Shown piece after piece: positions 1 through 64,000 of a stretch of DNA of 64,000 nucleotides. Under the pieces are notes generated by a model. It worked only from the letters and a program-made list of their open reading frames with translations. It ran no database searches and had not been told where the DNA came from. A program made the position numbers and the translations under genes. Position 1 is the stretch's first letter; each line of letters begins with the position of its first letter. The DNA lies in the NCBI RefSeq assembly GCF_024171565.1, contig NZ_JALJZZ010000006.1, positions 186,001 through 250,000 on the forward strand, written 5' to 3'. This stretch comes from Okibacterium sp. HSC-33S16 (GTDB taxonomy: Bacteria; Actinomycetota; Actinomycetes; Actinomycetales; Microbacteriaceae).

Positions 1-159
1 CGCGAGGGCGATATCCATGCCGGTCGAAACATCCGACTGTGGATCCAAATCGACGACGAGCGTCCTCACGCCCTTCGCGAAGGCCGCAGAGGCCAGGCCA
101 AGGCTGACGGTGGTTTTCCCGACGCCTCCCTTGAGGCTCGAGACGCTTAGTACGTGCAC
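1..159 (-). CDS. ParA-family ATPase, N-terminal fragment (cut by window edge)
   Basis: Read on the minus strand from a GTG at 159, the frame gives an N-terminus with the deviant Walker A motif KGGVGKTT at about residues 10-17, then the ParA switch region DLDPQSD. This is the start of a ParA/Soj-type ATPase, a family that handles chromosome or plasmid partition or polar positioning. Only about 53 residues lie in the window, so the partner genes and the rest of the protein are not visible. A GTG further upstream at 180 is an alternative start. The gene diverges from pyc, so the roughly 75 bp between them must hold promoters for both. It is a different protein from the ParA/MinD-like ATPase encoded at 3717. 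Confidence 0.8.
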   Translation of the reverse strand, partial: MHVLSVSSLKGGVGKTTVSLGLASAAFAKGVRTLVVDLDPQSDVSTGMDIALA

Positions 160-234
160 AAGTAGATACGTTACCTTCACTAAGCTGGCAGAACCTAACT
201 GTTCCCTGTGCGCTGTGCTGCCAGAGAGGTCTGC

Positions 235-3200
235 ATGTTCAAAAAAATTCTCGTTGCCAACCGAGGCGAAATCGCGATCCGTGCCTTCCGGGCCGCCTAT
301 GAACTCGGGGCAAAAACCGTTGCAGTGTTCCCCTATGAGGACCGCAACTCAATGCACCGGCTCAAAGCTGATGAGGCCTATCAGATCGGCGAACCGGGCC
401 ACCCGGTGCGTGCGTACCTCGATGTATCCGAGATCATCCGGGTTGCACTCGAAGCCGGCGCTGACGCTATCTACCCCGGTTATGGCTTCCTCTCCGAGAA
501 CCCCGACCTCGCGGAACAGGCCGCCGCAAACGGCATCACCTTCATCGGTCCCACCTCGAACGTTCTGGAGATGGCCGGCAACAAGGTCACCGCTAAGAGC
601 CACGCGATCGAGGCCGGCGTCCCGGTTCTCGCATCAACGCCGGCGTCCCGCGACATTGACGAGCTGCTCGCCGGTGCGGACGAAGTCGGTTTCCCACTCT
701 TCGCCAAGGCCGTCGCCGGTGGCGGTGGACGCGGCATGCGCCGGGTGGAGACAAAGGAAGAACTCGCTCCGGCCCTCGCCGAAGCGATGCGCGAAGCCGA
801 CAGTGCGTTCGGTGACCCCACCATGTTTCTTGAGCAGGCCGTCCTGCGCCCGCGTCACATCGAGGTACAGATCCTCGCTGACGCCACCGGCGACACCGTT
901 CACCTGTTTGAGCGTGACTGCTCCGTGCAGCGCCGCAACCAGAAGGTTGTCGAGATCGCCCCGGCCCCGAACATCAGCGATGAGCTGCGCCAGGCGCTGT
1001 ACCGCGACGCTGTCGCTTTCGCCCGGTCGATCGGATACGTCAACGCCGGAACCGTCGAGTTCCTCCTCGATACCGCCGGCGAGCGCAAGGGCAAGCATGT
1101 CTTCATCGAAATGAACCCCCGCATCCAGGTTGAGCACACGGTGACGGAAGAGATCACCGACGTCGACCTCGTTCAGTCCCAGATCCGGATCGCGGCGGGG
1201 GAGACCCTCGCCGACCTCGGGCTCAGCCAGGACTCCATCCAGATGCACGGCGCCGCGCTGCAGTGCCGCATCACCACCGAGGACCCTGCACAAGGGTTCC
1301 GGCCGGACACCGGCAAGATCACCACCTACCGGTCGCCCGGTGGAGGCGGTGTTCGCCTCGACGGTGGAACCATCAACCCCGGCGCCCAGATCAGCCCGCA
1401 CTTCGACTCCATGCTCGCGAAGATGACGTGCCGTGGCCGTGACTTCCCCGCAGCCGTGGCCCGGGCCAAGCGCGGACTCGCCGAGTTCCGGATCCGTGGC
1501 GTCTCCACCAACATCTCGTTCCTGCAGGCCGTTCTCGAGGACCCCGACTTCGTTGCGGGCGACCTCAGCACCTCGTTCATCGACGAGCGCCCTGAGCTCG
1601 TGCGTGGCCGCGTGTCGAAGGACCGCGGAACCAAGATCATGAACTGGCTCGCCGACGTGACGGTCAACCAGCCTCACGGCGCACGTCCGACGAACCTGCA
1701 CCCGGCAGAGAAGCTCCCGGCGATCGACCTCTCGACACCGGCCCCCGCCGGATCACGCCAGCGCCTGCTCGAGCTCGGCCCGCAGGGTTTCGCCCGTGCG
1801 CTTCGTGAGCAGACCGCCCTTGCCGTCACCGAGACGACGTTCCGCGACGCTCACCAGTCGCTCCTCGCCACCCGCGTGCGCACCCGTGACCTGCTCGCTG
1901 CAGCCCCCCACGTCGCGAGGCTCACCCCCGAGCTTCTCTCCGTTGAGGCCTGGGGAGGTGCGACTTACGACGTCGCCCTCCGCTTCCTCGGCGAAGACCC
2001 CTGGGAGCGCCTGGCCAGCCTGCGCGAGGCCCTGCCGAACGTCGCCATCCAGATGCTCCTGCGAGGCCGCAACACGGTGGGTTACACGCCATATCCCACA
2101 GCGGTGACGGATGCCTTCGTGCGCGAAGCTGCGGACACTGGCGTTGGTATCTTCCGCATTTTTGATGCGCTCAACGATGTCAATCAGATGCGACCGGCCA
2201 TCGATGCGGTGCTCGCAACCGGAACGACGGTCGCTGAAGTTGCGGTCTGCTACACCGGTGACCTGCTTGACCCGTCGGAGTCGCTCTACAACCTCGACTA
2301 CTACCTGCGTCTGGCCGACGACATCGTCTCGGCCGGAGCGCACGTTCTGGCGATCAAGGACATGGCCGGCCTTCTGCGTCCGGCCGCGGCCGCGAAACTG
2401 GTTTCAGCCTTCCGCGAGCGGTTCGACGTGCCCGTCCACGTGCACACGCACGACACCGCGGGTGGCCAGCTGGCCACGCTGCTGGCTGCGAGCCAGGCCG
2501 GCGCGGATGCGGTTGATGTTGCGAGCGCACCGATGGCTGGCACCACCAGCCAGCCATCGGCATCCGCTCTCGTTGCCGCTCTGGCGCACACCGAGCGTGA
2601 CACAGGCCTTTCGCTGCAGAACGTCACCGACCTTGAGCCGTACTGGGAAGCCGTTCGTCACATTTACAAGCCGTTCGAATCGGGGCTGGCTGGCCCGACC
2701 GGTCGTGTCTACACACACGAGATTCCGGGCGGGCAGCTGTCGAACCTGCGCCAGCAGGCCATCGCGCTCGGCCTGGCCGACCACTTCGAGCTCATCGAGG
2801 ACATGTACGCGGCTGCCGACCGGATCCTCGGCCGCGTGCCCAAGGTGACACCGTCGTCGAAGGTTGTCGGCGACCTTGCGTTGTACCTCGCAGCTGTGAA
2901 GGCCGACCCGGCTGACTTTGCCGAAAACCCGGAGAAGTACGACGTACCCGACTCCGTTGTGGGATTCATGGCCGGTGAACTCGGCGACCTGCCGGGCGGT
3001 TGGCCCGAACCCTTCCGCAGCAAGGTGCTCGCCGGAAAGAACATCAACATTGAGGTTGCGCCGCTCAGCGCCGCCGACCAGACGCAGCTTGACGGCACAG
3101 CGGTCGAACGCCGAGCGGCGCTCAACCGCCTGCTCTTCCCTGCGCCGACGCAGCAGTTCCTGCAGACCCGGGAGCTCTTCGGTGACCTCTCCGTCGTCGA

Positions 3201-3642
3201 CACCATTGACTACCTCTACGGACTCGAACCGGGCCAGGAGCACGTCATCGAGATCGACAAGGGTGTGCGCCTGTACGCGGGCCTCGAGGCGATCGGTGAG
3301 CCGGACGACAAGGGCATGCGCACCGTCATGACGACCCTCAACGGCCAGCTTCGGCCGGTGTTCGTTCGGGACACGAGCATCAAGGTCGAGACCAAGCCGG
3401 TCGAGAAGGCCGACACGTCGAAGCCAGGCCAGGTCGCAGCACCGTTCTCCGGTGTGGTCACCGTCAAGGTTGCCGAGGGTGACGTCGTTGAGGCGGGCCA
3501 GCCTGTCGCGTCGATCGAGGCCATGAAGATGGAGGCCGCGATCACCGCTGCGGTGGGTGGAACTGTGGAGCGTCTGGCCATCCCCACCACCCAGCAGGTG
3601 GAGGCGGGCGACCTCATCGTGGTCATCAGGCCGGGGGCGTAG
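235..3642 (+). CDS. pyc: Pyruvate carboxylase
   Basis: A single-chain biotin enzyme of 1135 residues that carboxylates pyruvate to oxaloacetate with ATP and bicarbonate, which refills the TCA cycle. Domain order is complete: biotin carboxylase with ATP-grasp (about 1-450, beginning KKILVANRGEIA), carboxyltransferase of the HMGL-like fold (about 525-800, with TFRDAHQS, the biotin-accepting KDMAGLL near 708 and the metal-binding HTHDT), a PYC linker region, and a C-terminal biotinyl domain with EAMKMEA whose lysine is residue 1098. The ATG at 235 was chosen because AGAGAGGT precedes it and the conserved MFKKILVANRGE start lies there. A GTG at 208 would only add nine unconserved residues. Length is normal for the family. 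Confidence 0.97.
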   Translation: MFKKILVANRGEIAIRAFRAAYELGAKTVAVFPYEDRNSMHRLKADEAYQIGEPGHPVRAYLDVSEIIRVALEAGADAIYPGYGFLSENPDLAEQAAANGITFIGPTSNVLEMAGNKVTAKSHAIEAGVPVLASTPASRDIDELLAGADEVGFPLFAKAVAGGGGRGMRRVETKEELAPALAEAMREADSAFGDPTMFLEQAVLRPRHIEVQILADATGDTVHLFERDCSVQRRNQKVVEIAPAPNISDELRQALYRDAVAFARSIGYVNAGTVEFLLDTAGERKGKHVFIEMNPRIQVEHTVTEEITDVDLVQSQIRIAAGETLADLGLSQDSIQMHGAALQCRITTEDPAQGFRPDTGKITTYRSPGGGGVRLDGGTINPGAQISPHFDSMLAKMTCRGRDFPAAVARAKRGLAEFRIRGVSTNISFLQAVLEDPDFVAGDLSTSFIDERPELVRGRVSKDRGTKIMNWLADVTVNQPHGARPTNLHPAEKLPAIDLSTPAPAGSRQRLLELGPQGFARALREQTALAVTETTFRDAHQSLLATRVRTRDLLAAAPHVARLTPELLSVEAWGGATYDVALRFLGEDPWERLASLREALPNVAIQMLLRGRNTVGYTPYPTAVTDAFVREAADTGVGIFRIFDALNDVNQMRPAIDAVLATGTTVAEVAVCYTGDLLDPSESLYNLDYYLRLADDIVSAGAHVLAIKDMAGLLRPAAAAKLVSAFRERFDVPVHVHTHDTAGGQLATLLAASQAGADAVDVASAPMAGTTSQPSASALVAALAHTERDTGLSLQNVTDLEPYWEAVRHIYKPFESGLAGPTGRVYTHEIPGGQLSNLRQQAIALGLADHFELIEDMYAAADRILGRVPKVTPSSKVVGDLALYLAAVKADPADFAENPEKYDVPDSVVGFMAGELGDLPGGWPEPFRSKVLAGKNINIEVAPLSAADQTQLDGTAVERRAALNRLLFPAPTQQFLQTRELFGDLSVVDTIDYLYGLEPGQEHVIEIDKGVRLYAGLEAIGEPDDKGMRTVMTTLNGQLRPVFVRDTSIKVETKPVEKADTSKPGQVAAPFSGVVTVKVAEGDVVEAGQPVASIEAMKMEAAITAAVGGTVERLAIPTTQQVEAGDLIVVIRPGA

Positions 3643-3716
3643 AGTCCGGTTCTCGGCGTTCGGGGGCGCTGACGCCTAAACTAGTTGGCTGAACCCGAAC
3701 GAAGGGGGTTGCTCTC

Positions 3717-5057
3717 ATGGCACCCACTCAAGCTCCACGGGGGAACGCACGGCACTCAGGCGACCGGTCCACACCGGACGGTGTTGCCGAGCCCGTGCTT
3801 TCCACCGCTGACATCGACACGGCGTCGATCGACACGATCGACGCCGTGTCGTCGCGGGCCACCGTTTCCGTCCAGTTGCCCGCAGCGCCCATTCACGACA
3901 TCCCCGACGACGAACAGGCCGTCGCCATCGACGACGTCGCTGTTCAGCCCGACTCGATCGAGGCCGGCGCTGTGTCGCCCACTCAGTCGGTCGAAGTGAT
4001 CGCGACAATCGTCACGACGCCGATGGCTGCCGAACCGGCACCGGTGAGCGCGAGCGCACGCCGCAGTGAGACCGGAGGGGCAGAGTCATCGGCCCTGCTG
4101 ACGAGCGAGCGCCTGCTTGAGGGTGCGCACGGCGTACGGCGACCACCGGAGGGTTTCTGGCGCAAACTCGTCTACGACGCCACCCGGCAGCGCGTCCACC
4201 TCGGTGACTCCGCGGAGGCCACCGCTCGCAAAGAGCTCGACGAGCGCATCCGCAAGCACTTTCACGGTGGTGCCCGGTTTGTTCCCGTGCTCACCCGCAA
4301 GGGCGGCGTCGGTAAAACGACGGTCACCGCACTGCTCGGTATGGCCCTCGCTGACGCCCGAGACGACCGGACAATAGCCATCGACGCGAACCCTGACCGC
4401 GGCACCCTGTCTGAGCGCATCGCCCGGCGAACCGACTACACCGTCCGCGACGTGGTTCGCGAGGTCGACTCGATCCGCGGATACAACGAATTTTCCACCA
4501 TGGTCGCCCGTGACGAGACGCGACTGGACGTTCTGGCATCCGATACCGACCCACACCTGTCTGAAGCGTTCAACGCCGACGACTACGACACCGTGGCAGA
4601 CCTGGCGTCGCAGTACTACTCGCTGGTGCTCACCGACTGTGGCACCGGAATTGTGCACTCCGTGATGGGGGCAACCCTTCGGCGAGCGGATGCCGTCGTC
4701 ATCGTTTCCGGATCGAGCGTCGATGAGGCCCGGCTGGCGTCCGAAACGCTGACCTGGCTGGAGCAGAACGGCTTCGAACACCTCGTGGCGAACGCGATCG
4801 TCGCGCTCAACACGGCCACACAGGGTTCTCATATGGTGAATCTTGGTGAGATCGAGAGCCACTTCAAGTCCCGGGTGCGCGAAATTGTGCGTATTCCGTA
4901 TGACCCGCAGCTTGCCGCGGGTTCCGCCATCTCGTTCGCCGACCTCAAACCGGTGACCCGGCACGCGGCACGAACGCTGGCGGCGCTTGTTGTCGAAGGC
5001 ATGCCCACAACGCGACCCACCCTTTCCTCTCCCGCCCCGACCGAAAGACAGCAGTGA
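3717..5057 (+). CDS. ParA/MinD-like P-loop ATPase with long disordered N-terminus
   Basis: A 446-residue protein. The first 130 or so residues are Ala/Pro/Thr/Asp-rich and look disordered. A C-terminal domain from about residue 185 carries a deviant Walker A motif (RKGGVGKTT near 194-202), a switch-like [14 protein letters not shown], and later [13 protein letters not shown] and [14 protein letters not shown], all typical of the MinD/ParA ATPase superfamily. Actinobacterial proteins with this layout are annotated as MinD/ParA or type VII secretion-related ATPases. No ESX genes are nearby, so the role is open. The start at 3717 follows AAGGGGGT. A TAAACT at 3677 may be the -10 box. Its stop overlaps the peptide deformylase start by four bases, so the two are translationally coupled. 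Confidence 0.85.
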
Positions 5058-5545
5058 CAGAACGACAGATCCGGCTCTTCGGAGACCCCGTGCTCAAGAC
5101 AGCCTCCGACCCCATCGGAACCATCGATGATCGAGTCCGCGGGCTTGTCGAAGACCTCCTTGACAGCGTGCGCCCGCCCGGGCGTGCTGGTGTTGCCGCG
5201 AGCCAGATCGGGGTGAACCTCCGCGCCTTCAGCTACAACGTCGACGGGGAGATCGGATACATCCTGAATCCCGTGCTTGCCGAGACCCGGGGAGAACCGG
5301 AACTGGTCGACGAGGGGTGCCTCTCAGTGCCTGGGCTCTGGTACCCCACTCCGCGGTATCCGTTCGCTCGGGTCACGGGCATTGACCTCGACGGGAAGCC
5401 CGTCGAGGTCTCCGGCACCGGAGTGCTCGCCCAGGCGCTGCAGCACGAGACCGACCACCTCAACGGGATGCTCTACCTTGACCGACTCGGCAAAGAGCAC
5501 CGTCGGGCCGCCATGAAGGAAGTGCGCGAGAGCAGCTGGTTCTAG
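5054..5545 (+). CDS. def: Peptide deformylase
   Basis: Removes the formyl group from the initiator methionine of new proteins. This 163-residue metalloenzyme shows the three family motifs in order: AGVAASQIG (motif 1, a variant of GxGxAAxQ), EGCLS (motif 2, metal-binding Cys near residue 89) and HETDH (motif 3, the HExxH metal site, His131 and His135). It begins with a GTG overlapping the TGA of the upstream ParA-like gene, so it is probably co-translated with it. A strong bidirectional terminator follows. Organisms often have more than one def copy, and whether this is the main one cannot be judged here. Confidence 0.95.
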
Positions 5546-5563
5546 CTCTCGCTCGGCCACGAG

Positions 5564-5605
5564 AAAAGCATCCCCGCTCCGAAATCGGAGCGGGGATGCT
5601 TTTTT
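5564..5605. terminator. Bidirectional rho-independent terminator
   Basis: A near-perfect inverted repeat, with arms AAAGCATCCCCGCTCCGA and its complement separated by two bases, is bounded by A and T runs on its two sides. It sits between the convergent def and acyl-CoA ligase genes and can end transcription from both. Confidence 0.93.
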
Positions 5606-5621
5606 CGAACCGTGGTCCGAC

Positions 5622-7445
5622 TTACTTCAGAGACATTCCCTGGGTGGGAACGTCCGTGTAAAGACCGTCGATGACCGGCGCAAAGTCCTTGAGGATGACG
5701 TGGCGCTTGATGCTGAGCTTCGGCGTTAGATGTCCGCTCGCCTCCGTGAATTCAGTGGCGAGGACGATGAACTTCCGAATCGACTCTGCGCGGGATACCC
5801 GCGAGTTTGCGGTGTCAATGGCGCGCTGGATCTCGGCGAGGACCGCCGGGTTCTTCGCCGCCTGGTCGAGGGTCAGGGTGGCGTCCTGGCCGTTATTGCC
5901 CAGCCATGTGCCGATCATCTCAGTGTCGAGAGTGATTAGCGCCGAAATGAATGGACGCTGGTCGCCCACGACAACCACCTGGCCGACGACCGGGTTCGAC
6001 CGGATAGGGTCCTCGAGCGCGGCCGGGGCAACATTCTTCCCAGCGGCCGTGACGATGATCTCCTTCTTACGTCCGGTGATGGTGAGGTTACCGTCGGCGT
6101 CGAACGATCCCAGGTCACCGGTGCGGAACCAGCCGTCGTTGAAGGCTTCAGCGGTTGCCTCCGGGTTCTTCCAGTACTCCTTGAAGACGTTGTTTCCCTT
6201 GACCTCGATCTCGCCATCGTCAAGCGTCCGGATGGAGACGCCGGGCATGGGCGGGCCAACGGTTCCGATGGGCGTCTTGCCCGGACGGCCAACGGTCGCG
6301 GGGGCTGTGGTTTCAGTCAGTCCGTAGCCCTCGAGGATTTCGATGCCGAGGCTGTGGAAGAAGTGTCCGAGTCGTGAGCCGAGCGGTGCCGAGCCCGAAA
6401 CGGCATACTCGATGTTCCCGCCCAGTGTGGTGCGGAGCTTGTTGTAGACGAGCCTGTCGAAGAGGAGGAACTTGGCCTTCAGCCCGAACGGCACGGTTCC
6501 GGCCTGGCGGGCCTTCGAGTACTCGACCGCGACATCGGCGGCCGCGCGGAAGATCTTGCCCTTTCCGCCGGCCTCTGCCTTCTGCTCGGCGGAGTTGTAC
6601 ACCTTCTCGAACACGCGCGGCACGGCCAGGAGGTACGTCGGTTTGAATGACCCGAGCGCCTGGATCAGCTGTTTGGTGTCTGGCTGGTGGCCGGTCTTGA
6701 CGCCCGCGTGCACGTTGAGCACAGAAATAAACCGGGCAAAGATGTGCGCGAGAGTGATGAAGAGGACGGTCGACGACCCATTTTTTCCCTCCACCACTTC
6801 GTGGAGCGCTACCGCAGAGTTGCGCGACAGTTCAACGAAGTTGGAGTGGGTGATCACACAGCCCTTCGGCTTGCCGGTCGATCCTGACGTGTAGATGAGG
6901 GTTGCGATGTCCGAACCGACCGCCAGCGAGCGGCGACGTTCGATTTCCTCGTCGGAAACTTCGGTCCCCGCGGCGGATAACTTATCGAGGTCGCCGAGCG
7001 CGATCTGCCAGACATTGCGGATCAACGGGAGATCGGGGTGAACCTCGTCAAATCGTGCAAAGTGGTCAGCGGTCTCGAGGATGACGGCAACGGCACCGGA
7101 GTCCTCCATGTTCCACTGGACCTGGCTGGGTGAGCTGGTCTCGTAGATGGGCACGAGGATCGCGCCGGTGAACCAGGTCGCGAAGTCAATGAGCGTCCAC
7201 TGGTAGCTCGTCTTGCACATCAGGCCGATCTTGTCGCCCGGCTGGATTCCAGCTGCGGTCAATCCTTTGGCGAGTGCAACGACCTGCCGGAGAAACTCTT
7301 CGGCGCTGACGTCGGTCCAGCCGCCGTTGTCCGGAACGGCAAACAGGGGAGCGGTTGGGGTAAGTTTCACTCGCTCGACAAGCAGGTCCGTCGTGTTCGC
7401 TGTCGGGTCGGCGGTGACAACTGCGGGGACATCGAACTGTTCCAA
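5622..7445 (-). CDS. Long-chain fatty acid-CoA ligase (AMP-forming)
   Basis: A 607-residue ANL-superfamily enzyme that activates fatty acids to acyl-AMP and then acyl-CoA. The AMP-binding P-loop YTSGSTGKPKG lies near residues 185-195. Further on come GYGLTE (A5-like), WFRTGDLG (A7/A8 region) and GRKKEIIVTAAGKNVAP, typical of the FadD15/long-chain (FACL) subgroup. The start is a TTG at 7445 preceded by GAAGGAG, which fits better than any internal ATG and gives the conserved N-terminus. The gene diverges from the glucokinase gene and ends at the shared terminator. From memory, M. tuberculosis carries fadD15 in the same neighbourhood. Substrate chain length cannot be read from the sequence. Confidence 0.93.
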   Translation of the reverse strand: MEQFDVPAVVTADPTANTTDLLVERVKLTPTAPLFAVPDNGGWTDVSAEEFLRQVVALAKGLTAAGIQPGDKIGLMCKTSYQWTLIDFATWFTGAILVPIYETSSPSQVQWNMEDSGAVAVILETADHFARFDEVHPDLPLIRNVWQIALGDLDKLSAAGTEVSDEEIERRRSLAVGSDIATLIYTSGSTGKPKGCVITHSNFVELSRNSAVALHEVVEGKNGSSTVLFITLAHIFARFISVLNVHAGVKTGHQPDTKQLIQALGSFKPTYLLAVPRVFEKVYNSAEQKAEAGGKGKIFRAAADVAVEYSKARQAGTVPFGLKAKFLLFDRLVYNKLRTTLGGNIEYAVSGSAPLGSRLGHFFHSLGIEILEGYGLTETTAPATVGRPGKTPIGTVGPPMPGVSIRTLDDGEIEVKGNNVFKEYWKNPEATAEAFNDGWFRTGDLGSFDADGNLTITGRKKEIIVTAAGKNVAPAALEDPIRSNPVVGQVVVVGDQRPFISALITLDTEMIGTWLGNNGQDATLTLDQAAKNPAVLAEIQRAIDTANSRVSRAESIRKFIVLATEFTEASGHLTPKLSIKRHVILKDFAPVIDGLYTDVPTQGMSLK

Positions 7446-7623
7446 GGTATCTCCTTCGGTACCTAGAGGGGCAGGGTACGTCTACTCTAGGGGGCTTACG
7501 CCGTGCGCCACTGGCTAGATGGCGCGGGTTGGACCGGATCACTAAAGTGAGAGGTACTGGCGCGGCCCGTTGTTGTCGCTTTCGTCAGGTCACTTATCCT
7601 TCTCGCAAACTGGAGGCCCGCGC

Positions 7624-8586
7624 GTGCACGCAATCGGCATCGACATCGGTGGAACCAAGATCGCCGGAGCTCTCGTCGATGAAGATGGCGACATCGTCCG
7701 TGAATCGCGGGTACCGACGCCACAGTCCACCCAGTTGATTGAGGATGCCGTTGTGGCCATGGTCACCGAGCTGGCGGCGGGAGAAGCGATCGACGGTGTC
7801 GGCGTTGCTGCCGCCGGTTTCATCGACGCGGCTCAGTCAACGGTGTACTACGCGCCCAATATCAGCTGGCGGAACGAGCCGTTCCAGGCCCGCCTGTCTG
7901 CGCGGCTCTCTTTTCCTATTGTGATCGACAACGACGCGAACGCCGCCGGCTGGGCCGAGTTCCGATTCGGTGCTGGGCGTCTTTTTAGTGACATGGTTAT
8001 GCTCACCGTCGGAACCGGAGTGGGCGGCGCGATCGTCACCGAGGACCGACTGTTCCGCGGCGGCTTCGGAGCGGGCGCCGAGCTCGGCCACATGCGACTC
8101 ATTCCCGATGGTCTTCCGTGCGGCTGCGGCCAGCACGGCTGCCTCGAACAGTACGGGTCGGGGCGGGCCCTTCTGCGGTTTGCCAACAACTTCGCCGACG
8201 CAGGCGGCATGGGACAGGCCCTGGCCGACCGTCGGGCCGAGGTCGGCACCCTCTCCGGTCACGACGTCTCCGACCTCATCATGGCCGGGGATGGCGGTGC
8301 CCTCGCTGCACTGCGTGAGCTCGGGCATTGGCTCGGTCAGGGCTGTGCAAGCCTCGGCGCCATCCTCGATCCGCAACTCTTCGTCATCGGAGGGGGAGTG
8401 GCCCAGGCCGGTGACCTGCTGCTCGAGCCGATTCGCCAGGCGTACCTCGAGCACCTCCCGGCGAGGGGCTTCCACCCCGAGCCCGAGTTCCGCATCGCCG
8501 AACTGGTGAATGACGCCGGTGTCGTTGGAGCAGCAGACCTCGCCCGCGTCGCCGCACGGCGTACCACCGGCTCCGCGCAGCTGTAG
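7624..8586 (+). CDS. glkA: ROK-family glucokinase
   Basis: A 320-residue sugar kinase of the ROK family that probably phosphorylates glucose with ATP. The phosphate-binding DIGGTK motif is at residues 7-12, and DNDANAAGWAEFRFG and GTGVGGAIV mark the actin-like fold. The zinc-binding CGCGQHGC (Cys166, Cys168, Cys173), followed by LEQYGSG, is diagnostic of ROK enzymes. The GTG at 7624 was chosen over an upstream in-frame ATG because GGAGG sits eight bases before it and the protein then begins right at the motif. No N-terminal HTH is present, so it is a kinase and not a ROK repressor. From memory, Streptomyces glkA has similar neighbours. Glucose specificity is inferred. Confidence 0.88.
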   Translation: MHAIGIDIGGTKIAGALVDEDGDIVRESRVPTPQSTQLIEDAVVAMVTELAAGEAIDGVGVAAAGFIDAAQSTVYYAPNISWRNEPFQARLSARLSFPIVIDNDANAAGWAEFRFGAGRLFSDMVMLTVGTGVGGAIVTEDRLFRGGFGAGAELGHMRLIPDGLPCGCGQHGCLEQYGSGRALLRFANNFADAGGMGQALADRRAEVGTLSGHDVSDLIMAGDGGALAALRELGHWLGQGCASLGAILDPQLFVIGGGVAQAGDLLLEPIRQAYLEHLPARGFHPEPEFRIAELVNDAGVVGAADLARVAARRTTGSAQL

Positions 8587-8588
8587 AG

Positions 8589-8594
8589 CATACT
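8589..8594 (+). promoter_or_regulatory. Putative -10 box of plsC (leaderless)
   Basis: CATACT lies nine bases before the plsC ATG with no Shine-Dalgarno sequence between them, the arrangement expected of a leaderless actinobacterial transcript. No clear -35 box is seen. Confidence 0.4.
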
Positions 8595-8603
8595 GGGACA
8601 ACG

Positions 8604-9293
8604 ATGTTCTACTGGTTCATGAAGTACCTGGTGGCGGGGCCGCTGCTGAAATCCCTCTTCCGCCCGTGGGTCATTGGGCAGGAAAACATACCCAAGACCG
8701 GTGGCGCCATTCTCGCTTCCAATCACCTGTCGGTGATCGACTCCGTCTTCCTGCCGCTCTACCTCGACCGGCGCATCTCCTTCCTGGCCAAGAGCGACTA
8801 CTTCACAGGTAAGGGCCTCAAAGGCTGGGCCACCCGCGTCTTCATGACCGCAACCGGCCAGCTGCCGATCGACCGCTCGGGCGGCAAGGCGTCCGAAGCA
8901 TCGCTGCGCACCGGCCTGCGGGTCCTCGGCAGCGGCTCGCTGCTCGGCATATACCCCGAGGGAACCCGCAGTCCGGATGGCAAGATGTACCGCGGCCGCA
9001 CCGGTGTGGCACGCATGGTGCTCGAAGCCGGTGTGCCGATCATCCCGGTCGCCATGATCGACACCGAAAAAATGATGCCGATCGGCACCACCCTTCCACG
9101 ACTGCGCCGCATTGGAATCGTCATCGGTAAACCGCTCGACTTCAGCCGCTTCGAGGGCATGGAAGGCGACCGCTTCATCCTCCGTTCGATCACCGACGAG
9201 CTGATGTACGAACTGCAGCAATTGAGTCTGCAGGAATACGTCGATGTCTACGCAACCAGCGTCAAGGAGAAGGCCGCGATCGAATCGCGCTAG
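8604..9293 (+). CDS. plsC: 1-acyl-sn-glycerol-3-phosphate acyltransferase (PlsC family)
   Basis: A 229-residue membrane-associated acyltransferase that would add the second acyl chain to lysophosphatidate in phospholipid synthesis. The catalytic HX4D motif appears as NHLSVID (His41, Asp46), and the glycerophosphate-binding YPEGTR is at about 117-122. A VPIIPVAMI block (motif 4) follows. Length is normal for the family. The gene begins 17 bases after the glucokinase stop, but it also has its own possible -10 box, so it may be transcribed independently. Actinobacteria have several PlsC paralogues, so the exact substrate is not certain. Confidence 0.92.
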   Translation: MFYWFMKYLVAGPLLKSLFRPWVIGQENIPKTGGAILASNHLSVIDSVFLPLYLDRRISFLAKSDYFTGKGLKGWATRVFMTATGQLPIDRSGGKASEASLRTGLRVLGSGSLLGIYPEGTRSPDGKMYRGRTGVARMVLEAGVPIIPVAMIDTEKMMPIGTTLPRLRRIGIVIGKPLDFSRFEGMEGDRFILRSITDELMYELQQLSLQEYVDVYATSVKEKAAIESR

Positions 9294-9359
9294 TCTGGGA
9301 ACGTTGTCTGTTTCCCTCCGGAAGCAGGCTTTTCCCCTTCTCTCAGGACAGGATGTTCC

Positions 9360-10727
9360 GTGGTAGATCCAAACGACCCGGTGGTATTGGCAGATGACTC
9401 TGTGATTGCCGGCTTGGACTATTGGCGTGAACTGCCGATCAAGCAACAACCGCAATGGCCGGACACGGATGCTGTCGCTCACGCGTCAGCACAGATCGCG
9501 TCGTTCCCTCCGCTCGTCTTCGCCGGCGAGGTCGACATCCTGCGCGAACGGCTCGCACGCGCGGCCTCCGGAGATGCCTTCCTGCTCCAGGGTGGCGACT
9601 GTGCCGAAACGTTTGCTGGTGCGACGGCCGACCAGATCCGCAACCGGGTGAAGACCATCCTGCAGATGGCCGTCGTTCTCACCTACGGTGCGTCGATGCC
9701 CGTGATCAAGATGGGTCGCATGGCCGGCCAGTTTGCCAAGCCGCGTTCGAGCGACACCGAGACCCGCGGCGATGTCACCTTGCCCGCGTACCGCGGCGAC
9801 ATCGTCAACGGCTACGACTTCACCCCGGAGTCGCGTCGCGCCGACCCGGCACGACTCGTTGAGGGCTACCACACGGCGGCATCCACGCTCAACCTCATCC
9901 GTGCGTTCACGCAGGGCGGCTTCGCTGACCTGCGCGAGGTGCACAGCTGGAACAAGGGCTTCGCGGCCAACCCGGCCAATCACCGGTACGAGCAACTGGC
10001 CCGTGATATCGACAAGGCCATCCGGTTCATGGAGGCGGCTGGCGCTGACTTCGACGAACTGAAGCGCGTCGAGTTCTACACCGGCCACGAGGGCCTCCTG
10101 ATGGACTACGAGCGGCCGATGACACGGATCGACTCGCGCACCGGAACGCCATACAACACGTCGTCCCACTTCCTGTGGATCGGGGAGCGCACGCGCGACC
10201 TCGATGGTGCCCACGTCGACTTCCTCTCCCGGGTGCGTAACCCGATCGGAGTGAAGCTCGGTCCGTCGACGACGCCCGAGACCATGCAGAAGCTCATCGA
10301 CAAGCTGGACCCGAACCGTGAGCCCGGTCGCCTGACCTTCATCACGCGGATGGGTGCCGGCAAGATTCGCGACGCCCTGCCTCCGCTGCTGGAAGCGATC
10401 AAGGCGTCGGATGCCAATCCGCTGTGGGTCACTGACCCGATGCACGGCAACGGAATCACGACGCCCAACGGGTACAAGACGCGTCGGTTCGACGACGTGG
10501 TCGACGAGGTCAAGGGCTTCTTCGAAGCACACCGGGCAGCAGGAACGCACCCGGGTGGAATCCATGTCGAGCTGACCGGTGACGACGTCACCGAGTGCCT
10601 CGGTGGTTCGGAGCAGCTCGACGAAGCCGCTTTGGCCACGAGGTACGAGTCGCTCTGCGATCCTCGCCTCAACCACATGCAGTCCCTCGAGCTTGCCTTC
10701 CTGGTGGCTGAGGAACTGGCGAAGTAA
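9360..10727 (+). CDS. aroG: 3-deoxy-7-phosphoheptulonate synthase, class II
   Basis: The first enzyme of the shikimate pathway, which joins phosphoenolpyruvate and erythrose 4-phosphate to DAHP. The 455-residue chain is of the plant-like class II (AroA-II), with FLLQGGDCAETF (metal-binding Cys), KMGRMAGQFAKPRS, the ESRRADP loop, WVTDPMHGNG and GGIHVELTG. The length matches the M. tuberculosis-type enzyme. The start is a GTG at 9360 with AGGA 10 bases upstream. A strong bidirectional terminator separates it from the convergent PASTA kinase gene, its neighbour in M. tuberculosis as well. Confidence 0.96.
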   Translation: MVDPNDPVVLADDSVIAGLDYWRELPIKQQPQWPDTDAVAHASAQIASFPPLVFAGEVDILRERLARAASGDAFLLQGGDCAETFAGATADQIRNRVKTILQMAVVLTYGASMPVIKMGRMAGQFAKPRSSDTETRGDVTLPAYRGDIVNGYDFTPESRRADPARLVEGYHTAASTLNLIRAFTQGGFADLREVHSWNKGFAANPANHRYEQLARDIDKAIRFMEAAGADFDELKRVEFYTGHEGLLMDYERPMTRIDSRTGTPYNTSSHFLWIGERTRDLDGAHVDFLSRVRNPIGVKLGPSTTPETMQKLIDKLDPNREPGRLTFITRMGAGKIRDALPPLLEAIKASDANPLWVTDPMHGNGITTPNGYKTRRFDDVVDEVKGFFEAHRAAGTHPGGIHVELTGDDVTECLGGSEQLDEAALATRYESLCDPRLNHMQSLELAFLVAEELAK

Positions 10728-10742
10728 GACACTCCGTACGAC

Positions 10743-10780
10743 AACGAACCCCCTCGAGCCGCGGCTCGAGGGGGTTCGTT
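10743..10780. terminator. Bidirectional terminator between aroG and the PASTA kinase gene
   Basis: An uninterrupted 19-bp inverted repeat (left arm AACGAACCCCCTCGAGCCG) lies in the 98-bp gap between the two convergent genes. There is no long T-run, which is common for GC-rich actinobacterial terminators. Confidence 0.85.
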
Positions 10781-10825
10781 GGTTGCGGCGCGACCGGGGT
10801 CAGGCACAGTCGCCAGTATCGACGT

Positions 10826-12763
10826 TTAGGGTGCTTCGAAGAGGTACGAGGTCAGCGTCACCGTCGACCCGCGCTTAATGGCGGTGCCGCCTGCTGGGTC
10901 TGACTGGTCGACGGTCACGAGTGGGAAGCCCCAGTTGGCCTCGGCCACGTCGCTGATCACCTTCACCGTGAAGCCGAGCTTCTCGAGTTCTGTCTTCGCC
11001 TCGGCCAGGATCCGGCCGCTGACGTCCGGAACCGTGACGAGGTCCTGGCCCTTGGAAACCACCAGGGTGATAGTGTCGCCCGGGCGGACGGTGCCCTCGG
11101 GCACGTCCGCGCCCAGCACGGTGCCCTTGTCGACGTCGTCGCTGAATTCTTCCCTGCTCTTGTCTGCCACAACGAGGCCGCGATCGGTCAGTGCCGCGCG
11201 TGCCTCATCGGGAGTCATTCCGGCGACGGAAGGGATACCCCCGAGTGAGACCGCAATATCGACGGTTTCGCCTTGAAGGATTTCACCGCCTGCCGACAGA
11301 TCGGCGCCGCTGGAAGCATCCGTCGCTGTCAGAACGAGTCCTTCGCCAGCGTCACCGTTGAATTGTTCATCGACGGCGCCGAGGGTGAGCCGGTTGTCGG
11401 TGAGGAACGCTTCAACGTCGGTGCGGCTCATTCCGGCCATAGCGGGCAGTGCGACCGGGGCGCGGCCGAGGGACACATTCACCGTGACGGCGCTGCCCTT
11501 ATCGACGAATGCTCCGGACGCCGGGTCGGTGCTTGAGACAAGACCGGCCGTGACGTCGAAGTTGTACTCCTCGCCCCGTGTCACCGTGAGGCCGAGTTCT
11601 TCGAGTGTCTGTGCCGCCGCGTCTGGGTCCTCATTGACGAGGGAGGGGATCGAGACGGAGGAGCCGGGCCCGGCCGCGAAATACCAGCCGGTACCGCCGG
11701 AAAGCGCCGCGAGAAGCAGGATGAGGCCGAGGATCCAGTAGCCCTTGGTGCGACGTTTGGCAGTCACCGTGCTCAGCGCGGATGCGGCGTCGACCGGGTC
11801 GACGGGGTCGGTGCGCATGGAGGGTGACGTCAGTACCTGCGTGAAGCCGTCGACATCGCTTGCGGGTGGAGGTGTTGCCATCACCATGGTGGCCTGGCTG
11901 TTTGAGGAACCACCGTAGCCGAGCTGCTTTTCGACCTCTCGAAGCCGCTCCAGCAGTTCTCGAGCGTCGGCGGGGCGCTGGTCAGGAGAGCGTTCGGTGG
12001 CCCACAGCACGAGATCGTCGAGCGCGTCTGGAACATCGGGGTTCACGGCGCTCGGCCGCGGCACCGACTCGTTGGCGTGCTGGTAGGCGATCTGCATGGG
12101 CTGTTCGCCCTTGTACGGCTGCTCACCGGTGAGCATCTCGTACATCATGATGCCGAGCGCGTAGATGTCGCTGCGGGCGTCAGCAACGCCGCGGGTGACG
12201 AGTTCGGGGGAGAGGTAGGCGATGGTGCCGAGCAGCGATTGGCCCGTAGCGGTGTTGGCGCTGGCCGCACGCGCAAGTCCGAAGTCGCTGATCTTGATGC
12301 GGCCGTCATCGGCGAGGAGTACGTTCTCCGGCTTGACGTCGCGGTGGATGATGCCGGCGCGGTGGGCTGCGGCGAGCCCACTGGTGACTGCATCCATGAT
12401 GTCCATCACCTGGCGGGCGGTCAGCTTGCCGTGGTCACGCAGCAGTTCGCGCAGGGTGATTCCCGGCAGGTACTCCATCACCAGGTAGGCGAGGTCGGAG
12501 TCCTGGCCCTGGTCGAAGACGCTGACGACGTGCGGATCGGCAAGACGCGCGGCGCTTCGCGCTTCCTGGACGAACCGGTTGCGGAAGTTGCTGTCGTCAG
12601 CGAGGTGTCCGTGCATGACCTTGATCGCAACGCGCCGTTCGAGGCGGCGGTCGGTTGCCAGGTAAACCGTCGCCATACCACCCCGGGCGATGCGAGAGCG
12701 CACGTCATAACGGTCGTCAATGAGACGTCCGATAATCGGGTCGGTTTGTTGGCTGGTTGTCAC
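10826..12763 (-). CDS. pknL: PASTA-domain Ser/Thr protein kinase (PknL-type)
   Basis: A 645-residue receptor-like kinase. The cytosolic kinase domain occupies about 1-280, with glycine-rich loop IARGGMATVY, ATP-binding Lys48 (VAIKV), catalytic HRDVKPEN (Asp142) and DFG (Asp160). One transmembrane helix follows at about 342-362. The extracellular part holds four PASTA repeats (about 370-645), which bind peptidoglycan fragments or lipid II in known members. It starts with a GTG, seven bases after TAGACT, so it looks leaderless. Position beside aroG and an Rv2175c-like gene points to the pknL locus, although M. tuberculosis PknL itself, as I recall, lacks PASTA repeats. It probably senses cell-wall state next to the division cluster. 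Confidence 0.93.
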   Translation of the reverse strand: MTTSQQTDPIIGRLIDDRYDVRSRIARGGMATVYLATDRRLERRVAIKVMHGHLADDSNFRNRFVQEARSAARLADPHVVSVFDQGQDSDLAYLVMEYLPGITLRELLRDHGKLTARQVMDIMDAVTSGLAAAHRAGIIHRDVKPENVLLADDGRIKISDFGLARAASANTATGQSLLGTIAYLSPELVTRGVADARSDIYALGIMMYEMLTGEQPYKGEQPMQIAYQHANESVPRPSAVNPDVPDALDDLVLWATERSPDQRPADARELLERLREVEKQLGYGGSSNSQATMVMATPPPASDVDGFTQVLTSPSMRTDPVDPVDAASALSTVTAKRRTKGYWILGLILLLAALSGGTGWYFAAGPGSSVSIPSLVNEDPDAAAQTLEELGLTVTRGEEYNFDVTAGLVSSTDPASGAFVDKGSAVTVNVSLGRAPVALPAMAGMSRTDVEAFLTDNRLTLGAVDEQFNGDAGEGLVLTATDASSGADLSAGGEILQGETVDIAVSLGGIPSVAGMTPDEARAALTDRGLVVADKSREEFSDDVDKGTVLGADVPEGTVRPGDTITLVVSKGQDLVTVPDVSGRILAEAKTELEKLGFTVKVISDVAEANWGFPLVTVDQSDPAGGTAIKRGSTVTLTSYLFEAP

Positions 12764-12770
12764 GAACGAA

Positions 12771-12776
12771 AGTCTA
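12771..12776 (-). promoter_or_regulatory. Putative -10 box of the PASTA kinase gene (leaderless)
   Basis: On the minus strand TAGACT is followed by seven bases and then the GTG start. There is no ribosome binding site in that gap. Confidence 0.5.
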
Positions 12777-12875
12777 TGGAGCCGTGAACGCTCAGCGCTG
12801 GCAAAACACCGTGCGCCCCGCTAATCAGGGTCAATTCGTGACCTGATCGTAAGGTTGTCCCGGCGCGTACGTCGA

Positions 12876-14006
12876 TCAACCCAGCTCGGCGAGCCAGGCG
12901 CGCGCCGATGCTTCCCACTTCGCGTATGCGTCGGGATGATCGGACTTTTGTACCGCCTGGGCCGCCGCGGTCACGCTCATCGATTGCCAGCCGGGTACAT
13001 CGAGCAGGCCTGACGTCAGACCGGGATTCGGATTCGACGAACCGCCGAAGAACGCCTTGGTGGCCCGTATCGGGTCACGTACCTGGTCGGCGGTGCCCCA
13101 TCCCATGCTCGGGCGCTGCTGGAACAAGCCCATCGAATCGCGGTCGCCGTGCTGCACGTTGCGAAGACTCGACTCCTGCGCTGCAGCGGCAAGCGCGATA
13201 ACGATGCCGTAGTCACCGACGCCCAATGAACGGGCGGTTGACACGATCACTGACGCGTTCGCGCGCATTTCCGCGGACAGCGGTGTCACAGTCTGGGGTG
13301 TCTGGGGCGCCTGCAGAGGCGGCGCTGGGGCAGGAGCCGGAGCCGGAGCCGCTTGCGTGGCGCCGGCTGCGGGGATGGCGATGTTCTGTCCCGGGTAGAT
13401 GATGCTGGCGGAACTCAGGCCGTTCGCCGCGAAGACAGCGGCAACACTGACGCCATGCGCGGACGCGATGCCGGAAATGGTGTCGCCGGAAACCACGGTG
13501 TACGTTGAGGCGGCCGGGGCCGACGGTGCCGGCGTTGGGGCATCCGGACTGGCCGTTGCCCCGGTCAGAAGGAGAACCTGGCCGGGGAAGATCATGCTGG
13601 ACCAACCCAGTCCATTGAGCGCGAGGACTGACGCCGTGGCGAGACCGAATTTCGAAGCGATGCCAGAAATAGTGTCACCTGACTCGACGGTGTACTGCGC
13701 GGGCGCGGCCTGGACGACGACAGGGGCCGGGGCGGCACGTGGGGGAGTCGGTGCAGGAACGCTCGAGCGTGGCTTCGGCGCAGAAGGCGCGGCGTGAGCT
13801 GTCGCGGGCAGGGCGATCTGCATGCTGGCCGCGATGGATCCGGTCAAGACCAGCGGCAACGTGAGGTTGCGGGTGCGACGGCGGCTTGCCGCGCGGGCGG
13901 CGGTGCGCAGCGCAAGCGCCGATTCGGCGGTGTCGGTGGAGTCCGACGTCCGGTCGGAGTCCGAAGTGGCTGGAGAGAGTAGGTAAGACGCTGGTGGCAA
14001 CGGCAT
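12876..14006 (-). CDS. Secreted or membrane-anchored LysM protein with lysozyme-like C-terminal domain
   Basis: A 376-residue cell-wall protein. After a Ser/Arg-rich cytoplasmic stretch there is one hydrophobic segment ending in an Ala-rich ATAHA (about 48-72), a signal peptide or anchor. Two LysM repeats follow (about 105-148 and 172-215, each with YTV..GDTISGIA), separated by Pro/Ala linkers. LysM binds peptidoglycan. The C-terminal region from about 250 contains IALAAAAQESSLRNV and DRDSMGLFQQRPS, a pattern seen in actinobacterial lytic-transglycosylase/Rpf-like domains; the ES glutamate could be catalytic. The ATG at 14006 was chosen because GGGGGT lies eight bases upstream; an ATG at 14042 is possible. 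It is transcribed towards the PASTA kinase gene, 112 bp away. Confidence 0.85.
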   Translation of the reverse strand: MPLPPASYLLSPATSDSDRTSDSTDTAESALALRTAARAASRRRTRNLTLPLVLTGSIAASMQIALPATAHAAPSAPKPRSSVPAPTPPRAAPAPVVVQAAPAQYTVESGDTISGIASKFGLATASVLALNGLGWSSMIFPGQVLLLTGATASPDAPTPAPSAPAASTYTVVSGDTISGIASAHGVSVAAVFAANGLSSASIIYPGQNIAIPAAGATQAAPAPAPAPAPPLQAPQTPQTVTPLSAEMRANASVIVSTARSLGVGDYGIVIALAAAAQESSLRNVQHGDRDSMGLFQQRPSMGWGTADQVRDPIRATKAFFGGSSNPNPGLTSGLLDVPGWQSMSVTAAAQAVQKSDHPDAYAKWEASARAWLAELG

Positions 14007-14145
14007 GGGATGACCCCCGTTCGTGTGACAGTCGGTACACACGTTCCCACAGAGTTGTGTCGCGAGTCAATCAATGTGACTGGTGTGACTGGTGCGAAAC
14101 AGGCGAGTTGATACTTCGTGAGTGGGATCCGGTCGGGCGGCATGG

Positions 14146-14151
14146 CAGACT
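14146..14151 (+). promoter_or_regulatory. Putative -10 box of the Rv2175c-like gene (leaderless)
   Basis: CAGACT lies six bases before the GTG start at 14158, and no Shine-Dalgarno sequence is present. Confidence 0.4.
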
Positions 14152-14157
14152 CTTACC

Positions 14158-14499
14158 GTGACGAACATCTTTCCTGAGCGCCAGTGGCTGACTCTTTCTG
14201 AGACCGCTGACGCACTTGGTGTAACCCAGAGCCGAATTCGTAAACTCATCGAGGAGCGCCAGCTCGTCGCCGTCAAGCGCGATGGTGTATTGAGCATTCC
14301 CGCGGACTTCCTTCGCGACAATGAGCCGCTGAGCGAGCTGCGTGGCACTCTCTTCGTGCTCGGCGATGCTGGCTTCCGCGACGATGACGCGATTCAGTGG
14401 TTGCTCACTGAGGAGGAGAGCCTGCAGGTCGCTCCCATCGACGCGCTTCGTGCCGGTCGCAAGGCCGAAGTCCGCCGGGTAGCTCAGGCTCTCGCCTAA
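14158..14499 (+). CDS. Rv2175c-like HTH DNA-binding protein
   Basis: A 113-residue protein with an N-terminal winged HTH of the excisionase/MerR-like type (LTLSETADALGVTQSRIRKL, about residues 11-31) and a C-terminal helical part ending in an Arg/Ala-rich tail. It matches the actinobacterial family of M. tuberculosis Rv2175c, a DNA-binding protein reported as a substrate of PknL, and it lies beside a pknL-like gene here too. The GTG at 14158 was chosen over an upstream ATG at 14122 because the -10-like CAGACT lies between them. Target genes are unknown. It diverges from the LysM gene and converges on the prenyl synthase gene. Confidence 0.85.
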   Translation: MTNIFPERQWLTLSETADALGVTQSRIRKLIEERQLVAVKRDGVLSIPADFLRDNEPLSELRGTLFVLGDAGFRDDDAIQWLLTEEESLQVAPIDALRAGRKAEVRRVAQALA

Positions 14500-14535
14500 A
14501 GGGTCGAGCTCGCTCGGTCGAATTCGCGCGGTCGC

Positions 14536-15642
14536 TTAGTAAGTTCGCCGCGTGACAGCGTCCGCCAGGTCGCGGAGTTGTGCCGTTGCGGTCGGCGACA
14601 GTGATGCCGACGCCAGAGACCTCGTTGCACGGTCGACGTTATTCTCGATCATCGCTTCAACCTGATCGACGGCGCCGGATTCCCGAATCGTCGCTTGGAG
14701 GGCCGCAATCTGGGTGTCATCCATGTCGGGGTCGCCGAGGAGCTCGTCGAGGATCCGTCGCGCTGATGCAGGAATTGCGGTGCGAGTCAGGGCAATCAGG
14801 ACTGTGCGCTTGCCCTCCCGGAGATCGTCGCCACTGGGCTTCCCGGTGACGGCCGCGTCGCCGAAGACACCCAGCAGGTCGTCACGAAGCTGGAAAGCCA
14901 CTCCCAATGGCAATCCAAACGACCTCAGCGCCCCCAGTTGGTCGGCTGTGGCGCCCGCGAGGAGAGCGCCAAGCGCAAGCGGGCTCTCGATGCTGTACTT
15001 CGCAGACTTATAGATGAGGACCTGCTGTGCACGGCTGAGTTGTGACTCGTCGTCGTGTGCGCGCCAGGCTCGCTCTTCGAGGATGTCGAGGTACTGGCCG
15101 GCGGTGACTTCGGTGCGCATCCGGTTGAACTCGGAACGGGCGGCGCGGGCGACCGGTCGCGAGCACCTATCAAGGGCGTCGTCGAGCAGCTCGTCGCTCC
15201 AGCCAAGCAGCAGGTCGCCGAGGAGCGTCGCTGCCGCGCGACCATACTCTTCCCCGTTTCCAGCCCATCCGCCGTCGGTATGCAGCTGTTCGAAACGGCG
15301 GTGTCCACTTGGCGCGCCCCGCCGGGTGTCGGAGTTGTCGATGATGTCATCGTGAATCAGAGCCGCTGCGTGAAAAATCTCTAGCGCGCTTGCCACGGAA
15401 ATGATGTCGTCGAGGCTGGCTGCACCGTCCGCTGGAGGGTGCCCGGGTGCTTCAGAAACGCTTTGCCAGCCCCAGTAGCAGAACCGTGCACGGAACCTCT
15501 TGCCACCGCTGAGAAACTCCCGAGAAAAGGCGGCAAAGGGATCCAGTCCCGACCCTACCTGAGCGAGAATTGTCTTCCTCGATGTAATGAACTCGCCAAT
15601 CCGAGACTGGACAAGGTCGTTCAGATTGACGGTTTCATTCAC
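14536..15642 (-). CDS. idsA: Polyprenyl diphosphate synthase (GGPP/FPP-type)
   Basis: A 368-residue all-helical trans-prenyltransferase that condenses isopentenyl diphosphate with allylic diphosphates. Both aspartate-rich motifs are present: DDIID at residues 98-102 (FARM) and RDDLLGVFGD near 255 (SARM). GGKRFRARF supplies the diphosphate-binding lysine and arginines. Two small residues and His upstream of the first motif (FHAAALIH) suggest a geranylgeranyl- or longer-chain product, but this is a weak inference. The start is a GTG at 15642. The prenyl products could feed menaquinone, carotenoids or the lipid carrier used by the cell-wall enzymes encoded next door. Confidence 0.92.
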   Translation of the reverse strand: MNETVNLNDLVQSRIGEFITSRKTILAQVGSGLDPFAAFSREFLSGGKRFRARFCYWGWQSVSEAPGHPPADGAASLDDIISVASALEIFHAAALIHDDIIDNSDTRRGAPSGHRRFEQLHTDGGWAGNGEEYGRAAATLLGDLLLGWSDELLDDALDRCSRPVARAARSEFNRMRTEVTAGQYLDILEERAWRAHDDESQLSRAQQVLIYKSAKYSIESPLALGALLAGATADQLGALRSFGLPLGVAFQLRDDLLGVFGDAAVTGKPSGDDLREGKRTVLIALTRTAIPASARRILDELLGDPDMDDTQIAALQATIRESGAVDQVEAMIENNVDRATRSLASASLSPTATAQLRDLADAVTRRTY

Positions 15643-15722
15643 ATCGCTAGCCTAGCCATCAGAGCGACGCTAGAATTGACAGGGATGAACCTGCGTCGCA
15701 CCCGAAGTTGGAGGGGAACATC

Positions 15723-16106
15723 ATGCCACTGTCTGAACAGGAGCAACGGCTTCTTGATGAGATGGAGCGCAACCTCTACAGGAACGACGCTGATTTCGTC
15801 TCGACCGTCGGAAACCGTAAGGGCCGCCCGAGCTATCGCAATATTGCCGTCGGCTGCGTCGTCACCATTGTGGGTGCCGGAGCTCTCGTCGCTGGCGTGA
15901 TTCTCCAGCAGCCCATCATCGGCATCATCGGTTTTGCCGCGATGCTGGTCGGGGTCATGGTTGCCATTTCTCCAGGGAAGGGCACACCTGGTGCTGAGCC
16001 GCGTTCTGCATTCCCCGGGGCAGCAGGCGGAACCAAGCCGAAGGCGTCCGCGTCATTTATGGATCGGATGAATGATCGCTGGGATAAGCGACAAGACGAT
16101 CACTAA
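15723..16106 (+). CDS. DUF3040 membrane protein
   Basis: A 127-residue protein. The N-terminus MPLSEQEQRLLDEMER is the signature of the actinobacterial DUF3040 family. Two adjacent transmembrane helices follow (about 44-66 and 68-86), and the hydrophilic tail ends in a basic/Asp-rich segment. The family (M. tuberculosis Rv2169c as I recall) regularly lies just upstream of the dcw cluster, and its function is not known. The ATG at 15723 has GGAGGGGA ten bases upstream; the in-frame ATG at 15708 would sit inside that ribosome binding site. A terminator follows, so it is not part of the mraZ transcript. Confidence 0.88.
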   Translation: MPLSEQEQRLLDEMERNLYRNDADFVSTVGNRKGRPSYRNIAVGCVVTIVGAGALVAGVILQQPIIGIIGFAAMLVGVMVAISPGKGTPGAEPRSAFPGAAGGTKPKASASFMDRMNDRWDKRQDDH

Positions 16107-16152
16107 GTAATTCTTCGTCTCGACGGTCACGCCGAGACCCGCAACGTCTGAG

Positions 16153-16184
16153 AAGGGCCGACCATCATGGTCGGTCCTTTTTTG
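16153..16184 (+). terminator. Rho-independent terminator of the DUF3040 gene
   Basis: The arms AAGGGCCGACCA and TGGTCGGTCCTT form a 12-bp stem with one G-T pair and a 3-base loop, followed by a run of Ts. Confidence 0.88.
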
Positions 16185-16255
16185 TTGCCATTTTTCGGTC
16201 GCCGACCGGCTCGCCCGAGCCACGATTCTCGCGCGGATAGCCACGATCGCTTGTA

Positions 16256-16271
16256 CTCCACTTTGCTCCAC
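16256..16271 (-). promoter_or_regulatory. MraZ-box-like repeat pair (inverted orientation)
   Basis: On the minus strand GTGGAGCAAAGTGGAG contains two GTGGAG units exactly 10 bp apart, the same unit and spacing as the triplet in front of mraZ but facing away from it, about 180 bp upstream. Binding by MraZ is inferred. Confidence 0.45.
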
Positions 16272-16348
16272 CGGTTGTCGCCGAGCCACTCGAGCTGAAG
16301 CTCACGGGCCTGGGAGACGGCCCCAGCGCCATCCTTTCGACCCGATAG

Positions 16349-16364
16349 CTCCATTTCCCTCCAC
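16349..16364 (-). promoter_or_regulatory. Second inverted MraZ-box-like pair
   Basis: On the minus strand GTGGAGGGAAATGGAG has a GTGGAG and an ATGGAG unit 10 bp apart. It resembles the 16256-16271 pair and the mraZ-proximal triplet. Confidence 0.4.
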
Positions 16365-16435
16365 CGCTGTGTGCCCCGTAATGGTGCGGAATTTCGACAA
16401 GCGAATAGTGCGATTACGCCGGTTTTCGTAGATAT

Positions 16436-16461
16436 GTGGGGCTAAGTGGAGTAAAGTGGAG
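16436..16461 (+). promoter_or_regulatory. MraZ operator: three GTGGRG boxes with 10-bp period
   Basis: GTGGGG at 16436, GTGGAG at 16446 and GTGGAG at 16456 are spaced by exactly one helical turn. MraZ is known to bind TGGGN-type direct repeats with 10-bp spacing in front of its own operon. The boxes lie 41-66 bp before the mraZ ATG and just after a possible -10 element (TAGATA at 16429), a position suited to autorepression. Confidence 0.75.
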
Positions 16462-16501
16462 GCAACCTGATGCGTGGCCGGAATCGAAGGGGGGTCTGCC
16501 G

Positions 16502-16933
16502 ATGTTTCTTGGCACCTATGCCCCCAAGCTCGACGAAAAAGGCCGCATCATCCTCCCCGCGAAGTTTCGGGACGAACTGGCCGGGGGAGTCGTCATGACT
16601 CGCGGGCAGGAACACTGCGTTTACGTGTTCAGCACTCGTGAGTTCGAAGCGCTTCACGACAAGATTCGCCAGGCGCCCGTCACCAGCAAGCAAGCCCGTG
16701 ACTACCTCCGTGTCTTTCTCTCCGGAGCGAGCGCCGAGACACCGGACAAGCAGAACCGGGTCACCGTGCCGGCTTCGCTCCGGACCTATGCCGGGCTGTC
16801 GCGCGACCTCACCGTGATCGGTGCCGGAAGCCGTGCCGAAATCTGGGACACCGAGGCCTGGGAGAAGTACCTCGAAGAGCAGGAAGCTGCCTTCGCCGAC
16901 ACCGCAGAGGAGGTGATTCCTGGATTGTTCTAG
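16502..16933 (+). CDS. mraZ: Transcriptional regulator MraZ
   Basis: A 143-residue protein with two tandem SpoVT/AbrB-like swapped-hairpin domains (about 5-47 with [17 protein letters not shown], and 76-119 with [13 protein letters not shown]). MraZ forms an octameric ring and controls the dcw operon by binding repeated boxes upstream, which are visible here. The ATG at 16502 begins the conserved [11 protein letters not shown] and is preceded by AAGGGGGG. An in-frame ATG at 16436 is rejected because it would put the operator inside the coding region. It opens the division/cell-wall cluster. Confidence 0.96.
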
Positions 16934-17036
16934 TCCCTGAGCTCTGACTCCCAGCCGTTCGCTCGCCCTGACACACTTCCCCGGTGCCAGGTCCGAATGG
17001 ATGGGGATCAGGATTCAGGGGCAGTCCGGAGAAACT

Positions 17037-17993
17037 ATGGAATTCCACAACATTCACACCCCGGTCATGCTCGACCGAACCCTCGAGCTGTTGGGCCCCG
17101 CGCTGGACAAGCCCGGAGCTGTCCTCATCGACGCCACGCTCGGAATGGGCGGACACGCCGAGGCCTTCCTTGAGCGCTTCCCGGAGCTGCAGCTCGTTGG
17201 CCTCGACCGGGATCTTGACGCATTGGCGATCGCCGAGGAGCGGCTCAAGCGTTTCAGCGACCGCTTCCACCCGGTGCACACCGTGTACGACGGCATCGCT
17301 GACGCGCTGGCCGAGTCGGGATTCGAGGCCGCTGATGGCATCCTGTTCGATCTCGGGGTTTCTTCGCTTCAATTGGACCGGGCGGAGCGCGGGTTTTCCT
17401 ACTCGCAGGATGCGCCGCTCGACATGCGCATGGACGCGACAAGCGATCTCACGGCTGAGGTCATTCTCGCGACCTACCGCGAGGGCGACCTGCGCCGAAT
17501 CTTCGAGGACTACGGCGAAGAGAAACTTGCCGGCCGGTATGCCCGGAAGATCATTGAAGCCCGCCAGGTCGAGCCCATCACTCGATCAGGACAGCTCGTC
17601 CAGTTGCTGCAGGAGGCGACTCCCGCGGCGGTGTCGCGCGCTGGACACCCGGCTAAGCGTGTCTTCCAGGCACTGCGTATCGAGGTCAACACCGAACTCA
17701 GCGTGCTGAGGCGGGCGATCCCTGCGGCGCTTGGCACCCTGTCAGTCGGCGGACGCATTGTCGTGCTGTCGTACCAGTCGCTCGAGGACCGCATTGTGAA
17801 GCGCGACTTTTCGGCGGCCACCTCATCTACCTCACCGGCGGACCTGCCGGTCGAGCTTCCCGAGCACAGCGCGCGATTCCGGCTCCTGGTGCGCGGAGCC
17901 GAACTGGCGACAGACGAAGAAAAAGCTGAAAACCCGCGAGCGACGCCCGTCCGCTTGCGTGCAGCAGAACGAGTGAAAGCAGACAACTCATGA
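17037..17993 (+). CDS. rsmH: 16S rRNA m4C1402 N4-methyltransferase
   Basis: A 318-residue SAM-dependent enzyme (MraW) that methylates the N4 of C1402 in 16S rRNA. HTPVML near the N-terminus, the SAM-binding [11 protein letters not shown] (about 34-44), [21 protein letters not shown] and the C-terminal [11 protein letters not shown] are all family hallmarks. The ATG at 17037 is preceded by CCGGAGAA; a more upstream ATG (17001) would add an unconserved stretch. The stop overlaps the start of the FtsL-like gene by four bases (ATGA). Confidence 0.96.
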
Positions 17994-18574
17994 GTGCGAA
18001 CCTGGCGACCGCGTTCCCCCTTTCCGCACCAGCACCACGACGGAGCACGCCGGAGCGGCCGCTCCGCGCCGTCCCGGCGAGTGCTGCACGCCGGGCGCGT
18101 CCCAAGATCGCCTACGCCGTCGGCGCCGTCGCCGGCATGCTCGCCATCGTGGCTACCCAGTTGTTGCTGAGCGTTGGACTAAGCCACGGCGCGTACGAGA
18201 TCTCCGCTCTGACCAAGCAGCAGACCCAGCTGACCTGGGAGAAGCAGGCCGTGACCGACGACCTCCTCGAGGTGTCGTCACCGCAGTTCATCGCGGCGAA
18301 CGCCCAGGCTCTCGGCATGGTCATCAGCGGGACGCCCGCCTACCTGCGACTGTCGGACGGTGGCATCGTCGGCGTTCCTGCCGCAGGCACCGCCGACAGC
18401 AGCGTGCCCGTCGGCGCCTCGACCCTCGTCGCCAACTCTTTGATTGCTGACCTTCCGCTCGTGACCGTTCCGGAACAGACCGTTGATCCCGCCAACTCTG
18501 GCGTGGCAGATCCTGATGCTCCGGTGGCCCCCATATCGTTGGACAACGGGATCCCGTCGCCTCAAACCCACTAA
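17990..18574 (+). CDS. ftsL: FtsL-like division protein
   Basis: A 194-residue bitopic membrane protein. After a basic cytoplasmic N-terminus (about 40 residues) comes one transmembrane helix (about 42-64), then a heptad-like extracytoplasmic stretch with [25 protein letters not shown], matching the short coiled coil of FtsL, and a Ser/Ala/Pro-rich tail. FtsL bridges FtsB and FtsQ and helps activate FtsW-FtsI at the septum. Sequence conservation in this family is low. The call rests on the topology and on the position between rsmH and ftsI, with the start overlapping the rsmH stop. Confidence 0.85.
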
Positions 18575-18604
18575 ACGCCGGGGCTTAGTGCGAAGGAAAA
18601 CGAA

Positions 18605-20389
18605 GTGAAGCATTCGCTCTCGACGCGGCGTCGGGTGGCCGCAGCAATCGTCTGCGTGATCGCCATCGTCGGTGTCTTCGTCGTTCGGCTCGTTGACATC
18701 CAGGTCGTCCGCGCCAGCCAACTCGTTGACGACTCACTCGCTAAAACGTCGAGCGCAGGAACCATTTACGCGCCTCGCGGGTCCATCGTTGACACCAATG
18801 GAACCATGCTGGCTGGCAGCGTCACGTTGTTCGATGTCACGATCTCACCGAAAGACGTGGACGAGTTCACGAGGACCGGTGAGGACGGGAAGAAAGAGAC
18901 CGTCAGCGTCGAGCAGGCCATGGCTGAGATCGGTGCCGTCACCGGCCAGACCCCGGAAGAACTGCTCGCCATCGTGGACAAAGCTCTTGAGGTCGATGCC
19001 TCAAGCAACTTCGCCTATCTGATCAAAGGCGTCGAGTATGACACCTACCAGGCGCTGCTCACACTCAAGAAGCAGGGGATCTGGTGGATCTACCCGAAGC
19101 AGACCTCGGGCCGCACATACCCCAACGGGGCGATCGCCGGTGGTGTGATCGGATACGTCGGCAGTGACAACGTGGGCCTCGGCGGACTGGAGCTTTCGGA
19201 GAACAGCTGCCTGAGCGGCGTCAACGGCCAAGAGGCCTACCAGCGAAGCAAAGATGGAGTCGCGCTCCCCGGCACCACCACCGTGACGAAGGAAGCGGAG
19301 CCGGGTGGAGAGCTCAAGCTCACCCTGGACGCCGACCTCAACTGGTTCATGCAACAACTCATCGCATCGCAGGTGCAGGCGCAGGCTGCAGCGTGGGGAA
19401 CCATCACGGTCACCGAAGCGAAGACGGGCAAGATCCGGGCCATCGCCGAAGCGCCGTCGCTCGACCCCAATGACGTATCGGCGACCCCGTCAGACGACCG
19501 CCGCTCGCGAGTCTTCCAGAACCGGTTCGAACCGGGCTCTGTGTTCAAACCACTCACCGCAGCGTCCCTCATCGACGCGGGAGTCGCGACGCCGTCGTCC
19601 CACGTCGTCGCCGACTACCGCTACAAGCCGTCGAATGGCGCAAGCATCAAGGACGCCCTGCCGCACGAGCGCCAGCAACTCACCCTCGCGGGTGTCCTGC
19701 AGACCTCCTCCAACACCGGCACCAGCCAGCTCGGTGAGAAGCTCAGCCCCGAGAAGCGCTACAACTACCTCGACGCTTTCGGAATCGGCCACAAGAGTGA
19801 AATCGGATTCCCAGGCGAGCAACGCGGAACCCTGCACCCGTGGGAGGAATGGGACAACCAGACCTACTACACCACCATGTTCGGACAGGGCGTTGACGTC
19901 ACCGGAATTGAGCTGGCCGGTGCTTATCAGGCCCTCGCCAACAGGGGTGAGAAACTCCCACTTCAACTCATTGAGGGCTGCACGTACCCGGACGGCACCG
20001 TCACCGACGTGCCGGAGAAGGCGAAGCCCGAGCGCGTTGTGTCCGAAGAGGCTGCCCTGCAAACGCTGGGAATGATGGAAACCGTGGTCACCGAGGGCTT
20101 CTGGTCAGAGGAGCTTGAGATCCCGGGTTACCGCGTAGCTGCCAAGTCCGGAACAGGTGAGCAAATCATCGGCGGTATACTTCAAGACACGTTCTATTCA
20201 TCCATGGCCGGCGCAGTTCCGGCCGACGACCCTGAATACGTCGTTACCGTGACCCTGAAAGATCCGCTCTACAAGCGCTCATCAGCGGCAGCGGCACCCG
20301 TTTTCAAGGAAGCCGTCCTCCAGGTGATCAAGAAGTACGGAATCCCACCGTCGACAACGCCCGGCGCCGATTACCCGGGCTACTACTAA
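18605..20389 (+). CDS. ftsI: Septal peptidoglycan transpeptidase (class B PBP, FtsI/PbpB)
   Basis: A 594-residue class B penicillin-binding protein that cross-links septal peptidoglycan. One N-terminal transmembrane helix (about 10-30) is followed by the PBP dimerisation domain and the transpeptidase domain. The active-site motifs are SVFK (Ser312), SSN (368-370) and KSGT (514-517). The start is a GTG at 18605 with AAGGA upstream. It follows the ftsL-like gene by 30 bp. In most actinobacteria murE comes next, but here murF follows after 79 bp. Confidence 0.95.
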   Translation: MKHSLSTRRRVAAAIVCVIAIVGVFVVRLVDIQVVRASQLVDDSLAKTSSAGTIYAPRGSIVDTNGTMLAGSVTLFDVTISPKDVDEFTRTGEDGKKETVSVEQAMAEIGAVTGQTPEELLAIVDKALEVDASSNFAYLIKGVEYDTYQALLTLKKQGIWWIYPKQTSGRTYPNGAIAGGVIGYVGSDNVGLGGLELSENSCLSGVNGQEAYQRSKDGVALPGTTTVTKEAEPGGELKLTLDADLNWFMQQLIASQVQAQAAAWGTITVTEAKTGKIRAIAEAPSLDPNDVSATPSDDRRSRVFQNRFEPGSVFKPLTAASLIDAGVATPSSHVVADYRYKPSNGASIKDALPHERQQLTLAGVLQTSSNTGTSQLGEKLSPEKRYNYLDAFGIGHKSEIGFPGEQRGTLHPWEEWDNQTYYTTMFGQGVDVTGIELAGAYQALANRGEKLPLQLIEGCTYPDGTVTDVPEKAKPERVVSEEAALQTLGMMETVVTEGFWSEELEIPGYRVAAKSGTGEQIIGGILQDTFYSSMAGAVPADDPEYVVTVTLKDPLYKRSSAAAAPVFKEAVLQVIKKYGIPPSTTPGADYPGYY

Positions 20390-20468
20390 CCCACGTGCGC
20401 GAGACAAAAGTGTCCTCTCGCGCCATCGGCACCCGTGCGAGCGCCTGCGTGCCTGAAAGAAATTTTTT

Positions 20469-21884
20469 ATGATTCGTTTAACCCTGTCCGAGATTGCCGA
20501 TCGCCTGTCCGGTTCCCTCCATGTGGAAGGAACGGATGCCACGGGCGATACAGCCGTGGACGGTCCCGTTGAGACTGATTCCCGTGAGATCGTGCCGGGT
20601 GGGGTTTTCATCGCCAAGCGCGGTGATGACACCGACGGTCACCTCTTCGTGGATGCTGCCGTCGAACGGGGCGCAGCGCTGGCCATTGTGGAGCATCCCG
20701 TCGACGCCCCGGTTGCGCAGATCGTCGTTCCGGATGCGGTCACGGCGTTGGGAGAGCTTGCGCAGTTCGTCGTCGAGCGCGTTCGTGCCGTCGGCACGCT
20801 GACCGTCGTCGGGATCACCGGGTCGAACGGTAAGACGACCACGAAGAACATGCTCGAGCGCATTCTCGCGGGGGAGGGCGAGACGGTGGCTCCCATCCGC
20901 TCGTTCAACAACGCCGTCGGCGCGCCCACCACAATGCTCCGCATCACCGAGTCGACGCGTTACCTCATCGTTGAGATGGGAGCGAGCGGCATCGGGCACA
21001 TTGCACGCCTCGTTGCCCTCGCGAAACCGGACATCGGTGTTGTCCTCAAGGTCGGTCTGGCACACGCCGGCGGCTTTGGCGGAATCGAGTCGACCCTCGC
21101 CGCGAAGACCGAGATGGTCGCCGACCTGTCGGCTGACGGCGTTGCCATCCTCAACGCCGACGACCCCCGGGTTGCGTCTATGGCCGACAAGACCCGCGCC
21201 CGAGTTGTCACATTCGGTCAGGATGCCTCCGCCACGATTCGAGCCACCAACGTCGCCGGTACCCGAACGGGCACGTCGTTCACCGCACATGTCCCCGGCG
21301 AGGAATCGGTGTCGGTGCGGCTGCGCGTACTCGGTGAGCACCACGTTTCGAACGCACTCGCCGCACTCGCTGCCGCGCACACCCTGGGCGTCCCGCTGGC
21401 ACGCGCTGCCGCAGCCCTGGAGACGTTGGAGCGCGCTGAGCGCTGGCGTATGGAGGTGCTCGGCGGTAAGAACGACGTCACTATCATCAACGATGCCTAC
21501 AACGCCAGCCCCGACTCCATGTCGGCTGCGATCAAGACTCTTGCCCAGATTTCAGAGCCGGGGAAGCGCACAATTGCCGTCCTCGGGGCGATGAGCGAAC
21601 TCGGTGAGTATTCCGGTGATGAGCACGACCGCATCGGTCTCCAGCTCGTTCGTCTCAACATTTCCCGGCTTGTTGTGGTCGGCCCCGAGGCGCGCCGCAT
21701 GCACATCAGCGCCATCAACGAAGGTTCGTGGGACGGTGAGAGCGTGTACTTTGGCGATATGGATGCTGCTTACGACTACCTCGCTGCAGAAATCATCCCC
21801 GGAGATACGGTGCTCGTAAAGTCCTCGAATTCCGCCAAGTTACGATTCCTGGGTGACCGGTTAGGAGAACTCTTCTCGTGGTAG
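20469..21884 (+). CDS. murF: UDP-N-acetylmuramoyl-tripeptide--D-alanyl-D-alanine ligase
   Basis: A 471-residue Mur ligase that adds D-Ala-D-Ala to the UDP-MurNAc-tripeptide, the last cytoplasmic step of the stem peptide. The P-loop [11 protein letters not shown] is at about 118-128, and [20 protein letters not shown] and [11 protein letters not shown] mark the MurF subfamily and distinguish it from MurE. Three-domain length is normal. The ATG at 20469 has only a weak purine-rich stretch (GAAAG) upstream. The last codons overlap the mraY start by seven bases. Confidence 0.95.
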
Positions 21885-22972
21885 CACTCCTCACGGCCGG
21901 CGCACTGTCCATGGCGTTCTCGCTGTTCCTCACACCAGCGTTTGTGAAACTATTCCGGAAGCTCCAGTGGGGCCAGTTCATCCGGGACGACGGACCCAAG
22001 TCGCACCACGCCAAGCGGGGAACGGCGACCATGGGCGGCATCGTCATCATCGCCGCGACTCTCTTCGGCTTCTTCACCGCCATGCTCATCACGGGCGACG
22101 CGATCAGTGTGTCCTCGCTCCTCGTGCTCTTTATGATGGTGGGTCTTGGCGTCGTGGGCTTCATTGACGACTTCACGAAGACCCGCAAACAGCGCAGCCT
22201 CGGGCTCGGGGGATGGGCGAAGGTCTTCGGTCAGGTGATCGTCGCGGTGATCTTCGGTATTCTCGCGATCAACTTCCCCAGCGCTGAGGGCGTCACACCC
22301 GCGTCGACAGCGATCTCCGCGACCCGCGACTTGCCGATCAATCTCATGATCCTCGGGCCGGTCATTGGTGTGGTCCTCTACCTGCTCTGGACAAGTTTCA
22401 TCGTGACCGCAACCTCCAACGGAGTCAATGTCACAGACGGTCTCGACGGACTCGCCACAGGTGCGTCCATCCTGGCCATCGGCTCCTACGTCGTGATCGG
22501 GTTCTGGCAGTACAACCAGTCCTGCTTCGGTTCATCGCTCGCAGACGAAGTCGCATACAAGTGCTACGAAGTTCGAGACCCACTGGCTCTGGCCATCGTC
22601 GCCGCAGCTATTTGCGGATCCCTCATCGGCTTCCTATGGTGGAACACATCCCCGGCGTCCATTTTCCTTGGTGACACCGGTTCGCTCGCCCTCGGTGGTG
22701 CCATTGCGGCCCTCGCGATCCTCACCCGCACCGAGCTGCTCCTCGTCCTCATCGGCGGCCTCTTCGTCATCGAGACGGGCTCCGTCATCGTCCAGCGTGC
22801 CTACTTCAAGATCACCCACGGCAAGCGGATTTTCCGGATGAGTCCAATCCACCACCACTTCGAACTCAAAGGCTGGGCCGAGGTGACGGTCGTGGTCCGG
22901 TTCTGGATCGTCGGTGGGCTCCTCGTCGCCGCCGGTGTCGGAACCTTCTACCTGGAATGGATCCTGCGCTAA
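21878..22972 (+). CDS. mraY: Phospho-N-acetylmuramoyl-pentapeptide-transferase
   Basis: An integral membrane enzyme of 364 residues with about ten transmembrane helices. It transfers phospho-MurNAc-pentapeptide to undecaprenyl phosphate, giving lipid I. Catalytic and signature segments include [24 protein letters not shown] (Asp-Asp pair), [12 protein letters not shown] and [12 protein letters not shown] with the HHH motif near the C-terminus. The GTG start overlaps the murF stop and follows TAGGAGA. Confidence 0.97.
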
Positions 22973-22974
22973 CC

Positions 22975-24492
22975 ATGTCCGATCGTTTGAACTCGCTGAC
23001 CAGCTGGCACGCCGACTGGAAAGACCTGAAAGTTGCTGTCCTCGGTCTGGGCGTCACGGGCTTTGCCGCAGCGGATACGCTGGCCGAACTTGGAGCAGAC
23101 GTTCTCGTCCTCGCCCCGGAAGGTGAGAACGAGCGAGCCGGTCTCGTCAACGTGATCGGCGCGCGACTCGTTCAAACCGAGCTCAGCACGGTTCCCGCCG
23201 AACTGGTTGAACTGCGCCCAGACGTCATCATCGTTTCCCCGGGATTTCACCCCGATCACCCCATTCTTGAATGGGCCGCCACGCAGAGTGTCCCGGTGTG
23301 GGGAGACATCGAACTGGCCTGGCGCGTGCGCGACAAAGTGGGAACTCCGGCCGAGTGGATCCTCGTCACCGGCACCAACGGCAAGACGACCACCGTCCAG
23401 CTCACGGCCGCCATGCTCGCCGAAGCTGGGCTGCGAGTTGCTCCCTGCGGCAACATCGGCGTGCCCGTGCTCGACGCCGTTCGCGACCCACAAGGTTTCG
23501 ATGTCTTCGTCGTCGAGCTCTCCAGCTACCAACTGCACTACCTCAGCGGTCAATCGGGTCCCGACTTCGTCACTCCGCACTCGAGTGCGTGCCTCAACAT
23601 CGCCCTGGACCACATCGACTGGCACGGTTCCTTCGAGGCGTACGTGACGGCAAAGGGTCAGGTCTACGACCGCACGCGCGTTGCCTGCATCTACAACAAG
23701 TCCGACTCGCGCACTGAGGCGCTGCTTCGGGACGCGGAGGTCGAGGAGGGCGCCCGTGCGATCGGTTTCGACCTCGGTGTTCCCGGTCCAAGTGACTTCG
23801 GCATCGTCGACGGCATCATCGTCGATCGGGCGTTCCTCGATGAGCGATCCACCTCGGCGCTCGAGATCACCACGATCGACGACCTCGATGCTGCCGGCCT
23901 CGCGGCCCCCCACATCGTCGCCAACGTACTTGCCGCAAGCGCTCTCGCCCGCTCGTATGGAGTGACACCCGCCCAGGTCCGCTCGGCACTTGCGAAGTTC
24001 CGGCTCGATGCCCACCGAATCCAGCTGGTCCTCACCAGCGGAAGCATTAGCTGGGTTAACGACTCGAAGGCTACGAACCCGCACGCCGCGAACGCATCAC
24101 TGGCCGCATACCCATCAGTGGTGTGGATTCTGGGCGGCCTGTTGAAGGGCGTTGACGTCAGCGAACTCATCGCCCGGCACAGCGACAGGCTCCGAGGAGC
24201 GGTCGTGATTGGTAAGGATCGGTCGGCCGTGCTCAGCGCATTCCAGCGACACGCGCCGCACGTCCCCCTCGTCGAGGTCGACGCAGATGACACTGAAGAT
24301 GTCATGCCGCAAGCCGTCGATCTTGCATCGAAAATCGCGGTGGCTGGCGACGTGGTGCTCCTTGCACCGGCTGCGGCATCGATGGACCAGTTCATCGATT
24401 ACGCGGAACGTGGCCGACGTTTCTCGGATGCTGTACGTGAACGATGGGAAGGTGAGGCAGATGACCGCCCCACCAACCGACCGTCTGCGTAG
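22975..24492 (+). CDS. murD: UDP-N-acetylmuramoylalanine--D-glutamate ligase
   Basis: A 505-residue Mur ligase that adds D-Glu to UDP-MurNAc-L-Ala. The N-terminal nucleotide-binding GLGVTGFAAADTLAELG (about 26-42), the P-loop GTNGKTT (133-139), CGNIGVPVLDA and the C-terminal NDSKATNPHA are typical of MurD. The ATG at 22975, two bases after the mraY stop, gives the usual N-terminus. An in-frame ATG at 22957 would overlap mraY and is less likely. The 3' end overlaps ftsW by 32 bp. Confidence 0.94.
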   Translation: MSDRLNSLTSWHADWKDLKVAVLGLGVTGFAAADTLAELGADVLVLAPEGENERAGLVNVIGARLVQTELSTVPAELVELRPDVIIVSPGFHPDHPILEWAATQSVPVWGDIELAWRVRDKVGTPAEWILVTGTNGKTTTVQLTAAMLAEAGLRVAPCGNIGVPVLDAVRDPQGFDVFVVELSSYQLHYLSGQSGPDFVTPHSSACLNIALDHIDWHGSFEAYVTAKGQVYDRTRVACIYNKSDSRTEALLRDAEVEEGARAIGFDLGVPGPSDFGIVDGIIVDRAFLDERSTSALEITTIDDLDAAGLAAPHIVANVLAASALARSYGVTPAQVRSALAKFRLDAHRIQLVLTSGSISWVNDSKATNPHAANASLAAYPSVVWILGGLLKGVDVSELIARHSDRLRGAVVIGKDRSAVLSAFQRHAPHVPLVEVDADDTEDVMPQAVDLASKIAVAGDVVLLAPAAASMDQFIDYAERGRRFSDAVRERWEGEADDRPTNRPSA

Positions 24493-25675
24493 CGAGGAAA
24501 CCGGCGCCAGAAGCACGAGAATCCGTCTGGGCGCATACATCCGCCCGGAGTCCAGCAATTACCTGCTCGTCCTCTGCACCACCGTCTTCCTCGTGGGTGT
24601 CGGACTGGTCATGGTGCTTTCGAGCTCATCGGTCGATTCATTCCTCGACAACAAGGGTTTCTTCGGCGGATTCTGGAAACAGGCCACCTACGCACTCATC
24701 GGCATCCCGCTCATGCTGGTCATCTCCCGCATCCCGGTGCGCTTCTGGAAGAAGTGGGCATGGCTTGCACTCTTTGGCGCCCTCATCCTCCAGCTCCTCG
24801 TCTTCAGTCCTCTCGGTATTGCCGAGGGTGGTAACCGAAACTGGATCGCGGTCGGACCCATCAACGGCCAGCCGTCGGAGCTGCTCAAGCTCGCCCTGGC
24901 CGTCTGGCTCGGGTTCATCCTGGGCAAAAAGATCAACCTGCTGAGCAACTGGAAGCACGCGCTTATCCCGGTTGTTCCTGTCTCCGCTCTGGCGCTCGGA
25001 CTGGTTCTGGGCGGCCACGACCTCGGAACCGTTGTCATCATGGCGGGCATCGTCATCGGCGCCATGTTCTTTGCCAACCTCAAGCTTCGTTATGTGCTCG
25101 TGCCTTTCCTCGCCGGCATCGCGCTTTTCGCGGTTATGGCTCTCATCAGCCCGAACCGCATGGCGCGCATCCTCACCTTCCTCGACGCGGAGTGCGCTGA
25201 CTACGAGAACCTGTGCTGGCAACCCCTCCACGGCACCTGGGCGTTGGCCAACGGGGGAGTGTTCGGACTCGGCCTCGGAAACTCCCGCGAGAAGTACTCC
25301 TGGCTTCCAGCGGCATCGAATGACTACATCTTCGCCATCATCGGTGAAGAGCTCGGCCTCATCGGGGCGACCGTCGTGCTCATCATGTTTGTCCTTCTCG
25401 CCGTCTCTTTCGTTCGCGTGATCCGATCGAGCACCGACCCATTCGTTCGCATCACCACCGGCGCCATCATGGTCTGGATTATCGGCCAGGCTTTCGTCAA
25501 CATTGGCGTCGTTCTCAGGCTTCTCCCGGTTCTCGGTGTTCCACTTCCCTTTATCTCCGCGGGAGGAACGGCACTCCTGACGTCCCTCTGCGCCGTCGGC
25601 ATCGTGCTCTCGTTCGCGCGAGAGCAAGCCACGAAACCCCGATTCCCCGTAACAGGAGAGCGATACACCCGATGA
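24461..25675 (+). CDS. ftsW: Septal peptidoglycan glycosyltransferase FtsW (SEDS family)
   Basis: A 404-residue SEDS protein with about ten transmembrane helices that polymerises lipid II together with FtsI. Recognisable segments are VMVLSSSSVDSF, GGNRNWI, QPSELLKLA, GGHDLGTVVI, YSWLPAASNDYIFAIIGEELG and the C-terminal LPVLGVPLPFISAGGTALL. The acidic residue of GGHDLGT is the presumed catalytic Asp. The ATG at 24461 lies inside the end of murD, after GAAGGTGAGG. The frame is open far upstream, but the residues before this ATG are not conserved. The stop overlaps murG (ATGA). Confidence 0.95.
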   Translation: MTAPPTDRLRSEETGARSTRIRLGAYIRPESSNYLLVLCTTVFLVGVGLVMVLSSSSVDSFLDNKGFFGGFWKQATYALIGIPLMLVISRIPVRFWKKWAWLALFGALILQLLVFSPLGIAEGGNRNWIAVGPINGQPSELLKLALAVWLGFILGKKINLLSNWKHALIPVVPVSALALGLVLGGHDLGTVVIMAGIVIGAMFFANLKLRYVLVPFLAGIALFAVMALISPNRMARILTFLDAECADYENLCWQPLHGTWALANGGVFGLGLGNSREKYSWLPAASNDYIFAIIGEELGLIGATVVLIMFVLLAVSFVRVIRSSTDPFVRITTGAIMVWIIGQAFVNIGVVLRLLPVLGVPLPFISAGGTALLTSLCAVGIVLSFAREQATKPRFPVTGERYTR

Positions 25676-26754
25676 CGAATTACCTCCTCGCCGGCGGAGG
25701 AACCGCTGGCCACGTCAATCCACTTCTTGCAATTGCGGATGCCATCACTGAACGTGATTCTGACGCTCGCGTTTTCGTTCTGGGTACGAAGGAAGGACTC
25801 GAAGCCCGCCTCGTTCCCGAGCGAGGCTATGAACTCCTCACCATCGAGAAACTCCCGTTCCCCCGACGGGTCAACCGCTCGGCGTTCAGCTTTGCCCCGC
25901 GCTTCTCCGCAGCTGTTCGCAACGTTGTCGACATGATTTCCACCCATCAGATCGACGTCGTCGTTGGCTTCGGTGGATACGCATCGGCTCCGGCTTACCT
26001 CGCCGCCCGACGTGCGAAGGTGCCCCTCGTCCTCCACGAGGCGAACGCCAAGCCCGGGCTCGCCAATCGCCTCGGTGCCCGGTACACCCGGTTTGTCGGC
26101 GTCGCCTTCCATGGAACCCGCTTGCGCAACTCCCGGTTCGTCGGAATGCCGCTCCGTCGCGAGATTGAACGGCTCGACCGTGACGCGGCCCGCCGGGAAG
26201 CACGCGACGTTTTCGATCTTGCTGACGACCGCCCAACACTCCTCGTCACCGGCGGTTCCCTCGGAGCACGCAAGGTGAACCGCACGATCTACGATTCCCG
26301 CGACATGATTATCGACGCCGGATTCCAGATCCTGCACATCACCGGCGACAAGTCAGACCTGACCGATCCGGGCACCCGGCACTACCGCATGGCACCGTAC
26401 TGCGACCGCATGGATCTCGCACTCGCTGTGGCGGACTTTGCGGTCTCACGCGCGGGAGCCGCGACGGTGTCGGAGCTCAGCGCCCTGGGTATTCCGGCGG
26501 CCTACGTTCCCTACCCGGTTGGGAACGGTGAGCAGCGCTATAACGCCGCTGACGCCGTGAACGCCGGCGGAGCGGTGATTGTTCTCGATGCGAAGTTCAC
26601 CCCCGAGTGGATCTCGTCGTCGCTCATCCCGCTCATGACCGATCGCATGCGGGTCCAGGACATGGCCGTTCAGTCGCGGCTAATGGGAACACTCGAAGGA
26701 TCCAGCCGAATGCTGACCCTCATCGACGAGGCAGTCGGCTCGTCCTCGTCCTGA
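25672..26754 (+). CDS. murG: UDP-GlcNAc--lipid I N-acetylglucosaminyltransferase
   Basis: A 360-residue GT-B enzyme that converts lipid I to lipid II at the inner face of the membrane. The glycine-rich loop [16 protein letters not shown] is at 8-23, and [34 protein letters not shown] and [24 protein letters not shown] are MurG motifs. Length is normal. The start overlaps the ftsW stop by four bases. Confidence 0.96.
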
Positions 26755-26818
26755 CTCCCATCCGACGGGCTTAAACTCAAGCTGCCACACGGCGCGAACC
26801 ATCAACAGGAAGTACAGC

Positions 26819-28216
26819 GTGATCAAACCCGACTTCAGCATCGAGATTCCGAGTGAACTGGGCGCTGTCCATTTCGTGGGCATCGGCGGATCAGGGATGA
26901 GCGGCATTGCTCGCCTCTTCCTCGCGGCCGGTCACACGGTCACCGGCTCCGATGTTCGTGACTCCTCGAACATCGCGGCGCTGCGTGAGCTGGGCGCAAC
27001 CATCGCCATCGGGCACGACGCCGCCAACGTCGGTTCGGCTGACACCCTCGTGGTGACCAGCGCACTCTGGCCGACCAACCCGGAGTACGTCCTGGCGCAG
27101 GAACGGGGCATCCCGGTGCTGCACCGCTCCCAGGCCCTTGCCTGGCTCATCAACCAGAAGCGCCTGGTGGCAGTTGCGGGTGCGCACGGCAAGACCACTT
27201 CCACGGGCATGATCATCACCGGCCTGCTTGGCCTGTCCGAGAGCCCCAGTTTCGTCAACGGCGGCGTCATCGAGTCGCTTGGCGTCTCGAGTGCCACCGG
27301 CACCGGCGAGCTCTTTGTGGTCGAGGCTGACGAGTCTGACGGCTCCTTCCTCCTCTACGACACGGCCGTCGCTTTGATCACCAACGTGGATGCCGACCAC
27401 CTCGATCACTATGGATCGCTCGAGGCGTTCGACGACGCGTTCGTGGAGTTCGCCCAGAAGGCATCCGAATTCGTTGTGATCTCGTCCGACGACCCCGGTG
27501 CTGTTCGGGTCACCAAGAAGCTGACCAACAAGCGCGTCATCACGTTCGGCGAAAGCCCTGATGCAGACGTTCGAGTATCGTCAATCAGCACCGAGGGACC
27601 CGTCTCGTTCATCGTCAGCTTCGAGGGGCAGGACAACGGCGCGACGCTCCGCATCCCGGGCAAGCACAACGCCATCAACGCGGCCGGCGCTCTCGCCGTC
27701 CTCGTCGGCCTCGGCTTCGGAGCCGCTGAGTCCCTCGCTGCGATCGCCGAGTTCGGTGGCACCGAGCGGCGCTTCGAACTCCACGGAACCGTCGACGGCG
27801 TCAGCGTGTACGACGACTACGCTCACCACCCGACCGAAGTAGCTGCAGCCCTGTCGGCCGCGCGCACGGTCGTCGGCACTGGCCGCATCATCGCTGTGCA
27901 CCAGCCGCATCTCTACAGCCGGACCCGGCTGATGGCTCGCGAATTCGCAGACACCCTCGAGTCCCACGCCGACCAGACGATCGTCCTCGACGTCTACGGC
28001 GCTCGGGAGGATCCCGAACCTGGCGTGACCGGTGCCCTGGTGTCGGAGAAGTTCACCGACCCGTCTAAGGTGAAGTTCATCTCGGACTGGCAGGACGCCG
28101 CAGACTACGTTGCCTCGATCGCCCAGCCCGGCGACTACGTCATTACGCTGGGCTGCGGAGACGTGTACCGGATCGTCCCGCAGCTGCTGGGGTCGCTCAC
28201 GGCCGCGCGGGACTAA
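26819..28216 (+). CDS. murC: UDP-N-acetylmuramate--L-alanine ligase
   Basis: A 465-residue Mur ligase that attaches L-Ala to UDP-MurNAc, the first stem-peptide residue. N-terminal [15 protein letters not shown] (about 19-33), the P-loop [11 protein letters not shown] (121 on), [18 protein letters not shown] and HQPHLYSRT are MurC signatures. The GTG start at 26819 follows ACAGGAAG. A 64-bp gap after murG separates it from the tightly overlapping murF-murG set. Confidence 0.96.
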
Positions 28217-28219
28217 GCA

Positions 28220-29143
28220 ATGAAACGACCCTCCGGCTTTACGCCGCAGCGGCCGGCGGAGACCGGTGGAGCGGCCGAACGTCCGGCCGACGGCGCACGG
28301 GCCCCACGGGCAGATCCGATCCCGTTATTCGGTCGAGAGGCGTCGACGCCGTCTGCCGAGACACACACCGAGGCTCCCGCGCCACGGCCCGATTGGGTGA
28401 ACCCGCGCGAGGCGCGCAAGCGCCGTAAGCGTGTCGAAAAGGCCGAGGTCAAGCGATTCACCGCAACCTCGCGCCGCCTGCGTCGCAATTGGCTGATCGG
28501 AATCGGCAGCATCCTCGCCCTGGCGCTCATCGCTGTTCTTGCGGCGTACACGCCCGTTCTCTCCGTTCGCCAGATCCAGGTCGAGGGTGCCTTCCGGGTC
28601 AATTCCGACGCCGTGGTGAAAGACCTGTCTAGCCAGCTCGGCTCGCCGTTTCCCCTCGTTGACGACACCGCCATCAAGGCAGCGCTCGTGCAATACCCAC
28701 TGATCGAGTCATACTCGGTCCAGGCGCGACCGCCATCGACACTGATCGTGCGTTTGGTTGAGCGTACTCCCGTCGGCACGGTCGCCACTCCGACTGGATT
28801 TTCTGTGGTGGATGCCGCTGGCGTCGTTATTGAGCAATCGGAAAGTCAGCCGGCGAACTATCCGTTAATCGCCGTTGACGGTGGAACGGAAGCACCCGGT
28901 TTCCTTCCCGCCGCTGCCGTGCTGCGGAGTCTCCCTGATGAGCTGTTTGCCACCGTCGATGAGGTCACCGCGACGACCCAGGACGATGTGAGCTTCACCC
29001 TGCGCGAGAGTGAGGCGCGCATCGTCTGGGGCAGCTCGGACGAGTCAAAGCTCAAGGCATACACGCTCACTAGGCTCATGGCGTCACAACCGGGGTTCGA
29101 CGTCTACGACGTCAGCTCGCCGAGCGTCGCCGTCGTTCGGTAG
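28220..29143 (+). CDS. ftsQ: Division protein FtsQ
   Basis: A 307-residue bitopic protein of the divisome. It has a long basic, Pro-rich cytoplasmic N-terminus (about 95 residues), one transmembrane helix (about 94-114), a POTRA domain starting at VRQIQVEGAFRVN and a beta domain with VERTPVGTV and the FSVVDAAGVVI segment. FtsQ links FtsL/FtsB and FtsW/FtsI to the ring. The start lies three bases after the murC stop. It is followed by a 149-bp gap with the ftsZ leader. Confidence 0.93.
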   Translation: MKRPSGFTPQRPAETGGAAERPADGARAPRADPIPLFGREASTPSAETHTEAPAPRPDWVNPREARKRRKRVEKAEVKRFTATSRRLRRNWLIGIGSILALALIAVLAAYTPVLSVRQIQVEGAFRVNSDAVVKDLSSQLGSPFPLVDDTAIKAALVQYPLIESYSVQARPPSTLIVRLVERTPVGTVATPTGFSVVDAAGVVIEQSESQPANYPLIAVDGGTEAPGFLPAAAVLRSLPDELFATVDEVTATTQDDVSFTLRESEARIVWGSSDESKLKAYTLTRLMASQPGFDVYDVSSPSVAVVR

Positions 29144-29257
29144 TCGCGCGATTTTCTCCACCGGATCACCGACACGCGGGGAGTCGTCCCGTCCGCGGGG
29201 GGAACTGGCCCTAACGTCAATCACAAGAAATGCATACTGAGCATAACTTTAAACCTT

Positions 29258-29268
29258 AACCTGAGGTT
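29258..29268 (+). promoter_or_regulatory. Palindrome in the ftsZ leader
   Basis: AACCTGAGGTT is an 11-bp inverted repeat 25 bp before the ftsZ GTG. It lies in an AT-richer stretch (GCATAACTTTAAACC) that stands out from the GC-rich surroundings and includes possible -10 elements (CATACT at 29233, CATAAC at 29242). It could be an operator or part of the ftsZ promoter. Confidence 0.35.
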
Positions 29269-29292
29269 GAGAGTTCTCACCGGAGGCCGGAC

Positions 29293-30489
29293 GTGACTAC
29301 AAACCAGAACTACCTTGCCGTAATCAAGGTCGTCGGCATTGGCGGCGGCGGCGTCAATGCTGTCAATCGAATGATTGAGCTCGGCCTTCGCGGCGTCGAG
29401 TTCATCGCCATCAATACCGACGCGCAGGCGCTGCTCATGAGCGACGCCGACGTAAAGCTTGACGTCGGTCGCGAGATCACTCGCGGTCTCGGCGCAGGTG
29501 CCGATCCCGAGGTTGGCCGACGCGCCGCCGAGGACCACGCGGAAGAAATCGAAGAAGCACTCGCCGGCGCAGACATGGTCTTCGTCACGGCGGGTGAGGG
29601 TGGTGGCACCGGTACCGGTGGCGCTCCCGTCGTTGCTCGCATCGCCAAGTCGATCGGCGCCCTGACCATCGGTGTCGTCACGAAGCCGTTCGGTTTCGAA
29701 GGCCGCCGTCGCCAGGCCCAGGCCGAGCTCGGCGTCGCCAAGCTCAAGGAAGAAGTCGACACACTTATCGTCGTGCCGAACGACCGCCTGCTGGAAATCA
29801 GCGACCGGGGCATCAGCATGCTCGAGGCGTTCTCGACCGCCGACCAGGTGCTCCTGGCTGGTGTTCAGGGGATCACCGACCTCATCACCACCCCCGGCCT
29901 TATCAACCTCGACTTCGCTGACGTCAAGAGCGTCATGCAGGGCGCGGGTTCCGCACTCATGGGAATCGGTTCCTCTCGCGGTGCCGACCGTGCCATCAAG
30001 GCGGCGGAGCTCGCCGTCGCATCTCCGTTGCTCGAAGCTTCGATCGAGGGCGCTCACGGAGTGCTGCTGTCCATCCAGGGCGGGTCCAACCTCGGTATCT
30101 TCGAGATCAATGACGCAGCGCGTCTTGTGCAGGAAGCGGTCCACCCCGAGGCCAACATCATCTTCGGTGCCGTTATCGACGACACCCTCGGTGATGAGGT
30201 TCGCGTCACGGTCATCGCTGCTGGTTTCGACGGGGGAGAGCCCCCGTCGCGCGGTGGCGAGTCGGTTCGTGACGCCGTTATGACGACCGGTGGCGTGATG
30301 ACCAGCACTCCAGCCGCAGCTGCTGCTGCGTCTTCCGGAAGCAGTGAGACGCCCGTGAGTAGTTCGGTGCTGACCGAGGCACCGCAGACTTGGCGCGTGA
30401 CCGAAGAAGCATTGTCGACTCCGCCAGCAACCGCCGACCCGGCGTTCGCTGACGAAGACGAGCTCGACATCCCCGATTTCCTCAAGTAG
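29293..30489 (+). CDS. ftsZ: Cell division protein FtsZ
   Basis: The tubulin-like GTPase that forms the Z ring, 398 residues. Nucleotide-binding [16 protein letters not shown] near the N-terminus, the tubulin signature [11 protein letters not shown] (about 103-113) and the T7 loop [11 protein letters not shown] define it. An acidic/Ala-Ser-rich linker leads to the C-terminal peptide [10 protein letters not shown], the docking site for partners such as SepF, whose gene lies 750 bp downstream. The start is a GTG with CCGGAGG upstream. It probably has its own promoter in the 149-bp gap after ftsQ. Confidence 0.98.
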
Positions 30490-30491
30490 GA

Positions 30492-31205
30492 ATGAACTCT
30501 TCGAACGAACAAACGCTCGGTCAGCTTCCGCTGGCCGAGCGTTTGGCGTCGGTCAGTGCCGGAATCAGCGCGGCCGTGGCCGATGCCGGTCGAGCAACCG
30601 ACGCGGTGACGACCATCGTTGTGACGAAGTTCCATCCCGCATCACTGATTGAGGAGCTCTACGCGCTCGGTGTACGTGACGTGGGCGAAAACCGTCACCA
30701 GGAGGCTTCAGCCAAGGCCAGCGAGCTCGCCTCGCTGACAGATCTGTCCTGGCACTTCGTCGGACAGCTCCAGTCGAAGAAGGCTCGACAGGCGCGCCAG
30801 TACGCGTCAGTGGTTCACTCGGTCGACCGCCCAGCCTTGGTGAGCGCACTGGACGCCGCCGGCGGTGATTTCCCGCCGCTGCCGTGCTTCGTCCAAGTCA
30901 ATCTGACGGACGACGAAGGGCGAGGGGGAGTGCAGCCCGACGGCCTGGAGGCACTCGTCGAACGGGTTCTCGACGCCGAGAGCCTGGAGCTCTGGGGCGT
31001 GATGGCCGTCGCGCCGCTCGGCGAGGAGCCTCGCGCCGCGTTCGCCCGGCTGCGCGGATATTCCGAGCGCGTTATCGCCCTTGAACCGAGGGCGACACGC
31101 ATCTCTGCCGGGATGTCACACGACTACACGGAAGCCATCCTCGAAGGCGCGACACACCTTCGGATTGGGACGGCAATCACGGGAAACCGACCATCAGCCG
31201 GTTAA
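30492..31205 (+). CDS. yggS: YggS/PLPBP-type pyridoxal 5'-phosphate homeostasis protein
   Basis: A 237-residue TIM-barrel PLP-binding protein that keeps free PLP in balance and has no known catalytic role. VVTKFHP holds the PLP lysine, followed by [39 protein letters not shown] and the phosphate-binding [22 protein letters not shown]. It begins two bases after the ftsZ stop. In many actinobacteria a YfiH/laccase-domain gene lies between these two; it is absent here. Confidence 0.94.
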
Positions 31206-31242
31206 TCTTCATAGAGAAGGAACCGCACAAACGGAGGTAGCG

Positions 31243-31755
31243 ATGTCCAACCCGCTGAAGAAGACCATGGTCTACCTTGGCCTCGCAGACGATGATCTCG
31301 AGTACGAGGAGCGCGAGGCGCCCGCGCAGCAGGCAACGCCTGCCGCACAGGGCTCGAACGCCAGCAGCAGCTCGACCAGCGCTTCGGCGCAGGGGGCGAC
31401 TCCCGTTGCGAACCGTGCCCCGGTTACACCTCTTCGTCGGCCGACGGCGACCAAGCAGGCCGCACCGAGCGAGCTCAACGAGATCCTTACCGTGCACCCC
31501 AAGCAGTACCGCGACGCCCAGGTCATCGCGGAAACATTCCGTGACGGCGTTCCCGTCATCATCAATCTTTCACAGATGAGCGAGGGCGATGCGAAGCGCC
31601 TGATCGACTTCGCCAGCGGGCTGTCACAGGGCCTGTACGGCAAGATTGAGCGCGTTACGAGCAAGGTGTTCCTGCTCTCACCGCAGCACGTTGCCGTGCT
31701 CGGAGATGCCGGTGGAGCTGCCGCGGCAGAATCCACCTTCTTCGCTCAGCAATAA
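31243..31755 (+). CDS. sepF: Cell division protein SepF
   Basis: A 170-residue FtsZ-binding membrane anchor. The N-terminus [14 protein letters not shown] is the amphipathic membrane-binding helix, followed by an acidic/Ser-Ala-rich linker (about 25-75). The folded SepF domain (about 85-165) has [41 protein letters not shown] and VFLLSP. The ATG at 31243 has ACGGAGGT eight bases before it. In actinobacteria lacking FtsA and ZipA, SepF is the main tether of the Z ring. Confidence 0.95.
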
Positions 31756-31762
31756 TTGACGG

Positions 31763-32065
31763 GTGGACTCCGTTCTTTCTCTGATTCGTAACATCCTCTA
31801 CTTCGCGCTGCTGCTGTACTTCTTCGTGATGTGGGCGCGATTCGCGCTCGATCTCGCGCGGACGTTCAAGCCGCGGTGGCGGCCTCAGGGCTTCGGCCTT
31901 GTCGCCGCTGAGTTCGTCTACTCCCTGACCGACCCACCCATCCGCTTCTTCCGGCGTATCCTTCCGCCGATCCGGATGGGCGCGCTTGCGCTGGACTTCG
32001 GCTGGAGCATCACGATGCTCTGCGTGATCATCGCCATGACCCTGGTCAACGTGATCCTGCGCTAA
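31763..32065 (+). CDS. YggT-family membrane protein
   Basis: A 100-residue protein with two hydrophobic segments (about 4-26 and 74-98) around a basic loop containing LTDPPIRFFRRILPPIRMG, the YGGT signature. Family members are linked to osmotic or cell-division roles, and the gene regularly lies between sepF and divIVA in Gram-positive bacteria. The GTG start is seven bases after the sepF stop, so they share a transcript. Confidence 0.9.
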   Translation: MDSVLSLIRNILYFALLLYFFVMWARFALDLARTFKPRWRPQGFGLVAAEFVYSLTDPPIRFFRRILPPIRMGALALDFGWSITMLCVIIAMTLVNVILR

Positions 32066-32188
32066 GTCCGTTCGTAGCGGTATCCTGAAAGACACGTGTC
32101 CCGGTAGCTGCATCCTCAGGTTGAGATCCGAGGATTTTGCTAGCGTAGGCACGTCCAATCGAGCCAAACAAGTAAGAGGTGGGAAGCC

Positions 32189-32815
32189 ATGGCGCTAACT
32201 CCGGAAGATGTTGTCAACAAGCAGTTCCAGCAGACCAAGTTCCGCGAGGGCTACGACCAGGACGAGGTCGACGATTTCCTCGATGAGGTCGTTGTCGAAC
32301 TGCGTCGCCTGCTCCAGGAGAACCAGGAGCTCCAGGCCAAGCTTGAGGCTGCCGGATCGGGCACCGCTGAGCGCCCCGCCGAGCCTGTTGCAGCCACTCC
32401 GACCCCCGCTGCCGCCGCACCGGTTGCCGCTGCTCCGGTTGCACAGCCCGCCAGCGCCCAGGACGACTCCGAGTCCTCCTCGAGCCTCCTGCAGTTGGCC
32501 CGTCGCCTCCACGACGAGCACGTTCGCGAGGGTGCCGAGAAGCGCGACTCACTCATCGCCGAAGGCCACGCAACGGCCGCTCGTGTCGTCGCCGAGGCCG
32601 AAGCCAAGCAGCGCGCGCAGATGAACATCCTCAACGAGGAGCGTTCGAAGCTCGAGAAGAAGATCGACGGCCTGCGCGAGTTCGAGCGCGAGTACCGCCA
32701 GAAGCTGCGCGGTTACATCGAGGGTCAGCTCAAGGAACTCGACGCCAACGGCGGCCCGAGCTCTCAGGGAACCGGTTCTGGCTTCGTGTCCAGCACCGAA
32801 AAGTCCAACGTCTAA
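32189..32815 (+). CDS. divIVA: DivIVA/Wag31 polar scaffold protein
   Basis: A 208-residue coiled-coil protein that collects at negatively curved membrane (poles, septa) and directs polar growth in actinobacteria. The N-terminal domain MALTPEDVVNKQF with FREGYDQDEVDDFLDEV is the lipid-binding DivIVA head. An Ala/Pro-rich linker (about 60-88) separates the first coiled coil from a second one (about 95-190). The ATG at 32189 follows AAGAGGTGGG. The 123-bp gap upstream contains an inverted repeat (ATCCTC ... GAGGAT) and probably a promoter. Confidence 0.95.
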   Translation: MALTPEDVVNKQFQQTKFREGYDQDEVDDFLDEVVVELRRLLQENQELQAKLEAAGSGTAERPAEPVAATPTPAAAAPVAAAPVAQPASAQDDSESSSSLLQLARRLHDEHVREGAEKRDSLIAEGHATAARVVAEAEAKQRAQMNILNEERSKLEKKIDGLREFEREYRQKLRGYIEGQLKELDANGGPSSQGTGSGFVSSTEKSNV

Positions 32816-32819
32816 GGTT

Positions 32820-33494
32820 TTGCCCAAGACACCAACTGGTACTTCCAGTGCTCGAGCGCTCGTCGTTCTCGCGGTCCTCGCGGGAACGGCGCTGGCGCTC
32901 GATCAATTCACGAAACACCTCGTCGTCACCAACCTGCCGCTCGGCGAGCAGGTCCCGGTTCTTGGCGAGCTGCTCATCCTGCAGTTCGTCAAGAACCCGG
33001 GGGCGGCGTTTTCGCTTGCTGCCGGCAGTACCTGGATCTTCTCGATCCTCGCTACCGGCGTCACCGTCGCCATCATCATTTTCGCGCGAAAGATCCGCTC
33101 GATCGGCTGGGCCGTTGTCTTCGGCCTCCTGCTCGGCGGGGTTCTCGGTAACCTCACCGATCGCCTCCTGCGCGAACCGTCGTTCGGCCTGGGCCACGTC
33201 ATCGACTTCATCTCGACTCCGTGGATGATGCCCGCGATCTACAACGTCGCCGACGTCTGCATCGTGTCGAGCATGGGCTTGTTCATCATCCTCACCCTGC
33301 GCGGCATCAACCTGGACGGCACACGAACCGTCTCCAGCAAAAAACCTGAAGCGGATGCCACGGCGTTGCCAGGCTCAGACGCCGTCAGTTCTGAACGTGG
33401 AGACTTAAAGACAGATTCAGCGTCGACCACCTCCGCGCCCGAGTCCCCGGCCCAGCCGGACTCGAGCCCAGACGCGAAGCACTTGCCCGCCTGA
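32820..33494 (+). CDS. lspA: Prolipoprotein signal peptidase (SPase II) with extended C-terminal tail
   Basis: A membrane aspartyl protease that removes signal peptides from diacylated prolipoproteins. Four transmembrane helices occupy about 10-160. [31 protein letters not shown] and YNVADVCI supply the two catalytic aspartates. The last 55 or so residues are Ser/Ala/Pro/Asp-rich and look disordered, making the protein longer (224 aa) than most family members. The start is a TTG four bases after the divIVA stop. CtaC, encoded further on, carries a lipobox and would be a substrate. Confidence 0.93.
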
Positions 33495-34414
33495 TGGAGT
33501 CGCGCAGCCTTCCCATCCCCGACGGGCTGGACGGATCCCGAGTGGACGCCGGACTGGCCAAAGTGCTCGGGTTCTCCCGAAGCTTCGCGGCCGAGGTCGC
33601 TGAGGCCGGTGGAGTGAGCGTCGACGGCCGCATCCTCGACAAGTCCGATCGACTGCGCGCCGGCGGCTGGCTCGAGGTCAACTGGGCCCCCAGGCAGGAA
33701 GCAGTCATCGTTCCCGTTGTGGTCAGTGACCTCGGCGTGATCTACGACGACGACGACATCATCGTCGTCGACAAACCGGTTGGCGTCGCCGCGCACCCAT
33801 CGGTGGGGTGGACCGGCCCGACCGTCCTCGGTGCCCTCGCCGGCGCCGGCTATTCGGTGTCGACGTCAGGGGCGCCCGAGCGCGCCGGGATCGTGCACAG
33901 GCTCGACGTCGGCACAACCGGACTCATGGTCGTCGCCAAGAGCGAGCGGGCATACACCGCGCTCAAGCGGGCGTTCCACGACCGAGACGTCGAGAAGGTG
34001 TACCACGCCATCGTGCAGGGTCACCCCGACCCGCTTGCCGGCACCATCGACGCGCCGATCGGCCGTCACCCCAGGCACGACTGGAAGTTCGCTGTCACGG
34101 CCGACGGCAAGCCGTCGGTCACGCACTACGAAACGTTGGAAGCTTTTCCGAGCGCTTCGCTGCTCGAGGTGCACCTCGAATCTGGCCGAACACACCAGAT
34201 CCGCGTGCACATGGCGGCCCAACGGCATCCGTGCGTCGGAGATCCGCTGTACGGCGCCGACCCGACGATTTCCGCCCGACTGGGACTTACGCGGCAGTGG
34301 CTTCACGCGCGCCAACTGTCGTTCAACCACCCAGGCTCGGGGGAGTGGGTCACCTTCACCTCCGACTACCCGGCCGACCTGCAACACGCTCTCGATGTCC
34401 TCCGCGAGGATTAG
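33494..34414 (+). CDS. rluD: RluD-family 23S rRNA pseudouridine synthase
   Basis: A 306-residue pseudouridine synthase. An N-terminal S4 RNA-binding domain (about 15-75, with [16 protein letters not shown]) is followed by the catalytic domain containing [18 protein letters not shown], where the Asp of HRLD is the nucleophile. [19 protein letters not shown] and [10 protein letters not shown] are further RluA/RluD-family blocks. The start overlaps the lspA stop by one base, an order (lspA-rlu) common in Gram-positive bacteria. Whether it modifies the helix 69 sites like E. coli RluD is inferred. Confidence 0.92.
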
Positions 34415-34450
34415 GCTTGTAGTCCAGCCCCTCAGCTTCCCGGAGAAGTC

Positions 34451-37400
34451 TTGACCTCATCAGACGACTCGTTCGTTCACCTGCATGTCCACAGCGAGTA
34501 TTCGATGCTCGACGGCGCCGCGCGCGTCAAACCACTCATTGATGCGGCCATCGCCGAGAAAATGCCCGCTGTTGCGGTCACCGACCACGGCAACATGTTC
34601 GGCTCGTTCGACTTCTGGCGTACCGCGACAGCAGCCGGTATTAAGCCGATCATCGGCACCGAGGCCTACGTCACCCCAGGCACGCACCGGAGCGACAAGA
34701 CGCGTGTGCGTTGGGGCTCGAGCAGCCAGGGGCGTGACGACGTTTCGGGTAGCGGTGCCTACACGCACATGACGCTGCTCAGCGAGACCACCGAGGGCAT
34801 GCACAACCTGTTCCGGATGTCGTCGCTCGCGTCGATCGAGGGCTACTACTTCAAGCCGCGAATGGACCGCGAGCTGCTGTCGACATACGCGAAGGGCGTC
34901 ATTGGCACGACCGGCTGCGCGGGTGGAGAGATCCAGACCCGCCTTCGGCTGGGGCAGTACGACGAAGCCAAGAAGGCGGCCGCTGAGTTCCAGGACATTT
35001 TCGGCAAAGACAACTTCTTCTGCGAGGTGATGGACCACGGCATCGACGTCGAACGACGAACGATGACCGACCTGTTCCGCCTGGCGAAGGAACTCGACCT
35101 GCCTCTCCTGGCGACCAACGACCTCCACTACACGCACGCACACGACGCCAAGGCGCACGCCGCGCTGCTGTGTGTGCAGTCCGGCTCAACACTCGACGAC
35201 CCCAACCGGTTCAAGTTCGACGCCGACGAGTTCTACCTGAAGTCGGCCGAGCAGATGCGACAGCTGTTCCGCGATCACCCCGAGGCCTGTGACAATACCC
35301 TCGCCATCGCCGAGCGGTGCAACGTCGAGTTCAACACGAGCGCGAGCTACATGCCCCGGTTCCCGGTCCCCGCCGGTGAGACGGAGGAGACCTGGTTCCT
35401 CAAGGAGGTCGAGCGCGGTCTCCACGTTCGCTACCCGAACGGCATCCCAGACGACGTGCGCACCCGCGCCAACTATGAAGCCGGCGTCATCGTGCAGATG
35501 GGCTTCCCCGGTTACTTCCTCGTGGTCTCCGACTTCATCAAGTGGTCGAAGGAAAACGGCATTCGCGTCGGCCCTGGCCGCGGTTCGGGTGCTGGCTCCA
35601 TGGTCGCGTACGCCATGAAGATCACCGACCTTGACCCACTGGTGCACGGCCTCATCTTCGAACGGTTCCTCAACCCCGACCGTGTGTCCATGCCCGACTT
35701 CGACGTCGACTTCGATGACCGGCGACGTGGTGAAGTGATTCACTACGTCACCGAAAAGTACGGCGACGAGCGCGTTGCCCAGATTGTCACCTACGGAACG
35801 ATTAAGGCGAAGCAGGCACTCAAAGACTCGTCTCGGGTCCTGGGCTTCCCGTTTGGCATGGGTGACAAGCTCACCAAAGCCATGCCGCCACCCGTGATGG
35901 GCAAGGACGTGCCGCTGACGGGCATCTTCGACAAGACCCACCCGCGGTACAAGGAAACCGTTGACCTCCGCACGATCGTTGAGACCGATCCGGAAGCGAA
36001 GACGGTGTTCGATACCGCGCTTGGCATTGAGAACCTCAAGCGTCAGTGGGGTGTGCACGCCGCCGGTGTGATCATGTCGAGCGACCCGCTCATCGACATC
36101 ATCCCGATCATGAAGCGCGAGCAAGACGGCCAGATCGTCACCCAGTTCGACTACCCGGCGTGTGAATCTCTCGGGTTGATCAAGATGGACTTCCTGGGGC
36201 TTCGTAACCTCACGATTGTCAGCGACGCGCTCGACAACATCGAATCGAACCGTGGTCACCGCATCGAGCTCGAAGAGCTGCCGCTCGATGACCCCGGGGC
36301 ATACGAGCTTCTCGCCCGCGGAGACACGCTGGGTGTGTTCCAGCTCGACGGTGGCCCGATGCGTAGCCTGCTGCGGTCGATGAAGCCCGACAACTTCGAA
36401 GACATCTCGGCCGTCATTGCGCTCTACCGTCCGGGCCCGATGGGTGCTGACTCGCACACGAATTACGCCTTACGCAAGAACGGCCTGCAGGCGATCACTC
36501 CGATCCATCCCGAGCTCGAAGAACCGCTCCAGGAGATTCTCGGCCAGACCTATGGCCTGATCATCTATCAGGAGCAGGTGATGAGCGTCGCGCAGAAGGT
36601 CGCTGGCTTCTCGCTGGGCCAGGCAGACATTCTGCGCCGTGCGATGGGTAAGAAAAAGAAGTCCGAGCTGGACAAGCAGTTTGAGGGCTTCAGTGGCGGA
36701 ATGCGCGAGCGCGGCTATTCCGATGCCGCAGTGAAGGCTCTCTGGGACATCCTCCTGCCGTTCTCCGACTACGCATTCAACAAGGCACACTCCGCCGCAT
36801 ACGGTGTGGTGTCGTATTGGACCGCATACCTCAAAGCTCACTATCCGGCTGAGTACATGGCGGCGCTGCTCACGAGTGTCGGCGACGCCCGCGACAAGCT
36901 CGCCGTCTACCTCAACGAGTGCCGGCGGATGGGCATCCAGGTTCTCCCCCCTGACGTCAACCAGTCAATCGGCTTCTTCGCCGCCGTCGGTGAAGACATC
37001 CGGTTCGGCTTAGGCGCTGTCCGCAACGTCGGATTCAATGTCGTCGAGGCGATTCGTGCCACCCGCGAGCGTGAGGGGGAGTTCACCTCGTTCCACGACT
37101 TCCTTCGCAAGGTTCCTCTCCAGGTCGCCAACAAGCGCACCATGGAGTCCCTGATCAAGGCCGGTGCCTTTGACTCGCTGGGAGCCACACGACGCGGACT
37201 CATCGAAATTCACGAAGACGCGGTTGAAAGTGCCGTCAGCCTCAAACGCAATGAGGCGAACGGCCAAGTTGATCTCTTCGGTGGCATTTTCGAGCTGGAT
37301 GCGTCGGCTGAAGCTATCCCGGACCGTCCGGAATGGTCGAAGAAAGACAAGCTCGCCTTCGAACGCGACATGCTTGGGCTCTACGTGTCCGATCACCCGC

Positions 37401-37969
37401 TGGCCGGCCTCGAGCTCGAACTGGCCAAGCACGCGTCGACGACAATCACCGACCTGCTCACATCCGACCACACCGAAGACGGCGACACCGTCACCATCGC
37501 CGGTTTGACGACGAGCGTGCAGCATCGAGTTGCGAAGACCTCGGGCAACCAGTACGGGATGATCCAGGTCGAAGACTTCGGCGGTGAAATCACCGTGATG
37601 TTTATGGGTAAGGCGTACCAAGAATTCGCGCCAACGCTGGTCAACGACTCCGTGGTTGTCGTGCGCGGCCGCGTCAGCATGCGCGACGACGGTATGAACC
37701 TGCACGCATACAGCATCTTCTCGCCCGAGACCGGACAGGGTGGCTCAACCGGTCCGCTCACGCTCACCATGCCGGACTTCCGCGCGACCACAGACGTTGT
37801 TACCCAACTTGGCGGCATCCTCACGCGTCACTCCGGTGATTCTGAGGTGCGATTGAAGCTCGTGCGCGGCGACACAGCGCGCCTGTTTGAGATTCCCTAT
37901 CCGGTCAAAGTGACGCCCGATCTCTTCGGAGAACTGAAGTCGTTGCTGGGGCCGAATTGCCTCGGCTAG
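34451..37969 (+). CDS. dnaE: DNA polymerase III alpha subunit
   Basis: The replicative polymerase, 1172 residues. It starts with a PHP domain (HLHVHSEYSMLDGA, VTDHGNMFG), then the C-family polymerase core, whose catalytic aspartates lie in MPDFDVDFDDRRR (about 415-427) and RVGPGRGSGAGSM. A clamp-binding QVDLFGG lies near 938, and an OB domain (about 990-1080) follows. Length fits DnaE1. The start is a TTG at 34451 with CCGGAGAAG upstream; the resulting N-terminus matches the family. It is the downstream end of the dcw-linked run of forward genes. Confidence 0.96.
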   Translation: MTSSDDSFVHLHVHSEYSMLDGAARVKPLIDAAIAEKMPAVAVTDHGNMFGSFDFWRTATAAGIKPIIGTEAYVTPGTHRSDKTRVRWGSSSQGRDDVSGSGAYTHMTLLSETTEGMHNLFRMSSLASIEGYYFKPRMDRELLSTYAKGVIGTTGCAGGEIQTRLRLGQYDEAKKAAAEFQDIFGKDNFFCEVMDHGIDVERRTMTDLFRLAKELDLPLLATNDLHYTHAHDAKAHAALLCVQSGSTLDDPNRFKFDADEFYLKSAEQMRQLFRDHPEACDNTLAIAERCNVEFNTSASYMPRFPVPAGETEETWFLKEVERGLHVRYPNGIPDDVRTRANYEAGVIVQMGFPGYFLVVSDFIKWSKENGIRVGPGRGSGAGSMVAYAMKITDLDPLVHGLIFERFLNPDRVSMPDFDVDFDDRRRGEVIHYVTEKYGDERVAQIVTYGTIKAKQALKDSSRVLGFPFGMGDKLTKAMPPPVMGKDVPLTGIFDKTHPRYKETVDLRTIVETDPEAKTVFDTALGIENLKRQWGVHAAGVIMSSDPLIDIIPIMKREQDGQIVTQFDYPACESLGLIKMDFLGLRNLTIVSDALDNIESNRGHRIELEELPLDDPGAYELLARGDTLGVFQLDGGPMRSLLRSMKPDNFEDISAVIALYRPGPMGADSHTNYALRKNGLQAITPIHPELEEPLQEILGQTYGLIIYQEQVMSVAQKVAGFSLGQADILRRAMGKKKKSELDKQFEGFSGGMRERGYSDAAVKALWDILLPFSDYAFNKAHSAAYGVVSYWTAYLKAHYPAEYMAALLTSVGDARDKLAVYLNECRRMGIQVLPPDVNQSIGFFAAVGEDIRFGLGAVRNVGFNVVEAIRATREREGEFTSFHDFLRKVPLQVANKRTMESLIKAGAFDSLGATRRGLIEIHEDAVESAVSLKRNEANGQVDLFGGIFELDASAEAIPDRPEWSKKDKLAFERDMLGLYVSDHPLAGLELELAKHASTTITDLLTSDHTEDGDTVTIAGLTTSVQHRVAKTSGNQYGMIQVEDFGGEITVMFMGKAYQEFAPTLVNDSVVVVRGRVSMRDDGMNLHAYSIFSPETGQGGSTGPLTLTMPDFRATTDVVTQLGGILTRHSGDSEVRLKLVRGDTARLFEIPYPVKVTPDLFGELKSLLGPNCLG

Positions 37970-38048
37970 TATCGGCTGCACCCGTTCGGGGTACAGTGGT
38001 GCCTCGTCGGAATGACCGTGCCCGTCACGGTGATCAAAGGAAACTGTG

Positions 38049-39698
38049 ATGAAGAACCCCGAAAACCCGCCCGTCGAACCTCAGCAGCCGCCGGCGCGTG
38101 ACTCCGGTCAGAGTGTCGACGATGCAGGGGCCTCATTCCCGGCAGCTCAACCAGCAGAGCATCCTGCGACGTCCGGTCACGAGCCGTACTCGGCTCAACC
38201 GTCTGTCCCGCAGGGTGGCTTCCCAGAGCAGCACCAGTACGTTGCCCGGCCGGGAGTCGGCGAACCGCACCCTGCCCAGGCAGGCCAGCCCCAGCAGTAC
38301 GGCCAGCCCCAGCAGTATGCGGCACCTGCTTCCGCATACCCACAGCCGCGGCAATATGGTGCTCCGAATTCCTCGTACCCTCAGCCCCAGCAGTTCGGCA
38401 CACCGGCACAGCCGAAGCCGCGCCGTCCGCGTGTCAACGAGAACGGGGTTGCGTATGGTGTGGGTCCGTTCACCCTGCGTGAAGCGATCTTCGTGGCCCT
38501 CGCCGCACTCGTTCTCATCTCCTCCTTCCTCCCGTTCATCGGCGGTGTATATGCCGATCTCTTCGGATACACCAGTCTCTGGGCGCCGGCGCCGTGGCTC
38601 GCGATCCCCGGTGCGCTCCTGCTCGCTGCCGCTGCCGCTCTGATGGTGCTCCGCCGGCTGCAGCCTGCGCGCCGCATTCGGATCGGTTCTCTCTCCGTCG
38701 ACCAGTTCGCTTCAGCGATGGCCATCGCGACGGTCGGCTTCTACGTGGGCGCCCTGTTCCTTCTCCTGGGCTTCTCCGCCTGGTTCGGAGGAAACGCGTT
38801 CGGCCGCGATGCCGATGTGATTGTGCCTGGACCCGGCTTGATCCTCGGCCTTATTTTTGCCGTCGCAAGCCTTGTCCCGACGACTTTCGCACCGTTCACA
38901 GCGCCGCTCAAGGACGACTTCGAACGCCGTGAAGACATTTCAGCGCACCCACTTGCCCGAGAGGCGAACCCGGTTCCTCGCCGGCCGCGTTCGGTCCGTC
39001 CGGACAGCGCGCAGCGCGCGGAGGTCCACTCCTACAGCCAGGAGAACACCGGCACGGTGCAACTCACACCGGCAGACGCTCGTCCTGAAGACTTCGCGGC
39101 CTACCGCCGAAAAGGGTGGTCGCCCAAGCCCGCTGGGACGTATGACGAGAGCCTCGGCGGCTTATACGCTGAGCCCAGCACAGGGGAGGCGCGCACGGAG
39201 TCGCCCCAGCCAACTGAGCCCCCGAGTTCGGCGCAGCCGGCTGCCGGGAGCGACGATCCTCAGCCCCGTCGGAGTGACGACGATGTCGACGAGGTCCATT
39301 TCGCCGACGAGCCTGCTCCCGTGTCAGCGATACGGCACGTCGCCGAGCAGGAAACGCTCGGTGACGCCGAAATACCCACTCCGGAACCAGCAACTCGCTC
39401 GTCTGAGCCACCGCAGGTTGAAGAGCCGGCCGAAACCGAAACGTCACGGATCGATGACTCTGTGCCTGACGCCGCGGCCTCAGCCGCTACGCCGCCGGCA
39501 GTGTCCGCCCAGCCGTTCTGGGTCTACTCACCGGTGCCCCTTCCCGTCGTGGACGAAACATCGGGACAGACGGTGTTCGAGATCGGACCCAGCGCGTGGG
39601 CGCTTGCCATCGTCGACCGCGGCAGTGAACTTGTCATCCGCCATGACGACGGACGGGTTGGCGTCCTCCGTCAGCTCGGCGGGATCATGCGAGGTTAG
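38049..39698 (+). CDS. Unknown four-span membrane protein with Pro/Gln-rich N-terminus
   Basis: A 549-residue protein I do not recognise as a named family. The first 130 residues are rich in Pro, Gln, Ala and Tyr with short repeats (QPQQYG, YPQPQQF). About four transmembrane helices follow (about 143-285). Next is a long Ser/Pro/Glu-rich segment (about 290-485). The C-terminal 60 residues (WVYSPVPLPVVDE ... WALAIVDRGSELVIRHDDG) look folded and resemble a small beta domain. The ATG at 38049 has AAAGG eight bases upstream. The chain looks like a membrane scaffold with disordered tethers. No neighbour explains it; it stands between dnaE and a divergent hisD. Confidence 0.75.
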   Translation: MKNPENPPVEPQQPPARDSGQSVDDAGASFPAAQPAEHPATSGHEPYSAQPSVPQGGFPEQHQYVARPGVGEPHPAQAGQPQQYGQPQQYAAPASAYPQPRQYGAPNSSYPQPQQFGTPAQPKPRRPRVNENGVAYGVGPFTLREAIFVALAALVLISSFLPFIGGVYADLFGYTSLWAPAPWLAIPGALLLAAAAALMVLRRLQPARRIRIGSLSVDQFASAMAIATVGFYVGALFLLLGFSAWFGGNAFGRDADVIVPGPGLILGLIFAVASLVPTTFAPFTAPLKDDFERREDISAHPLAREANPVPRRPRSVRPDSAQRAEVHSYSQENTGTVQLTPADARPEDFAAYRRKGWSPKPAGTYDESLGGLYAEPSTGEARTESPQPTEPPSSAQPAAGSDDPQPRRSDDDVDEVHFADEPAPVSAIRHVAEQETLGDAEIPTPEPATRSSEPPQVEEPAETETSRIDDSVPDAAASAATPPAVSAQPFWVYSPVPLPVVDETSGQTVFEIGPSAWALAIVDRGSELVIRHDDGRVGVLRQLGGIMRG

Positions 39699-40189
39699 GC
39701 AACTTCGCCCGGGCGCAGGTACTGGCGCTCATGGTAGAGCAGGGGGGCGTCGTCGGCGCCGACATCGCCGCCCTCGATCTGCACGACGACCACGACACTG
39801 TTGTGGACGGGGAATCGTTCGATGATGCGCCCGACCATCCACGTGGTGACGTTGTCGAGGACCGGCAGCCCATGCGCTCCCTCATGCCAGTGTTCGCCGA
39901 CAAAGCGCGACGCGTTGTCGCCGCTCATGATTTCAGCAAGCGACCGGTTTCGCGCCCCAAGCATGTGAATGACCAGTCGCTCGGTCTCAGCGATGGCGGG
40001 CCAACTGCTCGCGCTTCGCGCCATGTTGAAGGTGGCCAGGGGAGGCACGGCGCTCAACGAAGCGAGCGACGTTGCCGTGAACCCCACCGGTTTTCCCTGG
40101 GCATCCAAGGCCGTGATGGCTGCGACTCCCGCAGCATGCCGACGGAAAGCGGCTTTGAACGCTTCGAGATCGTCCTGCATGGGGTTCAT
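39695..40189 (-). CDS. Flavin reductase-like (FMN-binding split barrel) protein
   Basis: A 164-residue protein with the flavin reductase-like fold: FRRHAAGVAAITALDAQGKPVGFTATSLASLS, PPLATFNMARSASSWPAI, HMLGARNRSLAEIM and a C-terminal barrel ending PLLYHERQY. Members of this family reduce FMN/FAD with NAD(P)H, often for a partner monooxygenase, or act as oxidoreductases themselves. No partner is visible. The ATG at 40189 was chosen (MNPMQDDLEAFKAAFRR); GAAAGGAA lies 11 bases before it. Its 3' end overlaps the convergent unknown membrane gene by four bases. Confidence 0.87.
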   Translation of the reverse strand: MNPMQDDLEAFKAAFRRHAAGVAAITALDAQGKPVGFTATSLASLSAVPPLATFNMARSASSWPAIAETERLVIHMLGARNRSLAEIMSGDNASRFVGEHWHEGAHGLPVLDNVTTWMVGRIIERFPVHNSVVVVVQIEGGDVGADDAPLLYHERQYLRPGEVA

Positions 40190-40245
40190 CGTATGTTGAG
40201 TTCCTTTCAGCTGCGCCGAATGCCTGACCTTGCGACGTCGGGCGA

Positions 40246-40251
40246 TAGGCT
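40246..40251 (+). promoter_or_regulatory. Putative -10 box of hisD (leaderless)
   Basis: TAGGCT is followed by nine bases and the hisD ATG, with no Shine-Dalgarno sequence. A CTGACC 16 bp upstream may serve as -35. Confidence 0.5.
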
Positions 40252-40260
40252 GGTATCGCC

Positions 40261-41577
40261 ATGATCCAGAGCACAATCCACACACTCGACCTGCGCGGTC
40301 TTCAGCCTACTCGCGCTGAACTACTGAACCTCATCCCTCGACCTGTCGTGAATATTGCGGTAGCGAGCGAAGCCGCTGAACGACTCATCAGCGAGGTGCG
40401 ACGTGACGGCGAGGTGGCCCTCCAGCGCCACGCGGCCGCCTTCGATCGCGTCGAAAACGTTCAGGTGCGTGTCGAACCAGCCGAGATTGCCGCGGCTGTC
40501 GCTGGTCTGGATCCCGAGGTGCGCAGCGCTCTCGAAGCGTCGATCGACCGTGTGCGTCGCGCGAGCGAATCTCAACTGCACTCTCCGGTGACTACGACGC
40601 TGAGCCCCGGCGCATCAGTGCACCAGCGCTGGCAGCCCGTCGACCGCGTCGGACTTTACGTTCCGGGCGGGAAAGCGGCCCTGTCCTCGAGCGTGGTCAT
40701 GAATGTCGTCCCGGCGCAAGTCGCCGGTGTTCCCTCCATTGCACTGGCCTCTCCGGCGCAGAGCGACTTCGGCGGGCGCGTGCACCCCACAATTCTTGGA
40801 GCGGCCGGTCTGCTCGGAATCGACGAGGTGTACGTCATGGGTGGGGCGAGTGCGATTGGCGCACTGGCTTACGGCGTCCCCTCCCTCGGACTCGAACCGG
40901 TTGACGTGGTCACCGGCCCTGGGAACATCTACGTCGCGGCGGCTAAACGCCTGGTGCGCGGCGTCGTCGGCATCGACTCCGAAGCCGGCACCACCGAGAT
41001 CCTCGTCATCGCGGACGCGAGTGCGAACGCGCGCTTCGTCGCGGCGGACCTGATCAGCCAGGCCGAACACGACGAGGCTGCGGCGTCACTTCTCGTCACG
41101 ACATCGGCAGACTTTGCTGCCCAGGTGGTTCGTGAGCTGGACGAGCAAGCAGCTGTTACCCCCAATTCCGCTCGAGTGCGCGAAGCCCTCGGTGGTCAGC
41201 AGTCCGCCATTGTCCTTGTGGACGACCTCGCCACGGCTGCCCGGTTCAGCAACGCTTACGGTCCCGAACACCTCGAGATCCAGACCGAGGACAACAGCGC
41301 TGTGCTCAGCACGATCACGAGTGCCGGTGCCATTTTCCTGGGCGCCCACTCGCCGGTCAGTGTCGGCGACTACCTCGCCGGTTCTAACCATGTGCTGCCC
41401 ACCGGCGGTCAGGCCCGGTTCTCGTCAGGGCTGGGGGCGTACACGTTCCTGCGCCCGCAGCAGATCATTGACTATGGCCGCGATGCGCTCGAAGAGGTCG
41501 CTGCCCAGGTTGTTGCGCTCAGTGGCGCAGAAGCGCTGCCCGCACACGGTGCCGCCGTCACCGTGCGATTCTCCTAG
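40261..41577 (+). CDS. hisD: Histidinol dehydrogenase
   Basis: A 438-residue NAD- and Zn-dependent enzyme that oxidises L-histidinol to L-histidine in the last two steps of histidine synthesis. [65 protein letters not shown] and [15 protein letters not shown] are conserved family blocks with the Zn ligands and catalytic residues. It stands at the head of hisD-nrdR-pyrD here; no other his gene is visible in the window. Confidence 0.96.
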
Positions 41578-41623
41578 GCGTTGTCCGAACCGCGCGAAGC
41601 ATCCGTTACCAGCTGGAGTCCTC

Positions 41624-42112
41624 ATGTTCTGTCCTTTCTGCCGTCACCCCGATTCGCGCGTCATCGACTCCCGCACCAGCGACGACGGGCTTTCCATTCG
41701 ACGCCGGCGTCAATGCCCCGAATGCGGACGTCGCTTCAGCACGACCGAAACCGCGAGCCTCAACGTGATCAAGCGGTCCGGTGTGGTCGAGCCGTTCTCG
41801 CGGGACAAGGTGGTCTCCGGTGTGCGCAAGGCCTGCCAGGGCCGGCCGGTCACCGACTCTGACCTCGCCGTTCTCGCCCAGAAGGTCGAGGAGTCGATTC
41901 GCCAGACCGGCACCAGCCAGATCGATGCCAACGAAATCGGGCTGGCCATCCTCACCCCGCTGCGGGAACTCGATGAGGTCGCCTACCTGCGCTTCGCGAG
42001 CGTGTACCAGGCGTTCGACTCGCTGGAAGACTTTGAAGCAGCCATCGCCTTGCTGCGCGTTGAGCATGCCTCCGGCGCGGCAGCCGAGACGACGGGCAGT
42101 GTCGAGGGCTGA
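41624..42112 (+). CDS. nrdR: Transcriptional repressor NrdR
   Basis: A 162-residue repressor of ribonucleotide reductase genes. An N-terminal zinc ribbon has Cys pairs CPFC (3-6) and CPEC (about 31-34). The ATP-cone domain (about 46-136) begins [23 protein letters not shown] and binds ATP/dATP to control DNA binding. The ATG at 41624 follows CTGGAGT and gives the standard MFCPFC start. The frame is open far upstream inside hisD, but that stretch is not part of the protein. The stop shares a base with the pyrD start. Confidence 0.96.
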
Positions 42113-43143
42113 TGTACCCCTTCTTCTTTGCAACGGTCCTGTCGAAGCTCGACCCTGAGTTCGCTCACCACCTTGCCTTCGACGTGATTCGCGCTCTTCC
42201 CAAACTGCGACTCTCGTCGGCGATCCGGAAGCACACCCGCCCGACTACCGACCTCAGCGTGTCGACCCTCGGGCTCACCTTTCCCACGCCGTTCGGTGTC
42301 GCTGCTGGCTTTGACAAAGATGGCAAGGCCGTCATCGGGCTGGGGCTTCTCGGCTTCGGCCACGTGGAGGTCGGTACGTTGACCGCGCACTCCCAGCCCG
42401 GCAATCCGACACCACGGTTGTTCCGCCTGGTCCGCGATCGCGCCGTGATTAACCGCATGGGCTTTAACAATGGTGGAGCGGCGGATGCTTCGAAGCGGCT
42501 GAGCAAAATTCGTCACGTCGCACACCGCCCGGTGCTCGGAGTCAACATTGGCAAGAGCCGGGTCGTGAAGGTCGATAACGCTATCGACGATTACCTCACC
42601 AGCACGAAGTTGCTTGCCCCGGTCGCCGATTACCTGGTAGTCAACGTCAGCTCGCCGAACACCCCGGGCTTGCGTGGACTGCAAGAGCTCGACAAGCTCG
42701 CGCCGCTCCTCACCGCGGTGAAGGCGGAAGCCGGATCGACCCCGCTCCTGGTGAAGATCGCCCCCGACTTGAGCGACGATGAGGTCGTGCGCATCGCCGA
42801 ACTGGTTGTTTCGCGCGGGCTCGACGGCATCATCGCCACTAACACCACGATCTCGCGCAACGGACTGGTGAGCGACCGGGCCGTCATTGACGCAGCGGGT
42901 GCAGGTGGGCTGTCCGGGGCTCCGCTCGCCGCACGCTCACTCGAGGTACTGCGGGTGATCCGACGGGTCGTGCCGAGTTCCCTCTGCGTCATCTCTGTCG
43001 GGGGAGTGTCAACGGCTGACGATGTCGCCGAGCGCCTCGATGCCGGAGCCACCCTCGTGCAGGGATACTCGGCGTTTTTGTACCTCGGGCCGTTGTGGGC
43101 ACGCCAGATCAACCGAGGGCTCTCGCGTCTCCGAGCCCACTAA
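42112..43143 (+). CDS. pyrD: Dihydroorotate dehydrogenase (quinone), class 2
   Basis: A 343-residue FMN enzyme that oxidises dihydroorotate to orotate, passing electrons to menaquinone at the membrane. The N-terminal amphipathic helix (PFFFATVLSKLDPEFAHHLA) is typical of class 2. AAGFDKDGKAVIGLGLLGFG, GTLTAHSQPGNPTPRLFRL, NRMGFNNGGA, NVSSPNTPGLRGLQ and the C-terminal VGGVSTADDVAERLDAGA mark the FMN barrel; the Ser in the NVSSPNT loop is the usual class 2 catalytic base. Its start overlaps the nrdR stop by one base. Confidence 0.96.
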   Translation: MYPFFFATVLSKLDPEFAHHLAFDVIRALPKLRLSSAIRKHTRPTTDLSVSTLGLTFPTPFGVAAGFDKDGKAVIGLGLLGFGHVEVGTLTAHSQPGNPTPRLFRLVRDRAVINRMGFNNGGAADASKRLSKIRHVAHRPVLGVNIGKSRVVKVDNAIDDYLTSTKLLAPVADYLVVNVSSPNTPGLRGLQELDKLAPLLTAVKAEAGSTPLLVKIAPDLSDDEVVRIAELVVSRGLDGIIATNTTISRNGLVSDRAVIDAAGAGGLSGAPLAARSLEVLRVIRRVVPSSLCVISVGGVSTADDVAERLDAGATLVQGYSAFLYLGPLWARQINRGLSRLRAH

Positions 43144-43164
43144 CCGCACGCGCATGACACGCAA

Positions 43165-43196
43165 AACCGCCTCACCGGAATTCCGATGAGGCGGTT
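43165..43196. terminator. Hairpin between convergent pyrD and DUF3043 genes
   Basis: The arms AACCGCCTCA and TGAGGCGGTT form a 10-bp stem with a 12-base loop that itself contains CCGGAATTCCG-like symmetry. The minus-strand side is followed by TTTTG, so it may serve the DUF3043 gene better. Confidence 0.75.
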
Positions 43197-43213
43197 CTCG
43201 ATCTGAGAGTGAG

Positions 43214-43804
43214 TTACGCCGGGTAGTTGCCGCGCTTGACCTGCGGCTTCGGCAAGCGCAGTGCACGTAGCTGGAGGGCGCGCATGCCGGCGTACCAGCG
43301 AACTCCCCGCTCATCCTTGTCGGCGCCGAACTTCGCGCGAAGCTTCTTGCGAACGGTGAAGCCCAGGAATACGCAGTCGGCCAGGGCGATGATGAAGAAC
43401 GCCCACAGTGCGAGCATGCCGTACACCTGAATCTCAGGAGACGGAATGAAGGTCAGGATGATGACGACGAACATCACCGGAATGAGGAATTCGCCGACGC
43501 TGAACCGGGCGTCAACATAGTCACGCACCCAGCGCTTCTGCGGACCGCGGTCCTTCTGAGGCAGGTAACGCTCGTCGCCAGCGGCAAGCCCGAGTCGCTG
43601 CTTCTCCCGTTGCTCAGCCAGCTTCGCGCGCGCGGCCTGCTTCGCCTCTTTGCGATCTCCGGGCACGAGCGGACGCTTGTTGAGTGCTTCCCGCTCCTTG
43701 CGCGTGGGAGTGGGGCGCCCCTTGCCGGCGGCGATTCGTTCTGCCGTCTGCTCAGGGGTTTCGATGGTGGGCTCGGCGGGCGAGCCGGGAGTGTGTTTGG
43801 TCAC
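43214..43804 (-). CDS. DUF3043 membrane protein
   Basis: A 196-residue actinobacterial protein of unknown function. The hydrophilic N-terminal half is Lys/Arg/Glu-rich (KGRPTPTRKEREALNKRPL, then an Ala/Lys/Glu helix), followed by RWVRDYVDARFSVGEFL, two transmembrane helices (about 112-130 and 136-156) and a basic tail. This layout is the DUF3043 family, which lies near the cytochrome oxidase genes in mycobacteria as I recall. The GTG at 43804 was chosen because AAGGA lies eight bases upstream. It diverges from the M20 peptidase gene with only 39 bp between them. Confidence 0.88.
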   Translation of the reverse strand: MTKHTPGSPAEPTIETPEQTAERIAAGKGRPTPTRKEREALNKRPLVPGDRKEAKQAARAKLAEQREKQRLGLAAGDERYLPQKDRGPQKRWVRDYVDARFSVGEFLIPVMFVVIILTFIPSPEIQVYGMLALWAFFIIALADCVFLGFTVRKKLRAKFGADKDERGVRWYAGMRALQLRALRLPKPQVKRGNYPA

Positions 43805-43830
43805 GGTGGGTCCTTGCGCTGGATACCTCT

Positions 43831-43836
43831 TAAGAT
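43831..43836 (+). promoter_or_regulatory. Putative -10 box of the M20 peptidase gene (leaderless)
   Basis: TAAGAT is followed by seven bases and the ATG at 43844, with no ribosome binding site between. It lies in the 39-bp divergent gap with the DUF3043 gene. Confidence 0.45.
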
Positions 43837-43843
43837 TACCTGC

Positions 43844-45262
43844 ATGACCTCTCCCGCGGAAAACTCCACAGAACAGCCGAAGACTCTCGATACCGACATC
43901 ACCGCCGCTGTGCAGGGGCAGCTGCCGTCGACGATCGCTGACCTGTCTCGCCTCGTGCGAATCCCGAGCGTGTCGTGGGCTGCCTTTGATCCGTCGCACG
44001 TTCGTGCGAGCGCTGAAGCTGTCGCCGCGTTAGCTGAGGAGACGGGGCTCTTCGAGTCCGTCGCCATCAAGCAGGCCGCGATCGACGACACGCAGGAACT
44101 TGGCCAGCCGGCTGTCATAGCCAGGCGCGCGGCTCGCAATGGAGCGCCGACCGTGCTGCTCTACGCGCACCACGACGTTCAGCCTCCGGGAAAAGACGAG
44201 GACTGGGATTCCCACCCGTTCGAGCCGACCGTTCGCGGCGACCGCATTTACGGACGCGGTGCTGCCGACGACAAGGCCGGTGTCATGGCCCACATTGCGT
44301 CTCTCCGAGCCCTCAAGGACGTCCTCGGTGCCGACTTCGACCTGGGGCTCGCGCTCTTCATCGAGGGCGAAGAGGAGTTCGGCTCGCGCTCATTCGCGAA
44401 CTTCCTGGTCGAGAATAAGGACGCCCTCGCGGCCGACGCGATCATCGTCGCTGACTCAAACAACTGGGACGAGGTCACCCCAGCCATCACTGTCGGGCTC
44501 CGTGGAAACGTCACCTTCCGGCTCACCGTCCGCACCCTGGAGCACGCGTCACACTCCGGCATGTTCGGGGGAGCGGTTCCCGATGCCATGCTGGCCACCA
44601 TTCGGCTGCTCAACAGCTTCTGGGACGAGGCGGGCTCGGTCGCCGTGAACGGACTGACGAGCTACGACGGACAAACCCCTGACTACTCCGAAGAACAGCT
44701 CCGTTCCGAAACCGGACTGCTGCCCGGAGTGTCCCCCCTCGGCACCGGCTCTTTCCTGTCCCGCATCTGGAACCAGCCCTCGATCACCGTGACCGGCATC
44801 GATGCGCCGAGCGTCGCAAGCGCATCGAACACCCTCTCACCCGCGGTTTCGGTCAAGGTCAGCGTGCGTATCGCTCCTGGACAGGATGCAACGGATGCCG
44901 CGAGCGCGCTGCGAGCGCACGTCGCGTCGAACACTCCATTTGGAGCGGAGGTTGTGATCGACGATCTCGATCTCGGTAACCCATTCCTCGTGGACACCTC
45001 CGGTCCGGCATTCGGCGAAGCGAAGCGCGCGATGAAAGACGCGTGGGGAGTGGACGCTGTGGAGCTGGGTGTCGGCGGATCGATCCCGTTCATCGCGGAT
45101 CTCGTACGGGTTTTTCCGTCGGCCGAGATCCTCGTCACCGGCGTCGAAGATCCGCACTCACGAGCGCATAGCCCGAATGAGTCGCTTCACCTCGGAGTGT
45201 TCGCCCGGTCCGTGCTCTCAGAGGCGCTCCTGCTCGCGCGACTCAACGCCACGGCGCGCTGA
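43844..45262 (+). CDS. M20-family dipeptidase/metallopeptidase
   Basis: A 472-residue zinc peptidase. Metal ligands are visible in YAHHDVQPPG (His and Asp), RGAADDKAGVM (bridging Asp), EGEEEFGS (catalytic Glu pair) and VGGSIPFI with the C-terminal EDPHSRAHSPNES. A dimerisation (lid) domain lies at about 215-330. Members cleave dipeptides or N-acyl amino acids, and the substrate cannot be fixed. The ATG at 43844 follows a -10-like box; the open frame extends upstream over the DUF3043 gene but that part is a shadow. Confidence 0.92.
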   Translation: MTSPAENSTEQPKTLDTDITAAVQGQLPSTIADLSRLVRIPSVSWAAFDPSHVRASAEAVAALAEETGLFESVAIKQAAIDDTQELGQPAVIARRAARNGAPTVLLYAHHDVQPPGKDEDWDSHPFEPTVRGDRIYGRGAADDKAGVMAHIASLRALKDVLGADFDLGLALFIEGEEEFGSRSFANFLVENKDALAADAIIVADSNNWDEVTPAITVGLRGNVTFRLTVRTLEHASHSGMFGGAVPDAMLATIRLLNSFWDEAGSVAVNGLTSYDGQTPDYSEEQLRSETGLLPGVSPLGTGSFLSRIWNQPSITVTGIDAPSVASASNTLSPAVSVKVSVRIAPGQDATDAASALRAHVASNTPFGAEVVIDDLDLGNPFLVDTSGPAFGEAKRAMKDAWGVDAVELGVGGSIPFIADLVRVFPSAEILVTGVEDPHSRAHSPNESLHLGVFARSVLSEALLLARLNATAR

Positions 45263-45364
45263 GCAACGGCGCGAACCGACTCTGCCCATCACAGGGATTT
45301 GCCCGGTTGAGGGATTACACTGAAGCCAGATTTGAACCATGCTTGACCACGATCGAGGAGAGTC

Positions 45365-45733
45365 ATGAGCGACACAACGCTGACATCCACCCTGCCCACC
45401 ACGTCCGCACACGGTGTCGGCCTGAGCGATGCCGCAGCCGCAAAGGTAAAGAGTCTCCTCGAGCAGGAGGGTCGCGACGACCTTCGCCTCCGTGTGGCAG
45501 TGCAGCCCGGCGGCTGCTCCGGACTGATCTACCAGCTGTACTTTGATGAGCGCGTGCTCGACGGTGACGCAACCGTTGACTTCAACGGCGTCGAAGTTAT
45601 CGTTGACAAGATGAGTGTTCCCTACCTCGACGGCGCTTCGATCGACTTCGAAGACACCATCCAGAAGCAGGGATTCACCATCGATAACCCCAACGCTGGC
45701 GGTAGCTGCGCGTGCGGAGACAGCTTCCACTAG
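45365..45733 (+). CDS. erpA: ErpA/IscA-type iron-sulfur cluster carrier
   Basis: A 122-residue A-type carrier that delivers Fe-S clusters to apoproteins. The core HesB fold starts at GVGLSDAAAAKVKSLL. The three cluster cysteines are in GGCSG (near 50) and the C-terminal SCACGDSF (two Cys near 115-117). The ATG at 45365 follows CGAGGAGAG. It stands directly before the cytochrome oxidase genes, and the Rieske protein QcrA encoded 6 kb downstream is a possible client, though that link is inferred. A hairpin follows the stop. Confidence 0.94.
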   Translation: MSDTTLTSTLPTTSAHGVGLSDAAAAKVKSLLEQEGRDDLRLRVAVQPGGCSGLIYQLYFDERVLDGDATVDFNGVEVIVDKMSVPYLDGASIDFEDTIQKQGFTIDNPNAGGSCACGDSFH

Positions 45734-45755
45734 GCGCTTTTTCAGGAATTTGTGC

Positions 45756-45785
45756 AGGGGACACGCCAGATCTGGCGTGTCCCCT
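45756..45785. terminator. Perfect 15-bp palindromic hairpin after erpA
   Basis: AGGGGACACGCCAGA is followed at once by its reverse complement. No T-run follows. It probably ends the erpA transcript. Confidence 0.75.
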
Positions 45786-45906
45786 GGCGCATTTAACCCG
45801 CAGCGACCGGCGGAAATCGGGCCATGACGGTGCAAATGGTCGAGAGCGGTAGCCCCATTCGGGCTAGACTAAAAGCTGAAACAACACTGTCATCGAAAGG
45901 TCCCAG

Positions 45907-46803
45907 GTGCGCTCGAATCGTCGACTCCGATGGGCTGCTATACCGGTCGCAATCACGCTTGTCGTGGTTCTCGCCGGCTGTACCCAGGCCGAACTTCACG
46001 GTTATCTTCCAGGTTTCCTGGAGGGTGAACCGCCCGTAACAAACCACACTGAGCGTGTGGCAGGTCTGTGGGTAACCTCATGGATCGTACTTCTGTGCGT
46101 TGGTCTCCTCACCTGGGGACTCACCCTGTGGGCAATCGTCGTGTACCGGCGCCGGAAGGGCCAGACCGGCCTGCCCGCGCAGATGCGCTACAACATGCCC
46201 ATCGAAATTTTCTACACCATCGTTCCGCTCATCCTCGTGCTTGGGTTCTTCGCGTTCACCGCGCGTGACCAGGCGATCATCGAGACGCAGTTCGATGAGC
46301 CTGACGTTGAGATCGAAGTATTCGCCAAGCAATGGGCATGGGACTTCATCTACGCAGACGCGGTTGATGGCGAAGACGTGTGGACGTCAGGTATCCAGGC
46401 GCAGCGGTCTGAAGGCGGCAGCGTCGACCAAGACCAGCTGCCGACTCTGTACCTGCCGGTCGGGGCTGACGTGCGTATCGCTCTCCAGTCGCGAGACGTC
46501 ATCCACTCGTTCTGGGTCATCGACTTCCTGTACAAGAAGGACATGTTCCCCGGCAAGACCAACTACATGTCGATCGTGCCCGAACGTGAAGGCACCTATG
46601 CCGGCAAGTGTGCCGAGCTGTGTGGCGAATATCACGCCGACATGCTCTTCAACGTGAAGGTCGTCTCTCAGGACGAGTACGACAACTACGTTCAGTCGCT
46701 GTCCGACCAAGGCAATGTCGGCGACTACGGAGATGAGTTCTCCCGTAACGCAACACTCCCCGGCACGGACGCACCGGAGCGTGTAGAGGAAGGCGCTTAC
46801 TAA
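45907..46803 (+). CDS. ctaC: Cytochrome c oxidase (aa3) subunit II
   Basis: The CuA-bearing subunit, 298 residues. An N-terminal signal ends in the lipobox VLAGC (Cys25), so it is predicted to be a lipoprotein. Two transmembrane helices follow (about 57-80 and 99-118), then the extracytoplasmic cupredoxin domain with the CuA ligands in [12 protein letters not shown] and the upstream His of DVIHSFWV. Electrons arrive here from the cytochrome c domain of QcrC, as in actinobacterial bc1-aa3 supercomplexes. The GTG start follows GAAAGG; TAGACT at 45869 may be the -10 box. The stop overlaps ctaD. Confidence 0.96.
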
Positions 46804-48533
46804 TGGCTACGACTATCGAGCTTCCCGCGGGTCAGGCGAAGGTTGTCAACCGCAACCGCGTCGAGAGCAAGGGAAACGTTCTGGTCAAGTGGATCACCTC
46901 CACTGACCACAAGACGATCGGGTACATGTACCTGATCGCGTCCTTCCTGTTCTTCTGCCTCGGCGGTGTGATGGCACTGATCATCCGCGCGCAGCTCTTC
47001 GAACCGGGCCTGCAGCTGCTCGAGACGAAGGAACAGTACAACCAGCTGTTCACCATGCACGGCACGATCATGCTGCTCATGTTTGCGACGCCACTGTTCG
47101 CCGGCTTTGCCAACGTGCTCATGCCACTCCAGATCGGTGCGCCTGACGTTGCGTTCCCTCGACTGAACGCGTTCGCCTTCTGGCTGTTCCTTTTCGGCAG
47201 CCTTCTGGCTATCGGCGGCTTCCTCACCCCTCAGGGTGCGGCGTCCTTCGGCTGGTTCGCTTACGCACCACTATCGAGTACGACGTTTACGCCGGGAATT
47301 GGCGGTAACCTCTGGGTTCTCGGCCTCGCACTCTCCGGTTTCGGAACGATTCTCGGTGGTGTGAACTTCATCACCACCATCATCACGATGCGTGCTCCGG
47401 GTATGACGATGTTCCGCATGCCGATCTTCACCTGGAACACCCTGGTGACATCGCTGCTGATCCTCATGGCCTTCCCGGTTCTCGCTGCCGCGCTGTTCGG
47501 ACTCGGTGCAGACCGCGTGTTCGATGCCCACATCTACGACGCCGAAAACGGTGGAGTGATCCTGTGGCAGCACCTGTTCTGGTTCTTCGGCCACCCCGAG
47601 GTGTACATCATCGCGCTGCCGTTCTTCGGAATCGTGAGCGAAGTGTTCCCGGTCTTCAGCCGCAAGCCGATCTTCGGGTACAAGACGCTCGTCTACGCAA
47701 CGATCTCGATCGCTGCACTGTCCGTCACCGTGTGGGCACACCACATGTACGTGACCGGCTCGGTGCTGTTGCCGTTCTTCTCACTCATGACGATGCTCAT
47801 CGCGGTCCCAACGGGTGTAAAGATCTTCAACTGGATCGGCACCATGTGGCGCGGATCTGTGACGTTCGAGACCCCGATGCTGTGGGCAATCGGATTCCTG
47901 GTCACCTTCACGTTCGGCGGACTGACCGGTGTCATCCTGGCGTCACCGCCTCTGGACTTCCACGTCTCTGACACCTACTTCGTCGTCGCCCACTTCCACT
48001 ACGTGGTGTTCGGAACTGTCGTATTCGCGATGTTCTCGGGCTTCTACTTCTGGTGGCCCAAGTGGACCGGCAAGATGCTCAACGAGAAGCTCGGCTACTG
48101 GCACTTCTGGTTGCTCTTCATCGGTTTCCACACAACGTTCCTCATCCAGCACTGGCTCGGTGTCATGGGCATGCCTCGTCGTTACGCGACGTACTCGCCT
48201 GAAGACAACTTCACCTGGATGAACCAGTTGTCGACCGTTGGTGCCATGATCCTCGCGCTCTCGATGCTGCCGTTCTTCCTGAACGTCTACATCACCGCTC
48301 GTAAGGCACCGAAGGTCACCGTCAACGACCCGTGGGGCTACGGCGGATCGCTCGAATGGGCCACGTCCTGCCCACCGCCTCGCCACAACTTCACGTCGAT
48401 TCCGCGGATTCGCTCGGAGCGCCCCGCGTTCGACCTGAACCACCCTGAAGCAGGTATCCCGGTCGGCGTTGGCCCCGCGAAGGATGCGCCCGACACCCCA
48501 ACCTACGACCGCGCTGAAGGTGAAGTGAAGTAA
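46803..48533 (+). CDS. ctaD: Cytochrome c oxidase (aa3) subunit I
   Basis: The haem-copper catalytic subunit, 576 residues and 12 transmembrane helices. [12 protein letters not shown] holds a haem a ligand, [18 protein letters not shown] the CuB His-Tyr pair and K-channel, WAHHMYVTG the other CuB histidines, and [10 protein letters not shown] the haem a3 and haem a ligands. It reduces O2 to water and pumps protons. The start overlaps the ctaC stop, and the stop overlaps the ctaF start by one base. Confidence 0.98.
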
Positions 48534-48955
48534 TGAAGGCTAACGTCAACCTCTTCTGGATCCTCGCCGTCTTCTTCGCGATCATGGCCGGTGTGTACGT
48601 AGTCTGGAGTCTCACCGACCCCAACTACGGCGCAATCGAATGGGCAGGAACCACGGCGCTGACCCTGTCGGCCGTGCTCGCTCTGTTCGTCGGGTTCTAC
48701 CTCAGCCGGGTGTTCAAGCACCAGGGCGGGGCTCTGCCCGAAGACACGCTCACCGCCAACATCGATGACGGCGACCCCGAGCTCGGGCACTTCAGCCCGT
48801 GGAGCTGGTGGCCCATCATCCTCGCGGCCGGTGGCGCCCTGATGATGCTCGGCCTTTCCGTCGGGTTCTGGATTTCGTTCATTGCAGGCCCGCTCCTGCT
48901 GATCGCAATCGTCGGCTGGACCTACGAGTACTACCGCGGATTCCACGCTCGGTAG
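48533..48955 (+). CDS. ctaF: Cytochrome c oxidase subunit IV (actinobacterial)
   Basis: A 140-residue protein with four predicted transmembrane helices (about 6-25, 34-55, 93-110, 114-132) and a hydrophilic loop containing EDTLTANIDDGDPELGHFSPWSW. This matches the actinobacterial subunit IV (CtaF) family, part of the bc1-aa3 supercomplex. It is co-transcribed with ctaC-ctaD (one-base overlap) and followed by a terminator hairpin. Confidence 0.94.
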   Translation: MKANVNLFWILAVFFAIMAGVYVVWSLTDPNYGAIEWAGTTALTLSAVLALFVGFYLSRVFKHQGGALPEDTLTANIDDGDPELGHFSPWSWWPIILAAGGALMMLGLSVGFWISFIAGPLLLIAIVGWTYEYYRGFHAR

Positions 48956-49338
48956 AGTCAACCTCAGACAGAGGGCTACACACCAGTCGGTGTGTGGCCC
49001 TCTGTCGTTGTATCCGCGCTCCTGAAAGCCACACGGCACACCTCGCCACGAGACAGGAGAGCGGATGCCACATTGCGGCTTCCAGCACGCCGAACGGTGT
49101 GCGGCGCGACGTGGTGCTGCACACCGGCCGTGCGTCTCTCACAGCCTCGAGCGCTGTGGTGCCATCGGGTGTAGGACGGAACGCCGGGCGTGCCGCTCAC
49201 GGTGGCGCTGAACGTCATTGGGCTGTGCTCGCTGGATGGCGGTGTCGGTGTCGGTGCTCTTCCTGCGTTGGCCGTGCTCGGTGCCGGGCATTCGCGGCGT
49301 GCTTCGCGCCCAGTGGACCCATAAACGGTTCGCGGGTG
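48956..49338. other. 383-bp gap between ctaF and the RlmA-like gene
   Basis: A strong hairpin fills the first 50 bases. The other 330 bases are GC-rich with several short ORFs on both strands, the longest being about 80 codons, but none has a convincing start, family motif or codon pattern. Nothing else is recognised. Confidence 0.6.
48967..49005. terminator. Terminator of the ctaCDF operon
   Basis: An 18-bp stem (left arm GACAGAGGGCTACACACC) with one G-T pair and a small loop lies 11 bases after the ctaF stop. Confidence 0.85.
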
Positions 49339-50286
49339 TCAGGCGCGGGATGTGAGGCGGAAGGTCTGGACGGTCACGGATGCCGTTATGACGGAACGCC
49401 CAGGTTTCGCCGTCGACGTCCCGGTCTCCTCGGCACTCGTTCCAGCCGCCGCAGCAGGAGTGTGGTGAGCTGAGGGTCCCATGCCGATGAGGTTGTCGAC
49501 TGTGACCGGGTCGAGGTTCATCTCGAATTCCACGAGGGTTCGCTCGACCTCGGAAAACCACGGTGCGGCCGACTCGGCGAGTGCGCCAGGCTTGCCGTCA
49601 GGGATGTCGAGCGCACGCCCCGCGGCGCGGAGCTCGCGGAGGTGGCGGGTCGTCGGCACGACCGCAATGAGGAATCCGCCCGGCCGAAGGGCACGAACGA
49701 ACTCGGGCAGGTTTCGTGGAGCGAAGACGCTCACAATACCGGAGAGTGAGCGGTCCACAAAGGGCAGGGGCTGCCAGACGTCCATGACGACGCCGGCGGC
49801 CTCCGGCACGGCGCGCACGGCCATCTTGACGGCTGCGGGGGACAGATCCGCCGCGACCGGCTCGACGACAGTGCTGTTCGAGCGGAGCGCGTGTGTCGCT
49901 GTGCGCAGGTAATAGCCGGTGCCACAGCCCAGTTCTGCCAACCGCACCGATGGTGTGTCGTCAGACTCAGCGACCCCAGAATCGAAGTGCTCATTGGGTG
50001 GAGTCGCAACGGCTGCAACGCAGGCGGAAGCGACAGCATCCGCTATTCGAGAATAGCTCCCGGTCTCGAAGAAGCGACTGCGTGCGTCAAGCATGGCCTG
50101 ACTGTCGCCGATCATCCGGCTTGACGGCGGCAGGAGTGAGACATAACCGCGCTTGTTCACGTCAAAGCGGTGCCCCACCTCGCAGCCCATGACGAGTGCA
50201 TCGACGGGGGAGAGGAGCCGGTTCTCGGACCGGGAAGAAAAGCAGAACGGGCAACGAAGCCCCTCCGCAAGATGTCGGAGGATCAA
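49339..50286 (-). CDS. RlmA-type 23S rRNA (guanine-N1)-methyltransferase-like protein
   Basis: A protein of about 315 residues. An N-terminal zinc site (CPFC near 12-15, then CEVGHRFDVNKRGYVSLL, about 35-52) is the hallmark of RlmA/TlrB enzymes, followed by a SAM-binding domain with LAELGCGTGYYL and VDVSPAAVK-like ADLSPAAVKMAVR. RlmA methylates N1 of a guanine in 23S rRNA helix 35 (G745/G748), and relatives give macrolide resistance in producers. The TTG at 50286 is the first plausible start, only 24 bases after the qcrB stop, and lies inside a strong hairpin. An internal ATG at 50190 would lose the first Cys pair. Transcription may depend on read-through from the qcr operon. Confidence 0.82.
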   Translation of the reverse strand: MILRHLAEGLRCPFCFSSRSENRLLSPVDALVMGCEVGHRFDVNKRGYVSLLPPSSRMIGDSQAMLDARSRFFETGSYSRIADAVASACVAAVATPPNEHFDSGVAESDDTPSVRLAELGCGTGYYLRTATHALRSNSTVVEPVAADLSPAAVKMAVRAVPEAAGVVMDVWQPLPFVDRSLSGIVSVFAPRNLPEFVRALRPGGFLIAVVPTTRHLRELRAAGRALDIPDGKPGALAESAAPWFSEVERTLVEFEMNLDPVTVDNLIGMGPSAHHTPAAAAGTSAEETGTSTAKPGRSVITASVTVQTFRLTSRA

Positions 50287-50300
50287 CGTTGCCCGTTCTG
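50243..50300 (-). terminator. Nested hairpin after qcrB, inside the RlmA-like 5' coding region
   Basis: On the minus strand a 14-bp stem (CAGAACGGGCAACG and its complement) encloses a second 6-bp stem (CCTCCG/CGGAGG) and is followed by TGCTTTTCTT. It lies 11 bases after the qcrB stop and looks like the terminator or attenuator of the qcr operon. Confidence 0.75.
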
Positions 50301-50310
50301 GAATCTGAAT

Positions 50311-51936
50311 TTAGTGGTGTTCTCCGTGCGAGGACTCGATTTCGGTCCGGCTCACGGGGGAGATGCGGTCTTCGAAGAACCAGCGGGACAATCCGGCGCG
50401 AACCTTCTGTCCGGCAGTGATCTTGCCGCGAGAGTTCGGGCGGATCATGAGCGGCTTGTACTCTTCGTGGCTGACGAGCTTCCAACGCTCGTAGTCCGAG
50501 ACCGGCTCGTGAACCTCGATGTACTCGCCGCCGGGGAGGCGGACGATGCGACCGGATTCGTAACCGTGAAGGGCAATCTCGCGATCCTTCTTCTGCAGGC
50601 CGATACAAATCCGCTTCGTGACGAAGTAGGCGATGATCGGGCCGAGGAAGAGCAGCGCCTGGAGCGTGTGGATGACACCCTCCATCGTGACGTGGAAGTG
50701 CGTCGCGATGATGTCGGAGCTTGCTGCTGCCCAGAGGACGGCGTAGAAGGTCACACCCGCTGCGCCGATCGCCGTGCGGGTAGCCGCGTTGCGAGGACGG
50801 TCGAGGATGTGGTGTTCGCGCTTGTCTCCGGTGATCCACGCCTCCAGGAAGGGGTAGAGCATGACGGCGACGATGAAGAGCCCGATGACCGCGAGCGGCA
50901 GAAGGATTCCGAACGAGAACGTGTGGTTGAACAGGACGAGGTCGAGATTCGACGGGGCCAAACGGAGCCCACCGTCGGCGAATCCGATGTACCAGTCAGG
51001 CTGTGTTCCCGCCGACACTGGCGACGGGTCGTACGGGCCATAGTTCCAGATCGGGTTGATCGTAAAGAGCGATGCGATGAGCATCACGACACCGAAGACG
51101 ATGAAGAAGAATCCGCCGGCCTTCGCCGCGTACACGGGGAGGACGGGGTATCCGACAACGTTCTGCTGTGTGTGGCCCGGCCCGGCGTACTGGGTGTGCT
51201 TGTGCACCACGACGAAGAGCAAGTGCAACGCGATGAATGCGAGGACCATTGCCGGAAGCAACAGGATGTGCAGCGAGTACAGGCGGCCGACGATCTCTGT
51301 GCCGGGGAACTCTCCACCGAACAGCAGGTAGGAGGTCCATGTTCCGATCAGCGGGATTCCCTTCACCATTCCGTCGATGATGCGCAGACCGTTTCCGGAG
51401 AGCAGGTCGTCGGGGAGGGAGTATCCGGTGAAGCCTTCGGCCATCGCCAGGATGAACAGGACGAACCCGATCACCCAGTTGAGCTCGCGCGGCTTGCGGA
51501 ACGCACCGGTGAAGAAGATGCGCAGCATGTGCAGGCCGATGGAGGCGACGAACAGCAGTGCAGCCCAGTGGTGCACCTGACGCATCAGGAGGCCACCGCG
51601 GATGTCGAAGGAGAGATCGAGGGTCGACGCCATGGCGGCGCTCATCTCGACACCCTTGAGCGGGATGTAGGAGCCCTCGTAGTGGACCTCAGCCATCGAC
51701 GCCTGGAAGAAGAAGGTCAGGAAGGTACCGGACAGCAGGATGATGATGAAGCTGTAGAGCGCAACCTCACCGAGGAGGAACGACCAGTGATCCGGGAAGA
51801 TCTTCCGGCCGAATTCCTTGACGGCAGCCGAGATGCTCGTGCGCTCATCCAGGTAATTGGATGCCGCAGCGGTGAAGCCGCCGGACTTCTTGGCGGGTGC
51901 CTTAGTGGTGTCGGCAGGGGCCGTGACGGTGCTCAA
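50311..51936 (-). CDS. qcrB: Cytochrome bc1 complex cytochrome b subunit
   Basis: The membrane cytochrome b of the menaquinol:cytochrome c reductase, 541 residues. Haem ligand histidines lie in HHWAALLFVASIGLHMLRIFFTGAFR and ILLLPAMVLAFIALHLLFVVVHKH. The quinone-site PEWY-like motif is QPDWY, and GLRIIDGMVKGIP is the next block. A C-terminal extension (about 430-541) with a basic cytosolic part is typical of actinobacteria. It starts with a TTG that overlaps the qcrA stop by four bases. This protein is the target site of bc1 inhibitors in related bacteria. Confidence 0.97.
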   Translation of the reverse strand: MSTVTAPADTTKAPAKKSGGFTAAASNYLDERTSISAAVKEFGRKIFPDHWSFLLGEVALYSFIIILLSGTFLTFFFQASMAEVHYEGSYIPLKGVEMSAAMASTLDLSFDIRGGLLMRQVHHWAALLFVASIGLHMLRIFFTGAFRKPRELNWVIGFVLFILAMAEGFTGYSLPDDLLSGNGLRIIDGMVKGIPLIGTWTSYLLFGGEFPGTEIVGRLYSLHILLLPAMVLAFIALHLLFVVVHKHTQYAGPGHTQQNVVGYPVLPVYAAKAGGFFFIVFGVVMLIASLFTINPIWNYGPYDPSPVSAGTQPDWYIGFADGGLRLAPSNLDLVLFNHTFSFGILLPLAVIGLFIVAVMLYPFLEAWITGDKREHHILDRPRNAATRTAIGAAGVTFYAVLWAAASSDIIATHFHVTMEGVIHTLQALLFLGPIIAYFVTKRICIGLQKKDREIALHGYESGRIVRLPGGEYIEVHEPVSDYERWKLVSHEEYKPLMIRPNSRGKITAGQKVRAGLSRWFFEDRISPVSRTEIESSHGEHH

Positions 51937-53021
51937 TGACGCTCCCAGAAACTTGGGCCAACAGGTTCGAGGAAGTCGCTCTGTGCAACGAGGTAGCCCT
52001 CGTCGTCAACAGCGATCGGAAGCTGCGGAAGGGGACGGGCGGCCGGTCCGAAGATCACGGCACAGTGGTTGGTCACATCGAACTGCGACTGGTGGCAGGG
52101 GCAGAGGAGGTGATGCGTCTGCTGCTCGTACAGAGCGACGGGGCAGCCGACGTGGGTGCAGACCTTCGAGTACGCGACGATGCCGTCGTACGACCAGTCC
52201 TTCTTGTCCTCGTCTTCGACGAGTTCCTCGGGGTTGAGGCGCATGAGGAGAACGATAGCTTTCGCCTTCTCCTCGAGGTAGCCGTCGCTGTGGCCGAGGT
52301 TGGCGAGCTCTTCCGGGATGACGTGGAAGACAGAACCGATGGTGACGTCGGACGCCTTGATCGGAACACCGGAAGGGTCACGGGCGAGACGGTCCCCCTT
52401 CTTCCACATGGTGTTCTGAAGCAGGTTCACCGGGTTGGCGTCCTCACCCTCGGGAGCGAGGCCGCGGAAGAGGACAACAGCGGGGAGCGGGAACGCAATG
52501 AGTGCACCGATGAGGCTGTTGCGAATGAGCGAACGTCGCCCGAAACCGGACTCTTCGTTGGCTTCAGCAAAGATCTCAACGGCACGTTCACGTGTCTCGA
52601 CCGAGCCGCGCGTCGGGTGACGCATGTCGATGCCCTCGCGGTCGTGCATGAGGGCTTTGCCCCAGTGAACGGCGCCGATACCGAGCGCTAGCAGTGCGAG
52701 CGCAAGACCCAGACCGATGAACAGGTTGTTCGTGCGTACCGATGCCAGGTTCTCGGGCTCGATCGGGAACATCATGTAGGCGGCAATGGCCCAAATGCTT
52801 CCCGCAGCCGAGAGGTAGAACAGCGTGTAGACGGTGCGTTCCGCGCGCTTTTCTTTCTTCGGGTCCAGATCCGTCACGCGGGGCCGGTGCGGGGGGAAGC
52901 CCGGGTTCGGTACCGCGTCCGTGGCCACAACCGCCGTGCCGACGGCATGTTCAGTGCCGTGGCCGTGGTTTGACGAGTCGGCAGCGGCGAGATCCGTGCC
53001 GCTGTTACCGTCCTGTGCCAT
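51933..53021 (-). CDS. qcrA: Rieske iron-sulfur subunit of cytochrome bc1
   Basis: A 362-residue Rieske protein with three N-terminal transmembrane helices (about 65-85, 95-118, 160-183), the actinobacterial form. The [2Fe-2S] ligands are in CTHVGC (Cys, His) and CPCHQSQFD (Cys, His). It carries electrons from menaquinol at the Qo site to the cytochrome c subunit. The start is an ATG at 53021, 45 bp downstream of qcrC. Confidence 0.97.
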   Translation of the reverse strand: MAQDGNSGTDLAAADSSNHGHGTEHAVGTAVVATDAVPNPGFPPHRPRVTDLDPKKEKRAERTVYTLFYLSAAGSIWAIAAYMMFPIEPENLASVRTNNLFIGLGLALALLALGIGAVHWGKALMHDREGIDMRHPTRGSVETRERAVEIFAEANEESGFGRRSLIRNSLIGALIAFPLPAVVLFRGLAPEGEDANPVNLLQNTMWKKGDRLARDPSGVPIKASDVTIGSVFHVIPEELANLGHSDGYLEEKAKAIVLLMRLNPEELVEDEDKKDWSYDGIVAYSKVCTHVGCPVALYEQQTHHLLCPCHQSQFDVTNHCAVIFGPAARPLPQLPIAVDDEGYLVAQSDFLEPVGPSFWERH

Positions 53022-53066
53022 TGTGCTCCTTAGTAGTTCTGCGCTGTGTCATTGCTGCACTGCTGC

Positions 53067-53882
53067 TTAGTTTGATCGCGCCGTGATCCACACGGTCAGG
53101 GCGACGACTGCCCCGAGTCCGAAGATCCACATGAAGAGACCTTCTGCGACAGGACCAAGGCTCCCGAGGGCGTGTCCACCCACTGTGGAGTTCGCCTGGG
53201 TGAATTTGAGTGACGTAATGATGTCGCGCTTGTCCTCGGGGGTGAGGTTCGCGTCATTGAAGACGGGCATGTTCTGCGGACCGGTGACCATGGCCTCGTA
53301 GATGTGAACCGGCTCAACTCCGGTGAGTGCCGGTGCGAACTTTCCCTCGGTTAGGGCTCCACCTGCGCCGGCAACGTTGTGGCACATTGCGCAGTTCACG
53401 CGGAACAGTTCAGCACCGTTGGCAGCATCGCCATCAGCCTGGAGCAGCGACTCGTCGGGGATGCTGGGGCCGGGGCCCGACGTTGCGACGTACTCAGCAA
53501 GCGCGCGCACCTGCTCGTCCGTGAATTGCACCGGCTTCACAGGAGCCTGCGGCCCCTGGGCCTGCAGCGGCATGCGGCCGGTGCCGACCTGGAAGTCGAC
53601 TGAGGCTGCTCCGACACCGATCAGGCTTGGTGCCTCATCGGTGCCCTCGAGGGCAAGGCCGTGGCAGCTGGCGCAGTTGGCCTGGAAGAGCTTCTTGCCT
53701 TCCGCAACGGTGCTGGCGCTTGCGGCGTGTGCCGTTTCCGCGCTGGCCGTTGAGGTCGAGAAGGCGGCGTATGCGCCTCCCGTGAAGAGAAGGCCGACGG
53801 CGATCAGGGCTGTTGTCGCCAGCGGTGAGCGGCGTCCTGTGTTCCTCTGTTGACGAGGAGAACGATTGTGATTCCTAAACAT
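53067..53882 (-). CDS. qcrC: Di-haem cytochrome c subunit of cytochrome bc1
   Basis: A 271-residue membrane-bound dihaem cytochrome c. A hydrophobic N-terminal segment (about 22-44) is followed by two cytochrome c domains with CASCHG (about 69-74) and CAMCHN (about 163-168), and one C-terminal transmembrane helix (about 245-265). In actinobacteria this subunit replaces soluble cytochrome c and passes electrons straight to CtaC. It starts 20 bases after the ctaE stop. Confidence 0.96.
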   Translation of the reverse strand: MFRNHNRSPRQQRNTGRRSPLATTALIAVGLLFTGGAYAAFSTSTASAETAHAASASTVAEGKKLFQANCASCHGLALEGTDEAPSLIGVGAASVDFQVGTGRMPLQAQGPQAPVKPVQFTDEQVRALAEYVATSGPGPSIPDESLLQADGDAANGAELFRVNCAMCHNVAGAGGALTEGKFAPALTGVEPVHIYEAMVTGPQNMPVFNDANLTPEDKRDIITSLKFTQANSTVGGHALGSLGPVAEGLFMWIFGLGAVVALTVWITARSN

Positions 53883-53902
53883 TCGCGTGCAGTCTTCCGG
53901 TT

Positions 53903-54532
53903 CTATTTCAGTACGTAGATGACGAAGAAGAGGCCAATCCAGACCACGTCAACGAAGTGCCAGTAGTACGAGACGACGATGGCGCTCGTCGCTTCCTTGT
54001 GGCCGAAGGTCTTGACGGCGTATGCGCGACCGATGACGAGGAGGAACGCGATAAGGCCACCTGTGACGTGGAGACCGTGGAAGCCGGTGGTGAGGTAGAA
54101 GGCCGAACCGTAAGCGTTCGAGGAGAGCGAGACACCCTCGCTGACGAGCGTTGCGTACTCGAAGATCTGGCCGGCGACGAAGATAGCACCGAGCGCGTAG
54201 GTGAGGAAGAACCACTCGACCATGCCCCACTGGGACGGCTTCGGACCGACCGATCGCGGCTGCATCCGCTCGGCTGCGAAGACACCGAACTGGCAGGTGA
54301 ACGACGATGCAACAAGGATGATCGTGTTCGTTGTCGAGAACGGGATGTTCAGCAGCGACGTTTCGCTCGCCCAGAGGTCGGGGGCGACCGACCGAAGGGT
54401 GAAGTAAATGGCAAACAGGCCGGCGAAGAACATTACTTCGCTGCCGAGCCACACAATGGTGCCAACGGCTACAGGGTTCGGCCTGTTGATCTTCTGGGCT
54501 CTCGCCGCGTAGTTCAATGAGGTGCTCGTCAC
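53903..54532 (-). CDS. ctaE: Cytochrome c oxidase (aa3) subunit III
   Basis: A 209-residue membrane subunit with five transmembrane helices; [52 protein letters not shown] and [15 protein letters not shown] are conserved blocks of the subunit III family. The GTG at 54532 lies six bases after a CATAAT box, so the operon ctaE-qcrC-qcrA-qcrB seems to start leaderless. The oxidase genes are thus split between two facing transcripts. Confidence 0.95.
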
Positions 54533-54538
54533 TGTTCC

Positions 54539-54544
54539 ATTATG
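54539..54544 (-). promoter_or_regulatory. Putative -10 box of the ctaE-qcrCAB operon (leaderless)
   Basis: On the minus strand CATAAT is followed by six bases and the ctaE GTG. No ribosome binding site is seen. Confidence 0.5.
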
Positions 54545-54661
54545 GCCGATATTCCGGCGCGTTTTTCGCATTCGGGCCCTCGAACGGGCAAGTCTTAAGT
54601 TAGGTAGTCCTTAGTTCTGACCGGCAATGTGCAGTGAATTCGCCGCAGGAACCCCGCTAGC

Positions 54662-54667
54662 TAAGCT
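54662..54667 (+). promoter_or_regulatory. Putative -10 box of trpD (leaderless)
   Basis: TAAGCT is followed by seven bases and the trpD ATG at 54675, with no ribosome binding site. Confidence 0.5.
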
Positions 54668-54674
54668 TGGCCCT

Positions 54675-55727
54675 ATGTCTGATTCCCTTTCATGGCCGCA
54701 ACTTCTGTCGACACTGCTCTCCGGGGAGGACCTCAGTGTCGCTGAGGCGACCTGGGCGATGGAGAGTGTGATCAGCGGACAGGCCAGCCAGGCGCAGATC
54801 GCCGCGTTCCTCGTGGCCCTCCGGGCGAAGGGTGAGTCGGTCAACGAGATCGTCGGATTCCGCGATGCGATCCTTGAGCGTGCCGTTCCGCTTCCCGTCG
54901 ATTCGATGGCACTCGACATCGTCGGCACCGGTGGAGACCGTTTTGGCACTGTCAACATCTCGACCATGGCCTGTGTTGTCGTCGCGTCGACCGGCGTTCC
55001 CGTGATCAAGCATGGCAACCGGGCGGTCAGCAGCGTTTCGGGAGCGAGCGACGTTCTTTCCGCGCTGGGAATCGACCTCACGCGCTCACCGGACCAAGTG
55101 GCATCCGCTCTCAAAGAAACGGGAATCACGTTCGCCTTCGCGTCCGCATTCCACCCCGGATTCAAGCACGCGGCACCGGTGCGGGCCGATCTGGGCATCC
55201 CAACCGTCTTCAACTTCCTCGGGCCCCTGTGCAACCCGGCGCGACCGGAAGCGTCCGCGGTCGGCGTTGCCCAACTCGACCGGGTGCCCCTGTTCGTCGG
55301 AGTGTTCCAGACCCGCGGGGCAACCGCACTGGTTTTCCGCGGAGACGATGGGCTTGATGAACTCACAACCACCGGGCACTCGCACATCTGGGAAGTCAGC
55401 CGCGGACTGGTCACGGAGCATGATCTCGATCCGCGGGACCTCGGGATCCCGTTGGTCAAGATGAGCGAGCTCATCGGCGGTGACCCGGAGCACAACGCCG
55501 GAGTTGTGCGTCGGGTGCTCGGCGGGGAGAAGGGTGCGGTGCGCGACATCGTGCTGCTCAACGCCGCAGCGGGACTGGTGGCGTACCGGCTCGCCGAAGA
55601 CCCGGCCCAAATGCAGGTGTCGATCCTCGACCGTTTTGCTGCGCAACTCGAGGTGGCCCGAGACGCTCTTGACTCCGGTCGCGCGGCTGCCAAGCTCGAT
55701 GAATGGGTCCGAGGAGCGAGCGCCTGA
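54675..55727 (+). CDS. trpD: Anthranilate phosphoribosyltransferase
   Basis: A 350-residue enzyme of tryptophan synthesis that joins anthranilate to PRPP. The PRPP-binding DIVGTGGDRFGTVNIST is at about 79-95, then HGNRAVSSVSGASDVLSALG, FAFASAFHPGFKHAAPVRADLGIPT and FNFLGPLCNPA are family blocks. It stands alone without other trp genes, beside ctaE, as in other actinobacteria. The ATG at 54675 fits the -10 box and family start; an upstream in-frame ATG at 54627 is less likely. Confidence 0.95.
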   Translation: MSDSLSWPQLLSTLLSGEDLSVAEATWAMESVISGQASQAQIAAFLVALRAKGESVNEIVGFRDAILERAVPLPVDSMALDIVGTGGDRFGTVNISTMACVVVASTGVPVIKHGNRAVSSVSGASDVLSALGIDLTRSPDQVASALKETGITFAFASAFHPGFKHAAPVRADLGIPTVFNFLGPLCNPARPEASAVGVAQLDRVPLFVGVFQTRGATALVFRGDDGLDELTTTGHSHIWEVSRGLVTEHDLDPRDLGIPLVKMSELIGGDPEHNAGVVRRVLGGEKGAVRDIVLLNAAAGLVAYRLAEDPAQMQVSILDRFAAQLEVARDALDSGRAAAKLDEWVRGASA

Positions 55728-55826
55728 ACCTTACTTTCAGGGGTGCTTCGGCGCTAGGTTGAGTGACAGGCCCTCCGGGCCCCCGGGACCTACCATTTGC
55801 CACACCTGTTATTTGGAGAGAGTTCA

Positions 55827-56828
55827 ATGAAGAAGCTCATCAATGACCCGAAACACGTCGTCGACGAGGGCGTCGCCGGATTCGCGGCCGCTCACGACGA
55901 CATCGTCCGGGCATCAACCGATCCTGTCTTCGTTGTGCGCACGGATGCGCCGCGAAGCGGAAAGGTCGGAATCGTGTCCGGTGGAGGAAGTGGTCATGAA
56001 CCGCTGCACGCTGGATTCGTCGGCTACGGCATGCTCGACGCTGCCGTTCCCGGTGCCGTTTTCACCTCGCCAACGCCCGACCCCATTGTTGCCGCCACGA
56101 AAGCGGTCGATGGGGGAGCGGGCGTGCTCCACATCGTGAAGAACTACACCGGCGACGTTCTCAACTTCGAAACGGCTGCGGACCTCGCGGCTGCGGATGG
56201 CGTCAACGTACGCAGCATGATCGTCAACGACGACGTTGCCGTGCAGGATTCTCTCTATACGGCAGGGCGGCGAGGCGTTGCTGGCACTGTGCTCGTCGAG
56301 AAAATCGCCGGAGCAGCTGCGGAGCGTGGTGATTCGCTCGAGGAAGTCACCGCCATTGCTGAACGGGTGAACGCCAACGTCCGCTCCATGGGTGTCGCTC
56401 TCACACCGTGCGTCGTCCCGCATGCGGGGGAGCCGAGCTTCATCCTCGCGGAGGATGAGATCGAGATCGGCATTGGTATCCACGGCGAACCAGGTCGCGA
56501 GAAAATCAAACTCGAGCCTGCAGACAGTATTGTCGAACGGATGCTCGGACCCATCGTTGATGATCTCCCGTACACCTCCGGCGATAAGGTCCTCCTGCTC
56601 GTGAACGGAATGGGCGGCACCCCGCAGGTTGAGCTCTATATCGTCTACCGGCACGCCGCTGAGGTGCTGAAGAGCCAGGGGATTGAGGTTGTGCGTTCAC
56701 TCGTCGGTAACTACACCACATCGCTTGAAATGCAGGGCATGTCGCTCTCCGTGCTCAAACTGGATGACGAACTCACCGAACTGTGGGATGCACCGGTGCA
56801 GACCGCCGCGCTGCGGTGGGGGCGTTGA
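55827..56828 (+). CDS. dhaK: Dihydroxyacetone kinase subunit DhaK
   Basis: A 333-residue substrate-binding subunit of PTS-dependent dihydroxyacetone kinase. [22 protein letters not shown] near the N-terminus and GIGIHGEPG (about 221-229), whose His forms the hemiaminal bond to dihydroxyacetone, are diagnostic. The ATG at 55827 follows TTGGAGAG. It is the first gene of dhaK-dhaL-dhaM. In this system phosphate flows from PTS (EI, HPr) through DhaM to ADP on DhaL and then to the substrate, linking glycerol or dihydroxyacetone use to glycolysis. Confidence 0.95.
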
Positions 56829-56874
56829 TTCAGCGTCGTCAATCACTTCCGTCGAGGTTCGAAAGGGCACGTAC

Positions 56875-57528
56875 ATGACACTGGGAACGCAATGGGCAAT
56901 CGACTGGACGCGGGCTTGCGCCGCGGTGATTGCCGAGCATCGTGTTGAACTAATCACCCTCGACCGAGACATCGGAGATGGGGACCACGGTGAGAACATG
57001 GACAGAGGGTTCTCGGCCGTCACGCCCAAACTCGACGAACTGTCGGCCGACGCAGTGCCAGCCGATGTTCTCAAGATGGTGGCAACGACGCTGATCTCCA
57101 CCGTCGGAGGCGCCTCGGGTCCGCTCTATGGCACCGCGTTCCTCAAGGCGTCCGTTGCTGTCGGGTCTGAGCCCGAGCTCGATCCGGCCGCTGTAGTGGC
57201 GCTTCTCCGTGCCGCTCGCGATGGAATCGTGCTGCGCGGAAAGGCGGAGACTGGCGACAAGACCATGATCGACGCCTGGACACCAGCCGTTGACGCTGCT
57301 GTCCAGGCGCAGGTCGCCGGTGAGGATGAGGCCGGGGTTTTGGCTGCGGCGGCAGCCGCAGCCGAGCACGGTGCTGAAGCCACCGAGCCGCTTGTCGCCC
57401 GTAAAGGTCGAGCGAGTTACCTGGGTGAGCGGGCGATCGGTCACCGCGACCCCGGTGCGCAGTCCACCGCGCTCCTGTTGCGGGCTGCCGCTACGGTTGC
57501 CGCTGGCGGCTCGGGGAACGGATCGTGA
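56875..57528 (+). CDS. dhaL: Dihydroxyacetone kinase ADP-binding subunit DhaL
   Basis: A 217-residue helical-barrel subunit that holds ADP as a cofactor. LDRDIGDGDHGENMDRGF gives the Mg-binding aspartates, followed by GGASGPLYGTAFLKA, GDKTMIDAWTPA and the C-terminal GRASYLGERAIGHRDPGAQS. The ATG at 56875 follows GAAAGGG; the longer open frame overlapping dhaK is a shadow. The last four bases overlap the dhaM start. Confidence 0.95.
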   Translation: MTLGTQWAIDWTRACAAVIAEHRVELITLDRDIGDGDHGENMDRGFSAVTPKLDELSADAVPADVLKMVATTLISTVGGASGPLYGTAFLKASVAVGSEPELDPAAVVALLRAARDGIVLRGKAETGDKTMIDAWTPAVDAAVQAQVAGEDEAGVLAAAAAAAEHGAEATEPLVARKGRASYLGERAIGHRDPGAQSTALLLRAAATVAAGGSGNGS

Positions 57529-58250
57529 CTGTCGGCATCGTTTTTGTTTCGCACAGTACCCGAATCGCGGAGGGGCTCGTGGAGCTTGCCCGCCAGATGG
57601 CGCCCGACGTCACGCTTGTTGCCGCAGGCGGCACCGACGACGACGGAATCGGCACGAGTTTCGACAAGGTGACGGCAGGTATTACTCAGGCGGCTTCCGG
57701 CGACGGAGTCGTTCTGCTCTGCGATCTCGGCTCTGCCGTGCTGACCACGGAAACGGCTCTCGACTTCCTCGACGACGCTGAACGGGCATCGGTTCGACTC
57801 CTCGATGCGCCCTTTGTCGAAGGCGGAGTGGCGGCAGCGGTTGCCGCGCAGACCGGCGCAGACCTCGCCGGAGTTGCCGCCGCCGCGAGGTCCGCCATCG
57901 ATGCCTTCGCGGCATCGCCAGGTGATAACGCCGGCACAAGGGCAGGTGAGGCGAGCGTCGCCGACCCGGCGCCAACTGACAGCCGAGCGCCCGCGGGCTA
58001 CTCGCGGTCGGTGACGATCGTCAACCGCGACGGTTTGCATGCGCGGCCAGCTGCAGACTTCGTGAAACTCGCGAGCACGTTCGAGCCACGGGTCACCGTC
58101 AACGGCAGGGACGCGAAGAGCCTGCTGGCGATCATGGCGCTCGGTCTTGTCAAAGGCAAGATTGCTGAAATTGCGACCGAAGACCCTGACGGCCGCGCCG
58201 CTGTCGATGCCCTCGCCGATCTGGTGGAGACGGGTTTCGGGGAAGCCTGA
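57525..58250 (+). CDS. dhaM: Dihydroxyacetone kinase phosphotransfer subunit DhaM (EIIA-Man + HPr)
   Basis: A 241-residue PTS protein. The N-terminal EIIA-Man-like domain (about 1-130) has the phospho-His10 in FVSHSTRIAEGL and LLCDLGSAVLT. A linker leads to an HPr domain (about 160-241) with VNRDGLHARPAADFV, phospho-His172. The EI-like domain found in the E. coli protein is absent, so it must take phosphate from the general PTS. The GTG start overlaps the dhaL stop (GTGA). Confidence 0.94.
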   Translation: MTVGIVFVSHSTRIAEGLVELARQMAPDVTLVAAGGTDDDGIGTSFDKVTAGITQAASGDGVVLLCDLGSAVLTTETALDFLDDAERASVRLLDAPFVEGGVAAAVAAQTGADLAGVAAAARSAIDAFAASPGDNAGTRAGEASVADPAPTDSRAPAGYSRSVTIVNRDGLHARPAADFVKLASTFEPRVTVNGRDAKSLLAIMALGLVKGKIAEIATEDPDGRAAVDALADLVETGFGEA

Positions 58251-58280
58251 CGGTTCCTCACCTTAATCCGAAATCGGGCG

Positions 58281-58286
58281 TACGAT
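58281..58286 (+). promoter_or_regulatory. Putative -10 box of the small zinc-binding protein gene (leaderless)
   Basis: TACGAT is followed by six bases and the ATG at 58293, without a ribosome binding site. Confidence 0.45.
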
Positions 58287-58292
58287 GGCCCC

Positions 58293-58610
58293 ATGGACAC
58301 GTCGAAGAAGACCCCAAGCCAAGACGGGCGACTCGTTCGGAGCGCTGCCTGGGTCGACCGCAAGTTGACGCCGGTCTTTGGCCCGCCTCCCGTCGGGCCA
58401 TACGGTGCCGAAGAGAAGCACGCCGCCGCCCCGTGCCCCGTGTGTGGGCACCCGATGGGGGAGCACGTCATCGACCACACCACCTCCAACGCGATCCTCA
58501 ACTGCCCTGCGCCGATCGACCACAGCCTCGAGCATGAGAACACCTCACCGCTCGACGAACTGGGCATGCCGCTGCGCGAAGCGCGGCGGTCCCGGGCGGG
58601 CGCGCGCTGA
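58293..58610 (+). CDS. Small putative zinc-binding protein of unknown function
   Basis: A 105-residue hydrophilic protein. A central CPVCGHPMGEHVIDH and a later NCPAP give three Cys and several His that could hold one zinc ion. No membrane segment or signal is present. The basic C-terminus ends RRSRAGAR. I do not recognise a named family. The gene stands alone after the dha operon, with a leaderless-type start. A structural or nucleic-acid-binding role is possible, but nothing in the context supports one. Confidence 0.75.
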   Translation: MDTSKKTPSQDGRLVRSAAWVDRKLTPVFGPPPVGPYGAEEKHAAAPCPVCGHPMGEHVIDHTTSNAILNCPAPIDHSLEHENTSPLDELGMPLREARRSRAGAR

Positions 58611-58705
58611 GCCCGACTCGGCATGACGCCACCCGCTGTGCTGGTGCCCTAATCTCGAACTAGCCGACGGAGAAGCACACCTCCGAGGCTGGCGGAGGAT
58701 TCGTG

Positions 58706-59662
58706 GTGACCGAGCACTCGACATCGCATGTTGCGGCGGTACTGGCCGCGGCCGTGCTGTGGGGTACGACCGGAACTGTTGCTTCCTTTGCCCCAGCAGG
58801 AAGCTCGCCCCTGCTGATCGGGCTGGCCACCTTCGGCTTTGGCGGTGTCCTGCTCCTGCTCCGCGCCCCGCGGGCGATCCTGACGCTGCTTCGGCGACCG
58901 GGCGCGAACTGGCCCTGGCTTCTCTTCGGAACCATCGGCATTGTGGTGTACCCCACCACGTATTACATCTCGATGAGCCTCATCGGCGTTGCTGCCGGAA
59001 ATGTGGTGGCCCTGGGCTCGGGTCCGCTCTTCGCTGCGCTGCTCGATCGCCTGCTGCGGCGCAAACGATTGACCGCGCGGTGGGTCGTCGCGACAGTCGT
59101 GGCGGTCACGGGTATCGGACTCTTGTCCTTCGGTGTCTCTTCCCACGGGGTGGCAGGAGCGACATCGACGGACGCGACAGTCGCCGGCGTCGCCCTTGGG
59201 CTCGTGGCAGGGCTCGGATACGCGGCGTACTCCGTTGCAGGTTCGGCCGTCATCGCCACCGGTATATCGTCGTCGGTCGCTATGGGCACGATGTTTTTCG
59301 CAGGTTCGCTGCTCATGGTGCCGTGGTTCTTTGTTGCCGGGCCCGGCCCACTTGCCGAACCACGTGGCATCCTGATTCTGGTTTATCTCGCAGTGGTTCC
59401 GATGGCGCTGGCGTACCTCGCATTTGGATATGGATTGCGGATGTTGTCAGCCTCCACCGTCACCACCCTGACTCTCGTCGAACCTCTGGTGGCGACGGCG
59501 CTGGCGATCGTTGTGGTGGGGGAGAGACTCAACCCGGTCGGCTGGATCGGGTTCGGTCTCGTCGCTCTTGGTCTCGTGATTGTCACGAGTGCCGGCGTGC
59601 GGCTCGCCCCGCGATCGCGCCGGACGTCAGCGGTCGTCGCGCCGGGCGACATTTCGGATTAG
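58706..59662 (+). CDS. EamA/DMT-family transporter
   Basis: A 318-residue membrane protein with ten predicted transmembrane helices in two EamA repeats (AAVLWGTTGTVASF at the start of the first, LGLVAGLGYAAYSVAGSAV at the start of the second, and LVEPLVATALAIVVVGERL near the end). Members of the drug/metabolite transporter superfamily export amino acids or other metabolites; the substrate is unknown. Two adjacent GTG codons could start it; 58706 was chosen as GGAGG lies eight bases upstream. It is not linked to the next operon. Confidence 0.88.
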   Translation: MTEHSTSHVAAVLAAAVLWGTTGTVASFAPAGSSPLLIGLATFGFGGVLLLLRAPRAILTLLRRPGANWPWLLFGTIGIVVYPTTYYISMSLIGVAAGNVVALGSGPLFAALLDRLLRRKRLTARWVVATVVAVTGIGLLSFGVSSHGVAGATSTDATVAGVALGLVAGLGYAAYSVAGSAVIATGISSSVAMGTMFFAGSLLMVPWFFVAGPGPLAEPRGILILVYLAVVPMALAYLAFGYGLRMLSASTVTTLTLVEPLVATALAIVVVGERLNPVGWIGFGLVALGLVIVTSAGVRLAPRSRRTSAVVAPGDISD

Positions 59663-59839
59663 CGCAGGTACGGGCCGCTTCTGGCTCTGTGACGGCGTCA
59701 GACGCCGACCTTCGTCGCAGCCCCCCGATATGGGGTGGATTCGTCGTGGCAAAGGGGACTAGCCTGAAGTCTGGATACGAGCATTCCTCAGCTTATTATC
59801 CTGTCCGCCCCACAGGTCATCCGTTACACAGGGACTTCA

Positions 59840-59905
59840 ATGACTCCACTCCAGCGCCCGATCCGTAGCTTCCTTCGCCGTAACCGGATGGACTCCGGCC
59901 GATGA
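59840..59905 (+). CDS. Putative 21-codon leader peptide before the glycosyltransferase gene
   Basis: An ATG at 59840, nine bases after a weak purine stretch (CAGGGA), opens a 21-residue Arg-rich peptide (MTPLQRPIRSFLRRNRMDSG, then R) whose TGA overlaps the glycosyltransferase ATG. The glycosyltransferase gene has no clear ribosome binding site of its own, so it may be translated by coupling to this leader. Upstream, TATTAT at 59794 is a possible -10 box. Chance is a real alternative. Confidence 0.35.
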   Translation: MTPLQRPIRSFLRRNRMDSGR

Positions 59906-60849
59906 GCGCGCCGGTGGGGGCACGCGACGCGAGCCTGCCTGCGGATGGGGCCGTCGAAGAATCACACGATGTCCGGAGGCTGCCGATCCGGCTGCCGGTC
60001 GACGGGGGAGCGGTGTCGGGAGCGGTCATCATTCCAGCCCACAACGAGGCGGCCGTGATTGCCCGGACGCTGAAAAGCCTGGGCGCCCTGTCTGACGCAC
60101 CGCAGCTGGAGATTATCGTCGTGTGCAACGGATGCACTGACGACACCGCTGAGGTTGCACGACGTATGCCGGGCGTCACGGTGCTCGAGACGACCGAAGC
60201 GTCGAAAACTGCGGCGCTCAACCATGGCGACGCTTTCGCATCCCGGTGGCCGCGCCTTTACCTTGATGCCGATATCGACATTTCGCCATCAGCGGTACTC
60301 GCCGTCTTCGACGAGCTGAGGTCGCCTGGGGTGGATGCGGCTCGGCCACGCTACGTGTACGACACCTCCAGTGCTTCTCGTCCCGTTCAGGCTTACTATC
60401 GCGCACGAAGTCGCATTCCTGCGCCTCCGCTCCGCTTGTGGGGCGCTGGCGGGTATGCGGTCAGCGAGTCCGGGCACCGTCGCTTCTCGGAATTTCCTCA
60501 GGTCACGGCGGACGACTCGTGGATTGACACGCAGTTCGCGGACCATGAAAAGCGCATCGTGCCGACGCTGCCGATGCGCGTTCGCACTCCGCGCGACCTC
60601 TCCGGACTCCTTGCCGTTCTCACTCGACAACGGCGGGGGCAAGTGGAACTCGGAGTCCCGTCGACGACGACCAGTCGCGGACGGTCACTCGTTGCATCGG
60701 TGCGAGGACCGCGCAGCGCAGGTGATATGGCATGGTATGTCCTCCTGACCGCGGTGGCCAGAAGGAGGTCTCGCATTGCGCTTCGCGCTCGAGACCGGGC
60801 GTGGGAGCGGGACGCCTCCAGTCGACCCGCCGAGGGGGTAGAGGCATGA
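59902..60849 (+). CDS. Family 2-type glycosyltransferase
   Basis: A 315-residue GT-A fold enzyme. SGAVIIPAHNEAAVIARTL starts the nucleotide-sugar domain (about 39-57), IIVVCNGCTDDTAEVA follows, and the metal-binding DAD is at 122-124 (LYLDADIDI). ADDSWIDTQF is the region with the catalytic base. No membrane helix is evident, unlike many exopolysaccharide GT2 enzymes. The ATG overlaps a tiny leader ORF, and its stop overlaps the GMC oxidoreductase start (ATGA), so the two enzymes are made together. The sugar and acceptor are unknown. Confidence 0.86.
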   Translation: MSAPVGARDASLPADGAVEESHDVRRLPIRLPVDGGAVSGAVIIPAHNEAAVIARTLKSLGALSDAPQLEIIVVCNGCTDDTAEVARRMPGVTVLETTEASKTAALNHGDAFASRWPRLYLDADIDISPSAVLAVFDELRSPGVDAARPRYVYDTSSASRPVQAYYRARSRIPAPPLRLWGAGGYAVSESGHRRFSEFPQVTADDSWIDTQFADHEKRIVPTLPMRVRTPRDLSGLLAVLTRQRRGQVELGVPSTTTSRGRSLVASVRGPRSAGDMAWYVLLTAVARRRSRIALRARDRAWERDASSRPAEGVEA

Positions 60850-62534
60850 ACGGTAGAAACAAACGTCCGATGCGCGTGGGGGCTGTCGATTGCTGTGTGG
60901 TGGGGGCGGGCCCGGTCGGCCTCGCCCTCGCCCTCGAAGCGGCCGATGCCGGTCTCTTCGTTCTCCTGGTGGACGCGGGGTCCGAACGCTCAGCCGAGCG
61001 GAATATCCCGAAACCCGCTGGCGGCCCGGATCTCATCGCCAACCCCGATCGGCACGCACCCATTGAGCAGGTGACGCGACGGGGGATCGGGGGAACGTCC
61101 TCGCTGTGGGGCGGGCGCTGTGTCACATTTGAACCGATCGACTTCGAGCGCAGAGACTTCGTGCCCGATTCGGATTGGCCTCTCACCCTCGATGACATCA
61201 CACCGTGGCAGGCTGCGGCTGCTGACTATCTTGACTGCGGCCAGGCGCGCTTTCGAACGGCTAAGGCTGACTGGGCTGAACTCCCGGATATCGAGACGAC
61301 GCAGCTTGAGCGTTGGTCAAAGCAACCGAAACTCGCCGATCGCCTCGGGCGTCGCGTGCGGGAGCACCCCAATATCACCGTCCTGCTCAATGCCCCTGTC
61401 GTCGATCTGACCTTCGCGCCCGGGGGAGAGGTGACCGCGCTTGTGGTTCAGCAACGCGGTGAACGCCAGGATGTTCGGGCCGCGCACTATGCACTGGCCA
61501 TGGGGGGACTTGAGACCACGAGGCTGCTGCTTACCGTCCAACGTTCCCACCCGACGATGTTTGGTGGCATCGATGGTCCGCTCGGTCGCTACTACATGGG
61601 ACACGCCTCGGGGAGTGTCGCCGATGTTGTTTTCACAGAGCCGAAGCGCGCCAGGGAAATGGATTTCACCCAGGACCCTGATGGCACGTACTTGAGGCGG
61701 CGGTTCACGCTGTCCGAAGAGGCGCAACGGCGTAACGAGATCCTCAACACGAGTTTCTATGTCGACAACCCGCCGTTTTACGAAGTTGGGCATCGGAACG
61801 CCACCCTCTCGCTCGTCTACCTCGGACTGGTCATCCCTTTCATCGGGCGACGGCTCCTCGCCGAGGGTATTCGGCTGCGGCACATCGGTGAGCCACCGCG
61901 TCGGATCGGAGCGCACATCCTGAATGTTTTGCGGCGACCGTGGAGAGCAGCTGCGGACGTTCTCGACGTCCTGGTCCATCGCTATATTTCGGCTGTGCGC
62001 AAGCCGGGCTTCATTCTTCACAATGACTCGGGACGCTACGCCTTGCACTATCACGGTGAACAGATCCCGAACCCCGACAGTCGACTAAAGCTTGCGTCCG
62101 GTCGGGAAGGCCCCCGGCTCTCCATCGACTTTCAGTTCGCCGACCAGGACATCGAATCAGTTCTCCGTGCCCACCGCCTCCTGGATGCACAGCTACGGTC
62201 GGCGGGCATCGGCCACGTCGAATACCTGGCGAAAACCGAGGAGGAGGTACGCGCAGGGGTGTGGGAGCAGGCGATTGACGGGTTCCACAGCATTGGGACA
62301 ACCCGGATGAGCAGGGAGCCGGGCGACGGCGTCGTCGACGCCGATTGTCGCGTTCACGGATCAGCGAACCTCTTTATCGCATCGAGCAGCGTTTTTCGAA
62401 CCGCCGGCGAAGCGAACCCAACCTACCTTGCCGCGTGCCTGGCAGTGCGGTTAGCTCATCACCTGGCCGAACTCAGTGCTGAAGTAGCGCCGATGCGGAT
62501 CGAGAAAAGCCCGTCGGTCCCGTTGGCGTCCTAG
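60846..62534 (+). CDS. GMC-family FAD-dependent oxidoreductase
   Basis: A 562-residue flavoprotein. The dinucleotide-binding VGAGPVGLALALEAADAG lies near residues 19-36, GGTSSLWGGRC is the flavin-contacting segment, and the C-terminal GMC domain has HSIGTTRM (His481) and GEANPTYLAA (Asn524), a His/Asn catalytic pair. Family members oxidise alcohols or sugars. Coupling to a glycosyltransferase suggests that it oxidises a sugar or glycosylated product of that enzyme. No signal peptide is visible, so it probably acts in the cytoplasm. The substrate is not known. Confidence 0.87.
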   Translation: MNGRNKRPMRVGAVDCCVVGAGPVGLALALEAADAGLFVLLVDAGSERSAERNIPKPAGGPDLIANPDRHAPIEQVTRRGIGGTSSLWGGRCVTFEPIDFERRDFVPDSDWPLTLDDITPWQAAAADYLDCGQARFRTAKADWAELPDIETTQLERWSKQPKLADRLGRRVREHPNITVLLNAPVVDLTFAPGGEVTALVVQQRGERQDVRAAHYALAMGGLETTRLLLTVQRSHPTMFGGIDGPLGRYYMGHASGSVADVVFTEPKRAREMDFTQDPDGTYLRRRFTLSEEAQRRNEILNTSFYVDNPPFYEVGHRNATLSLVYLGLVIPFIGRRLLAEGIRLRHIGEPPRRIGAHILNVLRRPWRAAADVLDVLVHRYISAVRKPGFILHNDSGRYALHYHGEQIPNPDSRLKLASGREGPRLSIDFQFADQDIESVLRAHRLLDAQLRSAGIGHVEYLAKTEEEVRAGVWEQAIDGFHSIGTTRMSREPGDGVVDADCRVHGSANLFIASSSVFRTAGEANPTYLAACLAVRLAHHLAELSAEVAPMRIEKSPSVPLAS

Positions 62535-62606
62535 CGACGAGGGGTGCCGGAACCTCCGGGCAGACGGGCGACTGGGGAGATGGTCGGGAAGGGCCGCCCG
62601 TAACTT

Positions 62607-62634
62607 ACTTGACATAATGTGCATTATCGGAACA
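62607..62634 (-). other. dif: Putative chromosomal dif site (XerCD recombination site)
   Basis: Read on the minus strand, the 28 bp consist of an XerC arm TGTTCCGATAA, a 6-bp centre TGCACA and an XerD arm TTATGTCAAGT. The 11-6-11 layout and both arms match the actinobacterial dif pattern (CCGATAAT, then ACATTATGTCAAGT) as I recall it, and the XerD arm resembles the E. coli TTATGTTAAAT. It lies in the 249-bp intergenic gap between the GMC gene and the HdeD-like gene. Confidence 0.85.
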
Positions 62635-62783
62635 AAGTGAAGTGGGGCTTGGGCTCAGAAGGCTCTGGCATCAATCCGCTTCTGTGGTGCACAATCGAGC
62701 ACAGCGGCTTCCGGCACGGGAATCAGGATCACGCACTAGCGACGCTCAGTGAACCGGACAGGAACCCGAGATCGGAGATCATC

Positions 62784-63353
62784 GTGTCGTATTTCTTCCG
62801 CGTCGATTCGACGTCAATTTCGGCGTCCCAAGTGAAAACTGTTCGACTCGCCATCATTGTCGCCGGCGTCGTCGCAATTCTCGTCGGAATCGCCATCCTG
62901 GTGTGGCCGCAAGCAACGCTTGCCCTCGTCGCCTGGCTCTTCGGCCTGTACTTCATTGTGAGCGGCGTCGCCCGAATCGTGAAGGCCGCGATGTCTCGTG
63001 GCCTTGCAAATTCCTACCGAGCGTTCCTCGCGGTGTTCGGGATATTACTGGTGGTCGGCGGAGCATTCGTTCTGGCGAACCCGCTCTTTGGCGTGACGGT
63101 CGTTGCGACGCTCATTGGCTTCACCTGGATACTCGAGGGCATCGGAGTCCTCGTGGATGTGCCACGAGGCCGAGCCACCTGGGTAACCGTTCTCTTCGGA
63201 ATCGTCAGCATCGCCGCTGGTGTCATCGTTCTTGTCGCGCCCGTCGCCGCGACCGTGTTCTGGTTGCAACTCACGGCCGTGCTGCTGATCGTCGCCGGTC
63301 TGATGCAGGCGATCCAGGGCGCCATGATCGGCCGCGCTCCCCGCTCCGGGTAA
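62784..63353 (+). CDS. HdeD-like DUF308 membrane protein
   Basis: A 189-residue protein with six closely spaced transmembrane helices (pattern: helices at about 22-42, 46-66, 78-97, 102-123, 134-152, 158-178) and short loops, starting after a 15-residue hydrophilic N-terminus. The repeated GIAILVWPQATLALVAWLFGLYFI and LFGVTVVATLIGFTWI-type segments match the HdeD/DUF308 family, linked to acid stress in E. coli but of unknown role here. The GTG at 62784 has CGGAGA eight bases upstream. It is the only gene between the dif site and a second copy of the XerD arm. Confidence 0.85.
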   Translation: MSYFFRVDSTSISASQVKTVRLAIIVAGVVAILVGIAILVWPQATLALVAWLFGLYFIVSGVARIVKAAMSRGLANSYRAFLAVFGILLVVGGAFVLANPLFGVTVVATLIGFTWILEGIGVLVDVPRGRATWVTVLFGIVSIAAGVIVLVAPVAATVFWLQLTAVLLIVAGLMQAIQGAMIGRAPRSG

Positions 63354-63354
63354 C

Positions 63355-63383
63355 ACCTGCCGTTACTTGACATAACGGCAGGT
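63355..63383. terminator. Hairpin between convergent genes, carrying an XerD-arm copy
   Basis: ACCTGCCGTTA and its exact reverse complement flank the 7-base loop CTTGACA. No T-run follows. It separates the HdeD-like and SDR genes and probably ends both transcripts. Thirteen bases (TTACTTGACATAA, 63363-63375) repeat those at the dif site. Confidence 0.65.
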
Positions 63384-63391
63384 CGTCCGCG

Positions 63392-64000
63392 CTACTCCGC
63401 GATGAAGTCGCTGGTGTCCCCCACATAGCGCGTGTTGTTCTCCGGGATCGGCTGCACAGCGGCCAGAGCCACCTCTGCGGCAAATTCGCCGACGTTGTAG
63501 AGCTTCCCTGCCGCGTCCTTCCGCGAGCTGATGGCCCCGGGATTTGCGCGCTCGAGCAGCGTTGCGGTGATGGTGCCCTCGATCATGTCGCCGGAGACCA
63601 CAACGAAACCGATGTTCCGTTCGGTCAGTTCCGGCAGCTTCGCCCGCAGTGCGTCCTCCCCGGCGCGCTTCGACAACGCCACCGGAATGTACTCGGGCAT
63701 CGTCGGCGTCGTACGGATGAAGTGCGCCTGGTGACTTGTCACGAACACTACGCGCGAACCCTCAGCGAGAAGCGGCATGGCGGAGTCGAGCACGTTGAGC
63801 TGGGCGTCCCGGTTCAGCTGCATGGCGTAGTCCTCGGCCATCCCGCTCTCCATTCCCCCGGATGCGTTAAGCACGAGCACATCGAGCGAACCGAACTCCG
63901 CGCGCACCGCGTCGAACATTGCCTGAACGCTCACGGGGTCGGTTAGATCGGCACCAACAGTGATCGCAGTCCCCCCGGCCGCGCGAATCTGGTCGGCCAG
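63392..64000 (-). CDS. Short-chain dehydrogenase/reductase-like protein, partial (cut by window edge)
   Basis: The C-terminal 202 residues of a Rossmann-fold SDR. LDVLVLNASGG stands where NNAG is usual, and VVFVTSHQAHF holds the usual serine. The YxxxK motif is altered: the lysine is in PVALSKRAGEDALR, but the residue four before it is Val and the nearest Tyr is seven before. The rest (DMIEGTITATLLER, AAVQPIPENNTRYVGD) fits an actinobacterial SDR subgroup. The N-terminal nucleotide-binding loop lies beyond the window. It may be an enzyme with a shifted active site or a non-catalytic SDR. Confidence 0.8.
   Translation of the reverse strand: MADQIRAAGGTAITVGADLTDPVSVQAMFDAVRAEFGSLDVLVLNASGGMESGMAEDYAMQLNRDAQLNVLDSAMPLLAEGSRVVFVTSHQAHFIRTTPTMPEYIPVALSKRAGEDALRAKLPELTERNIGFVVVSGDMIEGTITATLLERANPGAISSRKDAAGKLYNVGEFAAEVALAAVQPIPENNTRYVGDTSDFIAE

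Follow-up and report, generated by a model that had tools for sequence, protein, structure and literature searches.

Several XerD sites (XDS) are known from Bacillus subtilis, where they are defined by their likeness to the XerD arm of dif without an accompanying XerC arm. In Escherichia coli, FtsK activation is asymmetric relative to the XerD side of dif, and strain K-12 uses MukBEF, not Smc-ScpAB. The XDS of B. subtilis are said to unload SMC complexes, as reportedly described by Karaboja et al. in 2021.

Excerpts of PMC10945525, PMC13342612 and PMC11898615 also cite the XerD-mediated unloading of SMC in B. subtilis, and the excerpt of PMC13342612 suggests, from Hi-C, that SMC unloading takes place generally at dif. 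The same excerpt gives the KOPS word of E. coli as GGGNAGGG, and polar sequences termed AIMS are the subject of an excerpt of PMC5993296. Regarding the Actinobacteria, the dif sequence of Frankia alni and further actinobacterial dif predictions are printed in an excerpt of PMC3025954, which also contains the XerD-arm sequence, the other papers retrieved with this sequence bearing unrelated titles. Among the titles and abstract openings searched, we found no description of a XerD half-site beside an actinobacterial dif, and no sequence landmark for XerD-SMC unloading in Actinobacteria.

The dif site studied in this work resembles that of F. alni in its 11-6-11 layout, its single copy and its terminus position. 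A second XerD arm, overlooked in the earlier note on this DNA, lies 758 bp from dif on its XerC-arm side and in the same orientation; this satellite, and not dif, is the more interesting feature of the locus.

The dif site and its gene neighbourhood

The features of the locus are given below by their position in the window, i.e., the whole stretch of 64,000 nucleotides that was analysed.

60846..62534, plus strand: GMC-type oxidoreductase gene, accessory, on the XerD side of dif; start inferred
62607..62634, minus strand: dif, 11-6-11 bp, matching the Frankia alni dif, sole copy in the assembly
62634-62624, minus strand: XerC arm of dif, TGTTCCGATAA
62623-62618, minus strand: dif centre, TGCACA
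62617-62607, minus strand: XerD arm of dif, TTATGTCAAGT
62784..63353, plus strand: gene for a DUF308 (HdeD-like) protein, between dif and the satellite; start inferred
63355..63383, no strand assigned: perfect inverted repeat of 11 bp, loop CTTGACA, with the satellite at its centre; flanked by the convergent DUF308 and SDR genes
63365-63375, minus strand: satellite half-site, exact XerD arm TTATGTCAAGT, direct relative to dif, without an XerC arm
63392..64000, minus strand: short-chain dehydrogenase (SDR) gene, on the XerC side, cut by the window end

On sequence criteria, positions 62607-62634 are confirmed as the chromosomal dif, an ordinary site of an already-known kind. Their minus strand reads TGTTCCGATAA-TGCACA-TTATGTCAAGT and, as the earlier note had claimed, both Xer arms of an 11-6-11 bp site are found in an intergenic gap, here of 249 bp, which extends from the end of the GMC oxidoreductase ORF at 62534 to the inferred start of the DUF308 gene at 62784. 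Allowing up to 3 mismatches in the arms and any 6-bp centre, the window contained one match, and none was obtained in 100 shuffles. The near-complete match to the actinobacterial dif proposed in that note was borne out, with 24 of the 28 bases identical to the F. alni dif and the differences confined to the outer four XerC-arm bases; likewise, the single-copy check it had suggested for the 28-mer returned one match in the whole draft assembly (3,231,809 bases in 10 contigs; up to 3 mismatches) and 0 for the reversed control. The recombinases expected for such a site are encoded in the same genome: XerD (352 bits, above the cut-off, at C6:9245) lies about 240 kb from dif on dif's own contig, a second Xer-like recombinase (275.9 bits, C1:659600) is taken as the putative XerC. 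An SMC gene is present as well.

In a family-wide search allowing up to 2 mismatches, the dif core was identified in 375 of 398 genomes and in 82 of 85 genera, with 3 matches for the reversed control. With the same tolerance the core was absent from all 9 genomes of genus g58, as well as from g72 and g27, where dif may have diverged or dimers may be resolved by a different system. Additional dif-like sites with 1-2 mismatches were observed on other contigs (G026:C4, G201:C2, G284:C2, G141:C18 and C23, and G313:C15 and C20), possibly corresponding to plasmid dif sites. A phylum-wide draw using a strict pattern gave 25 matches out of 178, and few of its loci were used further.

The surroundings of dif were compared in 74 loci of the family. 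These include 17 dif loci found regardless of the satellite, with up to 10 kb per side examined, and sixty further loci, 40 picked by dif and 20 by exact arm matches, from which G069, G015 and G113 were dropped as they displayed no dif within the 8 kb or less examined; in three of the 40 dif-picked loci (G111, G028 and G103), the arm pair was known before picking. The "accessory region" of the earlier note holds in part: a homologue of the GMC gene was present in the fetched dif flanks of just 2/74 loci, whereas the SDR gene was found near dif in 43/74, always on the XerC side, and is therefore a conserved neighbour. A DUF308 homologue was located on the XerC side in 17/74 loci. The dcw cluster, placed by that note at about 30 kb from dif, is real, and comprises genes for a PBP transpeptidase, Mur ligases, FtsW, a MurG-type protein and FtsZ at 18605-30489; dif is therefore 32 kb from ftsZ.

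The replication terminus and the polar word GGGGGAG

The GC skew was weak and wavering in the sampled parts of dif's own contig, and displayed no clear switch in 21 stretches of the main contig of the relative G086; the assignment of the terminus therefore relies on the polarity of GGGGGAG and on the spacing between dnaA and dif. A comparison of 8-mers around dif revealed that CGGGGGAG changes strand at this site. Over the 210,812 of 276,812 contig bases that were counted, GGGGGAG occurred 52 times on the plus strand and 2 on the minus strand to the left of dif, and 0 and 11 times, respectively, to the right, while the cumulative GGGGAG count was highest at 248574 on the contig, at a distance of 33 bp from dif (248607-248634 in contig coordinates). 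The same rule was found throughout the 74 family loci, which represent 39 genera: 222 forward and 0 reverse copies on the XerC side, and 2 forward and 235 reverse copies on the XerD side, that is, 459 copies near dif in Microbacteriaceae with 2 contrary to the rule.

The polarity extends far from dif in G086, whose contig of 3.16 Mb carries dnaA at 82-1404 and dif at 1419548. In twenty samples of 20 kb each, taken away from the dif stretch, GGGGGAG was on the plus strand in 43 of 43 copies before dif and on the minus strand in 50 of 51 after it, with 1 exception among 94 copies; the 20 kb containing dif alone held 16 copies, versus those 94 in the 20 other samples. In four relatives with chromosome-sized contigs, the dnaA-dif spacing amounted to 44.9% (G086), 51.5% (G063), 51.0% (G129) and 47.5% (G017) of the contig. 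Because GGGGGAG flips strand there, the dif locus is, by this measure, the replication terminus; the statement of the earlier note that the site marks the terminus is thus upheld by the polarity switch, along with a dnaA-dif distance of 45-52% of the contig.

GGGGGAG is a probable FtsK guide sequence, a candidate that would point the pump to dif. It shares its polar character with KOPS and AIMS, being oriented toward dif on either replichore and enriched at the terminus, and it is unlike the E. coli KOPS word GGGNAGGG, which displayed no strand polarity in dif's own contig. Our literature search retrieved no paper pairing GGGGGAG with FtsK. In practical terms, GGGGGAG constitutes a near-perfect guide word for locating dif and the terminus in Microbacteriaceae, where GC skew fails.

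A XerD half-site on the XerC side of dif

The satellite at 63365-63375 is read as a putative accessory half-site for XerD binding. A 13-mer, TTATGTCAAGTAA, is common to dif and the satellite, where it occupies 63363-63375. The genome contains only 2 exact copies of the XerD arm, those of dif and the satellite, and only four matches with up to one mismatch, dif included. The inverted repeat around the satellite (63355-63383) has an RNA-fold z of -3.1, and a consensus scan of 62300-64000 identified neither a sigma-70-type promoter nor a T-run terminator. The palindrome was discarded as a general feature, being long only in G000 and G076 among the 30 satellites analysed, a set that includes the G054 satellite at 2956 bp, which is outside the 1-kb counts given below.

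Among the 17 dif loci found regardless of the satellite, 11 carried a further arm with up to one mismatch, in all cases on the XerC side. Its distance from dif was 235-759 bp in ten loci and 2956 bp in the remaining one, and its orientation was direct in 9 and inverted in 2. At the same tolerance and within 1 kb of dif, such an arm was present on the XerC side of 21/74 family loci and on the XerD side of 0/74, with a control of 60 permuted 11-mers that averaged 0.17 and reached at most 2. The core TTATGTCA was detected within 1 kb on the XerC side of 10 dif-found, 13 dif-picked and 6 arm-picked loci (17, 40 and 17 loci, respectively), and on the XerD side of 0, 1 and 0. By this 8-mer test, 7/17 dif-found and 27/40 dif-picked loci have no satellite; since many dif loci are without it, the satellite is not universal. 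Exact arms numbered 58 in 150 family genomes versus 20 for the reversed control, and comprise 32 dif arms and 18 satellites, 17 of which lie within 1 kb of dif. The remaining 8 were placed near no dif, and include two in G090 and one, G141:C18, that forms part of a dif-like site on a different contig.

In a hold-out of 20 further species from satellite-bearing genera, the core was on the XerC side in 12 and on the XerD side in none, leaving uncounted G305, whose own-arm copy has one mismatch and does not contain the TTATGTCA core. All 6 species examined of Mycetocola, the genus to which the host is here assigned, carry an exact TTATGTCAAGT at 301-758 bp, which is intact while the satellite flanks are unrelated among them. 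The pattern was also found, less frequently, beyond the family: in 58 loci of other families (40 spread over families, with 4 matches, and 18 from families with earlier matches, with 6), TTATGTCA was present within 1 kb on the XerC side of 10 and on the XerD side of 0, the matches being distributed as 6/13 in f62, 2/9 in f64, 1/10 in f4, 1/6 in f59 and 0/20 in the rest. Over 154 dif loci, the XerC side carried the core in 53 (46 direct and 7 inverted) and the XerD side in 1, with less than 1 kb of the XerD side readable in four of these loci and of the XerC side in none; 200 permuted 8-mers averaged 0.97 XerC-side loci, with a largest value of 6. The spacing between satellite and dif within 1 kb ranged from 62 to 759 bp, mostly 170-760 bp. 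On these counts, the recurrent satellite half-site is real. In the 11 kb of E. coli K-12 that were examined, the bacterium's own XerD arm (up to one mismatch) was absent outside dif, and the 8-base core occurred once, 3151 bp off and on the XerD side.

A separate layout, tighter than and different from that of other loci, was observed in genus g16, where an inverted XerD arm is fixed 65 bp from the XerD arm of dif in 4/4 fetched loci (L065, L066, L201 and L202). In G323, the pattern search even takes this inverted arm for a second dif-like site, 52 bp away.

With respect to the neighbouring genes, the satellite is on the far side of DUF308, as seen from dif, in G000, G086 and G064, on its near side, facing dif, in G085, G148, G063, G103, G028 and G059, and within DUF308 in G129. 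Its place thus shifts around this gene and is tied to dif, and a role as DUF308 operator was ruled out on the same grounds. By a greedy gene call, 23/30 satellites are outside conserved ORF segments; from the seven others, those of G059, G028 and G085 are outside the DUF308-homologous part, and those of G129, G044, G111 and G128 inside ORF segments conserved between genera.

The base-by-base pattern is that of a site kept near the XerD consensus, as judged from 53 satellites. Outside the eight bases that served to find them, position 9 is A in 32, G in 20 and T in 1, position 11 is T in 37/53, positions 12-13 are weakly kept, and the outer flanks have almost no conservation; where an XerC arm would be expected, identity to the own XerC arm is 29.8% over 11 positions, i.e., there is no remnant. 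The ninth base is equal in dif arm and satellite in 46/52 pairs, and 48/52 agree when split into A and not-A (Fisher 5e-10, uncorrected for relatedness). Agreement reaches 42/43 pairs in the own family, and 5/9 pairs differ in other families, so that this covariation holds at the level of the family. There is no covariation between dif arm and satellite at positions 10-11, as illustrated by G002, G086 and G149, whose dif arms end in ACA and satellites in AGT; it follows that the satellite does not duplicate the dif arm of its own locus. Taken together, these observations point to a selected XerD-only half-site, a putative extra control element at the chromosome end.

Possible roles of the satellite

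Our main reading is that the locus consists of dif plus a half-site bound by XerD, with a probability of about 0.72; that XerD occupies the satellite is probable. At dif, chromosome dimers would be resolved by XerC and XerD upon arrival of the FtsK pump. XerD would bind the satellite alone, and no recombination is expected there because the XerC arm is missing. The one-sided, mostly direct placement, mostly at 170-760 bp, suggests that the bound XerD may be a landmark or roadblock at the chromosome end which, by analogy with B. subtilis, could release or block SMC complexes arriving at the terminus. Concerning the function itself, we propose SMC release tentatively, as a first guess drawn from that analogy, and control of the FtsK side as a second. 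The absence of a satellite from the 11 kb examined of E. coli K-12, with its MukBEF, leans to the SMC reading, on one genome. A function of dif as a general SMC unloading site, as suggested in the excerpt of PMC13342612, would fit SMC release at the satellite.

Control of FtsK/XerCD recombination, and not of SMC, is the alternative that deserves most discussion, even if we consider it unlikely. XerD on the XerC side would stop or reorient FtsK coming from there, or loop to dif, with activation coming from the XerD side; the strict restriction to one side, the prevalence of the direct orientation (46 direct to 7 inverted on the XerC side), the convergence of GGGGGAG guides on dif from either side and the asymmetry of E. 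coli FtsK toward the XerD side of dif all agree with such a role. However, a spacing of 62-759 bp is loose for the geometry of looping or synapsis, and no satellite is present in E. coli K-12, the best-understood case of FtsK/XerCD control, this being one genome. The 11-mer could also be a site for another protein or signal (a -35 box, a terminator or an operator of a neighbouring gene) that merely resembles the XerD arm, given that its complement contains TTGACA, a -35 box, that the window satellite is in a hairpin between convergent genes, and that 23/30 satellites are outside conserved ORF segments. This we regard as improbable, as the satellite tracks dif and not a gene, shifting its place around DUF308, the consensus scan detected no sigma-70-type promoter or T-run terminator at 62300-64000, and satellite and dif arm share their ninth base in 42/43 own-family pairs.

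Direct orientation and a one-sided position might stem as well from an old integration at dif, leaving the satellite as a relic of a mobile element that exploits Xer, or of a duplicated dif. The absence of an XerC-arm remnant (29.8% identity over 11 positions) led us to reject the mobile-element remnant; in addition, 6/6 Mycetocola species examined retain an intact XerD arm amid unrelated flanks, and most satellites are just a few hundred bp from dif, making a leftover of either kind quite improbable. Finally, the pattern might reflect chance or biased picking, as the copy was first spotted by eye, 17/74 family loci were reached via exact arm matches, and the pair was known beforehand in G111, G028 and G103 of the dif-picked 40. 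We consider this negligible: the dif-chosen loci themselves gave 10/17 and 13/40 on the XerC side versus 0 and 1 on the XerD side, permuted controls were far lower, the hold-out gave 12 versus 0, and the side asymmetry is 53 to 1 in 154 loci.

Returning to a dif accompanied by a XerD-bound half-site, it is conceivable, at somewhat less than even odds, that in Microbacteriaceae, and less often in other families of the order, the one-sided, oriented XerD half-site is a dedicated terminus element that gives XerD a second, non-recombining job, a counterpart of XerD unloading in Firmicutes with a different geometry. Being conserved, 11 bp long and fixed in its side, the half-site makes XerD unloading of SMC outside the Firmicutes directly testable; the strict side of the satellite also bears on how FtsK or SMC reads the asymmetry of dif. 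The satellite and the XDS of B. subtilis are alike in being XerD-type sites near dif in a genome with SMC, and the satellite displays two traits of an XDS, likeness to the XerD arm without an XerC arm, and a terminus location near dif. In contrast, there are several XDS per terminus in B. subtilis and one satellite here, which belongs to a different phylum and keeps a fixed side and a mostly fixed orientation relative to dif.
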